From an uncultured Paenibacillaceae bacterium (GTDB lineage: Bacteria; Bacillota; Bacilli; Paenibacillales; K13): a stretch of DNA of 64,000 nucleotides. Positions 1-64,000 of the stretch are shown one piece after another. The notes beneath the pieces are model-generated. The model ran no database searches. It saw only the letters and a list, made by a program, of their open reading frames with translations, and was not told the origin of the DNA. How positions within the stretch are numbered: the first letter of the stretch is position 1; the number at the start of each line of letters is the position of its first letter. A program made the position numbers and the translations under genes. The DNA is taken from assembly GCA_913056365.1 (NCBI GenBank), contig CAJXLT010000004.1:62001-126000 (forward strand). The letters are read 5' to 3'.

Positions 1-1
1 T

Positions 2-769
<768 letters not shown>

Positions 770-773
770 GCTC

Positions 774-803
774 TTGATTTCGCTGCAAGCGATGCAGTAC
801 AAT
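774..803 (+). promoter_or_regulatory. Sigma-A-type promoter of the leuA leader
   Basis: TTGATT (774-779) and TACAAT (798-803) are separated by 18 bases, immediately after the ilvC stop and before the T-box. This would let leuA be transcribed separately from the upstream ilv genes. Inferred from the motifs only. Confidence 0.5.
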
Positions 804-807
804 ATAT

Positions 808-1113
808 GTAACCAAAGACGATGAAGAGGAACAGTAAGGCATTGGTTGTACCCAGAGAGCTGCTGGACGGTGTGAAGCAGCGACAACCCTCGTCTGAACT
901 CACCTCGGAGTTGCCCGCTGAACCCCGTACACCCTTGTATGGATCGAAGTAAGCGGAGCCGGCACCTGACCGTTATTCGCAGGAGGAATGCAGGAAGTTA
1001 CTTGTCCTGTTTCCGCTGAGCGCATATCCGCAGGATATGAACTGGAGTGGTACCGCGATTAGATCGATGAGTCTTTCGTCTCCTTATATACAGGAGGCGG
1101 AAGGCTTTTTTTA
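808..1113 (+). promoter_or_regulatory. T-box leader, leucine specifier CUC, upstream of leuA
   Basis: Seen: the AGAGAG stem I element near 854-859, a specifier-loop sequence GAACTCACC with the codon CTC at 899-901, and the T-box AGTGGTACCGCG at 1046-1057. A terminator follows, with AGTCTTTCGTCTCC (1070-1083) pairing with GGAGGCGGAAGGCT (1093-1106) and then a T-run. T-box RNAs read uncharged tRNA. CUC is a leucine codon, so uncharged tRNA-Leu should permit read-through into leuA. Confidence 0.93.
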
Positions 1114-1183
1114 AGTAGTTCCACTTGTCTTCATTCCGTGTAGACGAAGCTTAATGCTGTAAGCAGAAAGGATGAATGACTCA

Positions 1184-2851
1184 ATGAAACATGTAGAGCA
1201 ATACGCTAGGGGATACTTCATGCCTCCTAAGCAAAGCTTGAAATGGACGCAGAAGGAGTATTTGACAGAAGCGCCGACTTGGTGCAGCGTCGACCTTCGG
1301 GATGGCAATCAGGCATTGATCGTGCCGATGAATCTGGAGGAGAAGCTGGAATACTTCCAGATGCTTGTCGATATTGGATTCAAGGAGATCGAGGTAGGTT
1401 TTCCTGCCGCATCAGAAACAGAATTCGTCTTCTTGCGAACGTTGATTGAGCAGGATCTGATCCCGGATGATGTCACGATTCAAGTGTTGACCCAGTCCAG
1501 GGAGCATATTATTCGCAAGACGTTCGCATCACTCAAGGGCGCCAAGCGTGCGATCGTGCATCTGTATAATTCTACCTCGCTGGCTCAGCGCGAGCAGGTA
1601 TTTCGCAAGTCGAAGCAGGAAATCATCGATATCGCTGTAACAGGCGCGAAGCTTTTCCTCGAGTGTGCGTCTGAAACAGAAGGGAACTTCCAATTTCAAT
1701 ATTCGCCGGAGAGCTTCACCGGAACCGAAATTGAATTCGCGCTTGAGATCTGTAACGAGGTGCTGGAAGTGTGGAAGCCTGTCGCGGACAATAAGGTGAT
1801 CATTAACCTGCCTGCAACAGTATCTATGTCAATGCCTCATGTGTACGCGAGTCAGATCGAATACATGAGCGAGAATATGAAATACCGGGACAACGTGGTT
1901 CTGTCGCTTCATCCGCATAACGACAGAGGAACGGGTGTTGCTGATGCAGAGCTTGCCATGCTCGCTGGTGGACAACGTGTGGAAGGCACACTGTTCGGCA
2001 ACGGGGAACGTACCGGTAATGTGGATATCATTACGCTGGCACTCAATATGTATTCGCACGGCGTAGATCCGAAGCTGAGTTTCGAGAATCTTCCGGAGCT
2101 CTTGAAGAAGTATGAACGGCTGACGAGAATGCGTGTCGGCGAACGTCATCCTTATGCTGGAGAGCTAGTCTTCACGGCATTCTCCGGTTCTCATCAAGAT
2201 GCAATCGCCAAGGGAATGAAGTGGCGGGAGGAACACAATCCGCCCCATTGGAGCGTACCGTACCTGCCGATCGATCCTCATCATATCGGGAGAGAGTACG
2301 AGGGTGACATTATCCGCATCAACAGCCAATCCGGCAAGGGCGGCATCGGATATGTGCTTCAGCACAAGTATGGGCTTGATCTTCCGACGGCGATGCGGGA
2401 AAGTGTCGGCTACCGGGTGAAGGATGTCTCCGACAAGCTTCAGAAAGAACTGCAGCCCGATGAGATATTCTCGATCTTCAAGGAGACATTCGTGAACGTT
2501 AACGAACCGATCGAATTTGTGCGCTACCAATTCGAGAAGAGCGACGATTATCAGACGACAGTGGTCATTCGGGTGAACGGCGAGCTGAAAGAAATTTTGG
2601 GCAATGGCAACGGACGGCTCGATGCTATCAGCAACGCTCTGCAAAATCATCTGGGTCTCTCGTTCACTAATCTGACCTATACAGAGCATGCCTTGGAGAT
2701 CGGATCCAACGCTCAGGCTATTTCTTACATTGGCATTACAGGGGCGGACGGGAAGACGCATTGGGGCTCGGGGATCGATGTAGATATTATGACTTCCTCT
2801 GTTAAGGCACTGTTCAGCGCAGTCAACATCATGAACGGTTATCCCTCGTAG
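1184..2851 (+). CDS. leuA: 2-isopropylmalate synthase
   Basis: First committed step of leucine synthesis: acetyl-CoA plus 2-oxoisovalerate gives 2-isopropylmalate. The N-terminal HMGL-type TIM barrel shows CSVDLRDGNQALIVPM near residue 30, and HPHNDRGTG carries the metal-binding histidines. The C-terminal third resembles the LeuA allosteric (leucine-binding) domain. At about 555 residues it is the longer LeuA form. An in-frame ATG at 1172 abuts AGAAAGG, so ATG 1184, about 12 bases after that ribosome site, is the better start. Controlled by the T-box just upstream. leuC and leuD are not in the window. Confidence 0.95.
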   Translation: MKHVEQYARGYFMPPKQSLKWTQKEYLTEAPTWCSVDLRDGNQALIVPMNLEEKLEYFQMLVDIGFKEIEVGFPAASETEFVFLRTLIEQDLIPDDVTIQVLTQSREHIIRKTFASLKGAKRAIVHLYNSTSLAQREQVFRKSKQEIIDIAVTGAKLFLECASETEGNFQFQYSPESFTGTEIEFALEICNEVLEVWKPVADNKVIINLPATVSMSMPHVYASQIEYMSENMKYRDNVVLSLHPHNDRGTGVADAELAMLAGGQRVEGTLFGNGERTGNVDIITLALNMYSHGVDPKLSFENLPELLKKYERLTRMRVGERHPYAGELVFTAFSGSHQDAIAKGMKWREEHNPPHWSVPYLPIDPHHIGREYEGDIIRINSQSGKGGIGYVLQHKYGLDLPTAMRESVGYRVKDVSDKLQKELQPDEIFSIFKETFVNVNEPIEFVRYQFEKSDDYQTTVVIRVNGELKEILGNGNGRLDAISNALQNHLGLSFTNLTYTEHALEIGSNAQAISYIGITGADGKTHWGSGIDVDIMTSSVKALFSAVNIMNGYPS

Positions 2852-2899
2852 CAGGAAGCTGTAACGAACATTCATGAATAGGATCAAGGTAAAGCGAAG

Positions 2900-2960
2900 T
2901 TGTGCATCAGGGCCGCACTGAATCTGGCAACAGACAGGGCGGTCCAGCTGCTATGCACAA
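2900..2960 (+). other. Structured hairpin with GCAA tetraloop between leuA and the ABC exporter
   Basis: TTGTGCAT (2900-2907) pairs perfectly with ATGCACAA (2953-2960). Inside it GGGCCGC (2910-2916) pairs with GCGGTCC (2939-2945, one G-U), then CTG with CAG, then TCTG/CAGA closes a GCAA (GNRA) loop. No T-run follows, and the exporter's ribosome site starts about 4 bases downstream. It could be an RNA control element or a processing site. No known family was recognised. Confidence 0.5.
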
Positions 2961-2979
2961 ATAGGTGGGGGGAATCGCA

Positions 2980-4695
2980 ATGATACGCCGTTTCATGACT
3001 TATTATCAGCCGCATCGCAAGCTGTTCCTCCTAGACTTCAGCTGTGCGGTAATCGTTGCGTTGCTGGAGCTTGGATTCCCGCTAGGGGTGCAGTGGATGA
3101 TCGACAAGCTGCTGCCGGCAGGAAATTGGCAAATGATCACTTGGGTAGGACTCGGCTTGCTGTTCATGTACTTGGCTAGCACGGGGCTTCAATTTGTAGT
3201 GAATTATTGGGGGCATAAGCTTGGCATCAATATTGAGACCGATATGCGGAGGCAGCTGTTCAACCATGTGCAGAAGCTTAGCTTCCGCTTCTTCGACAAC
3301 ACGAAGACGGGCAAGCTGATGTCGCGGATGACGAACGACCTATTCGAGATCGGAGAGATGGCCCATCATGGACCGGAGGATGTATTCATCGCGGTGATGA
3401 CCTTCCTCGGCGCATTCGGCATTATGCTGACAATCAATTGGCAGCTTGCACTCATTACATTCATTGCAGTGCCGATCTTGGGATGGCTGATCGTCTTCTT
3501 CAATCGCAGATTGCATCATGCGGCAACGATGATGTTCGAGAAGATCAGCGATGTGAATGCGCGGGTGGAAGACAGCATTTCCGGTATTCGCGTAGTCAAG
3601 TCGTTCGGCAACGAGAAATTTGAGAATGAGCGATTTCAGCACAATAACAGAGCTTTTCGGCTTGCTAAGCTGCGTTCTTACCTCGTCATCTCTTACAGTT
3701 CATCGAGTATTTATATGCTGACACGGCTCATTCATCTGATCGTATTGGTGTGCGGCGCATGGTTCGCATATAACAACAACTTGACGATTGGCGCATTGGT
3801 CGGCTTCCTGCTGTATGTGAATATCTTCTTGAAGCCAATTGACAAAATCAATGCGCTGATGGAATCTTATCCGAAGGGTATGGCTGGCTTCAAGCGATTC
3901 TGTGAACTGCTCGATACAGAACCGGACATCGAGGACAAGCCGAATGCAATCACAGTCAAGGAATTGAAGGGCGATATCGTGTTCCGCGATGTAACCTTCG
4001 GCTACGAGAACCATGCGAAGGTGCTCGCTAATGTCAACTTGCGTATTCGCGCCGGGGAGACAATCGCGCTCGTAGGGCCATCCGGTGCAGGGAAGTCAAC
4101 GCTGTGCAGCTTGATCCCGCGCTTCTATGAAGTCGATGAAGGAACGATTTCGATTGACGGTATCGATATTCGAGATATGAAGCAATCTTCCTTGCGGTCC
4201 CAGATCGGGGTTGTCCAGCAGGATGTGTTCCTGTTCAACGGCACGATTCGAGAGAATATCGCGTATGGCCGGCTCGATGCCTCAGAGGAAGAAGTGCTGG
4301 CAGCCGCAAGCAAGGCTTACTTGGATAGTATGCTGGCAGGATTGCCGGAAGGGCTGGATACAATAATCGGAGAACGTGGCTTGAAGCTGTCAGGCGGTCA
4401 GAGGCAGCGGCTCGCTATTGCGCGGATGTTCCTGAAGAATCCGCCTATATTGATTCTCGATGAAGCAACCTCGGCCTTAGATACCGAGACGGAGAAGATG
4501 ATCCAACAAGCGCTGGACGAGCTGGCTCAGAACAGAACGTCGCTTGTGATCGCCCATCGCTTGGCGACGATTCGCCACGCGGATCGAATCATTGTCGTGA
4601 ATGAAGACGGGATTGCCGAGCAGGGTAATCATGAACAGTTACTAGAAGCAAGAGGATTATATGCCCGGCTGCATCAGCTGCAATTCCAAGAGTAG
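2980..4695 (+). CDS. ABC exporter, fused membrane and ATPase domains
   Basis: A 571-residue half-transporter of the MsbA/LmrA type that would act as a dimer in the cell membrane. Residues 1-310 form the six-helix ABC_membrane domain. The ATPase domain has Walker A GPSGAGKST, Q-loop VVQQDVFLF, signature LSGGQRQRLAIAR, Walker B ILILDEATS and the H-loop in VIAHRLAT. ATG 2980 follows GGTGGGGGGAAT and is preferred over GTG 2965. It lies between leuA and leuB on the same strand and may be co-transcribed, but substrate and any link to leucine are unknown. A second exporter of this type is at 18601-20373. Confidence 0.93.
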   Translation: MIRRFMTYYQPHRKLFLLDFSCAVIVALLELGFPLGVQWMIDKLLPAGNWQMITWVGLGLLFMYLASTGLQFVVNYWGHKLGINIETDMRRQLFNHVQKLSFRFFDNTKTGKLMSRMTNDLFEIGEMAHHGPEDVFIAVMTFLGAFGIMLTINWQLALITFIAVPILGWLIVFFNRRLHHAATMMFEKISDVNARVEDSISGIRVVKSFGNEKFENERFQHNNRAFRLAKLRSYLVISYSSSSIYMLTRLIHLIVLVCGAWFAYNNNLTIGALVGFLLYVNIFLKPIDKINALMESYPKGMAGFKRFCELLDTEPDIEDKPNAITVKELKGDIVFRDVTFGYENHAKVLANVNLRIRAGETIALVGPSGAGKSTLCSLIPRFYEVDEGTISIDGIDIRDMKQSSLRSQIGVVQQDVFLFNGTIRENIAYGRLDASEEEVLAAASKAYLDSMLAGLPEGLDTIIGERGLKLSGGQRQRLAIARMFLKNPPILILDEATSALDTETEKMIQQALDELAQNRTSLVIAHRLATIRHADRIIVVNEDGIAEQGNHEQLLEARGLYARLHQLQFQE

Positions 4696-4757
4696 GAAGC
4701 AGTTGCTATAGGAATGGCACAATCCGCTTAACAGACAACTATGAATGGGACGCAACT

Positions 4758-4786
4758 TTGTCAAACGGACGAATTTGTGTTAAAAC
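4758..4786 (+). promoter_or_regulatory. Possible promoter of leuB
   Basis: TTGTCA (4758-4763), 17 bases, then TAAAAC (4781-4786). The -10 is a weak match. It would give leuB its own promoter after the exporter gene. Confidence 0.3.
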
Positions 4787-4835
4787 AGAGGTTAGGAAAT
4801 GAAACAAGACCATTACTTGGAACGGAGTGACGAAC

Positions 4836-5915
4836 GTGGCAGAGGTTAAGAAAATTGCTGTAATCGCTGGCGATGGCATTGGGCCAGAGGTCGTAGCAGA
4901 GGCAGAGAAAGTTCTGAAGAAAACAGAGGAGCTGTTCGGTTACAAGTTTGAGACTGAACACGGCTTGTTTGGCGGTATTGCCATTGATGAGAAGGGCACA
5001 CCGTTGCCGGAAGATACATTGGAGCTGTGCCGCAAGTCAGATGCCGTATTACTGGGCGCTGTAGGCGGTCCGAAGTGGGACAACAACGCGAAGGAGCTTC
5101 GTCCGGAAACCGGCTTGCTCGGCATTCGTAAGGAGCTCGGGCTGTTCTCGAATATTCGTCCTGCCGTCATCTTCGACTGCTTGATGGAGGCATCTACGAT
5201 TAAGCCGGAAGTGCTGAAGGGAACGGATCTGATTGTCGTTCGCGAGCTGACTGGCGGGATATACTTCGGTGAGAAGTTCCGCCGCGATTCTGCTAATGGG
5301 CAGGAAGCGATAGATACATGTGTATATAATGTAAGCGAAGTGGAGCGGATCGTGCGCCAGGGCTTCGAGATTGCGCAGAAGCGCCGCAAGAAGCTGGCGT
5401 CTGTCGACAAGGCGAACGTGCTGGAAACTTCTCGCCTATGGAGAGAAACAGTCAATCGGATCGCTCCGGAATATCCGGATGTGGAGCTGGAGCATGTTCT
5501 CGTGGACAACTGTGCGATGCAGCTGTTGCGCCGTCCGGCAAGCTTCGACGTGATCGTAACGGAGAACATGTTCGGCGACATCCTGAGTGACGAGGCGGCA
5601 ATGCTGACAGGTTCGATCGGTATGCTCTCTTCCGCTTCGCTCGGGGAAGGAAGCTTCGGGCTGTATGAGCCTGTGCATGGCTCAGCACCGGACATTGCCG
5701 GTCAGGGTCTGGCGAATCCGATCGCTACGATATTGTCCGTTGCCTTAATGTTCCGTCTGACATTCGGTTATGAGGATGCAGCGGATGCGATCGAACGCGC
5801 AGTGAAGCAAGTTCTCGATGCAGGGCATCGTACAGCAGACATCGCAGCTGACCGCGCTCAAGCGCTCAGCACCATTCAGATGGGCGAGAAAATTATGCAG
5901 GCCATGACGAAATAA
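4836..5915 (+). CDS. leuB: 3-isopropylmalate dehydrogenase
   Basis: Oxidatively decarboxylates 3-isopropylmalate to 2-oxoisocaproate with NAD+, the third step of leucine synthesis. The protein shows [14 protein letters not shown] at the N-terminus, the [10 protein letters not shown]-like segment [11 protein letters not shown], the metal site in [13 protein letters not shown], and [14 protein letters not shown] near the C-terminus. At about 359 residues it has normal length. The GTG at 4836 follows GGAGTGA with 5 bases spacing. The in-frame GTG at 4827 overlaps that ribosome site and is unlikely. leuCD do not follow; a peroxiredoxin does. Confidence 0.96.
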
Positions 5916-5922
5916 AGTTATA

Positions 5923-5937
5923 TTATATTAATTATAA
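5923..5937 (+). promoter_or_regulatory. PerR-type operator before the peroxiredoxin gene
   Basis: TTATATTAATTATAA matches the B. subtilis PerR box (TTATAATnATTATAA) at 14 of 15 positions. It lies about 20 bases upstream of the -35 of the peroxiredoxin promoter. PerR is a peroxide-sensing Fur-family repressor whose targets include ahpC. Site identity is by motif only. Confidence 0.6.
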
Positions 5938-5956
5938 GTAAATAATTAGTAGAATA

Positions 5957-5985
5957 TTGACTTTGCACATAGCGGGTGATACGAT
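5957..5985 (+). promoter_or_regulatory. Sigma-A promoter of the peroxiredoxin gene (extended -10)
   Basis: TTGACT (5957-5962), 17-base spacer, TACGAT (5980-5985) preceded by TG at 5977-5978 as an extended -10 element. The transcript would carry a leader of about 75 bases before the ATG at 6068. Confidence 0.65.
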
Positions 5986-6067
5986 TTCAAGGTGGAAGAA
6001 TATTTTGTAAACTTTGCCCTTTGCAGGGTGGAGTGACCATATACTCGGATAAGGAGGAGTTGTCATC

Positions 6068-6616
6068 ATGGCAGACCGATTGGTAGGCAAGCCAGCGCCC
6101 GATTTCACGATGGAAACAGCTCTTGGTAACGGCCAGGATTTCGGTAAGGTTTCGCTGTCTGACTATAAGGGGAAGTGGCTCGTTATGTTCTTCTATCCGC
6201 TTGATTTCACCTTTGTGTGTCCGACTGAGATCATTGCGTTCTCCGAATCGAAGGATATCTTCGAAGATCTCGACACGGACATTCTCGGGGTCAGCACGGA
6301 CAGCAAGTTTTCCCATCGCGCTTGGATTAACACTTCGCGTGATGACAATGGACTCGGCCCGTTGACGTATCCGCTCGCCTCCGACATTAACAAGACAGTC
6401 GCTCGTGAATACGGTGTGCTGATTGAAGAGGAAGGCATTGCGCTGCGCGGCTTGTTCATTATCGATCCCGACGGCGTGATGAAGTATCAGGTTGTGAACT
6501 TCAATGATGTAGGACGCAGTGTAGACGAAACCGTTCGCGTGCTTCAAGCGTTGCAATCCGGCGGTCTATGTCCAGCTAACTGGAAGCCAGGACAAAGGCA
6601 TCTGGAAGAGAACTAA
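6068..6616 (+). CDS. Typical 2-Cys peroxiredoxin
   Basis: Reduces hydrogen peroxide and alkyl hydroperoxides in the cytosol, being recycled by a thioredoxin- or AhpF-type reductase. The peroxidatic cysteine is C51 in FVCPTE, with P44 and T48 of the PLDFTFVCP active-site loop. The resolving cysteine is C168 in GGLCPANW. Length 182 is normal for the AhpC/Prx1 group. ATG 6068 follows AAGGAGGAG. A PerR-like box and a strong promoter upstream suggest peroxide induction. No ahpF follows, so an unlinked reductase must serve it. A hairpin terminator lies downstream. Confidence 0.95.
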   Translation: MADRLVGKPAPDFTMETALGNGQDFGKVSLSDYKGKWLVMFFYPLDFTFVCPTEIIAFSESKDIFEDLDTDILGVSTDSKFSHRAWINTSRDDNGLGPLTYPLASDINKTVAREYGVLIEEEGIALRGLFIIDPDGVMKYQVVNFNDVGRSVDETVRVLQALQSGGLCPANWKPGQRHLEEN

Positions 6617-6659
6617 GAAGCGATCGCAGCATATCTGCAAGGATGCAGTCATTCAGAAG

Positions 6660-6697
6660 ACCCTCTAGCCGGCATTGCCCGAGCAGAGGGCCTTTTA
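6660..6697 (+). terminator. Terminator after the peroxiredoxin gene
   Basis: ACCCTCT pairs with AGAGGGC around a GC-rich loop and is followed by CTTTT. Confidence 0.6.
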
Positions 6698-6787
6698 ACT
6701 GGCCCTGCGAAAGTCCCTTGAATTAGCTTCAGCGGTTGGTTTCTCTATTGCGGGTATTGTGTCCGTACTAGAAAGGAAGGATGAACG

Positions 6788-7252
6788 ATGACGATGCGAC
6801 TGCGCTCTCTGCTCCCTGCGTTCGAAGGAGTAACCGAATGGGTGAATGGGGAAGTGACGAAGGAGCAGCTATCCGGTAAACCAGTGCTTGTTCACTTCTG
6901 GTCTGTCAGCTGCGGTATGTGCAAGGAAGGGCTGCCGCAAGTGCTCGTATGGCGAGAGCACTACGGCAAACCTTATGACCTGCAAGTAGTTGGTGTACAT
7001 ATGCCGCGTTCGGAGAAGGATACCGATATTGCGGCGGCGAAGGCGATTATTGAAGAATACCACTTGGAGCATCCGATTATAATTGACAATGCACATGCGG
7101 TCACAGATGCATTCGAGAATGAATATGTGCCTGCTTATTATTTGTTCGACACCGAGCATCAGCTACGTCACTATCAGGCAGGAGAGAAGGGCTTGAAGCT
7201 GATAGAACAGCGTATCTCCAAAATACTAGGTCCGATTAACCAGGAGGGATAA
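6788..7252 (+). CDS. TlpA-like thioredoxin-fold protein
   Basis: A 154-residue redoxin of the AhpC/TSA-TlpA class. [19 protein letters not shown] carries a C42-G-M-C45 redox pair. The later Pro of YVPAYYLFD is the conserved cis-proline position of thioredoxin folds. There is no signal peptide or membrane anchor, so it is probably cytosolic, unlike classical TlpA or ResA. ATG 6788 is preceded by GGAAGGA at 7 bases. The stop lies only 5 bases before gcvH, so the two are probably co-transcribed. Partner proteins are unknown. Confidence 0.85.
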
Positions 7253-7257
7253 CCAAC

Positions 7258-7641
7258 ATGAAAGTACCAGCACAATTGAAGTATAGTGAAGAGCATGAGT
7301 GGGTGCGCGTCGAAGGTTCGAAGGCGATGATCGGAATTACAGATTTCGCGCAGAATGAACTCGGCGACATCGTGTTCGTAGAATTGCCGCAAGTAGGCGA
7401 TGAACTGACATTCGGCGATCCGTTCGGCAGTGTCGAGTCTGTCAAGACAGTATCTGAGCTGTATGCGCCAGTGAGCGGTAAGGTTGTGGAAGTGAATGCT
7501 GCCTTAGAAAGCGCTCCTGAGAAGGTGAATGAAGAGCCTTACGATGATGGTTGGATGATTGCCGTTGAATTAACTGACGCTGCAGAGCTGGATAAGCTAT
7601 GGAGCGCGGAGAAATATGAAGAAACCTATAGCGAGGAGTAA
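7258..7641 (+). CDS. gcvH: Glycine cleavage system H protein
   Basis: Lipoyl-carrying shuttle protein of the glycine cleavage system; in Firmicutes it is also the lipoyl relay to other enzymes. The lipoylated lysine is K63 in the motif [12 protein letters not shown]. The start HEWVRVEG and the end DGWMIAVEL are characteristic, and 127 residues is the usual length. ATG 7258 follows AGGAGGG. gcvT and gcvP are not nearby, as in B. subtilis, which fits a separate lipoate-relay role. A terminator follows directly. Confidence 0.97.
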
Positions 7642-7662
7642 TCGGCGCCTAGCAACTAGGAG

Positions 7663-7702
7663 CAGAGAAGGGCTTCTGTGACAAGGAGTCCTTCTCTGTT
7701 TC
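7663..7702 (+). terminator. Terminator after gcvH
   Basis: CAGAGAAGG (7664-7672) pairs with CCTTCTCTG (7690-7698), followed by TTTC. Confidence 0.65.
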
Positions 7703-7730
7703 GTATGGATGTGCCGGCGTCGAACCGGAG

Positions 7731-9575
7731 GTGTTGGTCATAGAAGAGCATGCTTCACTTACATCGCTATTAATCGTTGTTTCCGCAGCATTCTTAATTC
7801 CAATCTTATTGCGCGTATTTCGGCTTAAGCTCGTGCCGGTAGTTGTCGCAGAGATTGTCGTGGGACTCATTATTGGCGAAAGCGGCTTTAACATTATTAA
7901 GGAAGACGAAATGCTAGGTCTTCTGTCCATGTTCGGGTTTATTTATCTCATGTTCTTGAGCGGTCTCGAAATCGACTTTGACTCGCTCGCACGCAAGAAG
8001 AAGCCGCGCAAGGGTGAAGTCAACTACTTGATCCCGGCATTGCTCGTATTCGGCGGTATTATGGTTGTGTCATTCGGCTTGGCCTACGGACTAGTGCTGA
8101 TTGACTTAGTATCAGATCCGTACTTAATGACCTTAATCATTGCTACAATCTCGCTTGGTGTAGTCATGCCAGTAATCAAAGAACGGAAGCTGATGGATAA
8201 GCCGCTCGGCCAGATGCTTCTCTTGATAACAGTGCTGTCCGATCTGGCAACGATGATCTTACTTGCCGTATTCGTCAGTGTCCGCTCGCAGAACACGATA
8301 CAGATGCTTTATTTATTGCTATTCTTCGTCTTCGTACTAGTTATTTACTTAATGATTCGTTGGCTTGCGAAAGGGAACTTGCTCGATTTCCTGCGGAAGA
8401 GCACTTCCCAGATGGGTACCCGTGCAGTGTTTGCTTTAATTTTATTGTTGGTTGTCATGTCAGAAACACTGGAAGTGGAAATGATACTTGGCGCCTTCCT
8501 CGCAGGGGTAATTGTGTCATTAATGGCGCCTAAGAAGCAATTCAAACATCAGATGGAATCGTTCGGTTACGGCTTTCTCATCCCCATCTTCTTCGTCATG
8601 GTAGGGGTAGAGCTGAACTTGCGTGAATTGTTCTCCGACACGAAGATATTGCTGTTCATTCCGCTTCTTGTAGCAGCGATCTTCTTATCCAAGCTGGTTC
8701 CGAGTTTACTATTACGCATATGGTATCCATGGCGCCAGGTGTTCGCCTCGGGCTTTTTATTGTCATCAACGCTCAGCCTTGTTATTGCGGCTGCGGCGAT
8801 TGCATCAGAGCTCGGCATTATTAGTCAAGCATTGGAAGGCGCTTTGATCTTGGTTGCGGTCATTACTTGCTTGATTTCACCCGTTATCTTCAACCACTTG
8901 TATCCCGAGCAAGAAGCAGAACGCAAAGTCATTGCGATCGTTGGAGCGAATCATATTACGCTTCCGGTTTCACAGGACTTGCTGCGGGAAGGCTATGATG
9001 TCTTATTGTACAGTTCACAGCCGCCAACAGATCGTGAGGAATCAAAGGAGGAGAAGTATAGCCGATTCCCGCTAGTAGAGGTTCCGAAGCTTGAGCAGGA
9101 CTGCTTGCATCAGGCAGGATTGTTCGAAGCGGACACGGTCGTATTCGGCACAATGGACGATGAAGTAAACATTTGCTTGGCTGAGGCGGCAAGGCAATAC
9201 GGGCATCGACAAGTAATCGTAAGGGTAGAGGATCCGGAACAGCATGAGCTGCTTGAGAAGGAGGAAGGGATTCGAGTTATTTCCACCTTATATGCATCTC
9301 GAACATTGCTGAAGGCGATGATCGAACACCCAAGCGCGTTGAGACTCATTACGCATCATGATGATTCCGTACAGGAAATTGAGGTTAACAATTCGACATA
9401 TAACCATGTAAGCTTGCGAGATTTGCCAGTACTTGGCGATACGCTAGTAATGCGAATTTATCGTGGGGACTCGTTCGTCATTCCTCATGGCAGTACACAG
9501 ATTATGCTGGGGGACCGGCTGCTCGTAAGCGGCAGCGTGGAACATATTCAAGATATGAAACGAGAGCTCGGGTGA
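7731..9575 (+). CDS. CPA2-family cation:proton antiporter with RCK regulatory domains
   Basis: Integral membrane exchanger resembling B. subtilis YjbQ (same length, about 614 residues). Residues 10-390 form the Na+/H+ exchanger domain with about 12 hydrophobic helices. The segment from KVIAIVGANHIT is a TrkA-N/RCK nucleotide-binding domain, and residues 545-614 resemble TrkA-C. The RCK part implies gating by a nucleotide or ligand. The start is uncertain: GTG 7731 or TTG 7734 sit almost on the ribosome site GGAGG (7727-7731). It probably exchanges K+ or Na+ for H+; the ion cannot be told from sequence. Confidence 0.9.
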   Translation: MLVIEEHASLTSLLIVVSAAFLIPILLRVFRLKLVPVVVAEIVVGLIIGESGFNIIKEDEMLGLLSMFGFIYLMFLSGLEIDFDSLARKKKPRKGEVNYLIPALLVFGGIMVVSFGLAYGLVLIDLVSDPYLMTLIIATISLGVVMPVIKERKLMDKPLGQMLLLITVLSDLATMILLAVFVSVRSQNTIQMLYLLLFFVFVLVIYLMIRWLAKGNLLDFLRKSTSQMGTRAVFALILLLVVMSETLEVEMILGAFLAGVIVSLMAPKKQFKHQMESFGYGFLIPIFFVMVGVELNLRELFSDTKILLFIPLLVAAIFLSKLVPSLLLRIWYPWRQVFASGFLLSSTLSLVIAAAAIASELGIISQALEGALILVAVITCLISPVIFNHLYPEQEAERKVIAIVGANHITLPVSQDLLREGYDVLLYSSQPPTDREESKEEKYSRFPLVEVPKLEQDCLHQAGLFEADTVVFGTMDDEVNICLAEAARQYGHRQVIVRVEDPEQHELLEKEEGIRVISTLYASRTLLKAMIEHPSALRLITHHDDSVQEIEVNNSTYNHVSLRDLPVLGDTLVMRIYRGDSFVIPHGSTQIMLGDRLLVSGSVEHIQDMKRELG

Positions 9576-9580
9576 AAGGA

Positions 9581-9612
9581 AGAAGCTGTCTCCAAGTGAG
9601 GAGACAGCTTCT
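9581..9612. terminator. Terminator between convergent genes
   Basis: A perfect 13-bp stem AGAAGCTGTCTCC / GGAGACAGCTTCT with the 6-base loop AAGTGA. It sits between the antiporter stop and the stop of the opposite-strand gene, so it may serve both. T-runs are weak on both sides. Confidence 0.65.
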
Positions 9613-9613
9613 G

Positions 9614-9865
9614 CTAGTCTTCGCGAACATATTCTCTTGCCCCGGTACGGCGGTTGAAGTACACCCGGTAACGAAAGCCGTCTTTAGGATCGATGAACAC
9701 CTCTGACGTTCGTTCCAGCGTTCCGTCATACAGATCATTCATTGGAGGTTTGTCGCTTTTGTAGCGTCTGTCATAATATCGCCAGCCCAGCCACAATAGG
9801 AGCACAAACAAGATGACCTGAAACCCTATCCAAATCGAGGTTATACTGAACATCATCATCTCCAT
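9614..9865 (-). CDS. Small single-pass membrane protein, unknown function
   Basis: An 83-residue protein not recognised. Residues 5-28 (SITSIWIGFQVILFVLLLWLG) form one transmembrane helix. It is followed by RYYDRRYKSDKP and an acidic-aromatic tail containing FIDPKDGFRYRVYFNRRTG, which looks like a small beta hairpin. A ribosome site GGGGAGGGC lies upstream of the ATG. It is convergent with the antiporter gene and 20 bases downstream of the YbjQ-family gene, probably in one transcript with it. Confidence 0.7.
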   Translation of the reverse strand: MEMMMFSITSIWIGFQVILFVLLLWLGWRYYDRRYKSDKPPMNDLYDGTLERTSEVFIDPKDGFRYRVYFNRRTGAREYVRED

Positions 9866-9885
9866 TGTCCGAGCCCTCCCCTAAC

Positions 9886-10209
9886 TTATGGGACGCGCGT
9901 TGTTTTGACTGCAGTGCCGTATGCTACGATCTCGCTCATGTTGTTCCCTACATCTCCGCTGTCAAAGCGCATCATAATAATCGCATCGGCTCCCATGGCA
10001 TGTGCATTTTGCACGAGACGGTCCATAGCTTGGCGGCGCGCATCCTCGATCATTTGGGTATATTGTTTGACCTCGCCGCCGACAAGGCCTTTCAATCCAG
10101 CTAATATATCGCCGCCAAGCCCTCTTGCTCGAACGACAACGCCGAAAGCAGTACCTAGTACTTCTGTCACTTCGTATCCTGCCAAACGTTCTGTTGTACT
10201 AATAATCAT
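9886..10209 (-). CDS. YbjQ/DUF74-family heavy-metal-binding-domain protein
   Basis: A 107-residue cytosolic protein of the YbjQ (UPF0145, DUF74) family. Family traits seen are MIISTTERLAGYEVTEVLG at the start, the RARGLGGDILAGLKGLVGGEVKQYTQM core and GADAIIMMRFDSGDV. The family forms beta-rich pentamers, and its biochemical role is not settled. The reading frame stays open further upstream, but the ATG whose complement lies at 10207-10209 has GGAGGAAT at good distance, so that start was chosen. Probably co-transcribed with the small membrane protein that follows. Confidence 0.9.
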   Translation of the reverse strand: MIISTTERLAGYEVTEVLGTAFGVVVRARGLGGDILAGLKGLVGGEVKQYTQMIEDARRQAMDRLVQNAHAMGADAIIMMRFDSGDVGNNMSEIVAYGTAVKTTRVP

Positions 10210-10411
10210 ATTGCGTATTCCTCCTCTTTTGTGATAATCTTCGGAACATAACGTCTTTATTATAGGTTTAGTATGTATACGTGAATGCATTAGCTTTGGG
10301 TTCAGAATACGTGTCAATTTGCTCATTTGATCTGCAAAAAAAGGAATTTCATACGGCAACAGAGAATAGCTATGTAAGTAAAATTCGGCCTAATGAGGAG
10401 GTTGACGTATT

Positions 10412-10834
10412 ATGAGCTTTTGCTGCGGTGCCAGTATGCTTGGAACACGCGGGACATTAAAGCATATACACACGCATATTCATAATGTTCCCATTCTTTT
10501 TTGTCCGGTATGTCATCAAGTTGGCGTCCATTATTTGGTTGAAAGTGAATATGAATTACTAGCGGAATATGCTCATGGAGACGGCGCTCTGGAGGTCGAC
10601 TTCCAAGATTATATCGACCACAAGCCTGCGGAATCGCTGTTCGAGAATTGTGTGAATAACGATCAGGAAGATCCGCTGGTGATCGTTCGGAATCAGATTG
10701 ACATGGCGCTTGATCTGCTAACGATGGCCAAAGGAATATCAGATGCCGAATGGGAGGATCAGCTGAAGAAGCGACTGGTAGTGCTTGTTCAGCGCAAAAA
10801 TAAACTAAAGGCGAAGCGTGTGCTTGAACAATAA
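10412..10834 (+). CDS. Cys/His-rich small protein with a likely zinc site, unknown function
   Basis: A 140-residue cytosolic protein not assigned to a named family. The N-terminus has a CC pair, two histidine clusters (HIHTHIH) and a CPVC knuckle, which together could bind zinc. The middle is acidic, and residues 85-140 are helical with a basic end (KLKAKRVLEQ). ATG 10412 follows GAGGAGGTTGA. Monocistronic: a terminator lies directly after it and the sigma-I region begins downstream. Confidence 0.75.
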   Translation: MSFCCGASMLGTRGTLKHIHTHIHNVPILFCPVCHQVGVHYLVESEYELLAEYAHGDGALEVDFQDYIDHKPAESLFENCVNNDQEDPLVIVRNQIDMALDLLTMAKGISDAEWEDQLKKRLVVLVQRKNKLKAKRVLEQ

Positions 10835-10839
10835 ATACA

Positions 10840-10876
10840 AATCCCTTCTCGGTAAATCCGGGCAAGGGTTTTTTTC
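10840..10876 (+). terminator. Terminator
   Basis: ATCCCTT and CGG pair with CCG and AAGGGTT around a short loop, followed by a run of seven T. Confidence 0.75.
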
Positions 10877-10916
10877 TTCTATAGGGTAGACATTCCACTT
10901 GGATTTCGCAACAAAC

Positions 10917-10945
10917 ACCCCCGTAATAACGTAACAATGTGCGAA
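10917..10945 (+). promoter_or_regulatory. Sigma-I-type promoter of sigI-rsgI (autoregulation)
   Basis: ACCCCC (10917-10922) and CGAA (10942-10945) are the two elements described for B. subtilis sigma-I promoters, here 19 bases apart. No good sigma-A promoter is apparent in the 80 bases before sigI. Its position also argues that translation starts downstream of about 10950. Inference from motif resemblance; spacing should be checked. Confidence 0.5.
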
Positions 10946-10969
10946 TTCATTTATTGCGGGGTGGAAATT

Positions 10970-11776
10970 TTGCTGCTGGTTATTATCAAAAAGTTTCTTG
11001 GGCTGCGTTCCCCTCAAGCCGATGTAGAAGGAACAACGATTGAAGATACCATTGCTCATATACAGGACGGCGATACCCGGCTGTTGAATCAAGTTATTAC
11101 CGATTATCAGCCGTATATTGCCAAAGCTGCAAGCCGATTTTGCAAACGATATATTGATCCTTCGCAGGATGAAGAATTTGCTGTCGCTTTGCATGGCTTT
11201 CACGAGGCAATTCAACAATTTTCGCCAACGGAAGGACGCTCGTTTCTTGGATTTGCGGAAACGGTTATTCGACGAAGATTAATTGATCATTTGCGCAAGG
11301 AGCGCCGCCATTCGGGGCATGCCTCGTACAGTTCTTTTGAATGGGAGGATGAGGACGGGCTTCCGGTCAATACAGCTGATGTTCGAAAAGCGATTGATGT
11401 GTATGAGAAGGAAAGAACAACAGAGGACCGCCGTGCGGAAATAGAAGCATTCAGCCAAGAGCTGAATATGTTCGAAATTAGCTTCGATGAGCTGGTACGC
11501 GTATCGCCTAAGCATGCTGACTCTCGCGAAACGATGTTCGGCATTGCGCGAACAATTGCAGATGATCCGGATATGCTAGGCGCATTATTCAGCAAAAAAA
11601 CGATGCCGATAAAGGAACTGCTCGAGAAAGTACAAGTATCACGCAAAACGATCGAGCGGAATCGGAAGTACTTGATTGCACTCGCTTTAATTTATGCAGG
11701 GCATTATCCGTATTTGTCTGATTATTTGCGACTAAGTGAAGTTGAACAACTAGCTGCGGAAGGAAAGGGGGGATAA
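10970..11776 (+). CDS. sigI: RNA polymerase sigma factor SigI
   Basis: Alternative sigma-70-family factor; in B. subtilis it responds to heat and cell-envelope conditions, in clostridia to polysaccharides. Region 2 is visible as ITDYQPYIAKAASRFCKRYIDPSQDEEF and FAETVIRRRLIDHLRKERR. The C-terminal part contains FDELVRVSPKHADSR and KVQVSRKTIERNRKYLIALALI, close to SigI of Bacillus. The frame is open from ATG 10937, but that would place the promoter -10 inside the gene. TTG 10970 has GGGGTGG at 5 bases and GTG 10961 is the other option. rsgI follows after 2 bases, so they are co-transcribed. Confidence 0.9.
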   Translation: MLLVIIKKFLGLRSPQADVEGTTIEDTIAHIQDGDTRLLNQVITDYQPYIAKAASRFCKRYIDPSQDEEFAVALHGFHEAIQQFSPTEGRSFLGFAETVIRRRLIDHLRKERRHSGHASYSSFEWEDEDGLPVNTADVRKAIDVYEKERTTEDRRAEIEAFSQELNMFEISFDELVRVSPKHADSRETMFGIARTIADDPDMLGALFSKKTMPIKELLEKVQVSRKTIERNRKYLIALALIYAGHYPYLSDYLRLSEVEQLAAEGKGG

Positions 11777-11778
11777 GT

Positions 11779-13359
11779 GTGAGCAGACATAAGGGCGTCA
11801 TTATGCAGCTAAGAAAGAAGCGGGCGGTCGTTCTAACACCAGAAGGTGTGTTCAAGCGTTGCCATGCCGATCCGAACTGGATGGTTGGTGACGAGATAGA
11901 TATTCCGGTCCGGCAATTGAAGATGAGACAAGTATATTACAGCGCTGCGGCGGCGGTCATTCTGCTCGCACTTATCACAGTGCTGTATCCGTTCGCTGGA
12001 GGCTCGTCCTCGCATCAGATTGTTGCCTACGTTACGTTGGATATTAATCCGAGTATTGAACTTGGTATTGATAAGCAGGATATCGTACGCAGTGCGGTAG
12101 GATTGAATGCAGATGGCGAACGCATTATTGCGCAGCTTAATCTAATAGGGAAGCGATTGGATGAGACAGCAGCAGCCATTATTCAGCAGGTCGATGCGGC
12201 AGGGATTATCTCAAGGCATATCCAAGATGACACGGTAGAAATTGTAGTATCGACGACTGTAATAGTAGATTCAGCAGTGGATGAGCGGGAAGATGGCAAT
12301 GCGCAAGTGTCCGTCAAGCAGTCGATTCAAGCTGAACTGGCAGCGCTTCATAAGGATGAGCCTGTTCATGTAAGTATAGATGAAGTGTCGACGCCGCCCG
12401 ACGTTCGTGAGGAAGCGCAAAAAGAAGGGATTTCAACGGGGAAGATGGCTGTTAAACTGCTCGCAGAACAGCATGGAATTACGATTTCGAATGAAGATTT
12501 GAACCAACTGCCAATTGGTAAAGTTTTGCAAGAGGCGGGCGGCATGTCCGGATTACTGAAGCAAATCGAAGATGCTGGTTCTACCTCGCAGGTGTTGAGT
12601 GAATTGGTTGACAAGCATCGACAACGCGCAGAGGAACAACAGGACAAGCAGGAAGAATTCAAGCCCAGCCATTCCGATGACAACCGGGAAAAGCAGGACG
12701 ATCGACCTAATCGACCTAGCCATGATAAACCTGAACGACCAGAACGACCAGATCGAGGCAATGCTGACAAAGGGAATGAGGATAAGCCGAAGGGCAAGCC
12801 GGGGCGGTCTGACAAGGCTGGTATGAAGCTGCCGTTCGACCTTCCAATTGAGATAGATCGAGGGAACGGGTGGAGACAGTTCCACGATGGATGGGAGGAT
12901 GAATCTGACAAGGATGATAAAGAGCGAGAACGCTTCGACGAACAACATGATACGAGCGAGAAGCCTCCCCATTCGAACGACCGCGGCGGAAAACAGGACG
13001 ATGAAAAATGGAATGAGCGGGGACAGAAGCCTGGCAGAGACAAGGATGACGAGAAGAGAGAGGAGCGGCGCGGCACTCCGCCAGTTCATGATAAGGGCAG
13101 AGAAGGCTCGAATGAAGAGAGATCATCTCAGGCGAATCATGAGCGTGAGAGGCGATGGGAGCGTGATGAGGACGACAGTGACCGCCGTATCAAAGCGGAG
13201 GATCAGAAGAAGGTTGAAGAGAAGGGGCAGGATGGCCGCGGCAAGGGGAAAGACAGGGATGTGCGGCAGGATGAGCGCGGTGAAGGAAAGCACAACGGTC
13301 CTCGAAGGGAAAAAGATAAGCGTCAGGAAGAAGAACGAGAACGTGGATATCGTGAATAA
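11779..13359 (+). CDS. rsgI: Anti-sigma-I factor RsgI with a long charged C-terminal tail
   Basis: Single-pass membrane protein that binds and holds SigI. Residues 1-50 form the cytosolic RsgI N-terminal domain and about 52-74 the membrane helix. The outer domain carries VTLDINPSIELGID. In clostridial RsgI proteins self-cleavage occurs between Asn and Pro of this kind of site, here N90-P91. After about residue 275 the protein becomes a low-complexity tail of some 250 residues rich in D, E, K, R and G. The GTG start follows AAGGGGGGATAA. Tails of RsgI proteins vary widely and act as outer sensors or wall-interacting regions; this one has no recognised carbohydrate-binding domain. Confidence 0.9.
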   Translation: MSRHKGVIMQLRKKRAVVLTPEGVFKRCHADPNWMVGDEIDIPVRQLKMRQVYYSAAAAVILLALITVLYPFAGGSSSHQIVAYVTLDINPSIELGIDKQDIVRSAVGLNADGERIIAQLNLIGKRLDETAAAIIQQVDAAGIISRHIQDDTVEIVVSTTVIVDSAVDEREDGNAQVSVKQSIQAELAALHKDEPVHVSIDEVSTPPDVREEAQKEGISTGKMAVKLLAEQHGITISNEDLNQLPIGKVLQEAGGMSGLLKQIEDAGSTSQVLSELVDKHRQRAEEQQDKQEEFKPSHSDDNREKQDDRPNRPSHDKPERPERPDRGNADKGNEDKPKGKPGRSDKAGMKLPFDLPIEIDRGNGWRQFHDGWEDESDKDDKERERFDEQHDTSEKPPHSNDRGGKQDDEKWNERGQKPGRDKDDEKREERRGTPPVHDKGREGSNEERSSQANHERERRWERDEDDSDRRIKAEDQKKVEEKGQDGRGKGKDRDVRQDERGEGKHNGPRREKDKRQEEERERGYRE

Positions 13360-13422
13360 AAGACGAAGCTTGTCGGTTTTTTTCTAATTTTGTGTAATGG
13401 CGTTGATTCAGCCTCGCAAGGC

Positions 13423-13451
13423 TTGACGATGCTTGGGAATAGGGCTAACAT
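13423..13451 (+). promoter_or_regulatory. Sigma-A promoter of the rsbR operon
   Basis: TTGACG (13423-13428), 17 bases, TAACAT (13446-13451), about 55 bases before the rsbR start. Suggests vegetative transcription of the whole cassette. Confidence 0.6.
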
Positions 13452-13506
13452 ATTTAGCAGTTAAGCTTTTCTATTTCATAGATATTGAATTTCTTTGGAG
13501 GTAATC

Positions 13507-14382
13507 ATGTCAGCAAGCTTGGATGAACTGAAGCACCTGTTGGACAACCAAGACGAAATTATGGACGCGTGGATGCACAGGCTCGAGGACGAAGGCAACG
13601 AATGGTTGGAGCATATGAGTATTGCTCAGCTGCGTCAGAAAAGTCAAGTGTTTCTGCAGGAGATCAGCGAGCTGATCTTGACAGGTAATGTGGATTACAA
13701 GGTAGAAGACCGGCCAGTGCTAGAAGCGCAACTGAAGGGATTTACTACAGACGCTGCACATTTTGGTATGGGAGCAACCGCTTTTTATCCTTATGTAACG
13801 AGCCTTAAGTATATCTTGATCCATAAGCTGATCGAACAATTGAGCAGTGCGCCGGATCAGTTGCCTGCCGCATTCAGTGATATGTACAAAGTATTAACCC
13901 GACCTTATGAATATTTCATAAGCAGTTATATTGCCATGCGGGAACGTATTATTTATTCCCAATCCAGAGCAATTGCGGAGCTATCCACGCCTGTTATCCA
14001 AATTTGGAATGATGTTGTGGCGATGCCGCTCATAGGTGAGATTGATACATCACGCGCCAAGGAAATTATGGAGAATTTATTGAACGCCATCTTGGAAACG
14101 AAGGCAACTTATGTACTCTTGGATATTACAGGTGTGCCTATCGTCGATACCGGCGTTGCCGAAAGCTTAATCAAGACAGTTGAGGCTGCTCGCTTACTTG
14201 GCGCTCAATGTGTACTGACTGGTATCCGTCCTGAAGTTGCGCAAACATTAGTCATGTTAGGTGTTGACTTAGGCAGCATTGTGACCAAGGCAGATTTCCG
14301 CAACGGACTTGCTTACATACTGGAGATGATGGAAACTTCTTCGTCGCGTGCATTCGTCTCGAAGACGAACCAGTCATCATGA
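13507..14382 (+). CDS. rsbR: RsbR-type stressosome protein (sensor domain plus STAS)
   Basis: Scaffold and sensor of a stressosome. Residues 1-150 form the variable N-terminal helical domain (globin-like in B. subtilis RsbR). The C-terminal STAS domain has LLDITGVPIVDTGVAESLI and LTGIRPEVAQTLVMLGVDL. The threonines in VDT and AQT correspond to the two sites RsbT phosphorylates in RsbRA. ATG 13507 follows TTGGAGGTAA. It is the first gene of a tight run with rsbS, rsbT, an rsbX-like gene and a histidine kinase. The 291-residue length fits the family. What the N-terminus senses is unknown. Confidence 0.92.
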   Translation: MSASLDELKHLLDNQDEIMDAWMHRLEDEGNEWLEHMSIAQLRQKSQVFLQEISELILTGNVDYKVEDRPVLEAQLKGFTTDAAHFGMGATAFYPYVTSLKYILIHKLIEQLSSAPDQLPAAFSDMYKVLTRPYEYFISSYIAMRERIIYSQSRAIAELSTPVIQIWNDVVAMPLIGEIDTSRAKEIMENLLNAILETKATYVLLDITGVPIVDTGVAESLIKTVEAARLLGAQCVLTGIRPEVAQTLVMLGVDLGSIVTKADFRNGLAYILEMMETSSSRAFVSKTNQSS

Positions 14383-14398
14383 AGAGAGGCTAGCATAT

Positions 14399-14776
14399 AT
14401 GCAGAATCAAGTACCTATCTTACAGATGGGAGATGTGCTCATCGTTACGATAAAGCCGGATTTAACGGATGATGAGGCGGTTAAGCTGAAGGATGATATT
14501 CTGCACGAGATCAAAAAAAACAACATATATGGACTTATTCTGGATATCTCGGTAGTTGATTTGATTGACAGCTATATGGGAAGAATTCTAAGCGAAATGT
14601 CTGACATGTCCCGATTAATGGGAGCGAGTACGGTCATAACAGGTATGAGTCCATATGTGGCGATATCCATGGTTGAATTTGGCCTTAATTTCCGCAGCAT
14701 TCAGACCGCTTTGACTGTTGAGAAAGGGATGGAATGGTTAAATATTTCCAGAACGATGGGAGTTAGCCATGGTTGA
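14399..14776 (+). CDS. rsbS: RsbS-type STAS-only stressosome protein
   Basis: A 125-residue STAS protein that with RsbR builds the stressosome shell and sequesters RsbT. The motif LILDISVVDLIDSYMGRIL contains the serine equivalent to S59 of B. subtilis RsbS, the RsbT phosphorylation site. ATG 14399 is preceded by GAGAGG; the in-frame ATG at 14348 overlaps rsbR and lacks a ribosome site. Its end overlaps the start of rsbT by 8 bases, which implies translational coupling. Confidence 0.93.
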   Translation: MQNQVPILQMGDVLIVTIKPDLTDDEAVKLKDDILHEIKKNNIYGLILDISVVDLIDSYMGRILSEMSDMSRLMGASTVITGMSPYVAISMVEFGLNFRSIQTALTVEKGMEWLNISRTMGVSHG

Positions 14777-15170
14777 GAACATTCAGATATTCCAGGAATA
14801 TGATGCCATCCTCGCCAGACAACGCGGACGAGAAATGGCCAAACAACTGGGTTTTTCATTAGTCGATCAAACCCGGATTGCCATCAGTATATCTGAATTG
14901 GCTCGCAACATACTGATCTATGCCGGTGAGGGAGAGGTAGAGATTCGCATGATAGAATCATCCGGTCATAAGACCGGGTTGGAAATAAGGGCTTCGGACA
15001 AGGGCCCAGGCATATCCGATTTGGAAATGGCCTTGACAGACGGCTACACCTCTTCAGGAGGTCTAGGTATGGGTCTGCCAGGTACGAAACGGCTGATGGA
15101 TGATTTCGAGATTCGCAGCGATGTTGGCAAAGGAACGTCCATTACGATTCGCAAATGGCTATCCTCCTAA
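14769..15170 (+). CDS. rsbT: RsbT-type serine/threonine switch kinase
   Basis: GHKL-fold kinase of 133 residues. When released from the stressosome it phosphorylates RsbR and RsbS and then activates a partner bearing an RsbU-type N-terminal domain. ATP-site elements are visible: ISELARNILIYAGEG (N-box), ASDKGPGI (G1) and GGLGMGLPGTKRLMD (G2). ATG 14769 lies inside the end of rsbS. The expected RsbU phosphatase is missing from the operon. A histidine kinase with an RsbU-like N-terminus takes its place two genes on. Confidence 0.94.
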   Translation: MVENIQIFQEYDAILARQRGREMAKQLGFSLVDQTRIAISISELARNILIYAGEGEVEIRMIESSGHKTGLEIRASDKGPGISDLEMALTDGYTSSGGLGMGLPGTKRLMDDFEIRSDVGKGTSITIRKWLSS

Positions 15171-15215
15171 TCGGAATAGTTCCATGATTCCTGTCAAGTC
15201 AGGGGGAGAACGGTT

Positions 15216-15824
15216 ATACATATTGCAATACTCAAGCATCCGTTCCACAAGAAGGGAGGGGACGGATATGTTGTACAAGAACATGCTGACCATGAGCTTA
15301 TCATTGCAGTCTTCGACGGACTTGGGCACGGTCAGAGAGCAGTATATGCCGCGGAAGCATTAGAAGACATATGTATGCGTGCCCCGAGCCGCGACCCTCG
15401 CAAGCTGCTCGAGTATGCTCACCCTAAGCTGCGGCATACAGCAGGTGCTGCTTGCATGGTCGTTCACTTGGACTGCGAGCGACAGATGGCAAGTTATGCA
15501 GGAGTCGGCAATATCTCGATGTTCTTCGGCGACAGGGAGAAGGTCAAGTGGCGATCCGGCGATGCAGGCATACTTGGGTATAGACAAATTCAAGTCAGAC
15601 AACTGCGCTTTACTTGGGAAGATGGGGATATTCTCGTCTTGCATACGGATGGACTGCGCAAAGAAGGGGTAAAGCGTTTGATCCATCATCATCATACACC
15701 CTCAGATCTAGCAAATGCGATTCATGCACACCAGTATTCCGGCATGGATGATGCGCTGGTGTTAGTCTGCTCATTGCACGCGCAACGGGCAGTTCAGATT
15801 GAGGAGGAGACGATCCGTGCATGA
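15216..15824 (+). CDS. rsbX: RsbX-like PP2C/SpoIIE-family phosphatase, non-canonical start codon
   Basis: RsbX resets the stressosome by dephosphorylating RsbS and RsbR. The frame encodes GGDGYVVQEHADHELIIAVFDGLGHGQRA, then SYAGVGNISMFFG and LVLHTDGLRKEGV, the usual metal-binding aspartates and glycines of this phosphatase class. The frame opens after a stop at 15177-15179 and contains no ATG, GTG or TTG before this conserved region; the first ATG (15375) would delete the first active-site motif. A strong ribosome site AGGGGGAG (15201-15208) lies 7 bases before ATA 15216, which is taken as the start. Alternatives are ATT 15222 or a lost base in the G-run joining ATG 15184. It overlaps the kinase gene by 8 bases. 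Confidence 0.75.
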   Translation: MHIAILKHPFHKKGGDGYVVQEHADHELIIAVFDGLGHGQRAVYAAEALEDICMRAPSRDPRKLLEYAHPKLRHTAGAACMVVHLDCERQMASYAGVGNISMFFGDREKVKWRSGDAGILGYRQIQVRQLRFTWEDGDILVLHTDGLRKEGVKRLIHHHHTPSDLANAIHAHQYSGMDDALVLVCSLHAQRAVQIEEETIRA

Positions 15825-17229
15825 CATTCAACGTGAATATCTCAAACAACTATCGGCTTACATTCAGAATGAGAACGAGACTTATTTGGACAGCGCTGCA
15901 CAGATAGGTAAGCAGCTGCAGGGGATGAAACCTGAAGAGATGCTGTCGCTTCACATTGCATGTATGAAGATTATTATGGCGAATTCAGATCCTGCGGAAG
16001 CTGTTCACCTATATCCGGTTTCCTTCGTATTCCTCATGGAAGCAATGGTTAGCTACCGGATGGTACCAGTAGACAATAATGAACAGCAAAAAATGTTCGA
16101 GGAAATGCGGCATCTCATATTCAAGTCGCAGCATTCTGTTCAAAGTGTGAAGAATAAGTATGAGAATATGATGCAGCATATGGATTGCGGGATTGCGATC
16201 TTTGATCAGCATGGATACTTGTCTTTTATCAATATTGAGATGAGCAAGCTGTTGAGAATTCCGCGCAGACTGCTCGTTGGATGCAACTTGAAGTCGCTAC
16301 TGCTTCACCCAAGCTTGAAGCTAGGCGTGCGGCGGATGATTCTGAATGTGTATAAGCAAATGTGGCAATACCGCCTTCCTTTTCACGAGATCATGTCGCC
16401 AGATGGCGCGCATCTGCTCGTATCTGCCACATACGGTGAGGAATTGAATGGGGACATGCTGATTAGCGTCAAGGATGTAACCGAATTCAAGCGAATTGAG
16501 CAAACAGCGTATCAGAACGACAAGTTGGCCATGCTGGGCAAGATCTCTGCGGCGATCGCGCATGAAATTCGCAATCCGCTGACTTCGATTCGCGGATTTA
16601 TCCAATTGCTGCATAAGGACTTGGCCAAGCTGAACAAGCAGCAGTACGGGGAGATCATTCTTTCTGAAATCGACCGTGCTAACAACATCATTCATGAATT
16701 TCTCAATTCATCCAAACCTACTTCACCGGTGAAGCAAGACGTAACGGTTCATTCCTTGCTGCAGGAAATCGTCTTATTATCCGAGAGCGAAGCCATGCTG
16801 AAGGGCTGTATGTTGGAAAATGTGCCGAGCCGGGATGACCTGCATCTATGGGTGGATGTGAAGCAGATCAAGCAGGTGCTGCTGAATATTGTGAAGAATG
16901 CACTGGACGCCATAGCCTTCAATAGGAGCACACCGGGCAGAATTACCATTCGATCCGGGATCAAGGAACAAGAAGCCCTCATCAGTATTACAGATAATGG
17001 ACCCGGTATGGATCAGAAGACGCTGGCGAAGCTGTTCGAGCCGTTCTTCACGACCAAAGAGAGCGGTACAGGGCTTGGGCTATCCGTATGCTACCGGATC
17101 ATACGTAATCATGGCGGTACCATTCATGTGAAGAGCAGTGTAGGTGAAGGGACTGAATTTCTCATCAAGCTCCCGATGAAGGAAGCTGCGAGAATCGAGC
17201 ATAAGCCGCGTAAAGTATCCGTTCTATAG
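15817..17229 (+). CDS. Orphan histidine kinase with RsbU-type N-terminal domain, PAS, HisKA and HATPase
   Basis: A 470-residue cytosolic kinase without membrane helices. Residues 1-100 closely resemble the N-terminal RsbT-binding domain of RsbU (YLKQLSAYIQNENETYL, MKPEEMLSLH, FLMEAMVSYRM). Residues 112-225 look like a PAS domain. The HisKA domain has H249 in AAIAHEIRNPLTSIRGFIQLL, a form shared with sporulation kinases. The HATPase has NALDAI, DNGPGMD and GTGLGLSVC. GTG 15817 follows GAGGAGGAG. No response regulator is adjacent, as with sporulation kinases. Inference: RsbT released from the stressosome binds the N-terminus and alters kinase activity. Confidence 0.9.
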   Translation: MHDIQREYLKQLSAYIQNENETYLDSAAQIGKQLQGMKPEEMLSLHIACMKIIMANSDPAEAVHLYPVSFVFLMEAMVSYRMVPVDNNEQQKMFEEMRHLIFKSQHSVQSVKNKYENMMQHMDCGIAIFDQHGYLSFINIEMSKLLRIPRRLLVGCNLKSLLLHPSLKLGVRRMILNVYKQMWQYRLPFHEIMSPDGAHLLVSATYGEELNGDMLISVKDVTEFKRIEQTAYQNDKLAMLGKISAAIAHEIRNPLTSIRGFIQLLHKDLAKLNKQQYGEIILSEIDRANNIIHEFLNSSKPTSPVKQDVTVHSLLQEIVLLSESEAMLKGCMLENVPSRDDLHLWVDVKQIKQVLLNIVKNALDAIAFNRSTPGRITIRSGIKEQEALISITDNGPGMDQKTLAKLFEPFFTTKESGTGLGLSVCYRIIRNHGGTIHVKSSVGEGTEFLIKLPMKEAARIEHKPRKVSVL

Positions 17230-17245
17230 AGGAGGAATCAAGTTG

Positions 17246-17836
17246 ATGAATCGAACGAGCGACCGCCATTCAGCCAACCGCGTCCCACCTGGGCAGACGA
17301 TGACAGAAAGCTTTCCCGTTCTGCATTATGGGGAGATACCGTATTATAATGACCTGAGCCAATGGGATCTTCGTATCTTCGGGCTGGTGGAGCAAGAAAC
17401 CGTCATCCCTTACAAGGAATTCATGGCGATGCCAAGACAGGAATATTGCAATGATATTCATTGTGTGACGACCTGGTCTCGGTTGGACAACAATTGGGAA
17501 GGAGTTGCGGTATCGGAAATCATGAAGAAGGTAACGTTGCGCAGCGAGGTGACGCATGTGATGCTGCATGCGGAGCATGGCTGGAAGACAAATTTGCCGC
17601 TAGCTGATTTCATGCGGGATACTTCGTTGTTAGCAGTGAAACATAACGGTGAAATACTAAGTCCAGAGCACGGCTATCCTGTACGTGCTGTTGTGCCGCA
17701 TTTATACTTCTGGAAGAGTGCCAAGTGGTTGCGCGGAATTGAATTCATGGCGAAGGACAAGCCAGGCTTCTGGGAAATGAACGGCTACCATATGTATGGA
17801 GATCCTTGGAAGGAGCAAAGGTATGATTTCGAGTAG
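17246..17836 (+). CDS. Sulfite-oxidase-like molybdopterin protein (YuiH type)
   Basis: A 196-residue protein of the oxidoreductase molybdopterin-binding (SUOX) fold, similar to B. subtilis YuiH. Seen are YKEFMAMPRQEYCNDIHCVTTWSRLDNNWEGV, where the cysteine in IHCVTTWS is the expected molybdenum ligand, and HGYPVRAVVPHLYFWKSAKW. No signal peptide, so probably cytosolic. ATG 17246 follows GAGGAATCAAG; a TTG immediately before it is possible. It lies 16 bases after the kinase gene and may share its transcript, although no functional tie is evident. Substrate unknown. Confidence 0.88.
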   Translation: MNRTSDRHSANRVPPGQTMTESFPVLHYGEIPYYNDLSQWDLRIFGLVEQETVIPYKEFMAMPRQEYCNDIHCVTTWSRLDNNWEGVAVSEIMKKVTLRSEVTHVMLHAEHGWKTNLPLADFMRDTSLLAVKHNGEILSPEHGYPVRAVVPHLYFWKSAKWLRGIEFMAKDKPGFWEMNGYHMYGDPWKEQRYDFE

Positions 17837-17839
17837 CAG

Positions 17840-18070
17840 TTAATATTGCTTTCTGATGTAGGATTCATGTTCGATAGATCGCTTGGATAAAATTTCTAGA
17901 ATTCGCTCTTGTCTTTCTTGCGCGCTTGTAATTTCATTCAGCTTCTCCGTGTTGTGCGCAACTTGATGCATGACGGTGCTTAGCTTCTGATCGACCTCAG
18001 CAAACTTTGCATTCATGTCGTCACGCAGATCCGTTATAGCAGACAAGATCACTTTCATATCCTCGCTCAT
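17840..18070 (-). CDS. Small coiled-coil protein, unknown function
   Basis: A 76-residue soluble protein, almost entirely helical, with heptads through DDMNAKFAEVDQKLSTVMHQ and NTEKLNEITSAQERQERILE. Similar short coiled-coil proteins are common and poorly characterised in Bacilli. The ATG complement is at 18068-18070, preceded by AAAGGAGTGCC. It is convergent with the YuiH-type gene, whose stop is 3 bases away. Confidence 0.7.
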   Translation of the reverse strand: MSEDMKVILSAITDLRDDMNAKFAEVDQKLSTVMHQVAHNTEKLNEITSAQERQERILEILSKRSIEHESYIRKQY

Positions 18071-18135
18071 GTAGGCACTCCTTTCTTTAGATATTCTCAA
18101 CCTGTTACCCTATATATAGAAGAAAATGATCGGAG

Positions 18136-18179
18136 GAACAGCGGTCTCCCAACAATGACATAGGACAAGACCGCTGTTC
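18136..18179 (-). terminator. Terminator after the 18190-18471 gene
   Basis: GAACAGCGGTCT pairs perfectly with AGACCGCTGTTC (12 bp, 20-base loop). Read on the minus strand it is followed by CTCCGATCATTTTCTTC, a modest T-rich tail. Confidence 0.5.
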
Positions 18180-18189
18180 GAGCTCCTTC

Positions 18190-18471
18190 TTACTTTTTGC
18201 AGGTTTTGGCTAACGGAGCTACTGGCCAAACACGTAATATGATGACTAGCAAAACGAATAAAACAAGAATAACGCTGACGGGTGAAGGACGCTTCATTGG
18301 ATAGGCTGAAGGACAGCCATGTGACTTTGGAAAAGCCATGGCAGGCGCAGTTAGATTAGGCGGAACATTGGACGCGGCACTAAGCGGTATATTAGGAGCC
18401 GCATTGACCATGGAGCCTGGGTGCTTCATATAGTCTGCTGGGACAGCCTGCGTAGGGAACATCGAGTTCAA
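18190..18471 (-). CDS. Small membrane protein with Pro/Ala/Asn-rich N-terminal half
   Basis: A 93-residue protein not recognised. The first 60 residues are low in charge and rich in Pro, Ala and Asn. They are followed by one membrane helix (VSVILVLFVLLVIILRVWPV) and a short basic end AKTCKK. The TTG start (complement at 18469-18471) has GGAGGAG at 6 bases, which fits better than the ATG three codons on. Such small hydrophobic proteins are often spore-associated, but nothing here proves that. Confidence 0.6.
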   Translation of the reverse strand: MNSMFPTQAVPADYMKHPGSMVNAAPNIPLSAASNVPPNLTAPAMAFPKSHGCPSAYPMKRPSPVSVILVLFVLLVIILRVWPVAPLAKTCKK

Positions 18472-18600
18472 CAGTATCTCCTCCTCAAGCTTATTTAGGC
18501 AATCTGTCCCTTTATTGTATTGTCAGTGGGGCTGTTTGGTATAGGCCTGTGTCTGTGAAGCGAACCAATTAGGCATCCGGATAGCAGCAAGTATGCTTGG

Positions 18601-20373
18601 TTAATTCGAAGGAACAGGATCGTCTTGTTCCAGTCTCTGTATGTTGTATAGTCTCGCATAAGCGCCATTGATGCGCATTAATTCCTCGTGCCGGCCTTTC
18701 TCTACAATGGTGCCGTGCTCCATCACGACTATTTGATCGGCATGTGTAATGGTTGACAATCGATGCGCAACGACTAGCGTCGTTCGATCACGCGCTAATT
18801 GAGCGAGTGAATGCTGGATGAGTGATTCCGACTCTAGATCAAGCGCTGATGTAGCCTCATCCAGAATGAGCACAGCTGGGTTCTTCAAGAATACACGAGC
18901 GATCGCAATGCGTTGCTTCTGCCCGCCAGACAGCTTCACACCTCGTTCACCGATCTCTGTATGATAGCCCTGCGGCAGCTGCTCAATGAAGTGATGGGCG
19001 TTAGCAGCCTTCGCGGCTGAGATAATCTCCTCGTCAGTTGCTCCCGGCCGACCCATCATAATGTTATCCCGGAGCGAACCGCTGAATAAGATATTGTCTT
19101 GCAGCACCATGCCTATCTGCTGGCGCAGGCTGTGTTGCGTAATGTGACGAATATCTTGTCCGTCGAAGGAGATGCTCCCCTTCTGAATGTCGTAAAATCG
19201 GGGGATCAATCCAACCAGTGAAGATTTGCCTCCGCCGCTCATGCCGACGATGGCTGTTGTTTGGCCTGCCGGAATGACCAAGTCGACATGCTTGAGCACC
19301 CAGTCGCCTTGATCGTGATAGCGGAACGAGACATCACGGAACTCGACTTCTCCGCCGCGTGACTGAAGCTTGCGAGCGGCTGGACGGTCTTGGATTTCGT
19401 AAGGTTCATCCATTAATTCTACTACCCGTTCCAGCGAAGCAATGGCTTGCGTGAGGGCAGTCGAGGAATTGACTAGCCGTCTCAGCGGGTTGTACAACCG
19501 ATCCAAGATAACGAAGAATGCGCTGAAGGAGCCGACGGTGAGATCACCTTGTATCGTCTGGTAGCCACCATAGCCGATGACGATCAGAGGGGCGATGTCT
19601 GTTAACGTATTCACGATCGAGAAGGTTAGCGCGTTCCAACGAGTGTGCTTCATTGCTTTATCTAAGAAGCGGCTGTTATAGGACTGGAACTGCATGCGTT
19701 CATGGGATTCCAGCGTGAAGCTGCGAATGACAGGAATGCCTTGAAGCCGTTCGTGCAAGTATCCTTGGATCTCTGCCAACGCTTGCGAACGATCCTTGGT
19801 CAGCTGCTTCAAACGCTTGTAGAGGATCTTAACAGCAAGTCCATAGAGCGGGAAGACCGCAATGGCCGCCAAGGTCAGCATCGGATTCAGCCAAAACATA
19901 AAGCCAAGTGCAAGGGCCAATGTGAACATATCCAACCACACATTCATAAGGCCGATTTCCACAAGATTGCGTGTCTGTTCGACATCGTTCATGAAGCGCG
20001 AAATAATTTCACCGGATTTCCGGTTTTGGAAAAAACGAAGGGAAAGCTTCTGAATATGGTCATATAAACGGTTGCGCATATCGAATAATATGCGGTTCGA
20101 AGTCCATTGCGCGAAGTATTGGCGACCGTATTCGACAGGACCTCGTACGATGACGAAGAGCACAGAAGCGACAATAATGAGCAAGCCTAGCTGTCGCAGC
20201 TTCTCCTCATTGGCCATCTGTTCGTTCAACAACAAATCATCTATCACGTATTGAATCATAAAGGGCAGTAATAAAGGGATGCCAAATTTGACAACACCGA
20301 TGGCAACTGTAGCGGCAATTTGCCATTTATACGGCTTGACGATGCGAAAGTAAGTTTTCCAAATGTTATTCAT
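18601..20373 (-). CDS. ABC exporter, fused membrane and ATPase domains
   Basis: A 590-residue half-transporter. Residues 1-320 hold six membrane helices. The ATPase part has Walker A GMSGGGKSS, Q-loop VLQDNILFS, signature LSGGQKQRIAIAR, Walker B VLILDEATS and VVAHRLST. AGGAGGC precedes the ATG. It is 83 bases downstream of the DUF2935 gene on the same strand. It shares architecture with the exporter at 2980-4695 but differs in sequence throughout, so this is not a recent duplication. Probable multidrug or lipid exporter; substrate unknown. Confidence 0.92.
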   Translation of the reverse strand: MNNIWKTYFRIVKPYKWQIAATVAIGVVKFGIPLLLPFMIQYVIDDLLLNEQMANEEKLRQLGLLIIVASVLFVIVRGPVEYGRQYFAQWTSNRILFDMRNRLYDHIQKLSLRFFQNRKSGEIISRFMNDVEQTRNLVEIGLMNVWLDMFTLALALGFMFWLNPMLTLAAIAVFPLYGLAVKILYKRLKQLTKDRSQALAEIQGYLHERLQGIPVIRSFTLESHERMQFQSYNSRFLDKAMKHTRWNALTFSIVNTLTDIAPLIVIGYGGYQTIQGDLTVGSFSAFFVILDRLYNPLRRLVNSSTALTQAIASLERVVELMDEPYEIQDRPAARKLQSRGGEVEFRDVSFRYHDQGDWVLKHVDLVIPAGQTTAIVGMSGGGKSSLVGLIPRFYDIQKGSISFDGQDIRHITQHSLRQQIGMVLQDNILFSGSLRDNIMMGRPGATDEEIISAAKAANAHHFIEQLPQGYHTEIGERGVKLSGGQKQRIAIARVFLKNPAVLILDEATSALDLESESLIQHSLAQLARDRTTLVVAHRLSTITHADQIVVMEHGTIVEKGRHEELMRINGAYARLYNIQRLEQDDPVPSN

Positions 20374-20456
20374 GCCAGCGCCTCCTACGTATCATATTAC
20401 CAGATAGGAGGCGAATATGCGCTAGCCAGTTTGTGCATGGAGCAGAAGAATGCCCT

Positions 20457-21236
20457 TCAGTATGGGATTTGCGGAACGCGGGCAGATAGCTTCCCTAAGA
20501 AATAGCTGGCTTCGGACTGAATATGTTGGTGATAGAAGGAAGGGCAATTGCTTGACACTTGATTATGTCTGCACAGCTTTGCCATGGCTATCGAGAAGTG
20601 TGCAAGACTGTTCATTGTGCGCGCGGTTTCAATTGCTAAGCTTATTTGCAGTGGGAATCCTTCAGAAGTAAAGCGTAAATAGCCGCGTATAGCTGCATTC
20701 TTGGCAAGGTGCTCTCGAAGCTGCTGTTTCAGCTGTTCTGCTTGTTGGAGGTGTGCGTGCTCGGTCTCATCCAACAAGTGGCAATACGATGACATTGCGT
20801 TCAGTTGGCTTTCCAGCCATAGTCCGGTCAGATCTGCCAAGGGAAGAGGCGGGGCTTCCTCACCACGCGTCCAATAATACAGCAGACGGAGATAGTCCTG
20901 GTTTTCGTTCAGCGTGCTGTTCAAATGTGACGGGGACAGATATAACTCTACTTGATGATGAAGGCATAGACGCTGCATATGCCCTTCAAATCGGAAATAC
21001 CCGTATGCGGCAGCTTGTGCACGGCGTGCGAATGCAGCTGATGGGGTATCCCCATTGCTCTTATTCCACTGCAATTCATCTTGCAGTTGTTCGAACGTCA
21101 CTCTGTATTGCTCGGCGATCTCCTGCCAGGTGTCCTCTTCAGGTGTTAAGTGATTGCGGACTAGGCATGCATGGTCGCGAAGATTCGCCAACCAAAAATG
21201 ATGTTCTTCTGTGATGGATATTGATTTGCCCTTCAT
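20457..21236 (-). CDS. DUF2935-family protein
   Basis: A 259-residue soluble, largely helical protein with two related halves. EEHHFWLANLRDHACLVRNHL at the start and LTGLWLESQLNAMSSYCHLLD in the second half both fit the DUF2935 helical repeat, in which conserved His and Glu residues probably bind metal. Function not known. The ATG at 21234-21236 (complement) follows GGGAGG with good spacing; the frame is open further upstream without support. Probably transcribed with the ABC exporter gene. The opposite-strand pxpB starts 141 bases away, so the pair is divergent. Confidence 0.75.
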   Translation of the reverse strand: MKGKSISITEEHHFWLANLRDHACLVRNHLTPEEDTWQEIAEQYRVTFEQLQDELQWNKSNGDTPSAAFARRAQAAAYGYFRFEGHMQRLCLHHQVELYLSPSHLNSTLNENQDYLRLLYYWTRGEEAPPLPLADLTGLWLESQLNAMSSYCHLLDETEHAHLQQAEQLKQQLREHLAKNAAIRGYLRFTSEGFPLQISLAIETARTMNSLAHFSIAMAKLCRHNQVSSNCPSFYHQHIQSEASYFLGKLSARVPQIPY

Positions 21237-21377
21237 GCATCGACCCTCCCGTTCTAGGCTCATGTCTATACTATATGCGGCTTGAATCAGATCGTGCTCA
21301 TGGTGAAGGACTGTGCATCGTGGTACAATGAACGAAAATGATGGTAAGGAGACCATTTCATTATCGGAGGGGTGTCT

Positions 21378-22112
21378 GTGAACGCAAAGCCGAGATTCGA
21401 ACCGCTAGGCGATCAAGGATTGCTCGCAACATTCGGAGAAGCACACGATGGGGAAGCCGTTGCAACAGCAGCAGCCTTCTCCCGTTCGGTTATGGCAAAG
21501 CCGTTGCCCGGATTGCGGGATTGTGTTCCGGCGTATGCATCGCTTGCTGTCTATTATGATCCGGCAACCGTCATCGCTGGCAGCAGGATGGGCAAGAGAG
21601 AGAAGCAGCAAGTGTCGGCTTATACGTTGTGCCAAGAATATATGACAGCTTCTTGGCAGGGATTTCATAGTAAGAGTCAACCTAGAGGGAAGCTTATTGT
21701 CATACAAGCGTATTACGGTGGAGCGGCTGGTGCTGACCTCTCGGCAGTTGCGCGAAGCTTGGGCTTGAGCGAAGACGAAGTTATTCAGATACATGCTAAG
21801 CAGGAATACACGGTTCAGGCTATTGGGTTTGCACCGGGCTTTCCTTATATGAGCGGCTTAGATCCGCGGCTGACGTTGCCGCGCAAGGATACGCCGAATA
21901 CGCGAGTTGAAGCGGGGAGCATAGGAGTAGCTGGACAGCACACGGGCATCTATCCTGTTGAGCTGCCCGGAGGTTGGCATATTATTGGCCGTACGATGCA
22001 AGTATTGTTCGATCCAGACCAGTATCCGCCAGCCATGCTGGAGCCTGGGGACAGGGTTCGATTCGAGCCGATGAGCGCAGATCGGGAACAGTCGAAGGAG
22101 GTGTCGCCATGA
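21378..22112 (+). CDS. pxpB: 5-oxoprolinase subunit PxpB (KipI family)
   Basis: Subunit of the ATP-dependent 5-oxoprolinase PxpABC, which opens 5-oxoproline (pyroglutamate) to glutamate. The cyclophilin-like C-terminal half shows GFAPGFPYMSGLDPRL, PRKDTPNTRVEAGSIGVAG and GIYPVELPGGWHIIGRT, all hallmarks of this family. In B. subtilis the homologue KipI also inhibits the sporulation kinase KinA. The GTG at 21378 lies 6 bases after GGAGGGG; GTG 21372 overlaps that site. The stop overlaps the pxpC start as ATGA, and pxpA follows. Confidence 0.94.
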   Translation: MNAKPRFEPLGDQGLLATFGEAHDGEAVATAAAFSRSVMAKPLPGLRDCVPAYASLAVYYDPATVIAGSRMGKREKQQVSAYTLCQEYMTASWQGFHSKSQPRGKLIVIQAYYGGAAGADLSAVARSLGLSEDEVIQIHAKQEYTVQAIGFAPGFPYMSGLDPRLTLPRKDTPNTRVEAGSIGVAGQHTGIYPVELPGGWHIIGRTMQVLFDPDQYPPAMLEPGDRVRFEPMSADREQSKEVSP

Positions 22113-23104
22113 CGGTTGAAGTAATCAAGCCGGGACTTCATACGACGGTTCAGGATGCCGGGAGATGGGGATATCAGCGATATGGCGTATCGGTCAGCGG
22201 ACCGATGGATGGCTTCGCTCTACGGGTAGCGAACATTCTCGTAGACAATCCAGATGAAGCAGCCGTGTTGGAGCTAACTTTGCACGGCCCAGAGTTGAAG
22301 CTGTTAGCACCTTGCTGGATTGCCGTGTGCGGTGCAGATATGCGGCCGCAGGCTGCGGGCAGACCTGTGCCGATGTGGCGACCGGTTCATATGCCTGCAG
22401 GCACTGTATTGACATTAGGCAGAGCAGTGGCAGGGTGCCGCGCGTATATTGCTTTCGCTGGAGGTATCCAAACTGCGTATGTACTTGGCAGCCGCAGCAC
22501 ACATGCGCGCTCACAGCTAGGCGGACTACAGGGAAGAGCATTGCTAGAAGGAGATATGCTTCCACTAGGCATTGCTAATCTTCAGAAGACGGTCGATCTT
22601 GCCTTACGGGCAGAAGAACAAGTACATACCGTTCCGTGGTTCGTCAGTTCCTCCATATGCCCGGATTATGCGGCAAGTGCGGTTGTCCGATCGATTGCGG
22701 CTCCAGAGTCAGACATGCTTGGACAGGAAGTTGCGGATCGCTTCTATGCACAATCGTATCAAGTAGCGCCAGAGAGTGATCGTATGGGAATCCGGCTTAT
22801 TGGAGAGCGCATAGATGTGCAACAACACACCAAGTCGATGCATTCATCACCTGTGACATTCGGGACGGTGCAGCTGCCTCCGAGCGGGAATCCGATCGTG
22901 CTTGGAGCAGATCGCCAGACGATGGGAGGCTATCCGCGTATTGCTCAGATCGCTTCAGTTGATTTGCCGATCTTGGCGCAATTGCGGCCTGGTGATGAGC
23001 TGAGCTTCCAGCACATCTCACACGCTGAAGCAGAACGACTCGCTCAGCAGCTAGAGCATGATCTTACGATGCTGCGTTCGGCGGTGCGGCTGGCAGTTTG
23101 GTAA
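22109..23104 (+). CDS. pxpC: 5-oxoprolinase subunit PxpC (KipA, biotin-dependent carboxylase-like domain)
   Basis: Partner of PxpB in the 5-oxoprolinase complex, about 331 residues. Characteristic start VEVIKPGLHTTVQDAGRWGYQRYGVSVSGPMD, then ANILVDNPDEAAVLELTLHGPELK and SGNPIVLGADRQTMGGYPRIAQI near the end. ATG 22109 is preceded by GAAGGAGG inside the pxpB end and overlaps it by 4 bases, so translation is coupled. The frame is open upstream within pxpB, but those starts lack ribosome sites. Confidence 0.94.
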   Translation: MTVEVIKPGLHTTVQDAGRWGYQRYGVSVSGPMDGFALRVANILVDNPDEAAVLELTLHGPELKLLAPCWIAVCGADMRPQAAGRPVPMWRPVHMPAGTVLTLGRAVAGCRAYIAFAGGIQTAYVLGSRSTHARSQLGGLQGRALLEGDMLPLGIANLQKTVDLALRAEEQVHTVPWFVSSSICPDYAASAVVRSIAAPESDMLGQEVADRFYAQSYQVAPESDRMGIRLIGERIDVQQHTKSMHSSPVTFGTVQLPPSGNPIVLGADRQTMGGYPRIAQIASVDLPILAQLRPGDELSFQHISHAEAERLAQQLEHDLTMLRSAVRLAVW

Positions 23105-23144
23105 TTTCGAGCGTTGATAGACTACCAAGGGAGTGGGATGATGG

Positions 23145-23924
23145 ATGGAAGCGTGCGTCGATTTGAATGCAGATGTGGGAGAAGGCTTCGGCACTTATCG
23201 AATGGGAAATGACGAGCGGCTGCTTGATTTTGTCACATCGGCGAACATTGCATGTGGCTTTCATGCAGGTGATCCGAGGGTGATGAGAACGACAGTGAAG
23301 CTGTGTGTGGCCAAAGGTGTTGCAATTGGCGCTCATCCAGGACTGCCTGATTTAGCGGGCTTCGGCAGACGTGCGATACCTGTTACAGCGCCGGAAGTGT
23401 ATGAAATGACGGTCTATCAGTTGGGAGCGCTTGAAGCGTTCATCCGGGCAGAAGGCGGACGGCTTCATCACGTGAAAGCGCATGGCGCGCTCTATCATAT
23501 GGTTGCGGAGCAGGAGGAACTGGCTGCGGCTTTCGCCCGTGCCTGCAAGGATTTCCAAGAGCGTCTCTTCGTATACGGACCGCCTGCGGGCTGGCTGCAG
23601 CCTGCTGCAGAAGCGCTGGGGCTTCATTATGTGAAGGAAGCTTTCGCAGATCGCGCTTATGGTAATAATGGACTGTTGCTGGATCGCAGCAGACCTGGTT
23701 CGGTCCTCACTGACAGACAACAGATGGTAGAACAGGTTGTGTCCATCGTGAGGGAGGGCTATGTAACCGTGCAGGCGGAAGATGCTGCTTCGGAGGCAAA
23801 GCGATGTCCGTTGCAGGCTGATACAATCTGTTTGCATGGCGATGGGGAAGGAGCGGTTGAGGCGGCGTCCTACTTGCGGCAAGCGTTAGGTCGACAAGGT
23901 GTGCAGATACAAGCTCTTCTCTAA
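23145..23924 (+). CDS. pxpA: 5-oxoprolinase subunit PxpA (LamB/YcsF family)
   Basis: Third subunit of the oxoprolinase. It starts with CVDLNADVGEGFGTYRMGNDERLLDFVTSANIACGFHAGDP, which includes the conserved DLNADxGEG and ACGFHAGD motifs, and later has VKAHGALYHM and ADRAYGNNGLL. Length 259 is typical. ATG 23145 follows GGGAGTGG. The order pxpB-pxpC-pxpA forms a complete, compact operon, so the cell should be able to recycle 5-oxoproline formed from glutamine or protein N-termini. Confidence 0.95.
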   Translation: MEACVDLNADVGEGFGTYRMGNDERLLDFVTSANIACGFHAGDPRVMRTTVKLCVAKGVAIGAHPGLPDLAGFGRRAIPVTAPEVYEMTVYQLGALEAFIRAEGGRLHHVKAHGALYHMVAEQEELAAAFARACKDFQERLFVYGPPAGWLQPAAEALGLHYVKEAFADRAYGNNGLLLDRSRPGSVLTDRQQMVEQVVSIVREGYVTVQAEDAASEAKRCPLQADTICLHGDGEGAVEAASYLRQALGRQGVQIQALL

Positions 23925-24048
23925 TGGTCTCGAAGAACAGTCATGCGCGGAGTGCGATGAGAATTGAAGAGCAGGACCTGCAGGCTGCAAGTATCATTCT
24001 CGGACAATTCATCGTAGTTGATTAGAAAAAAGTATGGAGGGGAAGAAT

Positions 24049-24276
24049 ATGTGGCTGCGACTGCTGCTGCTTGCTATAGCGGGTTGGATTGCCTACCGCT
24101 ATATACGGAAACTTATCAAGCAATTATCAGGCAAGCTGAATATGCATAAGCAGATAGAGCGCTGTCCGAACTGCGGGGAATCGATACAACTGGTGAATGA
24201 CCCGCTGAAGTGTCCCCAATGTGGACAATTACTCGCCCGAGGTCTAGACGGGAAGCTGATTATTCGAGTGAATTAG
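24049..24276 (+). CDS. Small membrane-anchored zinc-ribbon protein
   Basis: A 75-residue protein. Residues 2-17 (WLRLLLLAIAGWIAYRYI) form an N-terminal membrane helix. The soluble part has a two-knuckle zinc ribbon CPNCGESIQLVNDPLKCPQCG. ATG 24049 follows GGAGGGGAAGAAT; an ATG 15 bases upstream overlaps that site. Function unknown. Confidence 0.75.
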   Translation: MWLRLLLLAIAGWIAYRYIRKLIKQLSGKLNMHKQIERCPNCGESIQLVNDPLKCPQCGQLLARGLDGKLIIRVN

Positions 24277-24763
24277 CATTCATTTCTTTAGTGGAATATC
24301 GCTTATGAAATGGACTCAGGTGATCGATCCCAAGCTAGCAGGGTCCAATGAGTCAATTTCTGCGAATGTGCAGGCTTCTCCACGCGAATCAGCCCTGAAG
24401 CAGTGAATACGTGCGGATATACATCCTTGAGAAGCACATACCGCCATATATAGCGATTTCTCGCATGCAAAGATGCAGATTCGCAGGCATTTCGGAAAAA
24501 CACTCGTATCGTATGCGCCAAGCCTGCACTTTCGCAGTCATTCACTTCGTTGGCGCGGAAGATGGGAAAGCCGTGAACGCTTCGCCACCTCGGAAGATGG
24601 GGCCGCTTTGCGACTGGTAAGGTCCCATAGATAAGTTGCACATGTGAAATTGCCTCCATTTAGCCTTATGCGTTTGATTCCATGCGTAATGGGGTATACA
24701 TAGAATAATATACAGACAACACATTCAGGCTTACTAGATAGAGATAGGAGGAGTATATCGAAG
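24277..24763. repeat. Gene-free stretch holding an imperfect inverted repeat
   Basis: No convincing gene: open frames on both strands lack ribosome sites. It contains an inverted repeat: the left arm 24347-24377 ends in CTGCGAATGTGCAGGCTT and the right arm 24520-24547 starts with AAGCCTGCACTTTCGCAG, a 17/18 match in reverse complement. A third partial copy (GCAGATTCGCAGGC) is near 24475-24488. The same core CTGCGAAAGT occurs at 6714-6723 and related ACTTTCGC elements near 59250. This looks like an intergenic repeat family. The last 100 bases probably hold the promoter of the next gene. Confidence 0.5.
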
Positions 24764-25150
24764 ATGAATGAGAAGAAATACTTCACGCTGGAACAAGCCA
24801 ACGAGCTGCTGCCAGCTATTCAAGTAGAGCTTACGGCATTGCAAGCGGTACAAACACGCTTTGCTGAGCGGTATCGCGCACATGCCAAGCTGCGGCGGGA
24901 CACTGAGCCGGAACAGCTCATGTTCGGGTTGGAGAGCGAGATGGACTTCCTTCAGCTTCAGGCGAAGCTTCATATCGATAACATTGCTAGAACGGGTGCG
25001 GAACTGAAAGATATTGAAACGGGCCTGATTGATTTTCCTGCGAAGAAGGATGGGGAAGAGATCTTGTTGTGCTGGAAGCAAGGAGAACCGGAAATTACGC
25101 ATTATCACGGACTGCATGACGGATTTCGCGGCCGTAAGCCGATCAGTTGA
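24764..25150 (+). CDS. DUF2203-family protein
   Basis: A 128-residue soluble protein with the DUF2203 pattern. KYFTLEQANELLPAIQ opens it, a helical middle carries DTEPEQ, and the end has KDIETGLIDFPAKKDGEEILLCWKQGEPEITHYHGLHDGFRGRKP. No function is established for the family. ATG 24764 follows ATAGGAGGAG. Monocistronic in appearance. Confidence 0.88.
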   Translation: MNEKKYFTLEQANELLPAIQVELTALQAVQTRFAERYRAHAKLRRDTEPEQLMFGLESEMDFLQLQAKLHIDNIARTGAELKDIETGLIDFPAKKDGEEILLCWKQGEPEITHYHGLHDGFRGRKPIS

Positions 25151-25198
25151 TACGGGACACCAATCACTTGAAATTCCGCTCTATGGATAGTCGTCTAT

Positions 25199-25226
25199 AC
25201 CGAACTGGTGAAGCCTGCATAGGATA
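25199..25226 (+). promoter_or_regulatory. Possible sigma-K promoter of the YjcZ-type gene
   Basis: AC (25199-25200), 17 bases, CATAGGATA (25218-25226), matching the sigma-K pattern AC-N16/17-CATAnnnTA. It lies about 40 bases before a small putative spore protein gene, which makes late mother-cell expression plausible. Confidence 0.45.
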
Positions 25227-25267
25227 AGGGTGTACGGAATAATAGGCCAGTAAAGGAGGGTGTATCC

Positions 25268-25369
25268 ATGGGCGTTGCATGCGGAACGGGAGCAGCTTGG
25301 CTTTACACTAGTACGGCCATGATTTTGGTCCTCTATATTTTGTTAGTGATCATCCTGCAAATCTTCTAA
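25268..25369 (+). CDS. YjcZ-family small hydrophobic sporulation peptide
   Basis: A 33-residue peptide, MGVACGTGAAWLYTSTAM followed by the hydrophobic helix ILVLYILLVIILQIF. A short Gly-rich head and a conserved hydrophobic end are typical of the YjcZ family (often annotated as sporulation proteins). ATG 25268 follows AAAGGAGGGTG. A sigma-K-like promoter lies upstream. Confidence 0.72.
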   Translation: MGVACGTGAAWLYTSTAMILVLYILLVIILQIF

Positions 25370-25478
25370 TTTAACTACCCACAATGTGTCGTCCGCGGCA
25401 GCTAGAAGTTGATGTGTCACAGCATTGAGATTCAATGAAATGTGAGCAAAGCTGCCTCGGACGAAGTTTCATGTGCGG

Positions 25479-25871
25479 CTACAGCAAGGAAATAACGAGC
25501 AGTTCGTACAGGACTAGCGGCAGGATTGTCTGGTAATACGGGTTGTAGGCAGGGGAGAAGCCGGGACCATAGCCAACTCCAGGCCCGAAGCCAAAGCCGG
25601 GCACACCAGGATAGACGCGATAGTCGCTGTGTGCAGGTAAAGTGTGCGGCATTGTCTGTGTATTCGTCTGCATGTATAGAATGCCGCCTTCCATCTTGAC
25701 AACGGTCCCTTCGATGGTTTGGCCGTCCATCGTCTGGACACGCACGGGTTGATTCATAATATGTCGGCCGATCGAGTGGCAATGGTCGCGCATATTGCGC
25801 ACAGATTGAACAAGCGTATCATCTGCTTGATAGATGACATTCGGCTGTTGTCCCGTTGTTTCATATTTCAT
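25479..25871 (-). CDS. Protein with Gly/Pro/Tyr-rich tail, possibly spore-associated
   Basis: A 130-residue protein. The middle RVQTMDGQTIEGTVVKMEGGILYMQT reads like a small beta barrel of the Sm/Hfq type. It is followed by a Gly/Pro/Tyr-rich stretch (PGVPGFGFGPGVGYGPGF) and a hydrophobic end QTILPLVLYELLVISLL. Gly/Tyr-rich tails of this kind occur in spore-surface proteins. Its stop is about 110 bases from the convergent YjcZ-type gene. ATG (complement 25869-25871) follows GGAGGTG. Name not assigned. Confidence 0.65.
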   Translation of the reverse strand: MKYETTGQQPNVIYQADDTLVQSVRNMRDHCHSIGRHIMNQPVRVQTMDGQTIEGTVVKMEGGILYMQTNTQTMPHTLPAHSDYRVYPGVPGFGFGPGVGYGPGFSPAYNPYYQTILPLVLYELLVISLL

Positions 25872-25956
25872 CACAGGCACCTCCGCAAGGATTTAGACTC
25901 TATGTATCCTATGCGTATACAGCAGCTAGGTGCCTGCCCGTGTGAAAATAAAGAAA

Positions 25957-26877
25957 TTATGCGCGAACAGCTTGCGGGTGTTCTTCACTTACATATTGTG
26001 CGGTAAGAGCATTCTTCCTCACTTGTTCCGGATTTTTGCAGCCGGGGATGACACAAGTGACCGCGTCATGCTTCAAGCACCAAGCGAGCGCCCAAGTTGC
26101 CATATCCATATTCTCCGGAACTTCTTCGCGCTGTATGCGTGCAACCTCCTCTAGCTTCTTACGGGTTTGTTCACGATCGTGTCGGCTGCGGACGTCATTC
26201 TCGGCGAAGGTCGAGTCCGGCTTATATTTGCCGCTCAAGTAGCCGCTTGCCAAGGGTACTCTTGCGAGCACGCCTAGATCTTGACGAATGCAGGACGGGA
26301 ACACTTCCGCTTCCGGTTGTCTTTCCAAGCGATTATAGACGACCTGGATCGATTTCGCATTGACTTTCGTGGACGCATCGGTTTGATGAATATTCTGATT
26401 GCTGCCGATCGATATGCCGAGATTGCGGATTTTGCCAGCTTGAACCTGCTTGTCCAGCTTCGTCCACAGCTCTTCATTATCGAACATCTCGTCTGGGCCG
26501 GAGTGGAATTGATACAGGTCGACGTAATCGGTCTGCAACGATCTTAGCGAGTCTTCGAGCTGCTTCACCACTTCATCTGCGGACCAGTGATTCGTACGGT
26601 CGAAGTTATGGTGGAATGTATGTCCGAATTTCGTGGCAATGACCCAATCATCTCGCTTCTGAGAACGAAGCCATTGACCGATGAATTGTTCCGAGGTGTG
26701 ATCCCCGTAGCATTCTGCGGTGTCGATCAGGTTGATGCCTTCATCCTTGGCTGTGTCTAATACGGCTGTTGCTTCTTGTTGAGAATAGCTTAGCCCCCAT
26801 TCCCCCCCGAATTGCCATGTGCCTACCCCGATAACTGATACTTGCAGGTCTGTAGAACCTAATCTGCGATATTTCAT
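25957..26877 (-). CDS. Aldo/keto reductase
   Basis: NADPH-dependent oxidoreductase of 306 residues with a TIM-barrel fold. The catalytic tetrad residues are visible: Asp and Tyr in IDTAECYGDHTSE, Lys in WVIATKFGH and His in YQFHSGPDE. AWCLKHDAVTCVIPGCKNPEQVRKN is the cofactor-binding end. GAAGGAGGCAC precedes the ATG. Monocistronic. Natural substrate not deducible; members reduce various aldehydes and ketones. Confidence 0.93.
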   Translation of the reverse strand: MKYRRLGSTDLQVSVIGVGTWQFGGEWGLSYSQQEATAVLDTAKDEGINLIDTAECYGDHTSEQFIGQWLRSQKRDDWVIATKFGHTFHHNFDRTNHWSADEVVKQLEDSLRSLQTDYVDLYQFHSGPDEMFDNEELWTKLDKQVQAGKIRNLGISIGSNQNIHQTDASTKVNAKSIQVVYNRLERQPEAEVFPSCIRQDLGVLARVPLASGYLSGKYKPDSTFAENDVRSRHDREQTRKKLEEVARIQREEVPENMDMATWALAWCLKHDAVTCVIPGCKNPEQVRKNALTAQYVSEEHPQAVRA

Positions 26878-27039
26878 AGGTGTAATGTGCCTCCTTCGAG
26901 TGAAGTTGTTGATCCGATATACCGGACATGTATGCTATACAGCATGCCCAATTTCCATTATACGCCTATCTATTCGGTGGATAACAGCAGGAGAATTTAT
27001 GGGACTATGGCTCCACTTGTCACGATCGTACGTTCATAC

Positions 27040-27068
27040 TTGCATCGAGCGCTGATTTTGCATATAAT
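27040..27068 (+). promoter_or_regulatory. Sigma-A promoter of pheST
   Basis: TTGCAT (27040-27045), 17 bases, consensus TATAAT (27063-27068), just ahead of the Phe T-box leader. Confidence 0.75.
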
Positions 27069-27075
27069 TACGTGT

Positions 27076-27404
27076 ATTATAGAACATGTTGCCCAAACGC
27101 TGCGATGGAGACAAGTAAGCGGACACCGGCCTACAGGGAGAGAGCGTCATAGATTGAGAACGCCCTCAGGATGTCGGATTCGTCGAACATTCACTCCGGA
27201 GCGGGGCTCTGAACGTCTAGGAACATGTCGGACCATTAGGAGTACACGGAAGCGGACCGTTATTTCGCATGAAGTGAGCTTGCGCTCAGTCGGTGACGTA
27301 CGCCGATCCTGCTAATTTGCTGATGCAGATAATGGCGGGAGCGCATGCTAATAAGGGTGGTACCGCGGCTTCTTCGCCCCTTGGGGAGAGGAAGTCTTTT
27401 TTTG
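27076..27404 (+). promoter_or_regulatory. T-box leader, phenylalanine specifier UUC, upstream of pheST
   Basis: Stem I element GGAGAGAG near 27137-27144, specifier TTC at 27190-27192 within GAACATTCACTCC, and T-box AGGGTGGTACCGCGG at 27354-27368. A terminator follows (GCTTCTTCGCCCC pairing with GGGGAGAGGAAGT, then seven T). Uncharged tRNA-Phe should induce the operon. The specifier-loop sequence matches the leuA leader in arrangement (codon followed by AC). Confidence 0.93.
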
Positions 27405-27481
27405 TATTGGCGTTGCCGGGAGAACGGTGTGTGACGCATACAGAGGCTCGATGCCTGATTATAGAACCAGGAGGGAATAGA

Positions 27482-28516
27482 ATGAGAGAAAGGCTGTTGT
27501 CATTGAAGGACGAGGCTCTGCAGGAGCTGGAGCAGGTCCAGTCGGCTGCTGAGCTCAACGAGCTTCGGATCAAGTATTTGGGCAAGAAGGGCCCGCTGAC
27601 TGAAATTATGCGCGGCATGGGGGGGTTAAGCGCAGAGGAGCGTCCGGTCATTGGTCAGGTTGCCAATGAAGTGCGCGGCGCAATCGAAGCGGCCGTGCAG
27701 GCGCGTCAGGATGCGTTCGATCGGGCAGAGACAGAACGTCGTCTGCAACAGGAGAAGATCGATGTAACATTACCTGGCAGAGTGTCCAAACAAGGGGGCA
27801 TTCATCCGCTGTATCGAATCGTACAAAAAATGGAGGATATTTTCCTCGGAATGGGCTACAAGGTAGCAGAAGGTCCTGAGATGGAACAGGACTATTACAA
27901 CTTCGAAGCGCTGAATTTACCGAAGAATCATCCCGCCCGAGATATGCAGGATTCCTTCTATGTTACGGAAGATATATTGATGCGTACACATACATCGCCT
28001 GTTCAGGTGCGTACGATGGAAGCGATGAAGGGCGAAGTGCCGGTGAAGATCATTTGTCCAGGCCGCGTGTATCGCCGAGACAACGATGATGCGACACATT
28101 CGCACGTATTTACACAGGTGGAAGGATTGGTGGTTGGTCCCAACATACGTTTTAGCGATTTGAAAGGAACGTTGCTCCAATTTGCCAAGGAGATGTTCGG
28201 CCCACAGACGCAAATTCGGATGCGACCCAGTTTCTTTCCGTTCACGGAACCAAGCGCTGAGGTGGATGTGACGTGTGCGAGTTGCGGCGGTGACGGCTGC
28301 CGAATATGCAAGCATACAGGCTGGATCGAAATTCTCGGGAGTGGCATGGTGCATCCGCGTGTCTTGCAGATGGCGGGATACGATCCGAACGAAGTATCCG
28401 GCTTTGCCTTTGGCATTGGCGTCGAGCGTATCGCAATGAAGAAATACGGCATTGACGATATCCGCCATTTCTATGTGAATGATCTGCGCTTCTTGCGGCA
28501 GTTTGCAAAATATTAA
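27482..28516 (+). CDS. pheS: Phenylalanyl-tRNA synthetase alpha subunit
   Basis: Catalytic subunit of the alpha2-beta2 class II synthetase that charges tRNA-Phe. The N-terminal coiled-coil (residues 1-85) precedes the class II core. Motif 2 lies around [25 protein letters not shown], the phenylalanine pocket around [14 protein letters not shown] and motif 3 is [18 protein letters not shown] short CxxC-containing insert ([17 protein letters not shown]) is present. ATG 27482 follows AGGAGGG; the frame is open into the leader without a supported start. pheT follows after 85 bases. Confidence 0.97.
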
Positions 28517-28601
28517 CGGCGATCCTAGCAAAGCGTCCATGCAGGGCATGGAACAAGAATAAATAGGCTGATCGTAATCGATGAAAGGAGCGTATGAACA
28601 A

Positions 28602-31046
28602 GTGAAGGTTTCTTATCAATGGTTGTCCGAATATGTGGATCTAACCGGTTATACGGCACAAGATCTGGCTGAATTGTTGACTCGCGGCGGCATCGAGGTA
28701 GACGTAGTGGAGTCGCGGAACAAGGGCATTCAGCAAGTCGTGGTCGGCTTCGTGACAGAGCGGGAGAAGCATCCCGATGCAGATAAATTGAACGTGTGCA
28801 AGGTCGATGTAGGGAGCGATGAGCAACTGCAAATTGTGTGCGGCGCACCGAATGTAGATGCCGGGCAGAAGGTACCGGTGGCTACAGTTGGTGCTCGATT
28901 GCCGGATGGCCTCAAGATCAAACGGGCGAAGCTGCGCGGCGTGGAGTCGCAGGGGATGATTTGCTCGGCGAAGGAGCTTGGGATGAACGACCGGCTGTTG
29001 CCGAAGGAGATTCAGGAAGGCATTCTGGTTCTGCCTGCTGCTGCGGAGATTGGCACCGACATTCTGGACGTGCTCAGCTTGAATGACGAGGTGTTGGAGC
29101 TGGATCTAACCCCGAACCGGTCAGACTGCTTAAGCATGCTCGGTGTAGCTTATGAGATTGCAACGCTGTTAGGACGTGAAGTGAAGCTTCCGCATGTACA
29201 GGAAGGGCTGCGTGAATCAGGGACAGCTGCCAGCGAGAAGGTGCAGATTGCGATTAGTGCGCCGGAGCAATGCAGCCATTATGCGGCACGCGTCATCGAC
29301 GGCGTAGCGATTGCGCCATCTCCATTATGGATGCAAAACCGGCTGATGGCGGCAGGTATTCGCCCCATTAACAATGTAGTCGATATTACGAACTATGTGA
29401 TGCTGGAGTATGGGCAACCGCTTCACGCATTCGACGCGGATCGTATGGCGGGAGACCGGATCGATGTTCGTCATGCTTACGAAGGTGAGCGCTTCGTGAC
29501 ATTAGACGATGTGGAGCGCGAGCTTCATTCCCATATGTTGCTTATTACAGATGGTGAGAAGGGTGTTGCGCTCGCCGGCGTGATGGGCGGCGCCAATTCG
29601 GAAGTGACCGGTACGACTGCGCGTATTGTGCTGGAGTCAGCCAAGTTCGACGGTGGAACAGTACGCAAGACTTCTCGAGAGCTTGGCTTGCGTTCGGAAT
29701 CCAGCCTGCGCTTCGAGAAGGAAGTGGACCCTGCTCGCGTCATACAGGCGTTGGATCGCGCTGCTTCATTGATGTGTCAATATGCGGGCGGTACTGCTGC
29801 GAAGGGGATTTCGGAGCATCGTGTTAAGGAAGCTCATCCGTTGGCTGTTACGGTTACCCTCGATAAGATTAACCGCTATCTTGGAACTTCGCTGTCCGTG
29901 GATCAAGTTGGCGATATTCTAACGAAGCTGCGTTTCCCTTATCAGGAAAAGCAAAGCAGCTTCACGGTCGAAGTCCCGACCCGTCGCGGAGATATTACTT
30001 TGGATGTGGATATTATTGAAGAAGTTGCCCGATTGTATGGGTATGACGAAATTCCGACCACTTGGATTGAAGGAGAGATTACTCCCGGCGCCTTGACGGC
30101 AAGCCAGCGAATTCGCCGATCGCTGCGGGAGCTGCTGTCCAGCTCCGGCTTGCTGGAGGCATCGAACTACTCCTTCGTGCAGCCGGATCAAATTCGGGAG
30201 CTGCCCGGTCTGTATCCGCAGGTGAAGCCGGTAGCCCTAGCGATGCCTATGAGTGAAGAGCGCTCGGTGATGCGCACGAGCTTGCTGCCGCAGCTGGTAG
30301 AGATGGCGGTTTACAATCGTAATCGCAATGTCGAGGATATGGCTGTCTTCGAATTCGGGCGTATCTTTCTCACCGAACAGGAGCAGCTGAGCGAATTGCC
30401 GCGTGAGCGGGAAATGCTGGCAGTCCTGATGACTGGCAATCGCGAGCCGTTGCATTGGAACGGCAAACCTGCGAAGACGGACTTCTACGACATCAAAGGC
30501 GTAGCCGATCAGATTGTGCGCTATCTCGGATTGGAGACGCATATCCGTTGCGAGGAACTGCAAGTGGAAGGCTTCCATCCTGGACGTACAGCGGGTATGT
30601 ACATGACAGATGCTACGTCCCACACATTGGTAGGGATTATCGGCCAGCTTCATCCGGAATTGCAAAAAGAGAAGGACCTCGCGGAGACGTATGTTTTGGA
30701 GCTGGAGATCGATGCATTGTATGAGCACGTACCAGCGGAAATTGCTTATCATGCGCTGCCTCGCTTCCCTGCAGTAAGCCGGGATATCGCAGTGGTCGTG
30801 GACGAGTCGGTTACTGCAGGTGTGCTGATGGATACCGTTCGCGCATCTTCCGGCGATCTGTTGGAATCATTGAGCGTGTTCGACATCTATCAAGGGGAAC
30901 ATCTCGGTGCAGGCAAGAAGAGTGTTGCCTTGTCCCTTGTGTTCCGCCATGCAGAGCGCACATTGCAGGATGAGGAAATTACAGCGCAGTACGAGCAGAT
31001 CGTCGATGCGTTAGCTTCGACCCATGGGGCGGAATTACGCAAATAG
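28602..31046 (+). CDS. pheT: Phenylalanyl-tRNA synthetase beta subunit
   Basis: Large non-catalytic subunit (814 residues) with editing and tRNA-binding roles. Starts VSYQWLSEYVDL. Then comes the EMAP/tRNA-binding domain (VVVGFVTEREKHPDADKLNVCKVD), the B3/B4 editing region, B5 (VTVTLDKINRYLG) and a C-terminal anticodon-binding domain ending in LVFRHAERTLQDEEI. The GTG at 28602 (KVSYQWL) corresponds to the usual start and has AAAGGAG 11 bases before; ATG 28581 would overlap that site. Confidence 0.97.
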   Translation: MKVSYQWLSEYVDLTGYTAQDLAELLTRGGIEVDVVESRNKGIQQVVVGFVTEREKHPDADKLNVCKVDVGSDEQLQIVCGAPNVDAGQKVPVATVGARLPDGLKIKRAKLRGVESQGMICSAKELGMNDRLLPKEIQEGILVLPAAAEIGTDILDVLSLNDEVLELDLTPNRSDCLSMLGVAYEIATLLGREVKLPHVQEGLRESGTAASEKVQIAISAPEQCSHYAARVIDGVAIAPSPLWMQNRLMAAGIRPINNVVDITNYVMLEYGQPLHAFDADRMAGDRIDVRHAYEGERFVTLDDVERELHSHMLLITDGEKGVALAGVMGGANSEVTGTTARIVLESAKFDGGTVRKTSRELGLRSESSLRFEKEVDPARVIQALDRAASLMCQYAGGTAAKGISEHRVKEAHPLAVTVTLDKINRYLGTSLSVDQVGDILTKLRFPYQEKQSSFTVEVPTRRGDITLDVDIIEEVARLYGYDEIPTTWIEGEITPGALTASQRIRRSLRELLSSSGLLEASNYSFVQPDQIRELPGLYPQVKPVALAMPMSEERSVMRTSLLPQLVEMAVYNRNRNVEDMAVFEFGRIFLTEQEQLSELPREREMLAVLMTGNREPLHWNGKPAKTDFYDIKGVADQIVRYLGLETHIRCEELQVEGFHPGRTAGMYMTDATSHTLVGIIGQLHPELQKEKDLAETYVLELEIDALYEHVPAEIAYHALPRFPAVSRDIAVVVDESVTAGVLMDTVRASSGDLLESLSVFDIYQGEHLGAGKKSVALSLVFRHAERTLQDEEITAQYEQIVDALASTHGAELRK

Positions 31047-31150
31047 TTTCCCGCGGATAGGGAGGAAATACGCTATAGGCCAGCGAATTGACATAGAATA
31101 AGCGAATCGACTGGCTTCCGGCCGGTGTAAGGAGTAGGGAGTGAACGGCT

Positions 31151-31813
31151 GTGACGGAAGAGAACAAGAGCGTGACGGTAGACATCTACGGCACTCAATA
31201 TAAATTGAAAGGCGGCGAAGAGGCTTCAACGGCATATATTCAACGTGTTGCCGCTGAGGTCGACAGCCGTATGCGGCAGTTGTCCAACAATTTCCCGCGG
31301 CTTGATATGCCACGCATTGCAGTCTTAACTACGGTCAATGTGATGGATGATTGCTTCAAGCTGATGCAAGAGCTCGAGAAGGAACGGTTGAAGCAAGATG
31401 TGAGCGAACGTCAGCGGCATAAGGACCGGGATCAACTGCAGCAGAAGTTTGAGGAGGAACAGACGGGGCTGAAGCAGGAGCGGGATAGCTTGGAAGCTGA
31501 TATGCAGCGTCTGCAGGAAGAGAAGGGTCAATGGGAGCATCGCATCGAATTGGAGCGTAAGCGGAACGAAGAGCTGCTGCAAGAGCTCGATCAGATGAAA
31601 ACGACGGTACAGCAACATAAGTCGGAGTGGGAACAGCAGCTGAGGCAGCAGGAGGACGACCATAACGAGGAAATTCGTAAGTTGCGTGATGAGCTGTCGC
31701 AAGGCTCCTCGTTGCAGGAGGAGTATGCCAAACTCCAGGAGGAGTACGCGAAGCTGCAGACGGAATACAATGAGTGGATACAGCTCGTAGAACAGGATCA
31801 TCCGGGGAAATGA
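31151..31813 (+). CDS. zapA: Cell-division protein ZapA with an unusually long coiled-coil extension
   Basis: ZapA bundles FtsZ filaments at the division ring. Residues 1-80 match the family: KSVTVDIYGTQYKLKGGEE, AAEVDSRMRQL and RIAVLTTVNVMDDCFKLMQE. Typical ZapA ends near residue 85-100; here a continuous Gln/Glu/Lys/Arg-rich coiled coil runs to residue 220. It ends in tandem EEYAKLQ heptads (SLQEEYAKLQEEYAKLQTEY). GTG 31151 has AAGGAG and GGGAG upstream. It overlaps cvpA by 4 bases. Same order as the B. subtilis pheT-rnhC-zapA-cvpA region, without rnhC. Confidence 0.9.
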   Translation: MTEENKSVTVDIYGTQYKLKGGEEASTAYIQRVAAEVDSRMRQLSNNFPRLDMPRIAVLTTVNVMDDCFKLMQELEKERLKQDVSERQRHKDRDQLQQKFEEEQTGLKQERDSLEADMQRLQEEKGQWEHRIELERKRNEELLQELDQMKTTVQQHKSEWEQQLRQQEDDHNEEIRKLRDELSQGSSLQEEYAKLQEEYAKLQTEYNEWIQLVEQDHPGK

Positions 31814-32370
31814 GCGATGGATTGGCATGGAATGCCTTAGACTGGACCATTGTAGGAATAGGACTTGTCGCGCTCGTCTATGGATACATGAATGGTCTGA
31901 TCAGACAGCTTGTTTCCTTGGCAGGCTTGGTCGCAGCATATGCGGCCGCCTTTTTTTTCTATAAGGATGTAGCGATATGGCTGCCTGAACTAATACCTTA
32001 TCCGGATTTCTCGGATGAACGTCTGGCTTTTTTGAGTCAACTTGAGAATGTGGAAACTTATTTTTATCGCGCGCTTGCATTTGCTATCTTGTTCTTCGGC
32101 GCGAGGCTTGTGTTCAGTGTTGTCGGCTCCATGCTGAACATTGCCGCGAGGCTCCCTATGATCTCCTTCTTCAATCGCTGGGGAGGTGTGCTGCTAGCGG
32201 GATTGGAAGCAGTGGTGCTGATTACGGTTGCTGTCAATGTGATGCATATTATGCCTTACGAATCAACACAACGTTGGCTAGGGGGCTCTGTACTTGCGCC
32301 ATGGTTCCGTGATAGTGTGCTGGGCTTTGCGGTCAAGCTGCAAGAGCTTTGGTCTGACTCTCGAACATAG
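31810..32370 (+). CDS. CvpA-family membrane protein
   Basis: About 186 residues with four hydrophobic segments: NALDWTIVGIGLVALVYGYMNG, LVSLAGLVAAYAAAFFF, AFAILFFGARLVFSVVG and GGVLLAGLEAVVLITVAV. This is the CvpA fold (B. subtilis YshB); CvpA proteins have been linked to colicin V production and envelope integrity. ATG 31810 overlaps the zapA stop as ATGA. In B. subtilis polX and mutSB follow; here polX is missing and other genes intervene. Confidence 0.9.
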   Translation: MSDGLAWNALDWTIVGIGLVALVYGYMNGLIRQLVSLAGLVAAYAAAFFFYKDVAIWLPELIPYPDFSDERLAFLSQLENVETYFYRALAFAILFFGARLVFSVVGSMLNIAARLPMISFFNRWGGVLLAGLEAVVLITVAVNVMHIMPYESTQRWLGGSVLAPWFRDSVLGFAVKLQELWSDSRT

Positions 32371-32387
32371 CTTGTCTCTCACACCCC

Positions 32388-32440
32388 AAAAAAAAGGTTG
32401 TCTCATTCAGCGATACTGCTGAACAGGACAACCTTTTTCT
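32388..32440. terminator. Bidirectional terminator between cvpA and the CuA lipoprotein gene
   Basis: AAAAAGGTTGTC pairs with GACAACCTTTTT, with an inner TTCAGC/GCTGAA stem. There are A-runs on the left and T-runs on the right, so it can end transcription from both convergent genes. Confidence 0.85.
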
Positions 32441-32442
32441 TA

Positions 32443-32817
32443 TTACTCGACTACTAGCTTGGCAGTCATTGTGGAATGACCTGTGCCACATATAATGTTG
32501 CACACGATATCATACGTTCCAGCTTCATTAATCGTATACTGGACTTCTTGATCCGCATCCAGCTGGATGCCGAGTCCTTCAATATCTACGCCGTGCACAC
32601 CTTCTGCATTCGTTAACAAGAAGTTGACAGGCTCACCGGCCTTCACACGGTATTCCTCCTGGTCAAACTCCCAATTGCTTGCTTCTATCGCGACACTTGC
32701 TGCAGAAGCTTCATTCGTCTCGACAGCCTTATCCGATGCGCCGCTGTTACCGCCGCCGCAAGCAGATAAGCCGACAGCCAATGCTAATGCCAGAACACTG
32801 ATATACATTTTTTTCAT
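32443..32817 (-). CDS. Lipoprotein with a CuA-type cupredoxin domain
   Basis: A 124-residue exported lipoprotein. Signal peptide MKKMYISVLALALAVG with lipobox LSAC, so C20 is the lipid-modified residue. The cupredoxin domain resembles cytochrome c oxidase subunit II: HGVDIEGLGI supplies a histidine and CNIICGTGHSTM reproduces the CuA pattern CxxxCGxxHxxM. No membrane helices of CoxB are present and no oxidase genes are near. It may carry electrons or handle copper at the outer face of the membrane. The ATG follows GGAGGGGTA. The frame is open further upstream without support. Confidence 0.85.
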   Translation of the reverse strand: MKKMYISVLALALAVGLSACGGGNSGASDKAVETNEASAASVAIEASNWEFDQEEYRVKAGEPVNFLLTNAEGVHGVDIEGLGIQLDADQEVQYTINEAGTYDIVCNIICGTGHSTMTAKLVVE

Positions 32818-33074
32818 GCTATACCCCTCCATTGAGAAAAGTATTGTAATTGTAGTGACAAACATAATCTTACAGGTTTTACGACTCTTATCATACAATA
32901 TTCGAGGTGAAAATGCAGTGACAAACCTGTGAAGAATCGTTGTCGAACTGGTGGCGATCGGGAAGGAGGAAGTTGCTTGCAGAAAAATAGACAGCTGCCT
33001 AGCGCCCAAACAAACTGTAGGCGCATATGCTATCGGAGATATGTATTACAATAAAAAGGAGTTTTGACAACACG

Positions 33075-33989
33075 ATGAGTGAAAATCAACCGAAGCAGGA
33101 AGCACTTGCTAAGCCGGCCCCTCCCAATATGCAAGCCAACATGGAGCAGAAGCCGGCAGCGACAGCGCCGACAGCTCAGGCACTACCGAAACCGACGCCA
33201 CCGAAACCGGCAGCTAATGAAGCAGCGAAGCCGACTCAGGCAGCTCCGCTAGCGAATCCAGCAGCACCGACAGCCAATGCAGCGCAGAAGCCAGCTAGTG
33301 CAGTGCCGAATGCCAAGCCGGCCCCGACAGTCAAGCCAATGGTGAAGCCTATGCAGAAGCCAGCAGCGAATACTGCTCCACTCGCCGATGCGCTGAAACC
33401 GATACAACCTGCTCCGTATGACAAAGGACATAAGTCAAACTCAGCTATGTCGCCGAAGGGAATGTTTGCACCATATGGAACAGGCGCTTCCATGCCTAAT
33501 CCGAATGCGCTTGCTCCGTTGTCTCCCTCAGCGAATTGGCCTGCACCTCTTCCGCCGATGCAGCCGTTCTCTGCAGCAGCGCCAGAAATGTACGCTGCGC
33601 CTAACTGGCCTACTATGCCGATGCACACCAATCTTCCCCCTATGATCACGCCTTTATCCGTGGGAAATATGCCGTATCCGATGATGCACAACCAATGGGC
33701 CCATCCGAATGACTGGCAACAGCCTGCCTATGAATCGGCAGGGGCATATCCGGGACTGCCAGCTTCGATTACACCATGTTCGTCAGTTCCATCTATGGAG
33801 CAAGTGCTTCAAACTGTCAGTCCTTCCGTATACGATGGGCTGTCGGAGGCGATGTATCGCGGTGTGCCGCATGCTATGACTCGGACTTCTGCTATAGCTT
33901 ACTTGATGGGAGCGGGTTATACGCATGAAGAAGCCAATAATCTAGCTCTGGCTTGGGAGCAACAATCACTGCCACCAACGAATGGCTAG
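33075..33989 (+). CDS. Pro/Ala/Lys-rich low-complexity protein, unknown function
   Basis: A 304-residue protein. Residues 1-125 consist of irregular repeats of the type KPAPTVKP, KPAANTAP and LPKPTPPKP. The middle is rich in Pro, Met, Asn and Trp. Only the C-terminal 50 residues look folded (YDGLSEAMYRGVPHAMTR, AIAYLMGAGYTHEEANNLALAWEQQ), probably helical. No signal peptide. ATG 33075 has AAAGGAG about 13 bases upstream, a long spacing. Composition recalls spore-coat or linker proteins. It lies in the position between cvpA and mutS2 that holds polX in B. subtilis. Confidence 0.65.
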   Translation: MSENQPKQEALAKPAPPNMQANMEQKPAATAPTAQALPKPTPPKPAANEAAKPTQAAPLANPAAPTANAAQKPASAVPNAKPAPTVKPMVKPMQKPAANTAPLADALKPIQPAPYDKGHKSNSAMSPKGMFAPYGTGASMPNPNALAPLSPSANWPAPLPPMQPFSAAAPEMYAAPNWPTMPMHTNLPPMITPLSVGNMPYPMMHNQWAHPNDWQQPAYESAGAYPGLPASITPCSSVPSMEQVLQTVSPSVYDGLSEAMYRGVPHAMTRTSAIAYLMGAGYTHEEANNLALAWEQQSLPPTNG

Positions 33990-34007
33990 TGCAAGGGTCC
34001 GCAGCCA

Positions 34008-34048
34008 AAGAACGCCTGCTGACGGTATGGATCGTCACAGGCGTTCTT
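34008..34048. terminator. Terminator between convergent genes
   Basis: AAGAACGCCTG (34008-34018) pairs with CAGGCGTTCTT (34038-34048), with a TGACG/CGTCA inner stem. It may serve both the Pro-rich gene and the YvlD-type gene. Confidence 0.7.
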
Positions 34049-34065
34049 CGGCTATTTCCCAAGTA

Positions 34066-34446
34066 TCAGCGAGCTTTCCCGCGCGATTCATCTTCATCCC
34101 GGGAACCAGCTTCGAACGGTGTGCTGACCGGAATGAACAGATCGATGATACCGATGACTAGAGCGGCTAATAGGGCGCCGATGATGCTGACTTCTACACC
34201 GCCGACGATAAACTGGGCAAGCCATATGACGACGGCACTCGATAGAAACCCGACGATACCGCGTCCGAAAGGAGTAATTTTCTTACCAAAAATCCCTTCC
34301 AGCACCCAGCCTGCGGCGGCAATGACGAGAGCCAGCAGCAGCGCGCTCCAGAATCCGCCAATTTCAAACTGCGGGACAATCCAGCCTACAACCATCAATA
34401 CTAACGCGGCAACAATAAAACGCACAACTGCTCCGAGAAATTGCAT
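34066..34446 (-). CDS. Phage holin superfamily membrane protein (YvlD type)
   Basis: A 126-residue protein with four membrane helices (AVVRFIVAALVLMVVGWIVPQF, WSALLLALVIAAAGWVLEGIFG, GIVGFLSSAVVIWLAQFIVGG, SIIGALLAALVIGIIDLFIP) and a charged tail. It fits the family of B. subtilis YvlD, annotated as phage holin family 4 but found in normal chromosomes. The ATG (complement 34444-34446) has AAGGAGG upstream. No lysis genes are nearby, so a phage role is unlikely. Confidence 0.82.
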   Translation of the reverse strand: MQFLGAVVRFIVAALVLMVVGWIVPQFEIGGFWSALLLALVIAAAGWVLEGIFGKKITPFGRGIVGFLSSAVVIWLAQFIVGGVEVSIIGALLAALVIGIIDLFIPVSTPFEAGSRDEDESRGKAR

Positions 34447-34606
34447 CGAATCAAGCCTCCTTGTTATTCGCTGCATTTCCTAGTGTGTTCGTCGCTTGTG
34501 TGCTTTATGCTGGCACCTCTTGCCGGATAGATCGTGACAGTAGTCAAGCGGATTAGCACCAAGGGCTGCTTTTCGTTTATAATGGGGATGGAGGGAGTGT
34601 CTTCGT

Positions 34607-36970
34607 TTGAATCCGAAAACGTTACAAACTTTAGAATTTCACAAAATCATACATAAATTGGAGCGGCATGCGGCAACATCGCTTGGGAAATCCGCTGCGC
34701 AACAGCTGCATCCAACAGTCGAATTGGAAGATGTGAAGCTGAGGCTGCAAGCGACTGATCAAGCGGCGCTCGTCGAACGTCTGAAGGGTCCCCCGCCATT
34801 CGGTGGGATTAAAGATATTCGGGAAGCCCTGTCGCGGTCACGCATTGGTGCGATGCTGCATCCGCAGGAGCTGCTCGATACAGCCAACACGGTGTACGGT
34901 TCGTTGCGCTTGAAGAAATTCCTGCTTGCTGTAGGCGAGGAGCAAGCAATCGGTCAGCTTACAAGTTTGGCTAAGCAAATTCCTGATTTGCAAGCATTAG
35001 AGAAGCAGATCAAATCATGCATTGATGATGCTGGCGACATTATGGACAGCGCCAGCTCTGAGCTGGCTCGTATCCGCCAGGAGCTGCGCGTAGGAGAAGG
35101 GCGTATTCGTGATCGACTGGAGCAGTATATTCGCAACAGCTCTACGCAGAAGATGCTGCAGGAGACGATCATTACGCTTCGCAATGATCGCTATGTGATT
35201 CCAGTCAAGCAAGAATACCGCGCGAATTTCGGTGGGATGATCCACGACCAATCGTCTTCAGGCGCAACATTGTTCATTGAACCAGAAGCGATTGTGCAGA
35301 TGAACAACCGGCTGCGTGAGTTGAGATTGAAGGAAGAGAAGGAGATTGAGAAGATACTTCGCAAGCTGACAGAGGAAGTTGCTGAGCAGGCGGATGCGCT
35401 GACGGAGACGGTTGACGCATCTGGTGTGCTGGATTTCATCTTTGCGAAGGCTGGATTGGCGCGGGAGATGAAGGCGTCACTGCCTAAGATGAACGATCGG
35501 GGCTTTCTGAAGCTGAAGCGATCCCGCCATCCATTAATTCCGCAAGCGGAGGTCGTGCCGATCGATGTGGAGCTCGGTAATGCGTTCAAGACGATTATCG
35601 TTACCGGACCGAATACAGGCGGCAAAACTGTGTCGCTGAAGACGATCGGTCTGTTAAGCATGATGGCGATGTCGGGGCTGTTCATCCCGGCGGAAGATGG
35701 CAGCCAAATGTGCGTATTCGACGGTATTTATGCAGACATCGGTGATGAGCAGAGCATTGAGCAAAGCTTAAGCACCTTCTCCAGTCACTTGACGAACATT
35801 ATTCATATACTCAAGGAAATTACACCGAAGAGCTTAGTGCTGCTCGATGAGCTTGGTGCAGGTACAGACCCGGCGGAAGGCTCGGCCTTGGCCATTGCGC
35901 TGCTAGAGTATATACGTCGAATCGGATGTAGGATGGTGGCGACTACGCACTACAGCGAGCTTAAGGCTTATGCTTATGAGCAAGATGAGATTATTAATGC
36001 GAGCATGGAATTCAATGTGCAGACATTGAGTCCGACCTATCGGCTGATGGTCGGCGTGCCCGGTCGAAGCAATGCGTTCGCTATTGCTGAGCGTCTTGGC
36101 TTGCCGCAAGCGATCATCGATCAGGCGCGCGGCCAGATCAAGGAAGAGGATCAGCAGGTGGAGCATATGATAGCTTCGCTGGAAGCGAACCGGATTGGCG
36201 CGGAGGAAGAACGGGGCAAGGCGGAGCAGCTGCGACGAGAGGTCGAGCAGCTTCGTCAACGGCTAAGTGCGGAGAAGTTACGGTTCGAGCAACAGAAGGA
36301 CAAGCTGCTGCAGAAGGCGGAGCAGGATGCGCAGCAAGCGATTGAACAAGCACGCAAGGAAGCCGATCAGATCATCTCAGATCTCCGCAGACTGGCGATG
36401 GAAGAGCGCAGCTCGATCAAGGAGCACAAGCTGATCGAAGCGAAGCGGGCATTGGATGAAGCGCAGCCGAAGCTTCGCAGTAAGACGAAATCCAAGCCGC
36501 AGAGCGGCTCGAAGCAAGTGAAGGCAGAGCCTGGCGACGAGGTGCAAGTAGGGAGCCTTGGACAGAAAGGGCATGTGGTGGAATTGGTAGGTAATGCGGA
36601 TGCGATGGTTCAGGTAGGGATCATGAAGATTAAGGTTGCCTTGTCCGATCTTGAAGTGCTGCAGCATAAGCCGGAACCGCACAAGCAGAAGGCCGTTGCT
36701 GGTCTCAAACGGTCAAAGGGCGATCAGGTTCGATCAGAGCTCGATCTGCGAGGCAGCTCATTAGAGGAAGCTTTGGTTGAAGTAGACCGGTTCCTGGATG
36801 ATGCCTTCCTCTCCAATCTCGGTCAAGTTTCCATTATCCACGGCAAGGGGACGGGTGTACTGCGCAACGGCATTACGGATTTCCTGCGCAAGCACAAGCA
36901 CGTGAAGTCGTACCGACTGGGAGCATTCGGTGAAGGCGGCTCGGGCGTTACGGTTGCGGAGTTGAATTGA
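34607..36970 (+). CDS. mutS2: Endonuclease MutS2
   Basis: A 787-residue MutS paralogue lacking the mismatch-recognition domain. It suppresses homologous recombination and, in B. subtilis, acts on collided ribosomes. Core and lever helices occupy the N-terminal 300 residues. Walker A is TGPNTGGKTVSLKT, Walker B LVLLDELGAGTDP and the following ATTHYSELKAYAY. Then comes a long Glu/Gln/Lys coiled coil and a C-terminal Smr nuclease domain (SELDLRGSSLEEALVEVDRF, IIHGKGTGVLRNGI). TTG start preceded by GGAGGGAG. Followed by the yshE homologue as in B. subtilis. Confidence 0.96.
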   Translation: MNPKTLQTLEFHKIIHKLERHAATSLGKSAAQQLHPTVELEDVKLRLQATDQAALVERLKGPPPFGGIKDIREALSRSRIGAMLHPQELLDTANTVYGSLRLKKFLLAVGEEQAIGQLTSLAKQIPDLQALEKQIKSCIDDAGDIMDSASSELARIRQELRVGEGRIRDRLEQYIRNSSTQKMLQETIITLRNDRYVIPVKQEYRANFGGMIHDQSSSGATLFIEPEAIVQMNNRLRELRLKEEKEIEKILRKLTEEVAEQADALTETVDASGVLDFIFAKAGLAREMKASLPKMNDRGFLKLKRSRHPLIPQAEVVPIDVELGNAFKTIIVTGPNTGGKTVSLKTIGLLSMMAMSGLFIPAEDGSQMCVFDGIYADIGDEQSIEQSLSTFSSHLTNIIHILKEITPKSLVLLDELGAGTDPAEGSALAIALLEYIRRIGCRMVATTHYSELKAYAYEQDEIINASMEFNVQTLSPTYRLMVGVPGRSNAFAIAERLGLPQAIIDQARGQIKEEDQQVEHMIASLEANRIGAEEERGKAEQLRREVEQLRQRLSAEKLRFEQQKDKLLQKAEQDAQQAIEQARKEADQIISDLRRLAMEERSSIKEHKLIEAKRALDEAQPKLRSKTKSKPQSGSKQVKAEPGDEVQVGSLGQKGHVVELVGNADAMVQVGIMKIKVALSDLEVLQHKPEPHKQKAVAGLKRSKGDQVRSELDLRGSSLEEALVEVDRFLDDAFLSNLGQVSIIHGKGTGVLRNGITDFLRKHKHVKSYRLGAFGEGGSGVTVAELN

Positions 36971-36986
36971 AGGGAGGGAGTTGCCA

Positions 36987-37412
36987 ATGAATGAGCATGT
37001 AGACAAGCTATTGGACATCCATCTATTTCAAACCTTGGCTTTTTTCTCTGTTGCCGTACTGGCGCTTGTCGTATTCCTCTCGCTATTTGAATGGGTAACC
37101 CGCTACAGTACATGGGAAGAAATCAAAAACGGTAACGTGTCCGTAGCTATGGCAGTTGGCGGGAAGATTCTGGGAATTTGCAACATTTTCCGATTCGCCA
37201 TTCTGAGCTCAGACGGTGATTCCATCTATGCGGCATTTCTGTGGGCTGGTTTCGGCTTCGTCTTGTTGTTGATCGCTTACTTTATTTATGAATTTTTGAC
37301 ACCGGTGTTTCGAATTGATGACGAGATTGCCCGCGACAATCGAGCCGTCGGACTAATCTCGATGATGATATCCGTTGCATTATCTTATGTAATCGGAGCG
37401 AGTATCCCGTAA
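36987..37412 (+). CDS. DUF350-family membrane protein (YshE type)
   Basis: About 141 residues with four hydrophobic segments (LAFFSVAVLALVVFLSLFEW, GNVSVAMAVGGKILGICNIF, AAFLWAGFGFVLLLIAYFIYEFL, AVGLISMMISVALSYVIGASI). The family is DUF350; the gene occupies the same place after mutS2 as yshE in B. subtilis. ATG 36987 follows GGGAGGGAG at 6 bases. It starts 16 bases after mutS2, so the two are probably co-transcribed. Molecular role unknown. Confidence 0.85.
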   Translation: MNEHVDKLLDIHLFQTLAFFSVAVLALVVFLSLFEWVTRYSTWEEIKNGNVSVAMAVGGKILGICNIFRFAILSSDGDSIYAAFLWAGFGFVLLLIAYFIYEFLTPVFRIDDEIARDNRAVGLISMMISVALSYVIGASIP

Positions 37413-37450
37413 CTTGTGGAATTGTGCTGAAGGAAGGGGACTTGTAGGAA

Positions 37451-37531
37451 ATGAAGTATTTATGGGGAACACTGTTTGCCCTCGCGGCTATATTTATAAT
37501 TGTAGGGATTTATTATTTCATGACACACTAG
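37451..37531 (+). CDS. 26-residue membrane peptide
   Basis: MKYLWGTLFALAAIFIIVG then IYYFMTH: a single hydrophobic helix with a short polar end. ATG 37451 is preceded by TTGTAGGAA (and GGAAGGGG further up). It fits neatly between yshE and the zinc-ribbon gene with a ribosome site for the latter just after its stop, suggesting a real gene in one operon. No family name assigned. Confidence 0.55.
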   Translation: MKYLWGTLFALAAIFIIVGIYYFMTH

Positions 37532-37544
37532 GAGGAATGCTGCT

Positions 37545-38021
37545 ATGCGCCAGGTTTGCCCATGGTGTGATACGGAAATTGTATGGGACGAAGAAATCGG
37601 TGCGGAGGATATGTGTCCGCATTGCTTCAATATGATCAACGAATATCGAACATTAGGCGTTACACTCGATGAGAGCGGTGATTCGGAGGAGAAGGACGGA
37701 TTGTCGGAGCAATCGGTTGGGACGGCGCTGCCGAGAAATTGGGATCAATTCGACAAGCAAGTGAAGCAGTACATGGAGGGACAGGAGGAGGAAGCCGAAT
37801 GCGAGCATTGTCATGAGCCGATGATTGCCATAGGCGATATGGAGGTGGACCGCAGCCGGTTTTTGCCGCGAATGCCTGAATTCGGAGGTCCTCCTTTGCT
37901 TCAGCCTCCATTCGCCGTAACATGGTTCGTCTGTCCATATTGCCACGCAACTAGGAACAAGCTGGCAGCGGAAGCACAGAGCAAGGTGAACGCGATATTG
38001 GATAACTATAAATTGCGCTAA
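37545..38021 (+). CDS. Zinc-ribbon protein, unknown function
   Basis: A 158-residue soluble protein with three CxxC-type knuckle pairs: CPWC and CPHC at the start (residues 5-27), CEHC near 93 and CPYC near 136. The first two could form one zinc ribbon and the last two another. The centre is acidic (EEKDGLSEQ, EGQEEEAE). The ATG follows AGGAGGAATG. Likely co-transcribed with the upstream membrane peptide and yshE homologue. Confidence 0.75.
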   Translation: MRQVCPWCDTEIVWDEEIGAEDMCPHCFNMINEYRTLGVTLDESGDSEEKDGLSEQSVGTALPRNWDQFDKQVKQYMEGQEEEAECEHCHEPMIAIGDMEVDRSRFLPRMPEFGGPPLLQPPFAVTWFVCPYCHATRNKLAAEAQSKVNAILDNYKLR

Positions 38022-38169
38022 TCGTAGATCTGCAAGCTATGTATCGGCTGGATTGACCGCGTAAGACTGGCAGTTTTTGCTCGTTCGCTTTTTGCTGTTT
38101 TTTCGTTTCCTGTAAGCTTGAATGGGGAAGCTTAAAGAACAGACCACAAGCGGACGGGGGGTAGACACT

Positions 38170-39489
38170 ATGCCGTTTGGACAAACTCGGTCTCAATTCC
38201 CGAAAATGTGGGTGCGCGGACGGAATAGTCAGAGCGGGTACTACCGCCATTCGGGCAACGGCAAACACAGCAAGCCGAATCGAGGGACCGGGGCGCTTCC
38301 TCGCCAAGCCATTCTGTTACTCGTTGTTTACGGGTTGTTCGCAGCAGCTAACGCGCTTTCCGGGGCCTTTGTCAACGTGTATCTATGGAAGGAAAGTCAC
38401 AACTTCGCTTTAATTGGCGGATTCTCTCTTGCACATTATACCGTGCATGCCCTTACGTTCTTTGTCGCTGGCAAGTGGGTGAAGGAACACAATAAAATGA
38501 TCAGTTTGCGGTTTGGAATTGCAATCTCTGCGGTATTCTACTTGCTTGTCCTGTTATTGAAGAGCAGTGCGATTGACTATGCTTATGTGCTTGGAGCTGT
38601 ACAGGGAATAGGCGCAGGCTTGTATTGGCTTGCCTTCAATGTCGTGTATTTCGAAGTGACAGGTCCTGATAATCGGGATCGCTTCAACGGCGGAGCAGGC
38701 TTGCTTGGCTCGGGCGCAGGTATGATTGCGCCATGGCTGTCGGGCTGGATTATCGTCAGTATGACAGATAATGCAGGTTACATGCTGATCTTCAGCATAT
38801 CGCTCGGTGTATTTCTAATTGGAGCAATCGTCAGCTTCTTCCTGCGTAAGCGCAAGTTAAGCGGTACGTACGAATGGACACATGCGTTCCGCAATGCCAC
38901 GGTACGAGGCAATCCGTGGCGCCGTGCCATCCCGGCGTTAGTGGCGCAGGGCGCGCGTGAAGGAGTGTTTCTGTTCGTCATTGGCTTGCTCGTATTCATC
39001 GCAACGAATGATGAGCAGAAGCTTGGCAACTTCTCGCTGCTTACTTCGGGTGTTGCACTCATTAGCTTCTGGCTTATTGGCAAGTGGCTGAAGCCGCACT
39101 ATCGGTCGGCTACGATGCTTGTCGGTACAGTCATCATGTCACTCATTATTGTGCCCCTGTTCTGGGAGGTCAGTTATCCAACATTGCTGTTGTTCGGCAT
39201 TGTAACGTCGCTGTTCTTCCCCTTGTTTTCGATTCCAATGACTTCTACGGTATTCGACATTATCGGCCGGGATCAGGATAGCGCAGAGCATCGCGTGGAG
39301 TATGTCGTGTTCAGGGAGCTTGGGTTGAATGCAGGAAGAATACTGGGTGTGCTGCTGTTCATCGTTGTCGTATCGCAAAGCACGAAGCCGTCGGTCATCA
39401 ACAGCCTGCTGTTGGCAGTTGGCAGTATGCCGATCTTGTCGTGGATGTTTATGCGCAAAGTGCAAGGGATCAAAACCAAAAAAACTTAA
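38170..39489 (+). CDS. Major facilitator superfamily transporter
   Basis: About 439 residues with 11-12 membrane helices after a basic, Gly/Ser/Asn-rich cytosolic head of about 40 residues. Visible helices include AILLLVVYGLFAAANALSGAF, YAYVLGAVQGIGAGLYWLAF, IFSISLGVFLIGAIVSFFL and VLLFIVVVSQ. ATG 38170 has a G-run (ACGGGGGG) at 8 bases; ATG 38122 lacks a ribosome site. It stands alone and is followed by a clean terminator. No substrate can be inferred. Confidence 0.85.
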   Translation: MPFGQTRSQFPKMWVRGRNSQSGYYRHSGNGKHSKPNRGTGALPRQAILLLVVYGLFAAANALSGAFVNVYLWKESHNFALIGGFSLAHYTVHALTFFVAGKWVKEHNKMISLRFGIAISAVFYLLVLLLKSSAIDYAYVLGAVQGIGAGLYWLAFNVVYFEVTGPDNRDRFNGGAGLLGSGAGMIAPWLSGWIIVSMTDNAGYMLIFSISLGVFLIGAIVSFFLRKRKLSGTYEWTHAFRNATVRGNPWRRAIPALVAQGAREGVFLFVIGLLVFIATNDEQKLGNFSLLTSGVALISFWLIGKWLKPHYRSATMLVGTVIMSLIIVPLFWEVSYPTLLLFGIVTSLFFPLFSIPMTSTVFDIIGRDQDSAEHRVEYVVFRELGLNAGRILGVLLFIVVVSQSTKPSVINSLLLAVGSMPILSWMFMRKVQGIKTKKT

Positions 39490-39491
39490 AC

Positions 39492-39516
39492 AACGACCTT
39501 TTCAGCAAAGGTCGTT
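39492..39516 (+). terminator. Terminator after the MFS gene
   Basis: AACGACCTTT / AAAGGTCGTT, a 10-bp stem with loop TCAGC, followed by TCGTTG. Confidence 0.7.
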
Positions 39517-39578
39517 TCGTTGTATGATGTAAGAATAATCTTTTTTCCAATTATAAGTGAGAAGGGTGGTATACGCCA

Positions 39579-40070
39579 ATGACTGAGCTGAAATCCAAGA
39601 TTTTGGACATTCTTAAGGAAGATGCCCGACGCGAGCCGGCGTTGATTGCGACGATGCTCGGCAAGGAGGAAGCAGAGATCCAACAGGCCATTGCAGAGAT
39701 GGAACGGGAGAAAGTCATCGTCAAATATGTGCCTGTGCTCAATTGGAACAAGTCGGACGACGAGAAGGTGACAGCGCTGATCGAGGTGCAGATTACACCT
39801 GAACGGGGGCGCGGGTTTGACGCTATCGCCGAGCGCATCTATCTGTATCCAGAAGTCAAGACCGTATACTTAATGTCTGGTTCATACGATTTGCAAGTCG
39901 AGATAGAAGGGCGGACGCTTCGCGAGATTGCAGATTTCGTCTCTACGAAGCTGTCCACGATCGAATCGGTTCTATCGACCAAGACGCATTTCATCTTGAA
40001 GAAATACAAGCAGGACGGCATCATTCTCGAGGATCATCAGGATGATCACCGGATGCTGATTTCGCCGTAA
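39579..40070 (+). CDS. Lrp/AsnC-family transcriptional regulator
   Basis: A 163-residue DNA-binding protein. The N-terminal winged helix (LKSKILDILKEDARREPALIATMLGKEEAEIQQAIAEMEREKVIVKY) is followed by the RAM ligand-binding domain (TALIEVQITPERGRGFDAIAERI, VKTVYLMSGSYDLQVEIEGRTLREIADFVSTKLSTIESVLST). It sits 14 bases before an aminotransferase gene, so it probably regulates that gene or its amino-acid substrate pool. GTGG-type weak ribosome site before ATG 39579. Confidence 0.93.
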   Translation: MTELKSKILDILKEDARREPALIATMLGKEEAEIQQAIAEMEREKVIVKYVPVLNWNKSDDEKVTALIEVQITPERGRGFDAIAERIYLYPEVKTVYLMSGSYDLQVEIEGRTLREIADFVSTKLSTIESVLSTKTHFILKKYKQDGIILEDHQDDHRMLISP

Positions 40071-40084
40071 GGGAGAGAGTTGAT

Positions 40085-41281
40085 ATGACAGAGCCGACTC
40101 CATCGTCCATGCAGCGTTATTTGACCGATACAGTCCGAGAAATTCCTCCATCAGGGATACGGAAATTCTTCGACTTGGTTAGCGCAAGCAAGGATATTAT
40201 ATCGCTAGGTGTAGGAGAACCGGATTTCATCACGCCATGGCATGTGCGGGAAGCAAGCATCTATGGGCTGGAGCAGGGCAAGACGACTTACACACCGAAT
40301 AGTGGACTGCCTGAGCTGAGAGAGGAAATTGCAGCGTATATGCACAAGAGCTTTCATGTGCGCTATGAACCATCGAATGAAGTGATGGTGACGATAGGCG
40401 GCAGTGAAGCGATTGATCTGGCATTGCGCGCATTGATCAGCCCTGGCGATGAAGTGCTGGTGCCGGAGCCGAGCTATATTTCGTATTCGCCGATTGCTAC
40501 CTTGTCCGGGGGCAAGGCGGTAGGGATCGAAACGTTCGCCAAGGATCAGTTCAAGCTGCAGGCCGATCAGCTGAAGCAGCATATTACACCGAGGTCGAAG
40601 GTGTTAATTTTGTGCTATCCAAGCAATCCTACAGGCGGCACGATGACCTATGACGATTGGCTGCCGATTGCGAAGCTTGTAGAGGAGAATGATCTGATCG
40701 TCATCTCTGACGAAATCTATGCGGAGCTGACATACAGCTCGAAGCATGTCAGCTTTGCCTCGATGCCGGGAATGCGGGACAGGACGATACTTGTCAGCGG
40801 ATTTTCTAAGTCGTTCGCAATGACAGGCTGGCGGCTCGGGTATGCTTGCGGACATGCTGATCTCATTTCGGCCATGTTGAAGATTCACCAATATACGGTT
40901 ATGTGTGCGCCTGTCATGGGACAAATTGCAGCGATCGAAGCGCTGCGCAACGGCATGGATGAGAAGGACCGGATGGTTGAATCGTACAATCAGCGGAGAC
41001 GTCTGGTCGTGAAGGGATTTCGTGAAATTGGTCTTGACTGTCATGAACCGCAAGGCGCATTCTATGCGTTCCCGTCTATTCAATCTACAGGATTGAGCTC
41101 TGAGGAGTTCGCTCAACGGCTATTGCAGGAAGGACGGGTAGCGGTTGTCCCCGGACACGCCTTCGGCAACGGCGGCGAAGGGTTCGTACGCTGCTCGTAT
41201 GCGACATCCGTTGCGCACTTGAACGAAGCGCTGGACCGAATTGGAAACTTTGTTAATAAGTTTGTCAAAACACCTATTTAA
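40085..41281 (+). CDS. PLP-dependent class I/II aminotransferase
   Basis: A 398-residue aminotransferase, probably using aspartate, aromatic or branched-chain amino acids. Motifs: SLGVGEPDFITPWHVREA, YTPNSGLPELREEI, ILCYPSNPTGGTM, VISDEIYAELTY and the PLP lysine in SGFSKSFAMTGWRLGY. The protein resembles the PatA/AspC-like group of Bacilli. ATG 40085 follows GGGAGAGAG. Co-transcribed with the Lrp-type regulator. Confidence 0.93.
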   Translation: MTEPTPSSMQRYLTDTVREIPPSGIRKFFDLVSASKDIISLGVGEPDFITPWHVREASIYGLEQGKTTYTPNSGLPELREEIAAYMHKSFHVRYEPSNEVMVTIGGSEAIDLALRALISPGDEVLVPEPSYISYSPIATLSGGKAVGIETFAKDQFKLQADQLKQHITPRSKVLILCYPSNPTGGTMTYDDWLPIAKLVEENDLIVISDEIYAELTYSSKHVSFASMPGMRDRTILVSGFSKSFAMTGWRLGYACGHADLISAMLKIHQYTVMCAPVMGQIAAIEALRNGMDEKDRMVESYNQRRRLVVKGFREIGLDCHEPQGAFYAFPSIQSTGLSSEEFAQRLLQEGRVAVVPGHAFGNGGEGFVRCSYATSVAHLNEALDRIGNFVNKFVKTPI

Positions 41282-41366
41282 AAATTGGTATTTTCTCGCC
41301 AGTTTGCTATACTTAAAGCGTATAAGTATGAATCTCGCAGGTTATTTTTGAGGGAGGGATGATCAT

Positions 41367-41627
41367 TTGACTGCATTGGAATACAATCGTTTATCTGAAG
41401 CAGGCGTTCTGTTAATCCAGGAAGAGCCCAAGCGGTACGATGTTCCGAAAGCAAGACATGCATCCTGTATACCTTTGATTGAAGAGATTCAAAAGCTGCG
41501 TGTACTCATGGAGAAGGCTGCCGGTGATGAAGGTGATCTCTCATCGGAACTTGTCATTGAGATCAGCATGAGACTGGACGAGAAGATTAATGAATATATG
41601 ACATGGAGAAGAAGAGCCGGGGGTTAG
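41367..41627 (+). CDS. Spo0E-like sporulation regulatory protein
   Basis: An 86-residue protein. IPLIEEIQKLRVLMEKAAGDEGDLSSELVIEISMRLDEKINEYMTW fits the two-helix Spo0E family, aspartyl-phosphate phosphatases that drain phosphate from Spo0A. Only S, L and D of the SQELD signature are kept (SMRLD), so activity is uncertain. An N-terminal extension of about 35 residues precedes this domain. TTG 41367 has GGGAGGG at 8 bases. A terminator overlaps the end of the gene. Confidence 0.6.
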   Translation: MTALEYNRLSEAGVLLIQEEPKRYDVPKARHASCIPLIEEIQKLRVLMEKAAGDEGDLSSELVIEISMRLDEKINEYMTWRRRAGG

Positions 41628-41642
41628 AACCCAGCTCTTTTT
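41611..41642 (+). terminator. Terminator overlapping the end of the Spo0E-like gene
   Basis: AAGAGC and GGGTT pair with AACCC and GCTCTT, then TTTTTT. The left arm lies in the last codons and the stop codon is in the hairpin. Confidence 0.75.
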
Positions 41643-41683
41643 TCGCACAAGTATTGAAATCGACTGTGGGAGGTGCACGTATA

Positions 41684-42247
41684 TTGAAAATATATACAAG
41701 ATCAGGAGACCGAGGGGATACAGCTGTCATTGGCGGACGTGTTGCTAAGAACAGTGTGCGTGTCGAAGCTTACGGGACGGTCGATGAACTGAACAGCTTC
41801 ATTGGCGCTGCTGTCACTTTCATGGATGCGGAGAGTTACAGCGATATGCGTGCGAATTTGCTCGAAATTCAGCATGAATTGTTCGACTGCGGCGCAGATC
41901 TGGCAACCTTGCAGGCGCGTTCCTTCAAGGTTGAACCAGCAATGACAGAACGATTGGAAGCATCCATCGACCGCTATGAGCAGGAGACGGCGGAGCTGAC
42001 ACACTTTATCCTGCCGGGAGGAAGTATCGTATCCGGCCAGTTGCATATGTGCAGAACGGTATGCCGACGTGCGGAGCGGCAGGTTGTGGCGCTGGCACAG
42101 GAAGAAGAGATCAATACGGAAGTGCGTACGTACTTAAATCGATTGAGTGATTTCCTATTTATGCTGGCCCGTGCAGCGAATGCCCGCGAGGGAGTAGAGG
42201 ACGTTAAGTACGAACGAGGAGGCAAGGTGTTCCGAACACGATCATGA
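41684..42247 (+). CDS. PduO-type ATP:cob(I)alamin adenosyltransferase
   Basis: Makes adenosylcobalamin from cob(I)alamin and ATP. Hallmarks are KIYTRSGDRGDTAVIGGRVAKNSVRVEAYGTVDELNSFIG at the N-terminus and the RTVCRRAERQVV helix with YLNRLSDFLFMLARAANAREG near the end. About 187 residues, normal. The TTG at 41684 (spelled TTGAAAATATAC-like, encoding MKIYTR) follows GGGAGGTG; the frame is open upstream into the previous gene without support. Its end overlaps the pseudouridine synthase start by 4 bases. No other B12 genes are near. Confidence 0.93.
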   Translation: MKIYTRSGDRGDTAVIGGRVAKNSVRVEAYGTVDELNSFIGAAVTFMDAESYSDMRANLLEIQHELFDCGADLATLQARSFKVEPAMTERLEASIDRYEQETAELTHFILPGGSIVSGQLHMCRTVCRRAERQVVALAQEEEINTEVRTYLNRLSDFLFMLARAANAREGVEDVKYERGGKVFRTRS

Positions 42248-43203
42248 GCTACTACAAACCATTACAATATATCGTACCTGAAATTGAGAATGGCTGGGTG
42301 CTGCGCACAATTTTGCGCAATCGCATGTCCTTGTCGAAGAAGCTGTTGTCACGGCTGAAGTGGACACCGCAAGGAATTACGGTGAACGGTGAACGCTGTC
42401 CAGTGAACGTCAAGCTGAGTGCCGGTGACTTAGTTGAAGTGCGAATGGAGGAAGAAACCTCTACGGACATATTGCCGCAGCATATTCCGATTGACATTAT
42501 ACATGAAGATGATCATCTTCTGATTGTGAACAAGCCGCCTCATATTATTGTCCATCCTACTCATGGGCATTATGTGAATACGCTGGCGAATGCGGTCGCC
42601 TATTATTGGCAGCAGACAGGGAAGCAGCATCGATTCCGGCCGATTCATCGACTCGATCAGGAAACGTCCGGCGTGCTGGCGATTGCCAAAAATCCGTATG
42701 CTCATCAGCAGTTATCGATACAATTTCAGGAGCGCCGAGTGAAGAAGTCGTATATAGCTATCGTTCATGGTGCTCCTTATCCGATGGAAGGTAGAATAGA
42801 AGGACCGATCGATAGACGCGCTCCGGGCGATTATGTTCGTATTGTTCGACCTGATGGAGCATCAGCGGTTACGGAATATCGAGTTATGGATACAATCGGC
42901 GCTTTCAGTCGCGTCGAGGTCAAGCCGCAGACTGGACGAACGCATCAAATTCGTGTACATATGCGGCACATTGGCTGCCCCATTGTCGGAGACAAGCTGT
43001 ACGGCTTTGATTGTGTGCAGGTAGAGGGTGGCGAAAGCAGCAAGGAGGAGTGGGGAACGGGCTATCCGATTGATCGCCATGCCTTGCATGCGGCAACGTT
43101 ATCGTTCCTTCATCCGGAAGATAGCCGCGAGGTGCACTATGAAGCGCCGATGCCTGCGGACATGCAGGCATTGCTTGCATACGCTGACAGCGTGAAGGAT
43201 TAA
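42244..43203 (+). CDS. RluA-family pseudouridine synthase
   Basis: About 319 residues. It has an S4-like N-terminal part (RLKWTPQGITVNGERCPVNVKLSAGDLVEV), then the catalytic core with PIHRLDQETSGVLAIAKN, whose Asp is the nucleophile. KPQTGRTHQIRVHMRHIGCPIVGDKLYG is the RluA/RluD signature. It isomerises uridines in rRNA or tRNA; target not predictable. Translationally coupled to the adenosyltransferase by an ATGA overlap. Confidence 0.93.
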   Translation: MSYYKPLQYIVPEIENGWVLRTILRNRMSLSKKLLSRLKWTPQGITVNGERCPVNVKLSAGDLVEVRMEEETSTDILPQHIPIDIIHEDDHLLIVNKPPHIIVHPTHGHYVNTLANAVAYYWQQTGKQHRFRPIHRLDQETSGVLAIAKNPYAHQQLSIQFQERRVKKSYIAIVHGAPYPMEGRIEGPIDRRAPGDYVRIVRPDGASAVTEYRVMDTIGAFSRVEVKPQTGRTHQIRVHMRHIGCPIVGDKLYGFDCVQVEGGESSKEEWGTGYPIDRHALHAATLSFLHPEDSREVHYEAPMPADMQALLAYADSVKD

Positions 43204-43274
43204 TAGGAATCCTGTATTTGGAAGAGACGTAATCAAGCATGTAAGATTACAATAGAAAGGTGACGAGATCTGTA

Positions 43275-43637
43275 ATGACATTAACGATATACCAATATCC
43301 GAAGTGCGGAACGTGCCGCAAAGCATTGAAATGGCTGAAGGAGCAAGGGCATGAAGTGACATCCATCGATATTGTCGAACAGCCTCCATCACCGGAGCAG
43401 CTGTCCGATCTGATTGAGAAGAGCGGTCTTGCGTTGAAGGCCTTCTTCAATACTTCCGGACAAGTGTATAAGGAACAGCAGCTTAAGAACAAGCTGCCGG
43501 ATATGAGCCGCGAGGAGCAAGTCCGTCTGCTCGCTTCGAACGGTATGCTAATCAAGCGACCGCTTGTTACCGATGGCTCGAAAGTGTCGGTAGGGTTCCG
43601 TGAGGCAACATATGAGGATGTATGGGGGAACGCATGA
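43275..43637 (+). CDS. ArsC/Spx-fold protein (YusI type)
   Basis: A 120-residue thioredoxin-fold protein. YPKCGTCRKALKWLKEQGHEV carries a CxxC pair near residue 10, and FNTSGQVYKEQ, RPLVTDG and VGFREATYEDVW follow the ArsC-family pattern. Closest in look to B. subtilis YusI rather than to Spx, whose RNA-polymerase-binding features are not obvious. ATG 43275 was chosen although the ribosome site is weak; GTG 43260 is the alternative. Overlaps the next gene by 4 bases (ATGA). Confidence 0.85.
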   Translation: MTLTIYQYPKCGTCRKALKWLKEQGHEVTSIDIVEQPPSPEQLSDLIEKSGLALKAFFNTSGQVYKEQQLKNKLPDMSREEQVRLLASNGMLIKRPLVTDGSKVSVGFREATYEDVWGNA

Positions 43638-44815
43638 TGCGAATTCCTCTGTCGCAGCGCGCTTCACGGATGGGATCGGCAATCTTCGCGGAGGTCGCCA
43701 GCTGGAAAGCGGAAGCGCACGCTCTTGGCAAGAATGTGATCGATCTAGGTATTGGAAGTCCCGACCTGCCGCCGTCGCAGCGGGTTCGCGAAGTGCTGGA
43801 CAGCTGTATTCGGGCAGATGACAGCTACGCTTACCCATTGTCCAGAGGCAGTGCGTCGTTTCGGCAGACAGTGTGCAGCTGGTACCAATATCGTTTTAAC
43901 GTTGAATTGGACGCTGAACGCGAAGTGCTGGCATTGATGGGTTCGCAGGATGGGCTTGCGCATCTGCCTACCGCGATTGCTGATCCTGGTGATATCGCAC
44001 TCATTCCTGATCCCGGATATCCTGTCTATTTGGCAGGTATTGAGATGGCAGGCCTCACCCCATATTTCATGCCATTAACAGAAAGCGGCGGTTATTTGCC
44101 CGATTTCACAAGCATTCCGCAAGATGTGGCGAGACGAGCGAAGCTTATGATCTTGAACTATCCCAGCAATCCGTTATCGGCAATAGCCGACCGATCGTTC
44201 TACGAGGACGCTGTTCGCTTCGCAGCGCGGTGGGAAATTCTCATCGTGCATGACGCTGCTTATTCGGAAATGGCGTTCGATGGGTTTCGCCCTATGAGCA
44301 TATTGGAAATTCCCGGTGCGAAAGAAGTAGCGGTCGAATTCCATTCCTTGTCCAAGAGCTTCCATATGGCCGGCTGCAGAATTGGGTTTGCTGTAGGGAA
44401 TGCGGATGCGGTACATGCCTTGCAAGTGCTGAAGGCGAATATTGATTATGGCGTGTTTCAACCTGTGCAGGAAGCCGGTATCACGGCGTTGACAGAAGAT
44501 ATGGAAGGCAAGCCGTCTGTAGCCGCGCATTATCAGCATAGAAGAGATCTATTCATCCAAGCATTAGCGAAGGAAGGCTGGGAGCTGCCAATGCCGAAGG
44601 CGACAATGTTCGTGTGGGCGCCGATCCCGCAAGGCTGGACATCTCGACAAATTTCCCGGGAAATGTTGCTCCAGACAGGTGTTGCTGTCATTCCCGGTGA
44701 TGCATTCGGCAAGGAAGGTGAGGGCTATGTACGCATGGCGCTTGTCCAATCGAACGAACAATTGACGGAAGCAGCAGCTCGGATCGGGCGATTTGTGCGA
44801 GAGAATAGGATATGA
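43634..44815 (+). CDS. PLP-dependent aminotransferase (LL-diaminopimelate aminotransferase-like)
   Basis: A 393-residue fold-type I aminotransferase. Motifs: VIDLGIGSPDLPPSQRVREVL, YAYPLSRGSASFRQTVCSWY, LALMGSQDGLAHL, ILNYPSNPLSAIA, IVHDAAYSEMAFDGFRP and the PLP lysine in HSLSKSFHMAGCRIGF. This pattern is shared by DapL-like and YugH/PatA-like enzymes, so the substrate is open. ATG 43634 has GGGG at 5 bases and overlaps the ArsC-like stop; an in-frame ATG at 43622 is possible. Confidence 0.9.
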   Translation: MMRIPLSQRASRMGSAIFAEVASWKAEAHALGKNVIDLGIGSPDLPPSQRVREVLDSCIRADDSYAYPLSRGSASFRQTVCSWYQYRFNVELDAEREVLALMGSQDGLAHLPTAIADPGDIALIPDPGYPVYLAGIEMAGLTPYFMPLTESGGYLPDFTSIPQDVARRAKLMILNYPSNPLSAIADRSFYEDAVRFAARWEILIVHDAAYSEMAFDGFRPMSILEIPGAKEVAVEFHSLSKSFHMAGCRIGFAVGNADAVHALQVLKANIDYGVFQPVQEAGITALTEDMEGKPSVAAHYQHRRDLFIQALAKEGWELPMPKATMFVWAPIPQGWTSRQISREMLLQTGVAVIPGDAFGKEGEGYVRMALVQSNEQLTEAAARIGRFVRENRI

Positions 44816-44839
44816 ATAGGACAAAGGAGTTATGAAGCA

Positions 44840-45733
44840 ATGAATGATCAAGTGGCAAGCAAACAACACATCCTTATTGTAGACAGCTTCGCTTTACTGT
44901 TTCGCGGTTTCTTCGCGATGGCAATGAGCGGTAATTACATGCGGACTTCTACGGGATTGTGCACGAACGGTCTGTATCAGTTTACGAAATATATGCTGCA
45001 CGCAATCGAGACATTCCAACCGACGCATGTCGCTTGCGCGTTCGATATGGGTTCCAAGACGTTCCGTAACGAACGCTATCCGAATTACAAGGCGAATCGC
45101 GCGGCTCCGCCTGAAGAGCTTGTGCCGCAATTCGATCAATTGTGGGAGCTTGTCGAAGCGTTCAACATTCCATGTGTAGGGAAAGTCGGATATGAGGCGG
45201 ATGATGTCATAGGTTCGTTGGCGAATCGTTATGCAGCGGACGGGGTTCAAGTGACGATCCTGACAGGTGATGGCGACTCCCTTCAGTTGATTCAGGATCG
45301 TGTGCAGGTTGCGATGATGAAGAAGGGCTTCGGCAATTATGAGGTGATTGGACTGCACAATTTACAAGAAATTAAGGGGATACAACATCCTGCTCAAATT
45401 ATCGAGATGAAGGCGCTGATGGGTGATGCCTCTGACAATATTCCGGGCTGCCCGAATGTCGGACCGAAGACGGCACTGAAGCTGATTGCCGAATTCGGCA
45501 CAGTAGAAGGTGTTTTTGCTAATATTGAGCAGGTTAAAGGCAAGCTGAAGGAACGACTGATCGAAAATCGGGAGCTGATCGAGCTATCTTATGAGCTTGC
45601 TACGATTCAACTTGATGTAGAGGTGGATTGCGCCTTATCTTCCTGTGAATACAAGATTGATGTGCCGAAGCTACTTGCTAAGCTGGAAGAGCTGGAATTC
45701 AAGGCGTTCATTCGGCAATTTGCAGCGGGTTAA
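44840..45733 (+). CDS. 5'-3' exonuclease (YpcP / ExoIX type)
   Basis: A 297-residue stand-alone relative of the DNA polymerase I 5'-nuclease domain. Metal-binding carboxylates lie in LIVDSFALLFRGFF, ACAFDMGSKTFRNERYPNYKANRA, GYEADDVIGSLANRYA and LTGDGDSLQLI. The helix-hairpin-helix is ALMGDASDNIPGCPNVGPKTALKLI. It acts on 5' flaps and RNA primers alongside Pol I. ATG 44840 follows AAAGGAG. A convergent small gene ends 3 bases after its stop. Confidence 0.94.
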   Translation: MNDQVASKQHILIVDSFALLFRGFFAMAMSGNYMRTSTGLCTNGLYQFTKYMLHAIETFQPTHVACAFDMGSKTFRNERYPNYKANRAAPPEELVPQFDQLWELVEAFNIPCVGKVGYEADDVIGSLANRYAADGVQVTILTGDGDSLQLIQDRVQVAMMKKGFGNYEVIGLHNLQEIKGIQHPAQIIEMKALMGDASDNIPGCPNVGPKTALKLIAEFGTVEGVFANIEQVKGKLKERLIENRELIELSYELATIQLDVEVDCALSSCEYKIDVPKLLAKLEELEFKAFIRQFAAG

Positions 45734-45736
45734 GCA

Positions 45737-46030
45737 TCAATGTTGCACGGGTGATTCGTCGCCATTCTCGTCATGGGTAAGGTGCGCGGGCGGATCGTTC
45801 CGCGGCAGTCCTTCATGCAAGGCGCGATTCTCATAAGCGAATCGATTAGGAGGCCGCTGATCCTCTCGCCATGGCGTGCTCTTACCAAGATAGTCACTGC
45901 GTAATGGTGAGCCGTATGGCCCTTCGGGGAATTCTTCAGCAATTAAATCGTTCCGTTGAGATTCAACAGAAGCTACATCCGTATAATCACTGCGACGCTC
46001 CTCCATAAATCCGTCATTGATCCCAGCCAT
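45737..46030 (-). CDS. Small hydrophilic protein, unknown function
   Basis: A 97-residue, highly polar protein rich in Arg, Glu, Asp, Asn and Pro (DGFMEERRSDYTDVASVESQRND, REDQRPPNRFAYENRALHEG). No membrane segment or known domain; probably disordered. A GGGAGGTG ribosome site lies before the ATG, which supports real translation. Similar short polar proteins are frequent in spore-formers. Confidence 0.6.
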   Translation of the reverse strand: MAGINDGFMEERRSDYTDVASVESQRNDLIAEEFPEGPYGSPLRSDYLGKSTPWREDQRPPNRFAYENRALHEGLPRNDPPAHLTHDENGDESPVQH

Positions 46031-46052
46031 AATCGTACACCTCCCGTCGTAT

Positions 46053-46101
46053 AAAAAAATAAGTCCAACAACGCTAGTGTGACGGCGTTAGTCAGACTTA
46101 T
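46053..46101 (-). terminator. Terminator after the DUF3055 gene
   Basis: On the minus strand ATAAGTC and AACGC arms close a hairpin with an internal bulge, followed by a run of seven T (complement 46053-46059). Confidence 0.7.
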
Positions 46102-46134
46102 GATTTGCGAATGCTGCCATACTTATGCATCGGG

Positions 46135-46452
46135 TCATGTATCCGAGAAGTGTATCACTCCTACAACTTGAAGCAGGAAGCTGCGCAAGTCTTCGGCTTG
46201 TTCTTCATTCATGCGAAAGACATGCTCGAGATATCCTTCTTCATCCAGATCATCCGGTCCGATTATAGCAGTTTTGCCGGATTGCAGATCGGTTACAAGC
46301 TTTTTCCCGTAAAATCGATTCGTGGTCGTAACAGCTAAGTCAAACCGATGCATAGAAGGACCAATGAAACAAATAAATCGGGTTGTGGTCTCTTCGTTGC
46401 TATCGGACAAATAATCGAAGTCCTCAGCCAATTGTGTTCTCTCCTTTCCCAT
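46135..46452 (-). CDS. DUF3055-family protein
   Basis: A 105-residue soluble protein. TRFICFIGPSMHRFDLAVTTTNRFYGKKLVTDLQSGKTAIIGPDDLDEEGYLEHVF is the conserved core of a small Bacillales family (DUF3055 by recollection). Acidic throughout. The ATG at 46450-46452 (complement) has GGAG upstream; an open frame continues upstream without a ribosome site. Ends in a terminator. Function unknown. Confidence 0.68.
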   Translation of the reverse strand: MGKERTQLAEDFDYLSDSNEETTTRFICFIGPSMHRFDLAVTTTNRFYGKKLVTDLQSGKTAIIGPDDLDEEGYLEHVFRMNEEQAEDLRSFLLQVVGVIHFSDT

Positions 46453-46522
46453 GCCGCTACTCCTATTATACATGCTCGATCGTGTATGAGAAAGGGCGGT
46501 GCAGTGTGTTCCAAATAAAGGG

Positions 46523-46552
46523 TTGCACATGTATGGGCGATTGTGGTACTCT
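46523..46552 (+). promoter_or_regulatory. Promoter of the HRDC-protein transcript
   Basis: TTGCAC (46523-46528), 18 bases, TACTCT (46547-46552). The resulting leader of about 90 bases contains a full terminator before the gene. Confidence 0.4.
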
Positions 46553-46580
46553 GAATTTACTAATAATTTTGTTGAGGAAG

Positions 46581-46618
46581 CACCTCACTAACCGTATTGG
46601 GTTGGTGGGGTGTTTTTT
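46581..46618 (+). terminator. Terminator in the leader of the HRDC gene (possible attenuator)
   Basis: CACCTCACTAACC (46581-46593) pairs with GGTTGGTGGGGTG (46600-46612), 13 pairs including two G-U, then TTTTTT. It lies between a plausible promoter and the ribosome site of the next gene, not after a same-strand gene, which suggests attenuation or a short RNA. Confidence 0.7.
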
Positions 46619-46650
46619 CTTTTTAAAAAACAATTGTGGAGGTGTAGAAC

Positions 46651-47652
46651 ATGGATATTTTATTCATGAACAGTTTGCAAAGAAAGGAGGAGCAGCATTC
46701 ACTTTGTACCGCACGTATTTGTGTAGGAATCGACGAGGATCATTGGCGAATCGTATGGACAGAGGATCGGATGGATCAGCCATCCACACAAGAGGATTGG
46801 TATGAGGGACCGGAGCAGGATGAGATGAAGGCGATTTTGCAATACCGCCTTGCAGGGAAGATGGGGGATGGGTTCTTACCTGTAGTGGAAGGGCTGCTTG
46901 AAGAAGCGGTGCCTGTCAGCAATCGCGCTTCGCTAACGCAGATGCTGCACTATTATGCAGAGAGCAATCCGAATAAGACATTATATGATAAGCTTCGCAC
47001 TTGGCGAAGGGAGAAGGCCGGTGAGGTGGGGAGAGCGCCATTCGTAGTTGCGACGAACAAGCTGCTTCAACTCTTGTCAGTCTATATTCCGCATCATAAG
47101 GAGGAGATGCTGCAAATACCGGGATTCGGTGAATACAAGTGGAATTTATTCGGGGAGGAGCTGGTTTCACTGCTCGCCAAAGAGTCTCGGGATCATACGT
47201 TCCCCTTGGAATGGGTCGCACAGCGTATGGATCACCGGGAGATGTTCATCTGGATGTGCCGTCAGCATGAGCAGAAGCATAAGAATATGTTGGCCCGACA
47301 CCAGCATCGCAAGAAACTGTTGGCGCGTGCTTCACAACGGAGCACATTAGCGGAGCTGGAGAAGGAATTGTCACTGCCGAAACGAGAAATCATCATGCAG
47401 CTCGAACAGCTCGAGAGTGAAGGGTATGACTTAACTGTGTTGATTGACAGCTGTGGCGAGGAAATTCCTGAGCAGTTGAAGGTGAGGGCGATTCAGGCAT
47501 TTCGAGAGCAGGACAGCCGATTCTTGAAGCCGGTTCTGAGCAAGCTCTATACGGAAGAAGAGCTGAAGGGGCAGGATATTCAACAGCTGTATGATTGGCT
47601 GAGGCTTGTTAGAATGGTTGCTCGCAGAGAGCCAAGCACGGTGCAGAGCTAA
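46651..47652 (+). CDS. HRDC-domain protein with RecQ-C-terminus-like helical region
   Basis: A 333-residue soluble protein. Residues 100-180 form an HRDC domain (TLYDKLRTWRREKAGEVGRAPFVVATNKLLQLLSVYIPHHKEEMLQIPGFGEYK), as found at the end of RecQ helicases and RNase D. The C-terminal 130 residues are helical with a possible winged helix (STLAELEKELSLPKREIIMQLEQLESEGYDL), recalling the RQC/HTH part of RecQ. There is no helicase or nuclease motif, so it probably binds nucleic acid as an accessory factor. ATG 46651 follows GTGGAGGTG. Its leader holds a terminator. Confidence 0.8.
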   Translation: MDILFMNSLQRKEEQHSLCTARICVGIDEDHWRIVWTEDRMDQPSTQEDWYEGPEQDEMKAILQYRLAGKMGDGFLPVVEGLLEEAVPVSNRASLTQMLHYYAESNPNKTLYDKLRTWRREKAGEVGRAPFVVATNKLLQLLSVYIPHHKEEMLQIPGFGEYKWNLFGEELVSLLAKESRDHTFPLEWVAQRMDHREMFIWMCRQHEQKHKNMLARHQHRKKLLARASQRSTLAELEKELSLPKREIIMQLEQLESEGYDLTVLIDSCGEEIPEQLKVRAIQAFREQDSRFLKPVLSKLYTEEELKGQDIQQLYDWLRLVRMVARREPSTVQS

Positions 47653-47658
47653 TGGACA

Positions 47659-47691
47659 ACACCGCCCTGTCTAATGAAGACAGGGCGGTGT
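47659..47691. terminator. Strong terminator between the HRDC gene and corA
   Basis: A perfect 14-bp stem ACACCGCCCTGTCT / AGACAGGGCGGTGT with the 5-base loop AATGA. It lies between convergent genes and may work in both directions; T-runs are short. Confidence 0.75.
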
Positions 47692-47708
47692 CAGGTTAAT
47701 AAGTGATA

Positions 47709-48650
47709 TTATAGCCAGCCTTTCTTGCGGAACAGCAAATACATCGAACAACCTACAATAAACATGAATCCCAAGGCTATCTCAGCACCATAGGCTAGGT
47801 GCAATCCTGGAATGTATGTGAAGTTCATGCCATAGATACCGGTAATGAACGTTAACGGCATGAAGATCGTTGTCAAGGCGGTGAAGACACGCATAATTTC
47901 GTTGGCGCGATTAGCAAGACTGGATTGATAAGCTTCTCGCAGGTTGCCCATTAGATCGCGGTATGTTTCGAACGTCTCGGATATCTTCACAGTATTTTCA
48001 TAGACATCACTGAAATACTTTTGCAGTTGATCATCGATAAGCCGGAGCTCCTTACGGTTCAGCTTAGCAATGAGATCCTTCTGCGGACCAAGCGCTTTCT
48101 TCAGCCACAATATTTCGCTGCGTAATCCGATAATTTCATTGAGATGCGACTTACGTGTACGAATTAAGATGTCTTCTTCGAGCTTCTCGATTCGCGCTTC
48201 GAAGCGATCGCTTACCGTAAAGTAGTTATCGACAACAAGGTCAATGAGTTCATAGAGGAAGAAATCCGCTGAATTCGTTTTCTCCGCAAGCATAATAGGT
48301 TTGATTGTACGCAGCTCATTGATCTTCTGTTGGGTGACGGTAATGATGTAATGCCTGCCTAAGAATATGTTCAAGGCTCTCAGGAAGATCTCCTCATCAT
48401 CAAATCGGATGCTGTTAATGACGACGAAGTATTGCCCGCTCTCGTCGTAAATTTCTAGCTTGGGTCGCTGTTCCTCTTCGTTCAGACAATCTTCTACAGC
48501 AAGGTCGTGAAGGTGAAATATTTCCTGCAGTTGCTGCAGGTCCTCGGCAGCTGCATCAATCCAGTAAAAACCGTTCTCCGGTACTTGAAGTGCTTCGGCA
48601 GGTGATTCCAATTCGGTGAAGATTCCATGTTGCACAAGTCTTACTCGCAT
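47709..48650 (-). CDS. corA: CorA-family magnesium/cobalt transporter
   Basis: A 313-residue Mg2+ channel working as a pentamer in the cell membrane. The cytosolic funnel domain ends in a long helix. The two C-terminal helices carry the selectivity motif GMN in TGIYGMNFTYIPGL. The protein ends in LFRKKGWL. AAAGGAG lies before the ATG. It follows mgtE on the same strand with a 237-base gap that holds a small open reading frame, so both Mg transporters may be co-transcribed. Confidence 0.95.
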   Translation of the reverse strand: MRVRLVQHGIFTELESPAEALQVPENGFYWIDAAAEDLQQLQEIFHLHDLAVEDCLNEEEQRPKLEIYDESGQYFVVINSIRFDDEEIFLRALNIFLGRHYIITVTQQKINELRTIKPIMLAEKTNSADFFLYELIDLVVDNYFTVSDRFEARIEKLEEDILIRTRKSHLNEIIGLRSEILWLKKALGPQKDLIAKLNRKELRLIDDQLQKYFSDVYENTVKISETFETYRDLMGNLREAYQSSLANRANEIMRVFTALTTIFMPLTFITGIYGMNFTYIPGLHLAYGAEIALGFMFIVGCSMYLLFRKKGWL

Positions 48651-48712
48651 AATGACGACTGCTCCTTTCGGTCACGGAGAAACACGCCGCTTCCCGTACC
48701 GAAGGAACCCCG

Positions 48713-48817
48713 CTAACAGCGAATGACCCAAGGCTGAATCGGAAGCCGGCGCTTCTCCATATGATGTTTCACTCGTTCAGGGTTAGCTTGTTGGTCCGCG
48801 CTCGGTTCTGCGTCCAT
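48713..48817 (-). CDS. Possible 34-residue leader or small protein between mgtE and corA
   Basis: The frame encodes MDAEPSADQQANPERV then KHHMEKRRLPIQPWVIRC. The ATG has AGAGAGGTGAG about 8 bases upstream. The surrounding RNA is rich in self-complementary stretches (GCTAAC/GTTAGC, GGAGAAGC/GCTTCC). It might be a real small protein or a translated leader controlling corA. Nothing recognised by family. Confidence 0.35.
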   Translation of the reverse strand: MDAEPSADQQANPERVKHHMEKRRLPIQPWVIRC

Positions 48818-48887
48818 ACCTGCGTCTCACCTCTCTACTAACGTATTACCTGAATAGTATATCGTGTGCTTGTCCGGTCTGCAATGC

Positions 48888-50246
48888 TCAGAGTTGCGAC
48901 AGCTTGTTCAGGAAGAGCGTCGCCAGACCGAAGTAGACACTTAGTGAGAACAAGTCGTTAATCGTCGTAATGAGCGGACCGGATGCAACAGCTGGATCAA
49001 TTCGCAAGCGATGCAGCATTAGCGGAATTAATGTGCCGGTCATCGTTCCGATGAGTAAAGTCAAGAATAAGGAAAGTCCCACGACCAATCCCAAATAGCC
49101 GCTTCCTTGCCACAAGTAAGAGATAGCTGCAACAGCCAATCCACATACTGTTCCGATGATTAGACCGACAGTAAATTCACGAGTGATTAAGCGGAGCAAA
49201 GTACGGCGGTCGACATCGTTCATGACGAGTCCGCGCACTACAATGGCAAGTGATTGCGTCCCTGTATTCCCTGTCATGCCTGCGATCATCGGCATGAAGA
49301 AGGTAAGCACGACGACCTGCTCCAACGTATGTTGGAAGCCAGCCATAATGCTGCCGGACAGCAAGCCAAGGAACAGCAGCAGCATGAGCCACGGGAGCCG
49401 CTTGGCAGAAGCGGTGACAGCGGAGGTCTGAAAGTCAATGCCTGCCCCCGTTGCGGATAGCTTGCCGATATCTTCGTTCGCTTCTTCAATGACGACATCC
49501 AAAATATCATCGACCGTAACAATACCGGCAAGCCTGCTATGCTCATCTACAACAGGCAATGCAATGAAGTCGTACCGTTCCATCGTGCGCGCTACTTCTT
49601 CTTGGTCCATCTCTATTGGGACGCTAATTACGCGTCGATACATAATATCAGCGATCTGATCGCGTTCATCTGCAAGGACCAAATCCCGGTAGGACACAAC
49701 ACCGACCAGTTGCTTGTTATCATCCAATACGTATAGGTAATAAATATTCTCTGCATAATTGGCGAATGATTTGACCTTATCTACTGCTTCACGCACATCA
49801 TAGTGATCCTTGATCCACACATAACGGTTCGTCATGATGCCGCCTGCCGTATCCGGTTCGTATTGCATCAGCGATTGTACAGATTCACTATCCGCTCGGG
49901 TCATCGAAGTAAGGAAGCCTTGTGTGCGATCGTTAGAGAAGCCGGCCAACAAGTCAGCTAAGTCGTCGTTTTCCATATATGTCATCATTCGCGTAGCTTT
50001 CTCCATGCCGAGAACAGAAACAATTTCCTCTTGGTAGTCATGCTCAAGCTCTTGAACGATGATCGCCACATCGGGGAGCGGAAGTAGCAGGATAAAGGGA
50101 AGTCTGAACTTGCCTGGAAGAGTCTTATATATCTCCGCACGATCATAAGGTTGGAGTTCATCTAATACGTGAAGAAGACGAGATTTGTCCTTGCTCGATA
50201 TCGCTTCCGCTATTAATGGAATAATTGATTGCACATCGGTTTCCAT
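48888..50246 (-). CDS. mgtE: MgtE magnesium transporter
   Basis: About 452 residues. The N-terminal MgtE domain (AEIYKTLPGKFRLPFILLLPLPDVA) is followed by two CBS domains (MTNRYVWIKDHYDVREAVD, ISVPIEMDQEEVARTMERYDFIALPVVDEHSRLAGIVTVDDILDVV). Then come five membrane helices (FMPMIAGMTGNTGTQSLAIVVRGL, VGLSLFLTLLIGTMTGTLIPLML). Mg2+ binding to the cytosolic part closes the channel in this family. The ATG at 50244-50246 (complement) has AGGAGGG 10 bases away; a second ATG three codons upstream abuts that site. Divergent from the SAM-riboswitch operon. Confidence 0.94.
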   Translation of the reverse strand: METDVQSIIPLIAEAISSKDKSRLLHVLDELQPYDRAEIYKTLPGKFRLPFILLLPLPDVAIIVQELEHDYQEEIVSVLGMEKATRMMTYMENDDLADLLAGFSNDRTQGFLTSMTRADSESVQSLMQYEPDTAGGIMTNRYVWIKDHYDVREAVDKVKSFANYAENIYYLYVLDDNKQLVGVVSYRDLVLADERDQIADIMYRRVISVPIEMDQEEVARTMERYDFIALPVVDEHSRLAGIVTVDDILDVVIEEANEDIGKLSATGAGIDFQTSAVTASAKRLPWLMLLLFLGLLSGSIMAGFQHTLEQVVVLTFFMPMIAGMTGNTGTQSLAIVVRGLVMNDVDRRTLLRLITREFTVGLIIGTVCGLAVAAISYLWQGSGYLGLVVGLSLFLTLLIGTMTGTLIPLMLHRLRIDPAVASGPLITTINDLFSLSVYFGLATLFLNKLSQL

Positions 50247-50367
50247 GCTTGTCATGCCCTCCTGATTGGCGAGAATAGTGCTTCTTACCAAGCATACCTG
50301 CTGCTTGCGGACGATGCAATCGTATGGATGGATTGTCTGTCCCAGTTCATTGCTGTACAAGCAGTGC

Positions 50368-50396
50368 TTGACGTGAGGGAGAATTTCCAGTACAGT
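50368..50396 (+). promoter_or_regulatory. Sigma-A promoter of the metA-metI operon
   Basis: TTGACG (50368-50373), 17 bases, TACAGT (50391-50396), about 24 bases before the SAM riboswitch. Confidence 0.65.
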
Positions 50397-50419
50397 AGTG
50401 TTAACTATATAGACCGTTA

Positions 50420-50540
50420 CTCTTATCAAGAGCAGGTGGAGGGACTAGCCCGATGAAACCCGGCAACCGGCATCCAGTCAAGCGACTGGCATTGCACGGT
50501 GCTAAATCTTGCAGGAACAGTCGTTTCTGAGAGATGAGAG
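50420..50540 (+). promoter_or_regulatory. SAM-I (S-box) riboswitch
   Basis: P1 is CTCTTATC (50420-50427) with GATGAGAG (50533-50540). The conserved core AGAGCAGGTGGAGGGACTAG, CCCGATGAAACCCGGCAACC and GGTGCTAAATCTTGC is present. SAM binding favours the terminator at 50561-50587 and shuts off metA-metI when methionine is plentiful. Confidence 0.97.
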
Positions 50541-50560
50541 AGGCTTTTTGACTTGTCATG

Positions 50561-50587
50561 AAGACCTTTCCATCGGAGGGGTCTTTT
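50561..50587 (+). terminator. SAM riboswitch expression-platform terminator
   Basis: AGACCTTTCC pairs with GGAGGGGTCT around ATC, followed by TTTTTT. Confidence 0.9.
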
Positions 50588-50631
50588 TTAGTTATTCCAG
50601 TGCCAACTAATTCAACAAAGGAGTGAAGAGG

Positions 50632-51570
50632 ATGCCAATCAAAGTGCCTGACAGTCTGCCAGCAAAGGAAGTATTAGCGAATGAGAATATTTTTGTCATG
50701 GATGAGTCCGCTGCTTACCAACAGGATATCCGGCCATTGCGGATCGCGATTGTCAATTTGATGCCGACCAAGGAGACAACGGAAACCCAACTGCTTCGGT
50801 TGATTGGCAATACACCATTGCAAGTAGAGGTTGCGTTGATTCGTACGAAAACCTATACGTCGAAGAATACGCCGCATGAGCATCTGTCCCAATTTTACCA
50901 GACGTTCGACGACATTAAGCATCAGCGGTTTGACGGGATGATCATCACCGGCGCCCCAGTGGAGACACTGGAATTTGAAGAAGTGGATTATTGGAACGAG
51001 CTGAAGGACATTCTGGCATGGTCTAAGCAGAATGTCACGTCGACGATGCATATATGTTGGGGGGCTCAAGCCGGGCTGTACTATCATTATGGCGTGCAGA
51101 AATATCCGCTTCCCGAGAAGATATTCGGCGTCTTCCCGCATGTGCCGGTCGTTCGGAATTGCCAGCTGCTGCGCGGGTTTGACGAATGCTTCTATGTGCC
51201 GCAGTCCAGACATACAGAAGTGCGAAGCGAAGATATCGAGGCAGTGCCAGAGCTGGAGATTGTATCGCATTCAGAGGAGTCCGGTGTGTATATTGCCGCT
51301 TCCAAGGACGGCAAGCATATCTTCGTAACAGGGCATTCTGAGTATGATCCCGAGACGCTGCAGTGGGAATACGAGCGGGATGTTGAGAAAGGAATGGACA
51401 TTGCCGTACCGAAGAACTATTTTCCACAAGACGACCCGACTAAGAAACCGGTCAGCACATGGCGGGCGCATGCGAACCTGCTGTTCTCCAACTGGCTGAA
51501 CTACTATGTGTACCAGGTTACACCATTCGATTGGAACGCCGCATACAAAGAGATGGCTGCAGGAATTTAA
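50632..51570 (+). CDS. metA: Homoserine O-acetyltransferase (MetA type)
   Basis: Acylates homoserine in the first methionine-specific step. Catalytic C142 is in [17 protein letters not shown], with a His in [12 protein letters not shown]. Residue 111, in [15 protein letters not shown], is glutamate; in this family E111 goes with acetyl-CoA use and G111 with succinyl-CoA, so the product should be O-acetylhomoserine. 312 residues, normal. ATG 50632 follows AAAGGAG. Controlled by the SAM riboswitch and followed 23 bases later by metI. Confidence 0.95.
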
Positions 51571-51593
51571 GTAAATATACAGGAGGGAATATA

Positions 51594-52763
51594 ATGAAGA
51601 TGGAAAGCCGCTTGGCTCAGATTGGATCGATTCAAGAGCCTGTTACGGGCGCAGTTAATTTTCCGATTTATCATGCAACGGCGTTCCGGCATCCGCGCTT
51701 AGGGCAGAGCACAGGCTTCGACTACAGCCGCAGTCAGAGCCCTACACGCAAGGTGTTGGAGGAAGCAGCCGCCGAATTGGAATCCGGTGACCGGGGATAT
51801 GCTTGCAGCTCGGGTATGGCTGCGCTTCATACGATATTCGGATTGTTCTCGCAGGGAGATCATCTGCTAGTCTCCCTGGATCTGTATGGCGGTACATACC
51901 GGTTGCTTGAACAAATTATGAGTCGCTATGGCGTTGAAGCTTCTTATATCGATACGAATGATCTGAAAGGGCTGGAACGGCTGCGGCAGCCGAACACGAA
52001 GGCGATCCTAATTGAGACGCCAACGAATCCGCTCATGATGATTACGGACCTTCAAGCTGTAAGTACGTGGGCGAAGGAGCATGATCTTCTGGTCATTGTC
52101 GATAACACGCTGTTGACCCCCTTCTTTCAACGTCCTCTTGAGCTTGGCGCAGATATCGTGATTCATAGTGCGTCCAAATATTTGGGAGGCCATAATGATG
52201 TGCTTGCCGGTCTCATTATGGCGAAGGGGCAGGAGCTGTGTGATCAGCTGACATTCCTGCACAATTCTATCGGGGCGGTGCTTGGTCCGCAAGATTGTTA
52301 CCTGCTCATGAGAGGGATGAAGACGCTGGCGCTGCGGATGGAACGGCATCAATACAATGCAGAGCGGTTGGCAGCGTACTTAGCGGATCATTCTATGGTG
52401 GAGCAGGTATTCTATCCGGCTATGCCGAATCATCCGGGTCACGACATCCAACAGCGTCAGTCATCAGGCAATACGGGCATCTTCTCGTTCAAGATGAAAG
52501 AAGCAACGATGATCGAACCGATTCTTCGTCATATCAAGTTGATTGCGTTCGCGGAAAGCTTAGGAGGCGTGGAATCACTTATGACCTACCCAGCAGTTCA
52601 GACACATGCAGACATTCCCGAGGACATTCGCCGCAAGGTTGGGGTTGACGATCGGTTGCTCCGCTTATCGGTAGGTATTGAGCATGTGGAGGATTTGATT
52701 GCAGACTTAGCACAAGCCTTCGAAGCAGCGGATAAGGAGATCCATGCATCGAACGAAGTATGA
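51594..52763 (+). CDS. metI: Cystathionine gamma-synthase / O-acetylhomoserine thiolyase (MetI type)
   Basis: PLP enzyme joining O-acetylhomoserine with cysteine or sulfide, continuing methionine synthesis from MetA. Strong resemblance to B. subtilis MetI: RLAQIGS, TGAVNFPIYHATAFRH, STGFDYSRSQSPTRKVLEEA, SLDLYGGTYRL, VDNTLLTPFFQRPLELGADIVIHSASKYLGGHNDVLAGL (PLP lysine in SASKYLGG) and FAESLGGVESLMTYPA. ATG 51594 follows AGGAGGG; the long open frame upstream lies inside metA. 389 residues. Confidence 0.94.
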   Translation: MKMESRLAQIGSIQEPVTGAVNFPIYHATAFRHPRLGQSTGFDYSRSQSPTRKVLEEAAAELESGDRGYACSSGMAALHTIFGLFSQGDHLLVSLDLYGGTYRLLEQIMSRYGVEASYIDTNDLKGLERLRQPNTKAILIETPTNPLMMITDLQAVSTWAKEHDLLVIVDNTLLTPFFQRPLELGADIVIHSASKYLGGHNDVLAGLIMAKGQELCDQLTFLHNSIGAVLGPQDCYLLMRGMKTLALRMERHQYNAERLAAYLADHSMVEQVFYPAMPNHPGHDIQQRQSSGNTGIFSFKMKEATMIEPILRHIKLIAFAESLGGVESLMTYPAVQTHADIPEDIRRKVGVDDRLLRLSVGIEHVEDLIADLAQAFEAADKEIHASNEV

Positions 52764-52793
52764 TTTAGCGTACAATCACTTATGAATACCAAC

Positions 52794-52826
52794 AAGCAGT
52801 GTTCGGTTACGGCACTGCTTTTTTTC
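52794..52826 (+). terminator. Terminator after metI
   Basis: AAGCAGTG pairs with CACTGCTT, followed by a run of seven T. Confidence 0.85.
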
Positions 52827-52871
52827 ATATTATCTGCTATGATAGGAAGTAGTAGAACGGAGGGATCGCCG

Positions 52872-54005
52872 ATGAATGTAGACACAATATTGGATAAGGC
52901 ACTGCGTGGAGAACGCATCGGACTGGAGGAAGGGACTGCGCTGTTCGAATCTGATCAGATCGAGAAGATCGGAGCAGCAGCTAATAAGCTCATGCTGCGC
53001 AAGCACCCTGATCCGATCACTACTTTTGTCATTGGTCGAAACATTAATTATACGAACGTATGTGATGTGTATTGCCGGTTTTGCGCGTTTTATCGTTCAC
53101 CTGATTCAGAAGAAGGCTATGTGCTTCCGAACGATACAATCTTTGAGAAGATGCAGGAGCTGATTGATGTAGGCGGTACGGAGGTATTAATGCAGGGCGG
53201 TGTCAATCCGAAGCTTCCCTTTGACTATTACTTGAACTTATTGCGCGAGATTAAGCAGCGTTTCCCATCAATACAGATGCATTCATTCTCTACGGTAGAA
53301 ATTCGCAAGATGCAAGAGCTGTCTGGAATCGCTTCGATTGAAGAAGTGTTAAGACAGCTGCATGCTGCCGGTCTGGACTCCTTGCCGGGTGCCGGAGCGG
53401 AGATGCTTGTTGACCGAATACGCAACAAGATTAGCCGCCGCAAGGGTTCCTGGAAGGAATGGATCGACATTATGAAGGCTGCCCATCGTGTTGGCATGCA
53501 TACAACTGGAACGATGGTCATTGGCTTCGGGGAAACAGCGGAAGAACGCGCCTTGCACATGCTGCGTCTGCGGGATGCACAGGATGAATGTCTGCGCGGA
53601 GGATACCCGACTCCAGGATTCCTTGCCTTCATTGCTTGGACGTTCCAACCTGACAATACGAATTTGAAGGCTGAGCGTGTCGGTGCGGATGAATACTTGA
53701 AGACGATCGCGATTGCTCGCATCATGCTGGACAACATTGACAACCTGCAGTCATCGTGGGTGACAATGGGACCGGAAGTGGGCAAGCTGTCGCTCTCATA
53801 CGGCTGTAATGATTTCGGCAGCACGATGATGGAGGAGAATGTTGTTTCTGCTGCTGCTTGCACACATAAAGTGAATACGAATTTGATCTTAGACATGATT
53901 CGCGAAGCTGGCAAAATTCCTGCCCAACGAAATACGAAATATGAGCTTCTTCGTGTATTCCAAGAAGGGGAGCGCGCAGACAAGGATTTCGTATTGCAAA
54001 ACTAA
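52872..54005 (+). CDS. mqnC: Cyclic dehypoxanthinyl futalosine synthase
   Basis: Radical SAM enzyme of the futalosine menaquinone pathway. The iron-sulfur cysteines C64, C68 and C71 lie in NYTNVCDVYCRFCAFYR, and the RNINYTNVC lead-in is typical of MqnC. GAGAEMLVDRIRNKISRRKGS and TTGTMVIGFGETAEER support the assignment over MqnE. 377 residues. ATG 52872 follows CGGAGGG; an upstream in-frame ATG at 52782 lies in the metI terminator region. The other mqn genes are not in the window. Confidence 0.93.
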   Translation: MNVDTILDKALRGERIGLEEGTALFESDQIEKIGAAANKLMLRKHPDPITTFVIGRNINYTNVCDVYCRFCAFYRSPDSEEGYVLPNDTIFEKMQELIDVGGTEVLMQGGVNPKLPFDYYLNLLREIKQRFPSIQMHSFSTVEIRKMQELSGIASIEEVLRQLHAAGLDSLPGAGAEMLVDRIRNKISRRKGSWKEWIDIMKAAHRVGMHTTGTMVIGFGETAEERALHMLRLRDAQDECLRGGYPTPGFLAFIAWTFQPDNTNLKAERVGADEYLKTIAIARIMLDNIDNLQSSWVTMGPEVGKLSLSYGCNDFGSTMMEENVVSAAACTHKVNTNLILDMIREAGKIPAQRNTKYELLRVFQEGERADKDFVLQN

Positions 54006-54048
54006 TTGTACGAGCTTGAATCGCCATTGTCCTTCCATCGCTTTCTTC

Positions 54049-54077
54049 GTATATCCGCTTAACGGCGACCATATACT
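54049..54077 (+). promoter_or_regulatory. Possible sigma-E promoter of ytxC
   Basis: GTATATC (54049-54055) and CATATACT (54070-54077) fit the sigma-E pattern (ATA in the -35 and CATAnnnT in the -10) with 14 bases between. It sits about 35 bases before ytxC, a gene annotated as sporulation-related. Confidence 0.4.
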
Positions 54078-54112
54078 TTAGGAATAGAAAGTGGCGGAAG
54101 GGAGTGGATGAA

Positions 54113-55048
54113 TTGCAACTGTTGACACTATCGTTGACACGAGATCACGAGCCGTATACGAACAGTTTGTATAAGGAGTTACATCAACGCCTGCTGGCAA
54201 TGGCCCAACCAGGCAAATCATTGATAATGAAGCGCGAATATGCGCGTGAGGATACGGAATTGTGGGTATGTGAAGCAGGAGGAGAGGCATACAGTCTTAT
54301 AGAGGACGGGCCTCGTGTGTATGCGCACATATCGGAACTGCTCGCACAATACGTGCTGCAATGCCGGGAGCAGCATTTCATTCGTACGATTATTCAACGT
54401 GATTTCGATTATTACGATGAGCATGAAGTGGAACAAATCATCCAATATTGCTATCAAATGATGGATGAGCCGGAAGAACTCATGGATATTTCCGGATCTG
54501 TCTCGCAGCGGGTGAAATGGCAGGACAAAATTACTGAGGCCTTTCATACGTATCTATCCGAAAACGCAATCCTTCATATGGAAGGATTCTTACGATTTCG
54601 GTTACGCTTTTACTGGAACGAGCTGAAAGAGATTGTGGAGTATGCCGTTGATGAATATATGATGGATAAGCAATACCATGAATTTATATTATTGCTGAAG
54701 TACTTTGTATGTGTGCAAGAAGCGAAGGTACCCTCTGTTCATTTGGTGCATAAGGGCGAGTATGAATTTCAGTTGTTTGATGAGCACGGCAAGCAAATGG
54801 AGACGAGCGCAGTAGAAACTTTTGTCATTGAAACGGTGGAGCAAGATGTTAATTATGAAGATATGATCGTAAGCACACTGATTACGGTTTCTCCACAAAT
54901 GATCTATCTGCACACGAAGGAACCAGGCATGCAAGTAATTAAGACAATACGCCAAATCTTCGAGGACCGCGTCGTTCTATGCTCGTATTGTCCGATTTGT
55001 ACAACGATGCTGCATAGTGATACAGTCAGTTTTACGCGCCATCCCTAA
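54113..55048 (+). CDS. ytxC: Sporulation-associated protein YtxC
   Basis: About 311 residues, soluble, mostly helical with an acidic middle. FEDRVVLCSYCPIC near the end, LHMEGFLRFRLRFYWNELKEIVEYAVDEYMMDKQYHEFILLLKYFV and its position immediately before thrS match B. subtilis ytxC. Function is unknown although the family is tied to sporulators. The TTG at 54113 has AGGGAG at 8 bases. GTG 54104 is an in-frame alternative lying on that site. Confidence 0.85.
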   Translation: MQLLTLSLTRDHEPYTNSLYKELHQRLLAMAQPGKSLIMKREYAREDTELWVCEAGGEAYSLIEDGPRVYAHISELLAQYVLQCREQHFIRTIIQRDFDYYDEHEVEQIIQYCYQMMDEPEELMDISGSVSQRVKWQDKITEAFHTYLSENAILHMEGFLRFRLRFYWNELKEIVEYAVDEYMMDKQYHEFILLLKYFVCVQEAKVPSVHLVHKGEYEFQLFDEHGKQMETSAVETFVIETVEQDVNYEDMIVSTLITVSPQMIYLHTKEPGMQVIKTIRQIFEDRVVLCSYCPICTTMLHSDTVSFTRHP

Positions 55049-55111
55049 TGAATGATTGATGCAATCCATCATAGGACTCGGCTCGAAGCATAAGATAACA
55101 ATAGGGAATGC

Positions 55112-55141
55112 TTGACTTCATTGGGTTATGCTCGCTATAAT
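55112..55141 (+). promoter_or_regulatory. Sigma-A promoter of thrS
   Basis: TTGACT (55112-55117), 18 bases, consensus TATAAT (55136-55141), just before the Thr T-box. Confidence 0.75.
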
Positions 55142-55149
55142 AACACCAT

Positions 55150-55466
55150 TAATGAGATCAATGAACACATACAGGCTATAACCGAAGACATGAGCGTTTG
55201 TGCTGACCGACCAGAGAGGGAAATCATTGGCTGTAAGTTTCCTCGGTATCCAGGCAAGCAGCTTACCCCTTCGCAGCCGTGATCTGGAAGGCCGTGCGGA
55301 AGCAATGGCTTGTATAGGTCACCGGGACTTCCCGTTACAGAACAACTATTGAGGGTTCGTCGCATACATGGCAGCACGGCGTATGGCATGCTGCGGGTGT
55401 CGAATCGAAGTAGGGTGGAACCGCGAGCACGACGCTCGCCCCTAAGATTGGGGCGGCGTCTTTTTT
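55150..55466 (+). promoter_or_regulatory. T-box leader, threonine specifier ACC, upstream of thrS
   Basis: CAGAGAGGG (stem I), likely specifier ACC at 55265-55267 in CTTACCCCTTCG, and T-box AGGGTGGAACCGCG at 55412-55425. A terminator follows: GACGCTCGCCCC (55431-55442) with GGGGCGGCGTC (55450-55460), then six T. Uncharged tRNA-Thr should switch on thrS. The specifier was placed by analogy with the two other leaders here. Confidence 0.9.
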
Positions 55467-55526
55467 ATGTGACGGCGTGCCCCTTGAATCCGTACACATT
55501 CATTCAAACAGGAGGAGTTGAAGCAG

Positions 55527-57461
55527 ATGAACATTATCATTAAATTGCCGGATGGCGCAGCTAAGGAAATTCCGAAAGGGACGACACTGGAGGAAATTGC
55601 TGCGTCTATCAGCAGCAGCTTGCGCAAAAATGCCGTTGCAGGCAAAATTAACGGCAAGCTGGTCGATCTGTACACACCAGTGGAAGAGGATGCAGATGTT
55701 GAAATTGTGATGCCGAATTCTGAAGACGGGCTGGAAGTGATTCGTCACAGCACGGCTCACCTGATGGCACAGGCAATCAAGCGGATATATGGAGACCGTG
55801 CTGTTCAGCTCGGGATCGGTCCAGTTATCGAAGACGGCTTTTACTATGATATTGACCTTGAGCATTCCTTGACGCCCGAAGACTTGGGCAAGATCGAGAA
55901 GGAAATGGCGAGAATCGTCAATGAGAATTTGGAAATTCGCAGACGTGAGGTAACGCGCGAGGAAGCATTAGCCACCTATACAGAGCTTAATGATCATCTG
56001 AAGCTTGAGCTTATCCGTGATCTGCCGGAGGATTCGGTCATTACGATGTATGATCAAGGCGAATTCTTCGATCTGTGCCGCGGGCCGCACGTTCCGAAGA
56101 CCGGCAAGCTGAAGGTGTTCAAGCTGTTGAGTCTGGCAGGTGCTTATTGGCGAGGTGACTCCAACAACAAGATGCTGCAGCGCATATACGGAACTGCCTT
56201 CGTGAAGAAGTCAGAGATGGATGAGCATCTGCAGCTGCTGGAGGAAGCGAAGAAGAGAGACCATCGCAGGCTCGGCAAGGATTTGAAGATATTCGCGTTC
56301 TCCCGCGAGGTCGGTCAAGGTCTCCCGATGTGGCTGCCAAGAGGAGCCAAGCTGCGCAAAATTATGGAGCGTTATATCGTTGATCTGGAGGAACGTCTAG
56401 GCTATAACCATGTCTATACACCTGTACTGGCGAATGTCGATCTGTACAAAACTTCCGGCCATTGGGACCATTACAACGAAGACATGTTCCCGCAGATGGT
56501 CATGGATAATGAAGAATTGGTGCTTAGACCGATGAACTGTCCGCACCACATGATGGTGTATAAGACCGAGATGCGTAGCTATCGCGACTTGCCGCTCCGT
56601 ATTGCAGAGCTTGGTACGATGCATCGTTATGAGATGTCCGGCGCCTTAACCGGCTTGCACCGTGTACGGGCAATGACTCTGAACGATGCGCACATCTTCT
56701 GCCGTCCAGATCAGATTAAGGAAGAGTTCGCTCGCGTCATTCAGCTCATTCGTCAAGTGTATGCGGACTTCGGCATTACCGATTATCGCTTCCGTCTCTC
56801 CTATAGAGACCCTGCGGATAAGGAGAAATACTTCCCTGATGATGAGATGTGGGAAATGTCGCAACGTATGCTTCGAGAAGTAGTGGAAGAACTTGACCTG
56901 CCGTTCTATGAGGCGGAAGGGGAAGCAGCGTTCTACGGTCCGAAGCTCGACGTGCAAATTCGCACAGCCTTGAAGAAGGAGGAGACGCTGTCCACAGCTC
57001 AGCTTGATTTCTTGCTCCCAGAGCGCTTCTCCCTGGAGTATGTCGGTGAAGACGGTCAGAAGCATCGCCCTGTCGTCATTCATCGCGGTATTATCAGTAC
57101 AATGGAACGGATGACCGCATTCCTGCTGGAGAATTTCGCTGGCGCGCTTCCAACCTGGCTGTCTCCCGTTCAAGCGATGGTCATTCCTGTATCGAATCAT
57201 TATGACGACTATGCTCGTGAAGTGACAGATAAGCTGCAAGCATCAGGTGTTCGTGTGGAGGGAGACTACCGCAATGAGAAGCTTGGATATAAGATCAGAG
57301 CTGCTCAGCTTGAGAAAATCCCTTATATGTTCGTCGTCGGTGAAAGTGAGAAGAAGGAAGGGACTGTATCTATCCGCAAGCGAGGAGAAGGCGATCTGGG
57401 CGCGGCATCTATGGAAGATGCGGCAACCACGATACTTCAGGACAAAGTAGTCAAGATGTGA
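55527..57461 (+). CDS. thrS: Threonyl-tRNA synthetase
   Basis: Class II synthetase of 644 residues. Domains: TGS ([23 protein letters not shown]), the editing second-additional domain ([17 protein letters not shown]), then the catalytic core. The core has [48 protein letters not shown] (motif 2, with zinc-binding Cys/His) and [19 protein letters not shown] (motif 3). A C-terminal anticodon-binding domain ends the protein. ATG 55527 is 9 bases after GGAGGAG; TTG 55518 abuts it. Regulated by the T-box. Confidence 0.97.
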
Positions 57462-57493
57462 AGATAACGTAGCAACATACCCCGATCCTCCCG

Positions 57494-57540
57494 AAGGGTG
57501 TCCATGTATAAATTTTCTTATACAGGGACACCCTTGTTTA
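57494..57540 (+). terminator. Terminator after thrS
   Basis: AAGGGTGTCC pairs with GGGACACCCTT, with TGTATAA/TTATACA inside, then GTTT. Confidence 0.8.
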
Positions 57541-57557
57541 ATAGGGGAGGGACGAAC

Positions 57558-58259
57558 ATGAAGTTGTCTGACCAGAGCAAGTGGCTGAGTATGCTTATGC
57601 TGGTCTTCATAATAGCTTCTATGTGTGCAACAGATCAACGTATGAAACCCAGCAATTCATCACAAACAGAAAAACGAGTGAGTGAGGCGCTAGCAGTGAA
57701 TACGGCGCAACAAGTGCCAGTCTATACCGAGAAAGAGCGAGCCTTCAAGCCTGCCGTTACTTCGGCTGTTAAACTTGCAGCTCCTGTGAAGCCGGAAGAG
57801 CATCAACTTGATGACAAGGAAGCGAATGAGATACCGATTCATGAGATGAGCGAGCGCACGCTATCAGGGAAATTTGACGGTGTAGAAGTGGTCGCAACAG
57901 GGTATTCGGCTAATTATGAATCTACAGGCAAGACGCCGGATCATCCGGGATACGGGATAACCTATTCAGGATTGAAAGTGCAGCGAGATGAGGATGCTGT
58001 CTCTACAATTGCGGCAGATCCGGACATATTTCCACTTGGATCCTTGCTATGGATACCGGGGTATGGGTACGGCATAGTTGCGGACATAGGCTCTGCGATC
58101 AAAGGGAACCGGATCGACCTCTACTACCCTTCGGCAGAAGAGGTATATGCAGAGTGGGGCAAAAAAAAGCTTAAGGTATATGTCATTCAATATGGTGAAG
58201 GCAAGGTGACGGAGGAAATGTTCAAGCAAGTCAAAAGTGCATTTGTTCCCGAATATTGA
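57558..58259 (+). CDS. Exported 3D-domain protein (YuiC/YabE-like)
   Basis: A 233-residue secreted or membrane-anchored protein. [15 protein letters not shown] near residues 11-26 forms the signal or anchor helix, followed by a polar linker of about 80 residues. The C-terminal 3D (double-psi beta-barrel) domain has [69 protein letters not shown], which holds the three conserved aspartates. Such proteins act as lytic transglycosylases on peptidoglycan (Sps/YuiC, MltA-like). ATG 57558 follows GGGGAGGG. Confidence 0.88.
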
Positions 58260-58316
58260 TTATATGGAATTTTAAGGTTTTAAACGTAGAAAAAACAAAA
58301 AAAAGTATTATTTATG

Positions 58317-58349
58317 ACGGCGGCATACGTTTTGTGTGCTGCCGTTTTC
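58317..58349 (+). terminator. Terminator after the 3D-domain gene
   Basis: ACGGCGGCA (58317-58325) pairs with TGCTGCCGT (58337-58345), followed by TTTT. Confidence 0.75.
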
Positions 58350-58455
58350 AATGTGACCGCTCTATGCTACAATATGAGTACTTCCTTGGTAAGCGCATAC
58401 AAATACTTGCAGATGTTTCAGCTTGACAAATCAAGCGAAGGGAACTGATCTGGCA

Positions 58456-58947
58456 ATGATGAACCAAAGCGAGTTGTTAGATCGCTTATATTCACAAATG
58501 GTAGCGGTAGCGTATCGGACTATGGGGAATAAGTCGGATGCATTGGATATCGTGCAAGAATCTTGGTTGAAGATTATACAGAAGTATGAGACTCTTCAGG
58601 ATCCGGACAAGCTGTTATTCTGGGCTAGTACGATTGTCAAGCGAACGGCTGTGAATGAGATACGGAAGCGGGAATCTCGGCGCAAGACTGAAGGGCGTTG
58701 GGTTAGGCTGCATATGCCGCTGAACGTTGAGCCGGACAACCTGTTGCGTGAATTGGAATGGCAAGAGTGGATCAGCCCGCTGGATGAAGAGACGAAACGC
58801 ATGTTTAAGTATAAATACGACCTCGGATTGAAGGATTTGGAAATCGCAGAACGATTAGGCTTACCTATGGGCACTGTGAAAGCGCGTTTACACCGTGGCA
58901 AGCGCCATTTGAAAAAGCATACAAATTTGTATCATAGCCGTACATAA
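58456..58947 (+). CDS. ECF-type RNA polymerase sigma factor without adjacent anti-sigma factor
   Basis: About 163 residues with the two sigma domains of ECF factors. Region 2: YSQMVAVAYRTMGNKSDALDIVQESWLKIIQKYETLQDPDKLLFWASTIVKRTAVNEIRKRES. Region 4: LDEETKRMFKYKYDLGLKDLEIAERLGLPMGTVKARLHRGKRHLKK. ATG 58456 follows AAGGGAA; TTG 58423 lacks a ribosome site. The next gene is a spore protein, so no anti-sigma partner is linked, and regulation must be transcriptional or by an unlinked partner. Confidence 0.88.
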   Translation: MMNQSELLDRLYSQMVAVAYRTMGNKSDALDIVQESWLKIIQKYETLQDPDKLLFWASTIVKRTAVNEIRKRESRRKTEGRWVRLHMPLNVEPDNLLRELEWQEWISPLDEETKRMFKYKYDLGLKDLEIAERLGLPMGTVKARLHRGKRHLKKHTNLYHSRT

Positions 58948-58971
58948 TTGCTCCGCCTCCTGCCCATAATA
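58942..58971 (+). promoter_or_regulatory. Possible sigma-G promoter of the gamma-SASP gene
   Basis: ACATA (58942-58946), 18 bases, CATAATA (58965-58971), similar to forespore promoters (GnATR-N18-CATnnTA), about 60 bases before a gamma-type spore protein. Confidence 0.4.
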
Positions 58972-59030
58972 AGGCTTGGGCACGACGAATTGCAGTCGTC
59001 CCGATTCCAACCGGGGAGGTGAAGTGAGCA

Positions 59031-59180
59031 ATGGCTAAGAACAACAATCAACAACAAAAGCAACAGCAACAAAACCAACAGAACCAATTCAATGCTGAGT
59101 TCGCAGAAGAAGCTAATGCGAACCAAGCAGCTGCTCAAGCTGCAGCAGCGAGAAAGCAAAACCAAAACGCTCAAAAATAA
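59031..59180 (+). CDS. Gamma-type small acid-soluble spore protein
   Basis: A 49-residue Gln/Asn-rich peptide. It opens with a Gln-rich head (MAKNNNQQQKQQQQNQQNQ), followed by FNAEFAEEANANQ, which resembles the EFASETNAQQ motif of SspE where the germination protease cuts. It ends in RKQNQNAQK. Only one motif copy is present, against two in B. subtilis SspE. ATG 59031 follows GGGGAGGTGA. Such proteins are amino-acid stores made in the forespore and degraded on germination. Confidence 0.82.
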   Translation: MAKNNNQQQKQQQQNQQNQFNAEFAEEANANQAAAQAAAARKQNQNAQK

Positions 59181-59212
59181 TAGCTTTATGCATAGCATAG
59201 CGAAAGAAGCTT

Positions 59213-59240
59213 AGCGGACCCTCTAGGGGTCCGCTTTGTT
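59213..59240 (+). terminator. Terminator after the gamma-SASP gene
   Basis: AGCGGACC pairs with GGTCCGCT, followed by TTGTTG. Confidence 0.7.
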
Positions 59241-59246
59241 GTGCAG

Positions 59247-59344
59247 CCTTCACTTTCGCGTGTGGGTTTTCTCAGTCGGGCCCCGCGAAAGTAATCGGAA
59301 TAAGCTTCACAGCATCCCTTCACTTTCGTGGGTTTCTCTCAGTC
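59247..59344. repeat. Imperfect direct repeats with an inverted element
   Basis: CCTTCACTTTCG followed by GTGGGTTTTCTCAGTC at 59247-59276 recurs as CCTTCACTTTCG, TGGGTTTCTCTCAGTC at 59317-59344. Between them CGCGAAAGT (59284-59292) is the reverse complement of ACTTTCGCG (59252-59260). No gene in this stretch. Confidence 0.6.
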
Positions 59345-59386
59345 TGCAGACCGAGTTGGAATTCCTGCCGGAGCCGTCTTTCCTAA

Positions 59387-59416
59387 TTGCTGCAAAAGCG
59401 CTACACTGACTATAGA
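59387..59416 (+). promoter_or_regulatory. Promoter of liaFSR
   Basis: TTGCTG (59387-59392), 18 bases, TATAGA (59411-59416), directly before the liaF ribosome site; a moderate match. Confidence 0.4.
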
Positions 59417-59433
59417 TGAAGGAGGCTGCGACC

Positions 59434-60492
59434 ATGAACGGCTTTTATTGGAATCGTGTCATCATTGGGTTAATTTTGATTAGTGTTGGCGGTATTTTTC
59501 TTCTGAACCGTATATACGGGCTGGATATTCATATTGGCGCTATCTTCTCAACATATTGGCCACTGATTCTTATATATTTCGGATTGGCTGGCATGATTCA
59601 GCATAAGCGGTGGAGCGGACGCTGTGATGGTTCGTACCTGTGGCACCTGATATATATCGCAATTGGGCTGTATTTTCTCGGCAGAAATTTGGATGTGATT
59701 CACTTCGGTATTGGCGATATGGTTATGTATGCAATTCCTGCGGTGCTCATTTTGGTGGGCATTCAGATGATCTTCCGTCCTTCGTCTGGCAAGCGGAAGA
59801 AGCATTGGGACGAGGACGATTGGGAGGATCATGACCAAGGTTGGAAGCAGCGCCGCCGCGATTGGAAGGATCGGGGGAGGGTGCCGACCGATCCGGAAGA
59901 TGGTCCGATTCGTGCAGAGGAGCACATTGACCTGGAGCGATTACGGCAGGAACCGGATTTCCTTAAGGAAGATATGGCGGCACATTCGTCCGATGGCAAA
60001 GCAGAACAAGCCCCGCCTTCTCCACGTCCGCCTGTAGACGGATCATCTCGCTCTGGAACAAGCAGACGGACAGATGAATCTAAAAAGCAGGGCTCTCAAT
60101 GGTACAATCCGGATGCACGCAGTTATGGTGGGTTTATCGGAGATTTGCAGTTGGGTGAGGATGTATGGGAGCTGGAGGATATGAATATTTCCCACTTTAT
60201 CGGCGATACGTCGTTGGATCTGACGAAGGCAGAGGTGCCTTATGGCGAGACGAAGCTGACTATTTCCACCTTCATCGGGGATATCAAAGTATTCGTTCCG
60301 CATGATATGGAGCTGGAAGTGATGGTTGTTTCCTCTTCGTTCCTTGGGGACAAGACGATCTTAGATCGGCATGAAGGCGGGATGTTCAAGCACTCTACGT
60401 ATCGGCTATCGGATTATGAACGATCGGAAAAACGAATTCGAATTGTAGCCAGCCAGTTTATTGGCGACTTGCTGGTACAGCGAGTAGGGTGA
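59434..60492 (+). CDS. liaF: LiaF-type inhibitor of the envelope-stress two-component system
   Basis: Membrane protein that keeps LiaRS off without stress. Four hydrophobic helices lie in residues 1-115 (VIIGLILISVGGIFLLNRIYG, STYWPLILIYFGLAGMI, HLIYIAIGLYFLG, MVMYAIPAVLILVGIQMIF). A charged linker of about 125 residues (KHWDEDDWEDHDQGWKQRR) follows, longer than in B. subtilis LiaF. The C-terminal beta-rich domain has GGFIGDLQLGED, ISHFIGDTSLDLTKA, STFIGDIKVFVP, the repeated FIGD motif. ATG 59434 follows GAAGGAGG. liaS starts 4 bases after its stop. Confidence 0.92.
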   Translation: MNGFYWNRVIIGLILISVGGIFLLNRIYGLDIHIGAIFSTYWPLILIYFGLAGMIQHKRWSGRCDGSYLWHLIYIAIGLYFLGRNLDVIHFGIGDMVMYAIPAVLILVGIQMIFRPSSGKRKKHWDEDDWEDHDQGWKQRRRDWKDRGRVPTDPEDGPIRAEEHIDLERLRQEPDFLKEDMAAHSSDGKAEQAPPSPRPPVDGSSRSGTSRRTDESKKQGSQWYNPDARSYGGFIGDLQLGEDVWELEDMNISHFIGDTSLDLTKAEVPYGETKLTISTFIGDIKVFVPHDMELEVMVVSSSFLGDKTILDRHEGGMFKHSTYRLSDYERSEKRIRIVASQFIGDLLVQRVG

Positions 60493-60496
60493 GCAG

Positions 60497-61561
60497 ATGA
60501 GATTGTCACGATTTAATTTGAAATGGCAGTTGGTGCTGTACGGATTGCTTGCGATCTTCTTGTCAGCGCTGTATCTACTTGCTTACTTCCGCTACGGTAC
60601 GAAGTGGATGGACATGGCGGAATGGCGTTGGACGATATGGAGCGGACCTGTATTGATTGCGATTGCCATCGGCTACTTCTCCGGTCAACAGCTGCAACGC
60701 AGAATGGATAGTCTCTATGTGGGTATCTTCCAGCTGCAAAAGGGCAACTACTCCACAAGGTTGCCTGTTATCGGCAGAGACCCGTTCGCTAAGTTGTTCG
60801 AAGATTTTAATGAATTAGCAGAATCACTGGAAATTCGGCTCAAGCATCTTCAGTCGCTTGGGGAAGAGAACGTTCGCTTGCAGGCGGAATCGAATGAACA
60901 GGCGGTACTTGGTGAGCGCAGGCGATTGGCGCGTGATCTGCACGACACTGTCAGTCAACAGCTATTCGCGATTCATATGTCCGCATCCTCACTTCCCAAA
61001 GTATTGGAACGCAGCCCTGATCAAGCGATTGGTGTAGCTGAGCAGCTCGTTCAGATGTCTTATGTTGCACAACGACAGATGCGGGGGTTCATTGCCCAGC
61101 TGCGGCCATTAGAGCTCGAGGATCGTTCGCTCATAGAGGCGTTGGACAATTGGTTCCCGGATTATTGTAATCACAACAATTTGAAGGGAAGTCTGAATAT
61201 ATCGTTGCGCAGTCCATTGCATGACGCATTGGAGCATCAGCTGTTCTTAATTATTCAAGAAGGAATGGCGAATGTGGTCAAGCATGCGGAGGCTGTGCAT
61301 GTCAAGCTGACATTGCAGGAGACTGGCAGTCAAGTGCTCTTGCAGATAGCCGATGACGGTGTCGGCTTCATGGAGCATGAGACAAGAGCCGGATCGCACG
61401 GATTATCGACGATGCGTGAGCGTGCGGGCAAGCTTGGCGGGCAATTAGACATTGCCGCTCGAGACGGTGAGGGCTGTCGATTGAAGGTAAGTATTCCTAA
61501 GTTACAACCAGCCAAGGGCGGTGTGAACAAGGAGGCAGAAGATGGTGGAGAAGCCGAATGA
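60497..61561 (+). CDS. liaS: LiaS-type sensor histidine kinase
   Basis: A 354-residue membrane kinase sensing cell-wall antibiotics in the LiaFSR system. Two helices near residues 10-30 and 48-65 flank a very short outer loop (intramembrane-sensing type). The HAMP region (QQLQRRMDSLYVGIFQLQKGNYSTRLP) is followed by the HisKA_3 phosphoacceptor in ERRRLARDLHDTVSQQLFAIHM. The HATPase has EGMANVVKHAEA and DDGVGF. Its last 20 bases overlap liaR, so the genes are translationally coupled. Confidence 0.94.
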   Translation: MRLSRFNLKWQLVLYGLLAIFLSALYLLAYFRYGTKWMDMAEWRWTIWSGPVLIAIAIGYFSGQQLQRRMDSLYVGIFQLQKGNYSTRLPVIGRDPFAKLFEDFNELAESLEIRLKHLQSLGEENVRLQAESNEQAVLGERRRLARDLHDTVSQQLFAIHMSASSLPKVLERSPDQAIGVAEQLVQMSYVAQRQMRGFIAQLRPLELEDRSLIEALDNWFPDYCNHNNLKGSLNISLRSPLHDALEHQLFLIIQEGMANVVKHAEAVHVKLTLQETGSQVLLQIADDGVGFMEHETRAGSHGLSTMRERAGKLGGQLDIAARDGEGCRLKVSIPKLQPAKGGVNKEAEDGGEAE

Positions 61562-62201
61562 ATGTATTCGCGTATTGATAGTCGACGATCACGATATGGT
61601 CAGACTCGGATTGCGTACATATATGCTGACGGAGGATACAATCGAATCGATTGGCGAGGTGGTTAACGGTCAGGAGGCTGTACGTTGGATTGAGAACGAA
61701 GAACAGGATAGACAGCCGGATGTCATCTTGATGGATTTGATGATGCCTATGATGGACGGTGTCGAAGCGACAAGACGAATTATGCAAGTGAAGCCAGACG
61801 TGAAGATCATTATGCTCACTAGCTTCCTTGAGGATGAGAAGGTCGTGCAGGCGATTGAAGCAGGCGCGCATACTTATGTGCTGAAGACGGTCTCGTCAGA
61901 TGAGTTGATGAAGGCTATTCGATCGGCAGCTTCAGGAATGCCTGTAATGAAGCCGGACGTTTCGCAAGCACTGTCCCGCGGCTTGCGCCAGCGTATCTCG
62001 CAGGTTCCAGATGACTTGACTGCCCGTGAGAAGGAAGTGCTTCTATTAATCGCAGAGGGGAAGACGAACAAAGACATAGCAGAAGAGCTTCATATCAGCA
62101 TTAAGACAGTGAAGACCCATGTAAGCAATTTGTTGTTGAAATTAGAACTGGAGGATCGTACACAGCTCGCTATTTATGCACACCGCAAAGGGTGGGCATA
62201 A
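61542..62201 (+). CDS. liaR: LiaR-type NarL-family response regulator
   Basis: A 219-residue regulator. The receiver domain has VLIVDDHDMVRLGL, phospho-acceptor Asp in VILMDLMMPMMDG and IIMLTSF. The C-terminal LuxR-type helix-turn-helix is LTAREKEVLLLIAEGKTNKDIAEELHISIKTVKTHVSNLLLKLELEDRTQ. ATG 61542 follows AAGGAGG within liaS. Phosphorylated by LiaS, it activates envelope-stress genes. liaIH, the usual main target in Bacillus, is not in the window. Confidence 0.95.
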   Translation: MVEKPNECIRVLIVDDHDMVRLGLRTYMLTEDTIESIGEVVNGQEAVRWIENEEQDRQPDVILMDLMMPMMDGVEATRRIMQVKPDVKIIMLTSFLEDEKVVQAIEAGAHTYVLKTVSSDELMKAIRSAASGMPVMKPDVSQALSRGLRQRISQVPDDLTAREKEVLLLIAEGKTNKDIAEELHISIKTVKTHVSNLLLKLELEDRTQLAIYAHRKGWA

Positions 62202-62286
62202 GTTCTTGTATGTGTAGCAGACCGAGAGGGAATCCTATGCCAAACATCGCTAATGATCGATTACGAGACAAAGGGGTTTTGGGACT

Positions 62287-62697
62287 ATGATACCGTTGGA
62301 TTCCAGTCTAATTGACAGCACGATGTCTTATGAAGAGGCAAGTCATGCCTTGAAGCAACAAGCCTTCACACTTGGCGGCAATTGGGACTACGATCACGGC
62401 TCCTTCGACAAGGCGCTTGATGATAAGCATCAAGTCTGGTTGCGGCTTCCATTCTCCGTTACGAGCGGTGAGCTGGAAGGGGACAGGGAGGAGCAACGTA
62501 CAGAAATTAAGTTCGGGCAGCCATTCCTGCTCCGCCATGTGTATCAAGAAGGACTCGATGCGACAGCAGATTTCATGACATATTCGGGCCTTATCAATCA
62601 GTTTCAAGACCCGGTTGATCCAGATGGTGAGCTAGGACCGGAATGGATGGATACAGGCAGACGTGTATTGAAAGAGGCTGAATCGCTTTTGAAGTAA
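62287..62697 (+). CDS. YugN-family protein
   Basis: A 136-residue soluble protein with the YugN-like pattern: MIPLDSSL, GGNWDYDHGSFDKALDDKHQVWLRLPF, KFGQPFLLRHVYQEGLDATA, FQDPVDPDGELGPEWMDTGRRVLKEAE. The family is common in Bacilli and uncharacterised. It lies 85 bases after liaR and may be transcribed separately; the ribosome site before the ATG at 62287 is weak. A weak terminator follows. Confidence 0.85.
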   Translation: MIPLDSSLIDSTMSYEEASHALKQQAFTLGGNWDYDHGSFDKALDDKHQVWLRLPFSVTSGELEGDREEQRTEIKFGQPFLLRHVYQEGLDATADFMTYSGLINQFQDPVDPDGELGPEWMDTGRRVLKEAESLLK

Positions 62698-62707
62698 TTT
62701 TCAGGGA

Positions 62708-62745
62708 AGGGGCCCGTATCGTTATGCGATCGAGCTCTTTTTTTG
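62708..62745 (+). terminator. Probable terminator after yugN
   Basis: An imperfect stem GGGCCCGTATCG / CGATCGAGCTC with a TTATG loop, followed by a run of eight T. Confidence 0.5.
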
Positions 62746-62759
62746 CGGGAATGAGCGCT

Positions 62760-62804
62760 TTTAAGTTTCTTTTAGTTCGTATTAAGGTATTTTTAAGGTA
62801 TAAG
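62760..62804 (+). promoter_or_regulatory. Four-hexamer direct-repeat operator and -10 before the htrA gene
   Basis: TTTAAG (62760), TTTAGT (62771), TTAAGG (62782) and TTAAGG (62793) are spaced exactly 11 bases start to start, one helical turn. TATAAG (62799-62804) can serve as -10 with no good -35. This is the usual layout of binding sites for OmpR-family response regulators (for example PhoP boxes TTnACA-N5-TTnACA). An activator such as a CssR-like regulator is plausible. Confidence 0.55.
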
Positions 62805-62848
62805 ATGCATGATAGAGACATAGCAAAGCTGAAAGGGAGGAATCGGAG

Positions 62849-64000
62849 ATGGAAGAGAAAGATAAGCAGAACCGCGATTACAGTAACTTTTTCTCAGAGA
62901 AGCAGGAACTTTCGGAACAGAACCGATCCAATAGGCAAGAGGAAACTTTGATTGAAGATGCTTCACAGCCGAATGTAATAGAACAGCAGGAGAGGCAAGC
63001 GTATCACTATTATACGTACACCAGCAAAGCTGACGATAACGAACCCTCAGATGATCGGACAGCTTCTTCGGACGGTGCGAACGATTCCGTAGTGCCGGTG
63101 CCTGTATCGGCTAAGCCCGCACCTGCTGCGCCCAAGAAGCAATGGCAGGCAACACCGCGGAAGAAGAACGGCATTCGGCGTGTATTTAGCGCATTTTTGG
63201 CAGGTGCATTAGTCATGGGCGGCATGATGTTCGGAGCAGATCATTACAATGTATTCACCGGCGGTCCGGACGGAATGAGTAACGGAACTGCATCTGTGAG
63301 CGGCAGCGGTACCTTGGCAGCGGGTAACGGTGAAGGGTCAGGGGTGCGAACCGCCAATCTCGATGTTGTGAGGCCGAGTGACATAAGCGGTATTGTCGAT
63401 CAAGCAAGCCCGGCTGTCGTCAAGATTGAAACCTTCGTGCGAGGACGTGAGACAGGCGGTAACAGCATGTTTAATGATCCATTCTTCCGGCAGTTTTTTG
63501 GGGATGATTTTTTCTCTGGTCCCGAACCTGCCCCTCAGAATTCGAATGAACTACAGCCCGCAGGAATGGGTACTGGGTTCATCTTCGATAAGGAAGGGTA
63601 CATTCTCACGAATCAACATGTAGTTGGAGACGCTGATGAGATTCGCGTGTTAATTCAAGACTATAACGACAACGAGCCGGTTAAGGCTGAGCTTCTCGGC
63701 AGCAGTTATGATCTGGACTTGGCGGTGTTGAAGGTTGAAGGCGCGGATGAATTCTCGACTCTGCCGCTTGGCAATGCGGATCAAACCTCTGTCGGAGACT
63801 GGGTTGTAGCCATAGGTAACCCTTACGGGTTCGACCATACCGTTACAGTTGGCGTATTGAGCGCAAAGGAACGGCCGATCACGATTCCTGATTCACAAGG
63901 AACTAGGCAATATGAGCATCTGCTGCAAACAGATGCATCGATCAATCCCGGCAATTCAGGAGGGCCGTTGTTGAATTTGGACGGAGAGGTGATCGGGATC
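62849..64000 (+). CDS. HtrA/DegP-type trypsin-like serine protease, 3' end outside the window
   Basis: Membrane-anchored S1C protease that degrades misfolded exported proteins. 384 residues are visible. A cytosolic acidic head of about 110 residues includes a Pro/Ala stretch (VPVPVSAKPAPAAPKK). A single membrane helix follows (FSAFLAGALVMGGMMFG), then the protease domain with His in ILTNQHVVGDAD, Asp in YDLDLAVLKVEG and Ser in INPGNSGGPLLN. The PDZ domain should lie past the window end. ATG 62849 follows GGGAGG at 8 bases. A direct-repeat operator upstream suggests control by a two-component system. Confidence 0.93.
   Translation, partial: MEEKDKQNRDYSNFFSEKQELSEQNRSNRQEETLIEDASQPNVIEQQERQAYHYYTYTSKADDNEPSDDRTASSDGANDSVVPVPVSAKPAPAAPKKQWQATPRKKNGIRRVFSAFLAGALVMGGMMFGADHYNVFTGGPDGMSNGTASVSGSGTLAAGNGEGSGVRTANLDVVRPSDISGIVDQASPAVVKIETFVRGRETGGNSMFNDPFFRQFFGDDFFSGPEPAPQNSNELQPAGMGTGFIFDKEGYILTNQHVVGDADEIRVLIQDYNDNEPVKAELLGSSYDLDLAVLKVEGADEFSTLPLGNADQTSVGDWVVAIGNPYGFDHTVTVGVLSAKERPITIPDSQGTRQYEHLLQTDASINPGNSGGPLLNLDGEVIGI

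Follow-up and report, generated by a model that had tools for sequence, protein, structure and literature searches.

Which protein does RsbT act on when its operon ends in a histidine kinase? The question is raised by a 64,000-nt stretch of DNA from an uncultured Paenibacillaceae bacterium (the window), in which rsbR, rsbS, rsbT and rsbX are packed into one tight operon with the gene of a 470-aa kinase, as judged from gene order (Table 1). The B. subtilis-type sigB operon layout, with rsbRST contiguous with rsbUVW-sigB, was not found here. The sequence-only reading of this locus had described a stressosome cassette connected to a histidine kinase instead of RsbU and SigB. Our analysis makes it fairly probable that RsbT controls the co-encoded kinase through its RsbU_N domain and probably RsbU as well; RsbT would then form a fork that leads to the SigB response on one side and to the Spo0 phosphorelay on the other.

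Table 1 Features of the stressosome-kinase locus (window coordinates)
Feature	Position	Strand	Description	Evidence
sigI	10937..11776	+	context gene upstream	Pfam sigma region 2
rsgI	11779..13359	+	context gene upstream	Pfam RsgI_N, RsgI_M
sigma-70-like promoter match, weak	13423..13451	+	upstream of rsbR; TTGACG-17-TAACAT, 9/12	
rsbR	13507..14382	+	N-terminal RsbR-type domain and STAS	Pfam, PDB match
rsbS	14399..14776	+	single STAS domain	PDB RsbS, E 5.1e-26
rsbT	14769..15170	+	GHKL switch kinase	HATPase_c, 44.8 bits
rsbX	15213..15824	+	PP2C feedback phosphatase, start codon uncertain	SpoIIE/PP2C, 43.9 bits
histidine kinase	15817..17229	+	RsbU_N, helical linker, PAS, HisKA, HATPase_c; 470 aa	Pfam
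RsbU_N of kinase, aa 7-81	15835..16059	+	predicted RsbT-binding and dimerisation domain	PF08673
HisKA	16534..16722	+	specificity residues TSGFQL	Pfam, 59 bits

Homologues of all four RsbRSTX module proteins were present in that gene order, with a 16-nt gap between rsbR and rsbS and an 8-nt overlap of rsbS and rsbT. RsbR showed a STAS domain (66 bits) and an RsbRD_N match barely above the cut-off (24.8 versus 24.3 bits); its residues 12-273 matched the PDB RsbR (E 1.8e-35), with which it shared the motifs PLIGxIDTxRAK and GVPxVDT in the alignment. The IDS-motif serine, replaced by Ala in the PDB chain 9o4r_a, was kept in RsbS; this serine and the threonines of the two RsbR motifs are presumably the phosphosites. 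Alignment with 29 RsbTs from rsbU loci showed intact N, G1 and G2 motifs in RsbT, so that the alignments accounted for the RsbS serine, the RsbR threonines and the RsbT ATP-binding motifs of the module. RsbX matched the PDB RsbX (3w40, E 1.2e-14); its frame was open from 15180 and its homology began at about 15219, while the first ATG/GTG/TTG lay at 15375 and no such in-frame codon preceded the conserved part. The region contained eight sigma-70-like sites compared to a mean of 6.8 in shuffles, indicating that the promoter match of Table 1 was no evidence on its own, and the promoter and terminator scan of the region yielded no more than chance. An rsgI gene upstream of the kinase was found in 52 of 59 related loci by ORF labels (locus L148 begins at a contig end).

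The kinase starts at a GTG (15817) preceded by a ribosome-binding site, and overlaps rsbX by 8 nt. Its RsbU_N domain scored 45.1 bits against a cut-off of 25.5 (E 1.1e-11), and the PAS_7 (30.3 bits), HisKA (59 bits) and HATPase_c (98.6 bits) domains were likewise above their cut-offs. The top four PDB matches of residues 1-110 were RsbU N-domain chains (E 0.0028-0.015) and the first unrelated chains appeared at E 0.29, indicating that the resemblance of the N-terminus to RsbU was above chance, rather than that of any random helical domain. A single-sequence AlphaFold2 model of residues 1-120 consisted of six helices (pLDDT 78, pTM 0.74); a Foldseek search with this model gave nothing significant (best E 0.43), with RsbU absent among the matches listed. 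In place of the C-terminal PP2C domain that defines the RsbU phosphatase, the protein carries PAS-HisKA-HATPase, and it matched the PDB entry 'Sporulation kinase B' (3d36, E 5.6e-35). Thus, the short or overlapping junctions of the rsb genes, the PAS-HisKA-HATPase kinase with its 8-base overlap and the RsbU-like first ~100 residues, all noted in the sequence-only reading, were borne out. A contig scan with the kinase recovered 63 loci, mostly generic kinases drawn in by the catalytic core, and was set aside.

The replacement of RsbU and SigB held within the window only. Elsewhere in the same genome, on another contig (L004 7333-9939), we found rsbV, rsbW, sigB and an RsbU_N-type rsbU with no adjoining rsbRST, and the proposal that this organism has no SigB branch was rejected. 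The distant RsbU contained an RsbU_N domain (52.9-54.9 bits) and a PP2C domain. In total, the genome encoded two RsbU_N proteins above the cut-off and one RsbT (a third RsbU_N match, at 17.6 bits, was below the cut-off and antisense within another gene), and a sister genome had the same set of two RsbU_N proteins and one RsbT. With one rsbT and a second RsbU_N protein in the genome, RsbT probably serves both. The sequence-only reading would have been undermined by a distant sigB-rsbVW-rsbU set that uses this RsbT; the set exists, RsbU_N included, which goes half of that way. Its own view, that RsbT serves the kinase, would, if the kinase is the sole target, leave the distant RsbU otherwise switched or a remnant; it agrees with the location of RsbU far from rsbRST, with the Asp28 that it carries and with the kinase-only state of another genome described below. 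However, we consider this view unlikely, given that the distant RsbU keeps both of its domains, that no second RsbT to switch it was found in the genome, and that the sister genome retains both RsbU_N proteins. The likeliest wiring, as predicted from these gene sets, remains the fork, in which one RsbT would act on two RsbU_N targets.

The converse possibility is that RsbT acts only through RsbU and SigB, the kinase being an operon-mate whose RsbU_N is a leftover or a plain dimerisation module. To this reading belong the rsbVW-sigB-rsbU set itself and the 43 of 59 related kinase loci that keep RsbU_N without RsbT or its degenerate relative T' (see below), 8 of the 43 scoring below the Pfam cut-off; the same loci led us to reject a dependence of every RsbU_N kinase of the order on RsbT. 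The linkage of the genes across the order points the other way. A profile built from nine kinase-cluster members was applied to 392 genomes of the order (E<1e-40, up to 11 candidates scored per genome), and RsbT-family genes were recognised in 17 genomes, in all 17 within the RsbU_N-kinase cluster, directly upstream of the kinase in 15 and with rsbX between in 2. In one of them (G091), an intact RsbT adjoins the kinase, and no RsbR, RsbS, RsbV or RsbU_N phosphatase was recognised, one 518-aa STAS frame being left unclassified. The RsbU locus of G001 (L140) lay outside the 59 kinases.

The second line of evidence against action through SigB only comes from T', an RsbT relative without ATP-binding motifs that adjoins the kinase in 14 genomes of four genera. 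In all 14 T' proteins, the glycines of the G2 motif and the Asn of the N box are missing, whereas the arginines that correspond to B. subtilis R19 and R23, in the RsbU-contact helix, are present. Their identity to the window RsbT was 62% in the helix half and 19% in the remainder, compared to 57% and 52%, respectively, for 29 intact RsbTs. The open frames of T' and its full-length dN/dS of 0.016-0.18 (22 of 31 pairs with defined dS) led us to reject the interpretation of T' as pseudogenes. Five of the 14 T' genomes were surveyed for STAS proteins, and in these neither RsbR nor RsbS was recognised; STAS matches of 490-518 aa in the T' genomes and in G091, the size of sulfate permeases, were left outside the classification. 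Literature searches returned no published account of an ATPase-dead RsbT or of the version with a Bacillota sporulation kinase. The 17/17 linkage and the retention of the contact half after loss of the ATPase motifs thus lend support to the RsbT-kinase coupling suggested in the sequence-only reading, and make an RsbT dedicated to RsbU and SigB improbable.

The residues of the predicted interface add a point on the opposite side. In B. subtilis RsbU, RsbT is contacted by E24, Y28, I74 and I78; the corresponding residues are E, D, M and V in the window kinase, and E, D, I and V in the RsbU of the same genome. Among class RsbUs, sampled first as the 30 best-scoring and then as 20 lower-scoring proteins, Tyr28 was present in 37/37 with rsbT upstream, whereas the 13 without rsbT in the stretch seen had Tyr28 in three and Phe in one; Asp28 was found in 2 of 12 RsbUs without rsbT upstream in the second sample. 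Since Tyr28 goes with rsbT upstream in that second sample, Asp28 counts against the RsbT-kinase reading, and an interpretation of the Asp28 shared by the kinase and its own RsbU as co-adaptation was dropped. The loss of Tyr28 from the window kinase would fit an RsbT that acts through SigB only, although the organism's own RsbU has lost it too. Tyr28 was replaced in all three kinases accompanied by an intact RsbT (Asp, Asp, Ala), and Asp28 also occupies the RsbU of the window's genus, so that the canonical RsbT contact in this genus is, judging by these residues, altered, or lost in both kinase and RsbU. By comparison, position 28 was Tyr or Phe in 14/14 T' kinases versus 19/43 kinases without RsbT or T', and E24 together with an aromatic residue at position 80 was found in 16 of 17 kinases with RsbT or T' versus 6 of 42 without, as raw counts; a tree-aware test of the contact residues contained only two independent pairs and had no power.

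The sign of the proposed control also had to be considered. On the kinase tree, from which G260 was omitted for its kinase frame broken in two, RsbT presence changed at least four times with the kinase itself staying, and RsbU_N was absent from the 10 kinases fetched in genera g10, g15 and g23, among the matches listed. Such losses are as expected of a dispensable brake: bound RsbT or T' would silence the kinase, which in lineages lacking RsbT would be constitutive or under some other control. It would also be plausible for a stress response to delay sporulation. The described RsbTs, in contrast, activate or control their RsbU_N protein (RsbU and the Moorella cyclase), and we regard the brake as doubtful.

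The specificity residues of HisKA and the Spo0F homologue of the genome (71% identical) point to Spo0F as the putative target, in line with the Spo0F-Spo0A output that had been suggested from sequence alone. TSGFQL was found in 72 and TAGFQL in 8 of 80 kinase orthologues, and the window variant is one letter off KinA and KinE; the published specificity table gives TAGFQL for KinA and TSGFQI for KinC. The kinase displays the features of Spo0F-type sporulation kinases, namely orphan status, a PAS domain, TxGFQ(L/M/I) residues and a Spo0F in the genome. Transfer of phosphate to a different response regulator is distinctly unlikely: the best partial NCBIfam match, far below the cut-off, was AtoS (E 3.9e-80), ahead of KinD (E 3.2e-57), but the specificity residues were of the two sporulation-kinase variants in every orthologue, Spo0F is present, and inspection by eye of the surroundings of the five nearest kinase paralogues revealed no response regulator.

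Taken together, the following sequence of events may be proposed. In B. subtilis, stress is sensed by RsbR, and RsbT phosphorylates RsbR and RsbS and leaves the complex; homology suggests that RsbT would be released by stress in the same way here. Once free, RsbT would bind the dimeric RsbU_N of the kinase and order the helical linker that precedes PAS and HisKA, changing kinase activity, more likely by activation. Phosphate would pass to Spo0F and on to Spo0A, as suggested by the PAS domain and the specificity residues of this orphan kinase. RsbX would reset the complex. For the Paenibacillales at large, we tentatively propose that RsbT may be a dedicated switch subunit of the sporulation-initiating kinase, shared between SigB and Spo0 in the window's genus and reduced to a binding-only pseudokinase without a stressosome in several relatives.

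Binding of RsbT to RsbU_N is an established step in B. subtilis, whose rsbRSTUVW-sigB-rsbX operon encodes homologous RsbR, RsbS, RsbT and RsbX and an RsbU_N target. Here, in contrast, the target is split, with the kinase in the stressosome operon and RsbU in the distant rsbVW-sigB-rsbU set, and Tyr28 is replaced in both. B. cereus RsbK-RsbY, as outlined for that system, also places a histidine kinase within the SigB network, but RsbK feeds SigB through RsbY, whereas here RsbT would feed the kinase. Bacillus KinA-KinE share with the window kinase, which has a KinB-like core, the orphan status, PAS domain and TxGFQL-type residues; its input domain, unlike theirs, is RsbU_N. The term 'Rsb' is absent from a 2025 survey of Paenibacillus sporulation (PMC12826061). 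In Proteobacteria, according to Heinz et al. 2022 (PMC9237108) and Baral et al. 2025 (PMC12143880), RSTX modules have been reported with RsbU_N-like signalling proteins downstream as the proposed RsbT targets; some of these contain HisKA, and histidine kinases are among the outputs. An RsbU_N kinase beside stressosome genes is therefore not new in kind. The proteobacterial modules, as described there, have a globin-coupled RsbR and in many cases linked REC or c-di-GMP proteins, whereas here, in Bacillota, the kinase is a soluble orphan of the Spo0F type, the sigB-rsbU set lies apart, and there are relatives whose RsbT is ATPase-dead. In Moorella thermoacetica, the effector that RsbT controls by way of an RsbU_N domain is similarly not a phosphatase: MtG (Quin 2012, as cited in PMC12143880), an RsbU_N-GAF-GGDEF protein, is a diguanylate cyclase, whereas the effector proposed here is a histidine kinase.

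With its dead ATPase, the RsbT of the 14 relatives amounts to a natural separation-of-function form, which predicts that the effect of RsbT on the kinase needs binding rather than catalysis. Baral et al. 2025 (PMC12143880) proposed that N-terminal domains of this kind serve as exchangeable control modules, and the locus allows this to be tested in Bacillota, through a graded series that runs from the full stressosome through RsbT alone, dead RsbT and no RsbT to loss of the docking domain. Riding out stress and forming spores are usually described as separate networks; a single protein that may dock on either of two partners could make the choice between them, and, if the fork is true, the stressosome would weigh coping against sporulating through one released protein.

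The gene coordinates (see table) bore out the tight rsbR-rsbS-rsbT-rsbX-kinase arrangement described in the sequence-only reading, including the 8-nt rsbX/kinase overlap; a second 8-nt overlap occurs at the rsbS/rsbT junction. The closest PDB relatives of the RsbR, RsbS and RsbX products were RsbR, RsbS and RsbX chains, which we take to come from Listeria and B. subtilis, and the top three matches of the kinase core included "Sensor protein" and "Sporulation kinase B". The proposed resemblance of the kinase N-terminus to RsbU was likewise confirmed by the Pfam assignment of RsbU_N and by the top four PDB matches of residues 1–110, all RsbU N-domain chains (E 0.0028–0.015). No ATG, GTG or TTG of rsbX was seen 5′ of its conserved N-terminus (window 15180–15375), and in the sister genome a TTG lies a few codons into rsbX. 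Since a GGGGAG-like ribosome-binding site precedes GTT-ATA in both genomes, the rsbX start codon is possibly unusual.

Genes of the stressosome–kinase region, in window positions
Gene	Position	Strand	Pfam domains
sigI	10937–11776	+	
rsgI	11779–13359	+	
rsbR	13507–14382	+	STAS, RsbRD_N
rsbS	14399–14776	+	STAS
rsbT	14769–15170	+	HATPase
rsbX	end 15824	+	SpoIIE/PP2C
kinase	15817–17229 (GTG start)	+	RsbU_N, PAS_7, HisKA, HATPase_c

The earlier suggestion that the kinase is used instead of RsbU and sigma-B did not survive a search of the whole genome (4.65 Mb, 99% complete), which found an rsbV-rsbW-sigB-rsbU cluster on a different contig, with no rsbRST beside it. Two proteins scored above the curated Pfam cut-off for RsbU_N, the window kinase and the 336-aa RsbU encoded by the last gene of this cluster; a third, sub-threshold match ran antisense to a different gene. 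One protein was a close match to RsbT, the next matches including SpoIIAB, RsbW and hybrid kinases. Because a separate RsbU with sigB is present both here and in G001, the one other genome of the genus examined, which carries the same cassette, "instead of" becomes "as well as". Elsewhere in the window's genome (L213; G000 contig 3, ~152560), another STAS protein (118-aa frame) adjoins a frame of 461 aa whose RsbU-like match scores 75 bits; the pair may form an additional partner-switching module.

Across the order, RsbU_N was detected in 60 of 392 genomes at E ≤ 0.001 (52 above the cut-off), and in this survey an RsbU_N phosphatase was found in addition to the kinase in just two genomes, both from the window's genus. 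Loci were fetched for 59 further kinase matches, and all 59 proteins matched the window kinase at E < 1e-120 (that of genome G260 as a broken frame), with rsgI upstream in 52 loci. Kinase orthologues at E ≤ 1e-75 were found in 266 of the 392 genomes; among the matches listed, those of genera g10, g15 and g23 begin near residue 70–110. With a custom profile, 20 further loci yielded 11 kinases without RsbU_N (10 from g10, g15 and g23, one from g17) and nine with a diverged RsbU_N, and none of these 20 stretches contained an RsbT-like ORF. In a quick tree built from 80 kinase cores, RsbT presence required four changes and RsbU_N two; the deep forks of this tree are open, which leaves the order of these changes uncertain. 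At loci L285–L292, L298, L299, L302 and L303 (g10, g15, g23, g39), the stretch from the conserved upstream gene to the kinase contained no recognisable sigI-rsgI pair, and RsbU_N is also gone in g10, g15 and g23. In G424, a genome from another family of the class, a stand-alone RsbU_N-PAS-HisKA kinase adjoins ptsHI (L199, 5725–7125, minus strand), with no RsbT seen beside the gene at this locus; a 525-aa open frame of the same genome (L221) has RsbR as its best match (91 bits), making it a long RsbR-like protein.

A profile built on RsbT and on T′, a degenerate RsbT without ATP-binding motifs, matched 17 of the 392 genomes at E < 1e-40, and in all 17 the gene lies within the kinase cluster, directly upstream of the kinase in 15 and separated from it by rsbX in two. 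Such adjacency to an RsbU_N partner is usual among the 30 best-scoring class loci taken as a control, where rsbT was upstream of rsbU in 29. RsbT is intact in three genomes (the window's genus and G091), and T′ occurs in 14, belonging to g36 (8), g40 (2), g47 (2) and g48 (2), directly upstream of the kinase (L107, L108, L110, L112–L116, L118, L119, L127, L129, L131, L135). Weak matches (E about 3e-10 to 1e-9) in three genomes (L279, L280 and L281, in G344, G301 and G006) are RsbT-like HATPase proteins with frames of 132–141 aa, away from the kinase locus. All 14 T′ proteins have gapped G2 glycines and lack the N-box Asn and the first Gly of G1, and Pfam at E ≤ 1 found no HATPase domain in the one T′ searched. 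The arginines aligned with B. subtilis R19 and R23, reported within the RsbU interface (Baral et al. 2025, PMC12143880), are kept in 14/14. Over the helix half T′ is 62% identical to the window RsbT, and over the remainder 19%; for 29 intact RsbTs encoded at rsbU loci the two figures are 57% and 52%. The T′ genes of the 14 genomes are open frames under selection, with full-length dN/dS of 0.016–0.18 in the 22 of 31 within-genus pairs that had a defined dS; computed by halves, one pair reaches 0.4. A survey of STAS proteins covered five of the 14 T′ genomes; neither RsbR nor RsbS was recognised in these, and RsbV, RsbW and SigB were recognised in all five; the same survey of G091 recognised no RsbR, RsbS or RsbV and left one 518-aa frame unclassified.

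Contact residues (B. subtilis numbering) were compared among the 30 best-scoring class RsbUs, the 14 T′ kinases and 43 kinases without RsbT, as raw contrasts because a tree-aware test had just two independent pairs. E24 is kept in 30/30, 14/14 and 29/43, respectively; position 28 is Tyr in 30/30 RsbUs and Tyr or Phe in 14/14 and 19/43 kinases; Tyr80 occurs in 30/30, 12/14 (the other two Phe) and 11/43; H51 is retained in every group. In a second calibration sample of 20 lower-scoring class RsbUs, Tyr28 was present in all eight with rsbT upstream, and the 12 without it had Tyr in two, Phe in one and other residues in nine. Pooling both samples gave Tyr28 in 37/37 RsbUs with rsbT upstream, and Tyr in three and Phe in one of the 13 without. 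With this calibration, the residue pattern supports a putative T′–kinase contact in the T′ genomes. The association was seen in L311–L330 and L169–L198, and Tyr28 may mark those RsbU_N proteins that are controlled by RsbT. Residue 28 is Asp in both the kinase and the RsbU of the window's genus and Ala in the G091 kinase, which, set against Tyr28 in 37/37, speaks against a canonical RsbT contact there. The contact would be either re-shaped or weak; under a re-shaped contact, the Glu or Asp of these RsbTs at the position of B. subtilis N24 comes into consideration. Because of the Tyr28 control in the second sample, our sequence-based estimates for RsbT–kinase binding and for RsbU service were both reduced: RsbT would quite probably bind the window kinase, and we lean slightly towards its also serving RsbU.

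RSTX modules occur across several phyla, and eleven architectures have been described downstream of them, including RSTX-linked phosphorelays with HisKA (Heinz et al. 2022, PMC9237108); RsbU_N-like domains were found on some downstream proteins in Proteobacteria and not detected on most. These Proteobacterial modules resemble the window cassette in having RsbU_N-like domains and HisKA downstream, but neither a stressosome-to-histidine-kinase wiring in Bacillota nor an ATPase-dead RsbT was encountered in the literature searched, which excluded most subscription papers. A 2023 SigB-regulon comparison lists sigB, rsbVW, RsbQP and RsbKY in two Paenibacillus genomes, which, in the portion consulted, are absent from its list of species with a complete stressosome set.

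Orphan status and a PAS domain have been used as predictors of Spo0 kinases, whose specificity residues are TAGFQL in KinA and KinE, TVGFQL in KinB, TSGFQI in KinC and TGGFQL in KinD (Davidson et al. 2018). The window kinase has TSGFQL, as do 72 of 80 orthologues, the other eight having TAGFQL. Of 24 kinase matches in its own genome, 21 have a readable H-box, and within this set G-F-Q or G-F-Y at these positions is confined to the window kinase and the five paralogues nearest to it. Inspection by eye of the genes beside these five paralogues recognised no response regulator. The genome also encodes a homologue of Spo0F that shares 71% identity with the B. subtilis protein, and this homologue and a SpoIIA operon led us to take the organism as a spore-former. 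A 2025 survey found KinA–E, Spo0F, Spo0B and Spo0A in >99% of Paenibacillus genomes (PMC12826061), with zero occurrences of "Rsb" in the text accessible to us. We hold with high confidence that the RsbU_N domain, the operon and the conserved RsbT–kinase partnership are all real. Judged from sequence, the output of the window kinase is probably Spo0F, and RsbT would be reasonably likely to activate rather than inhibit it.
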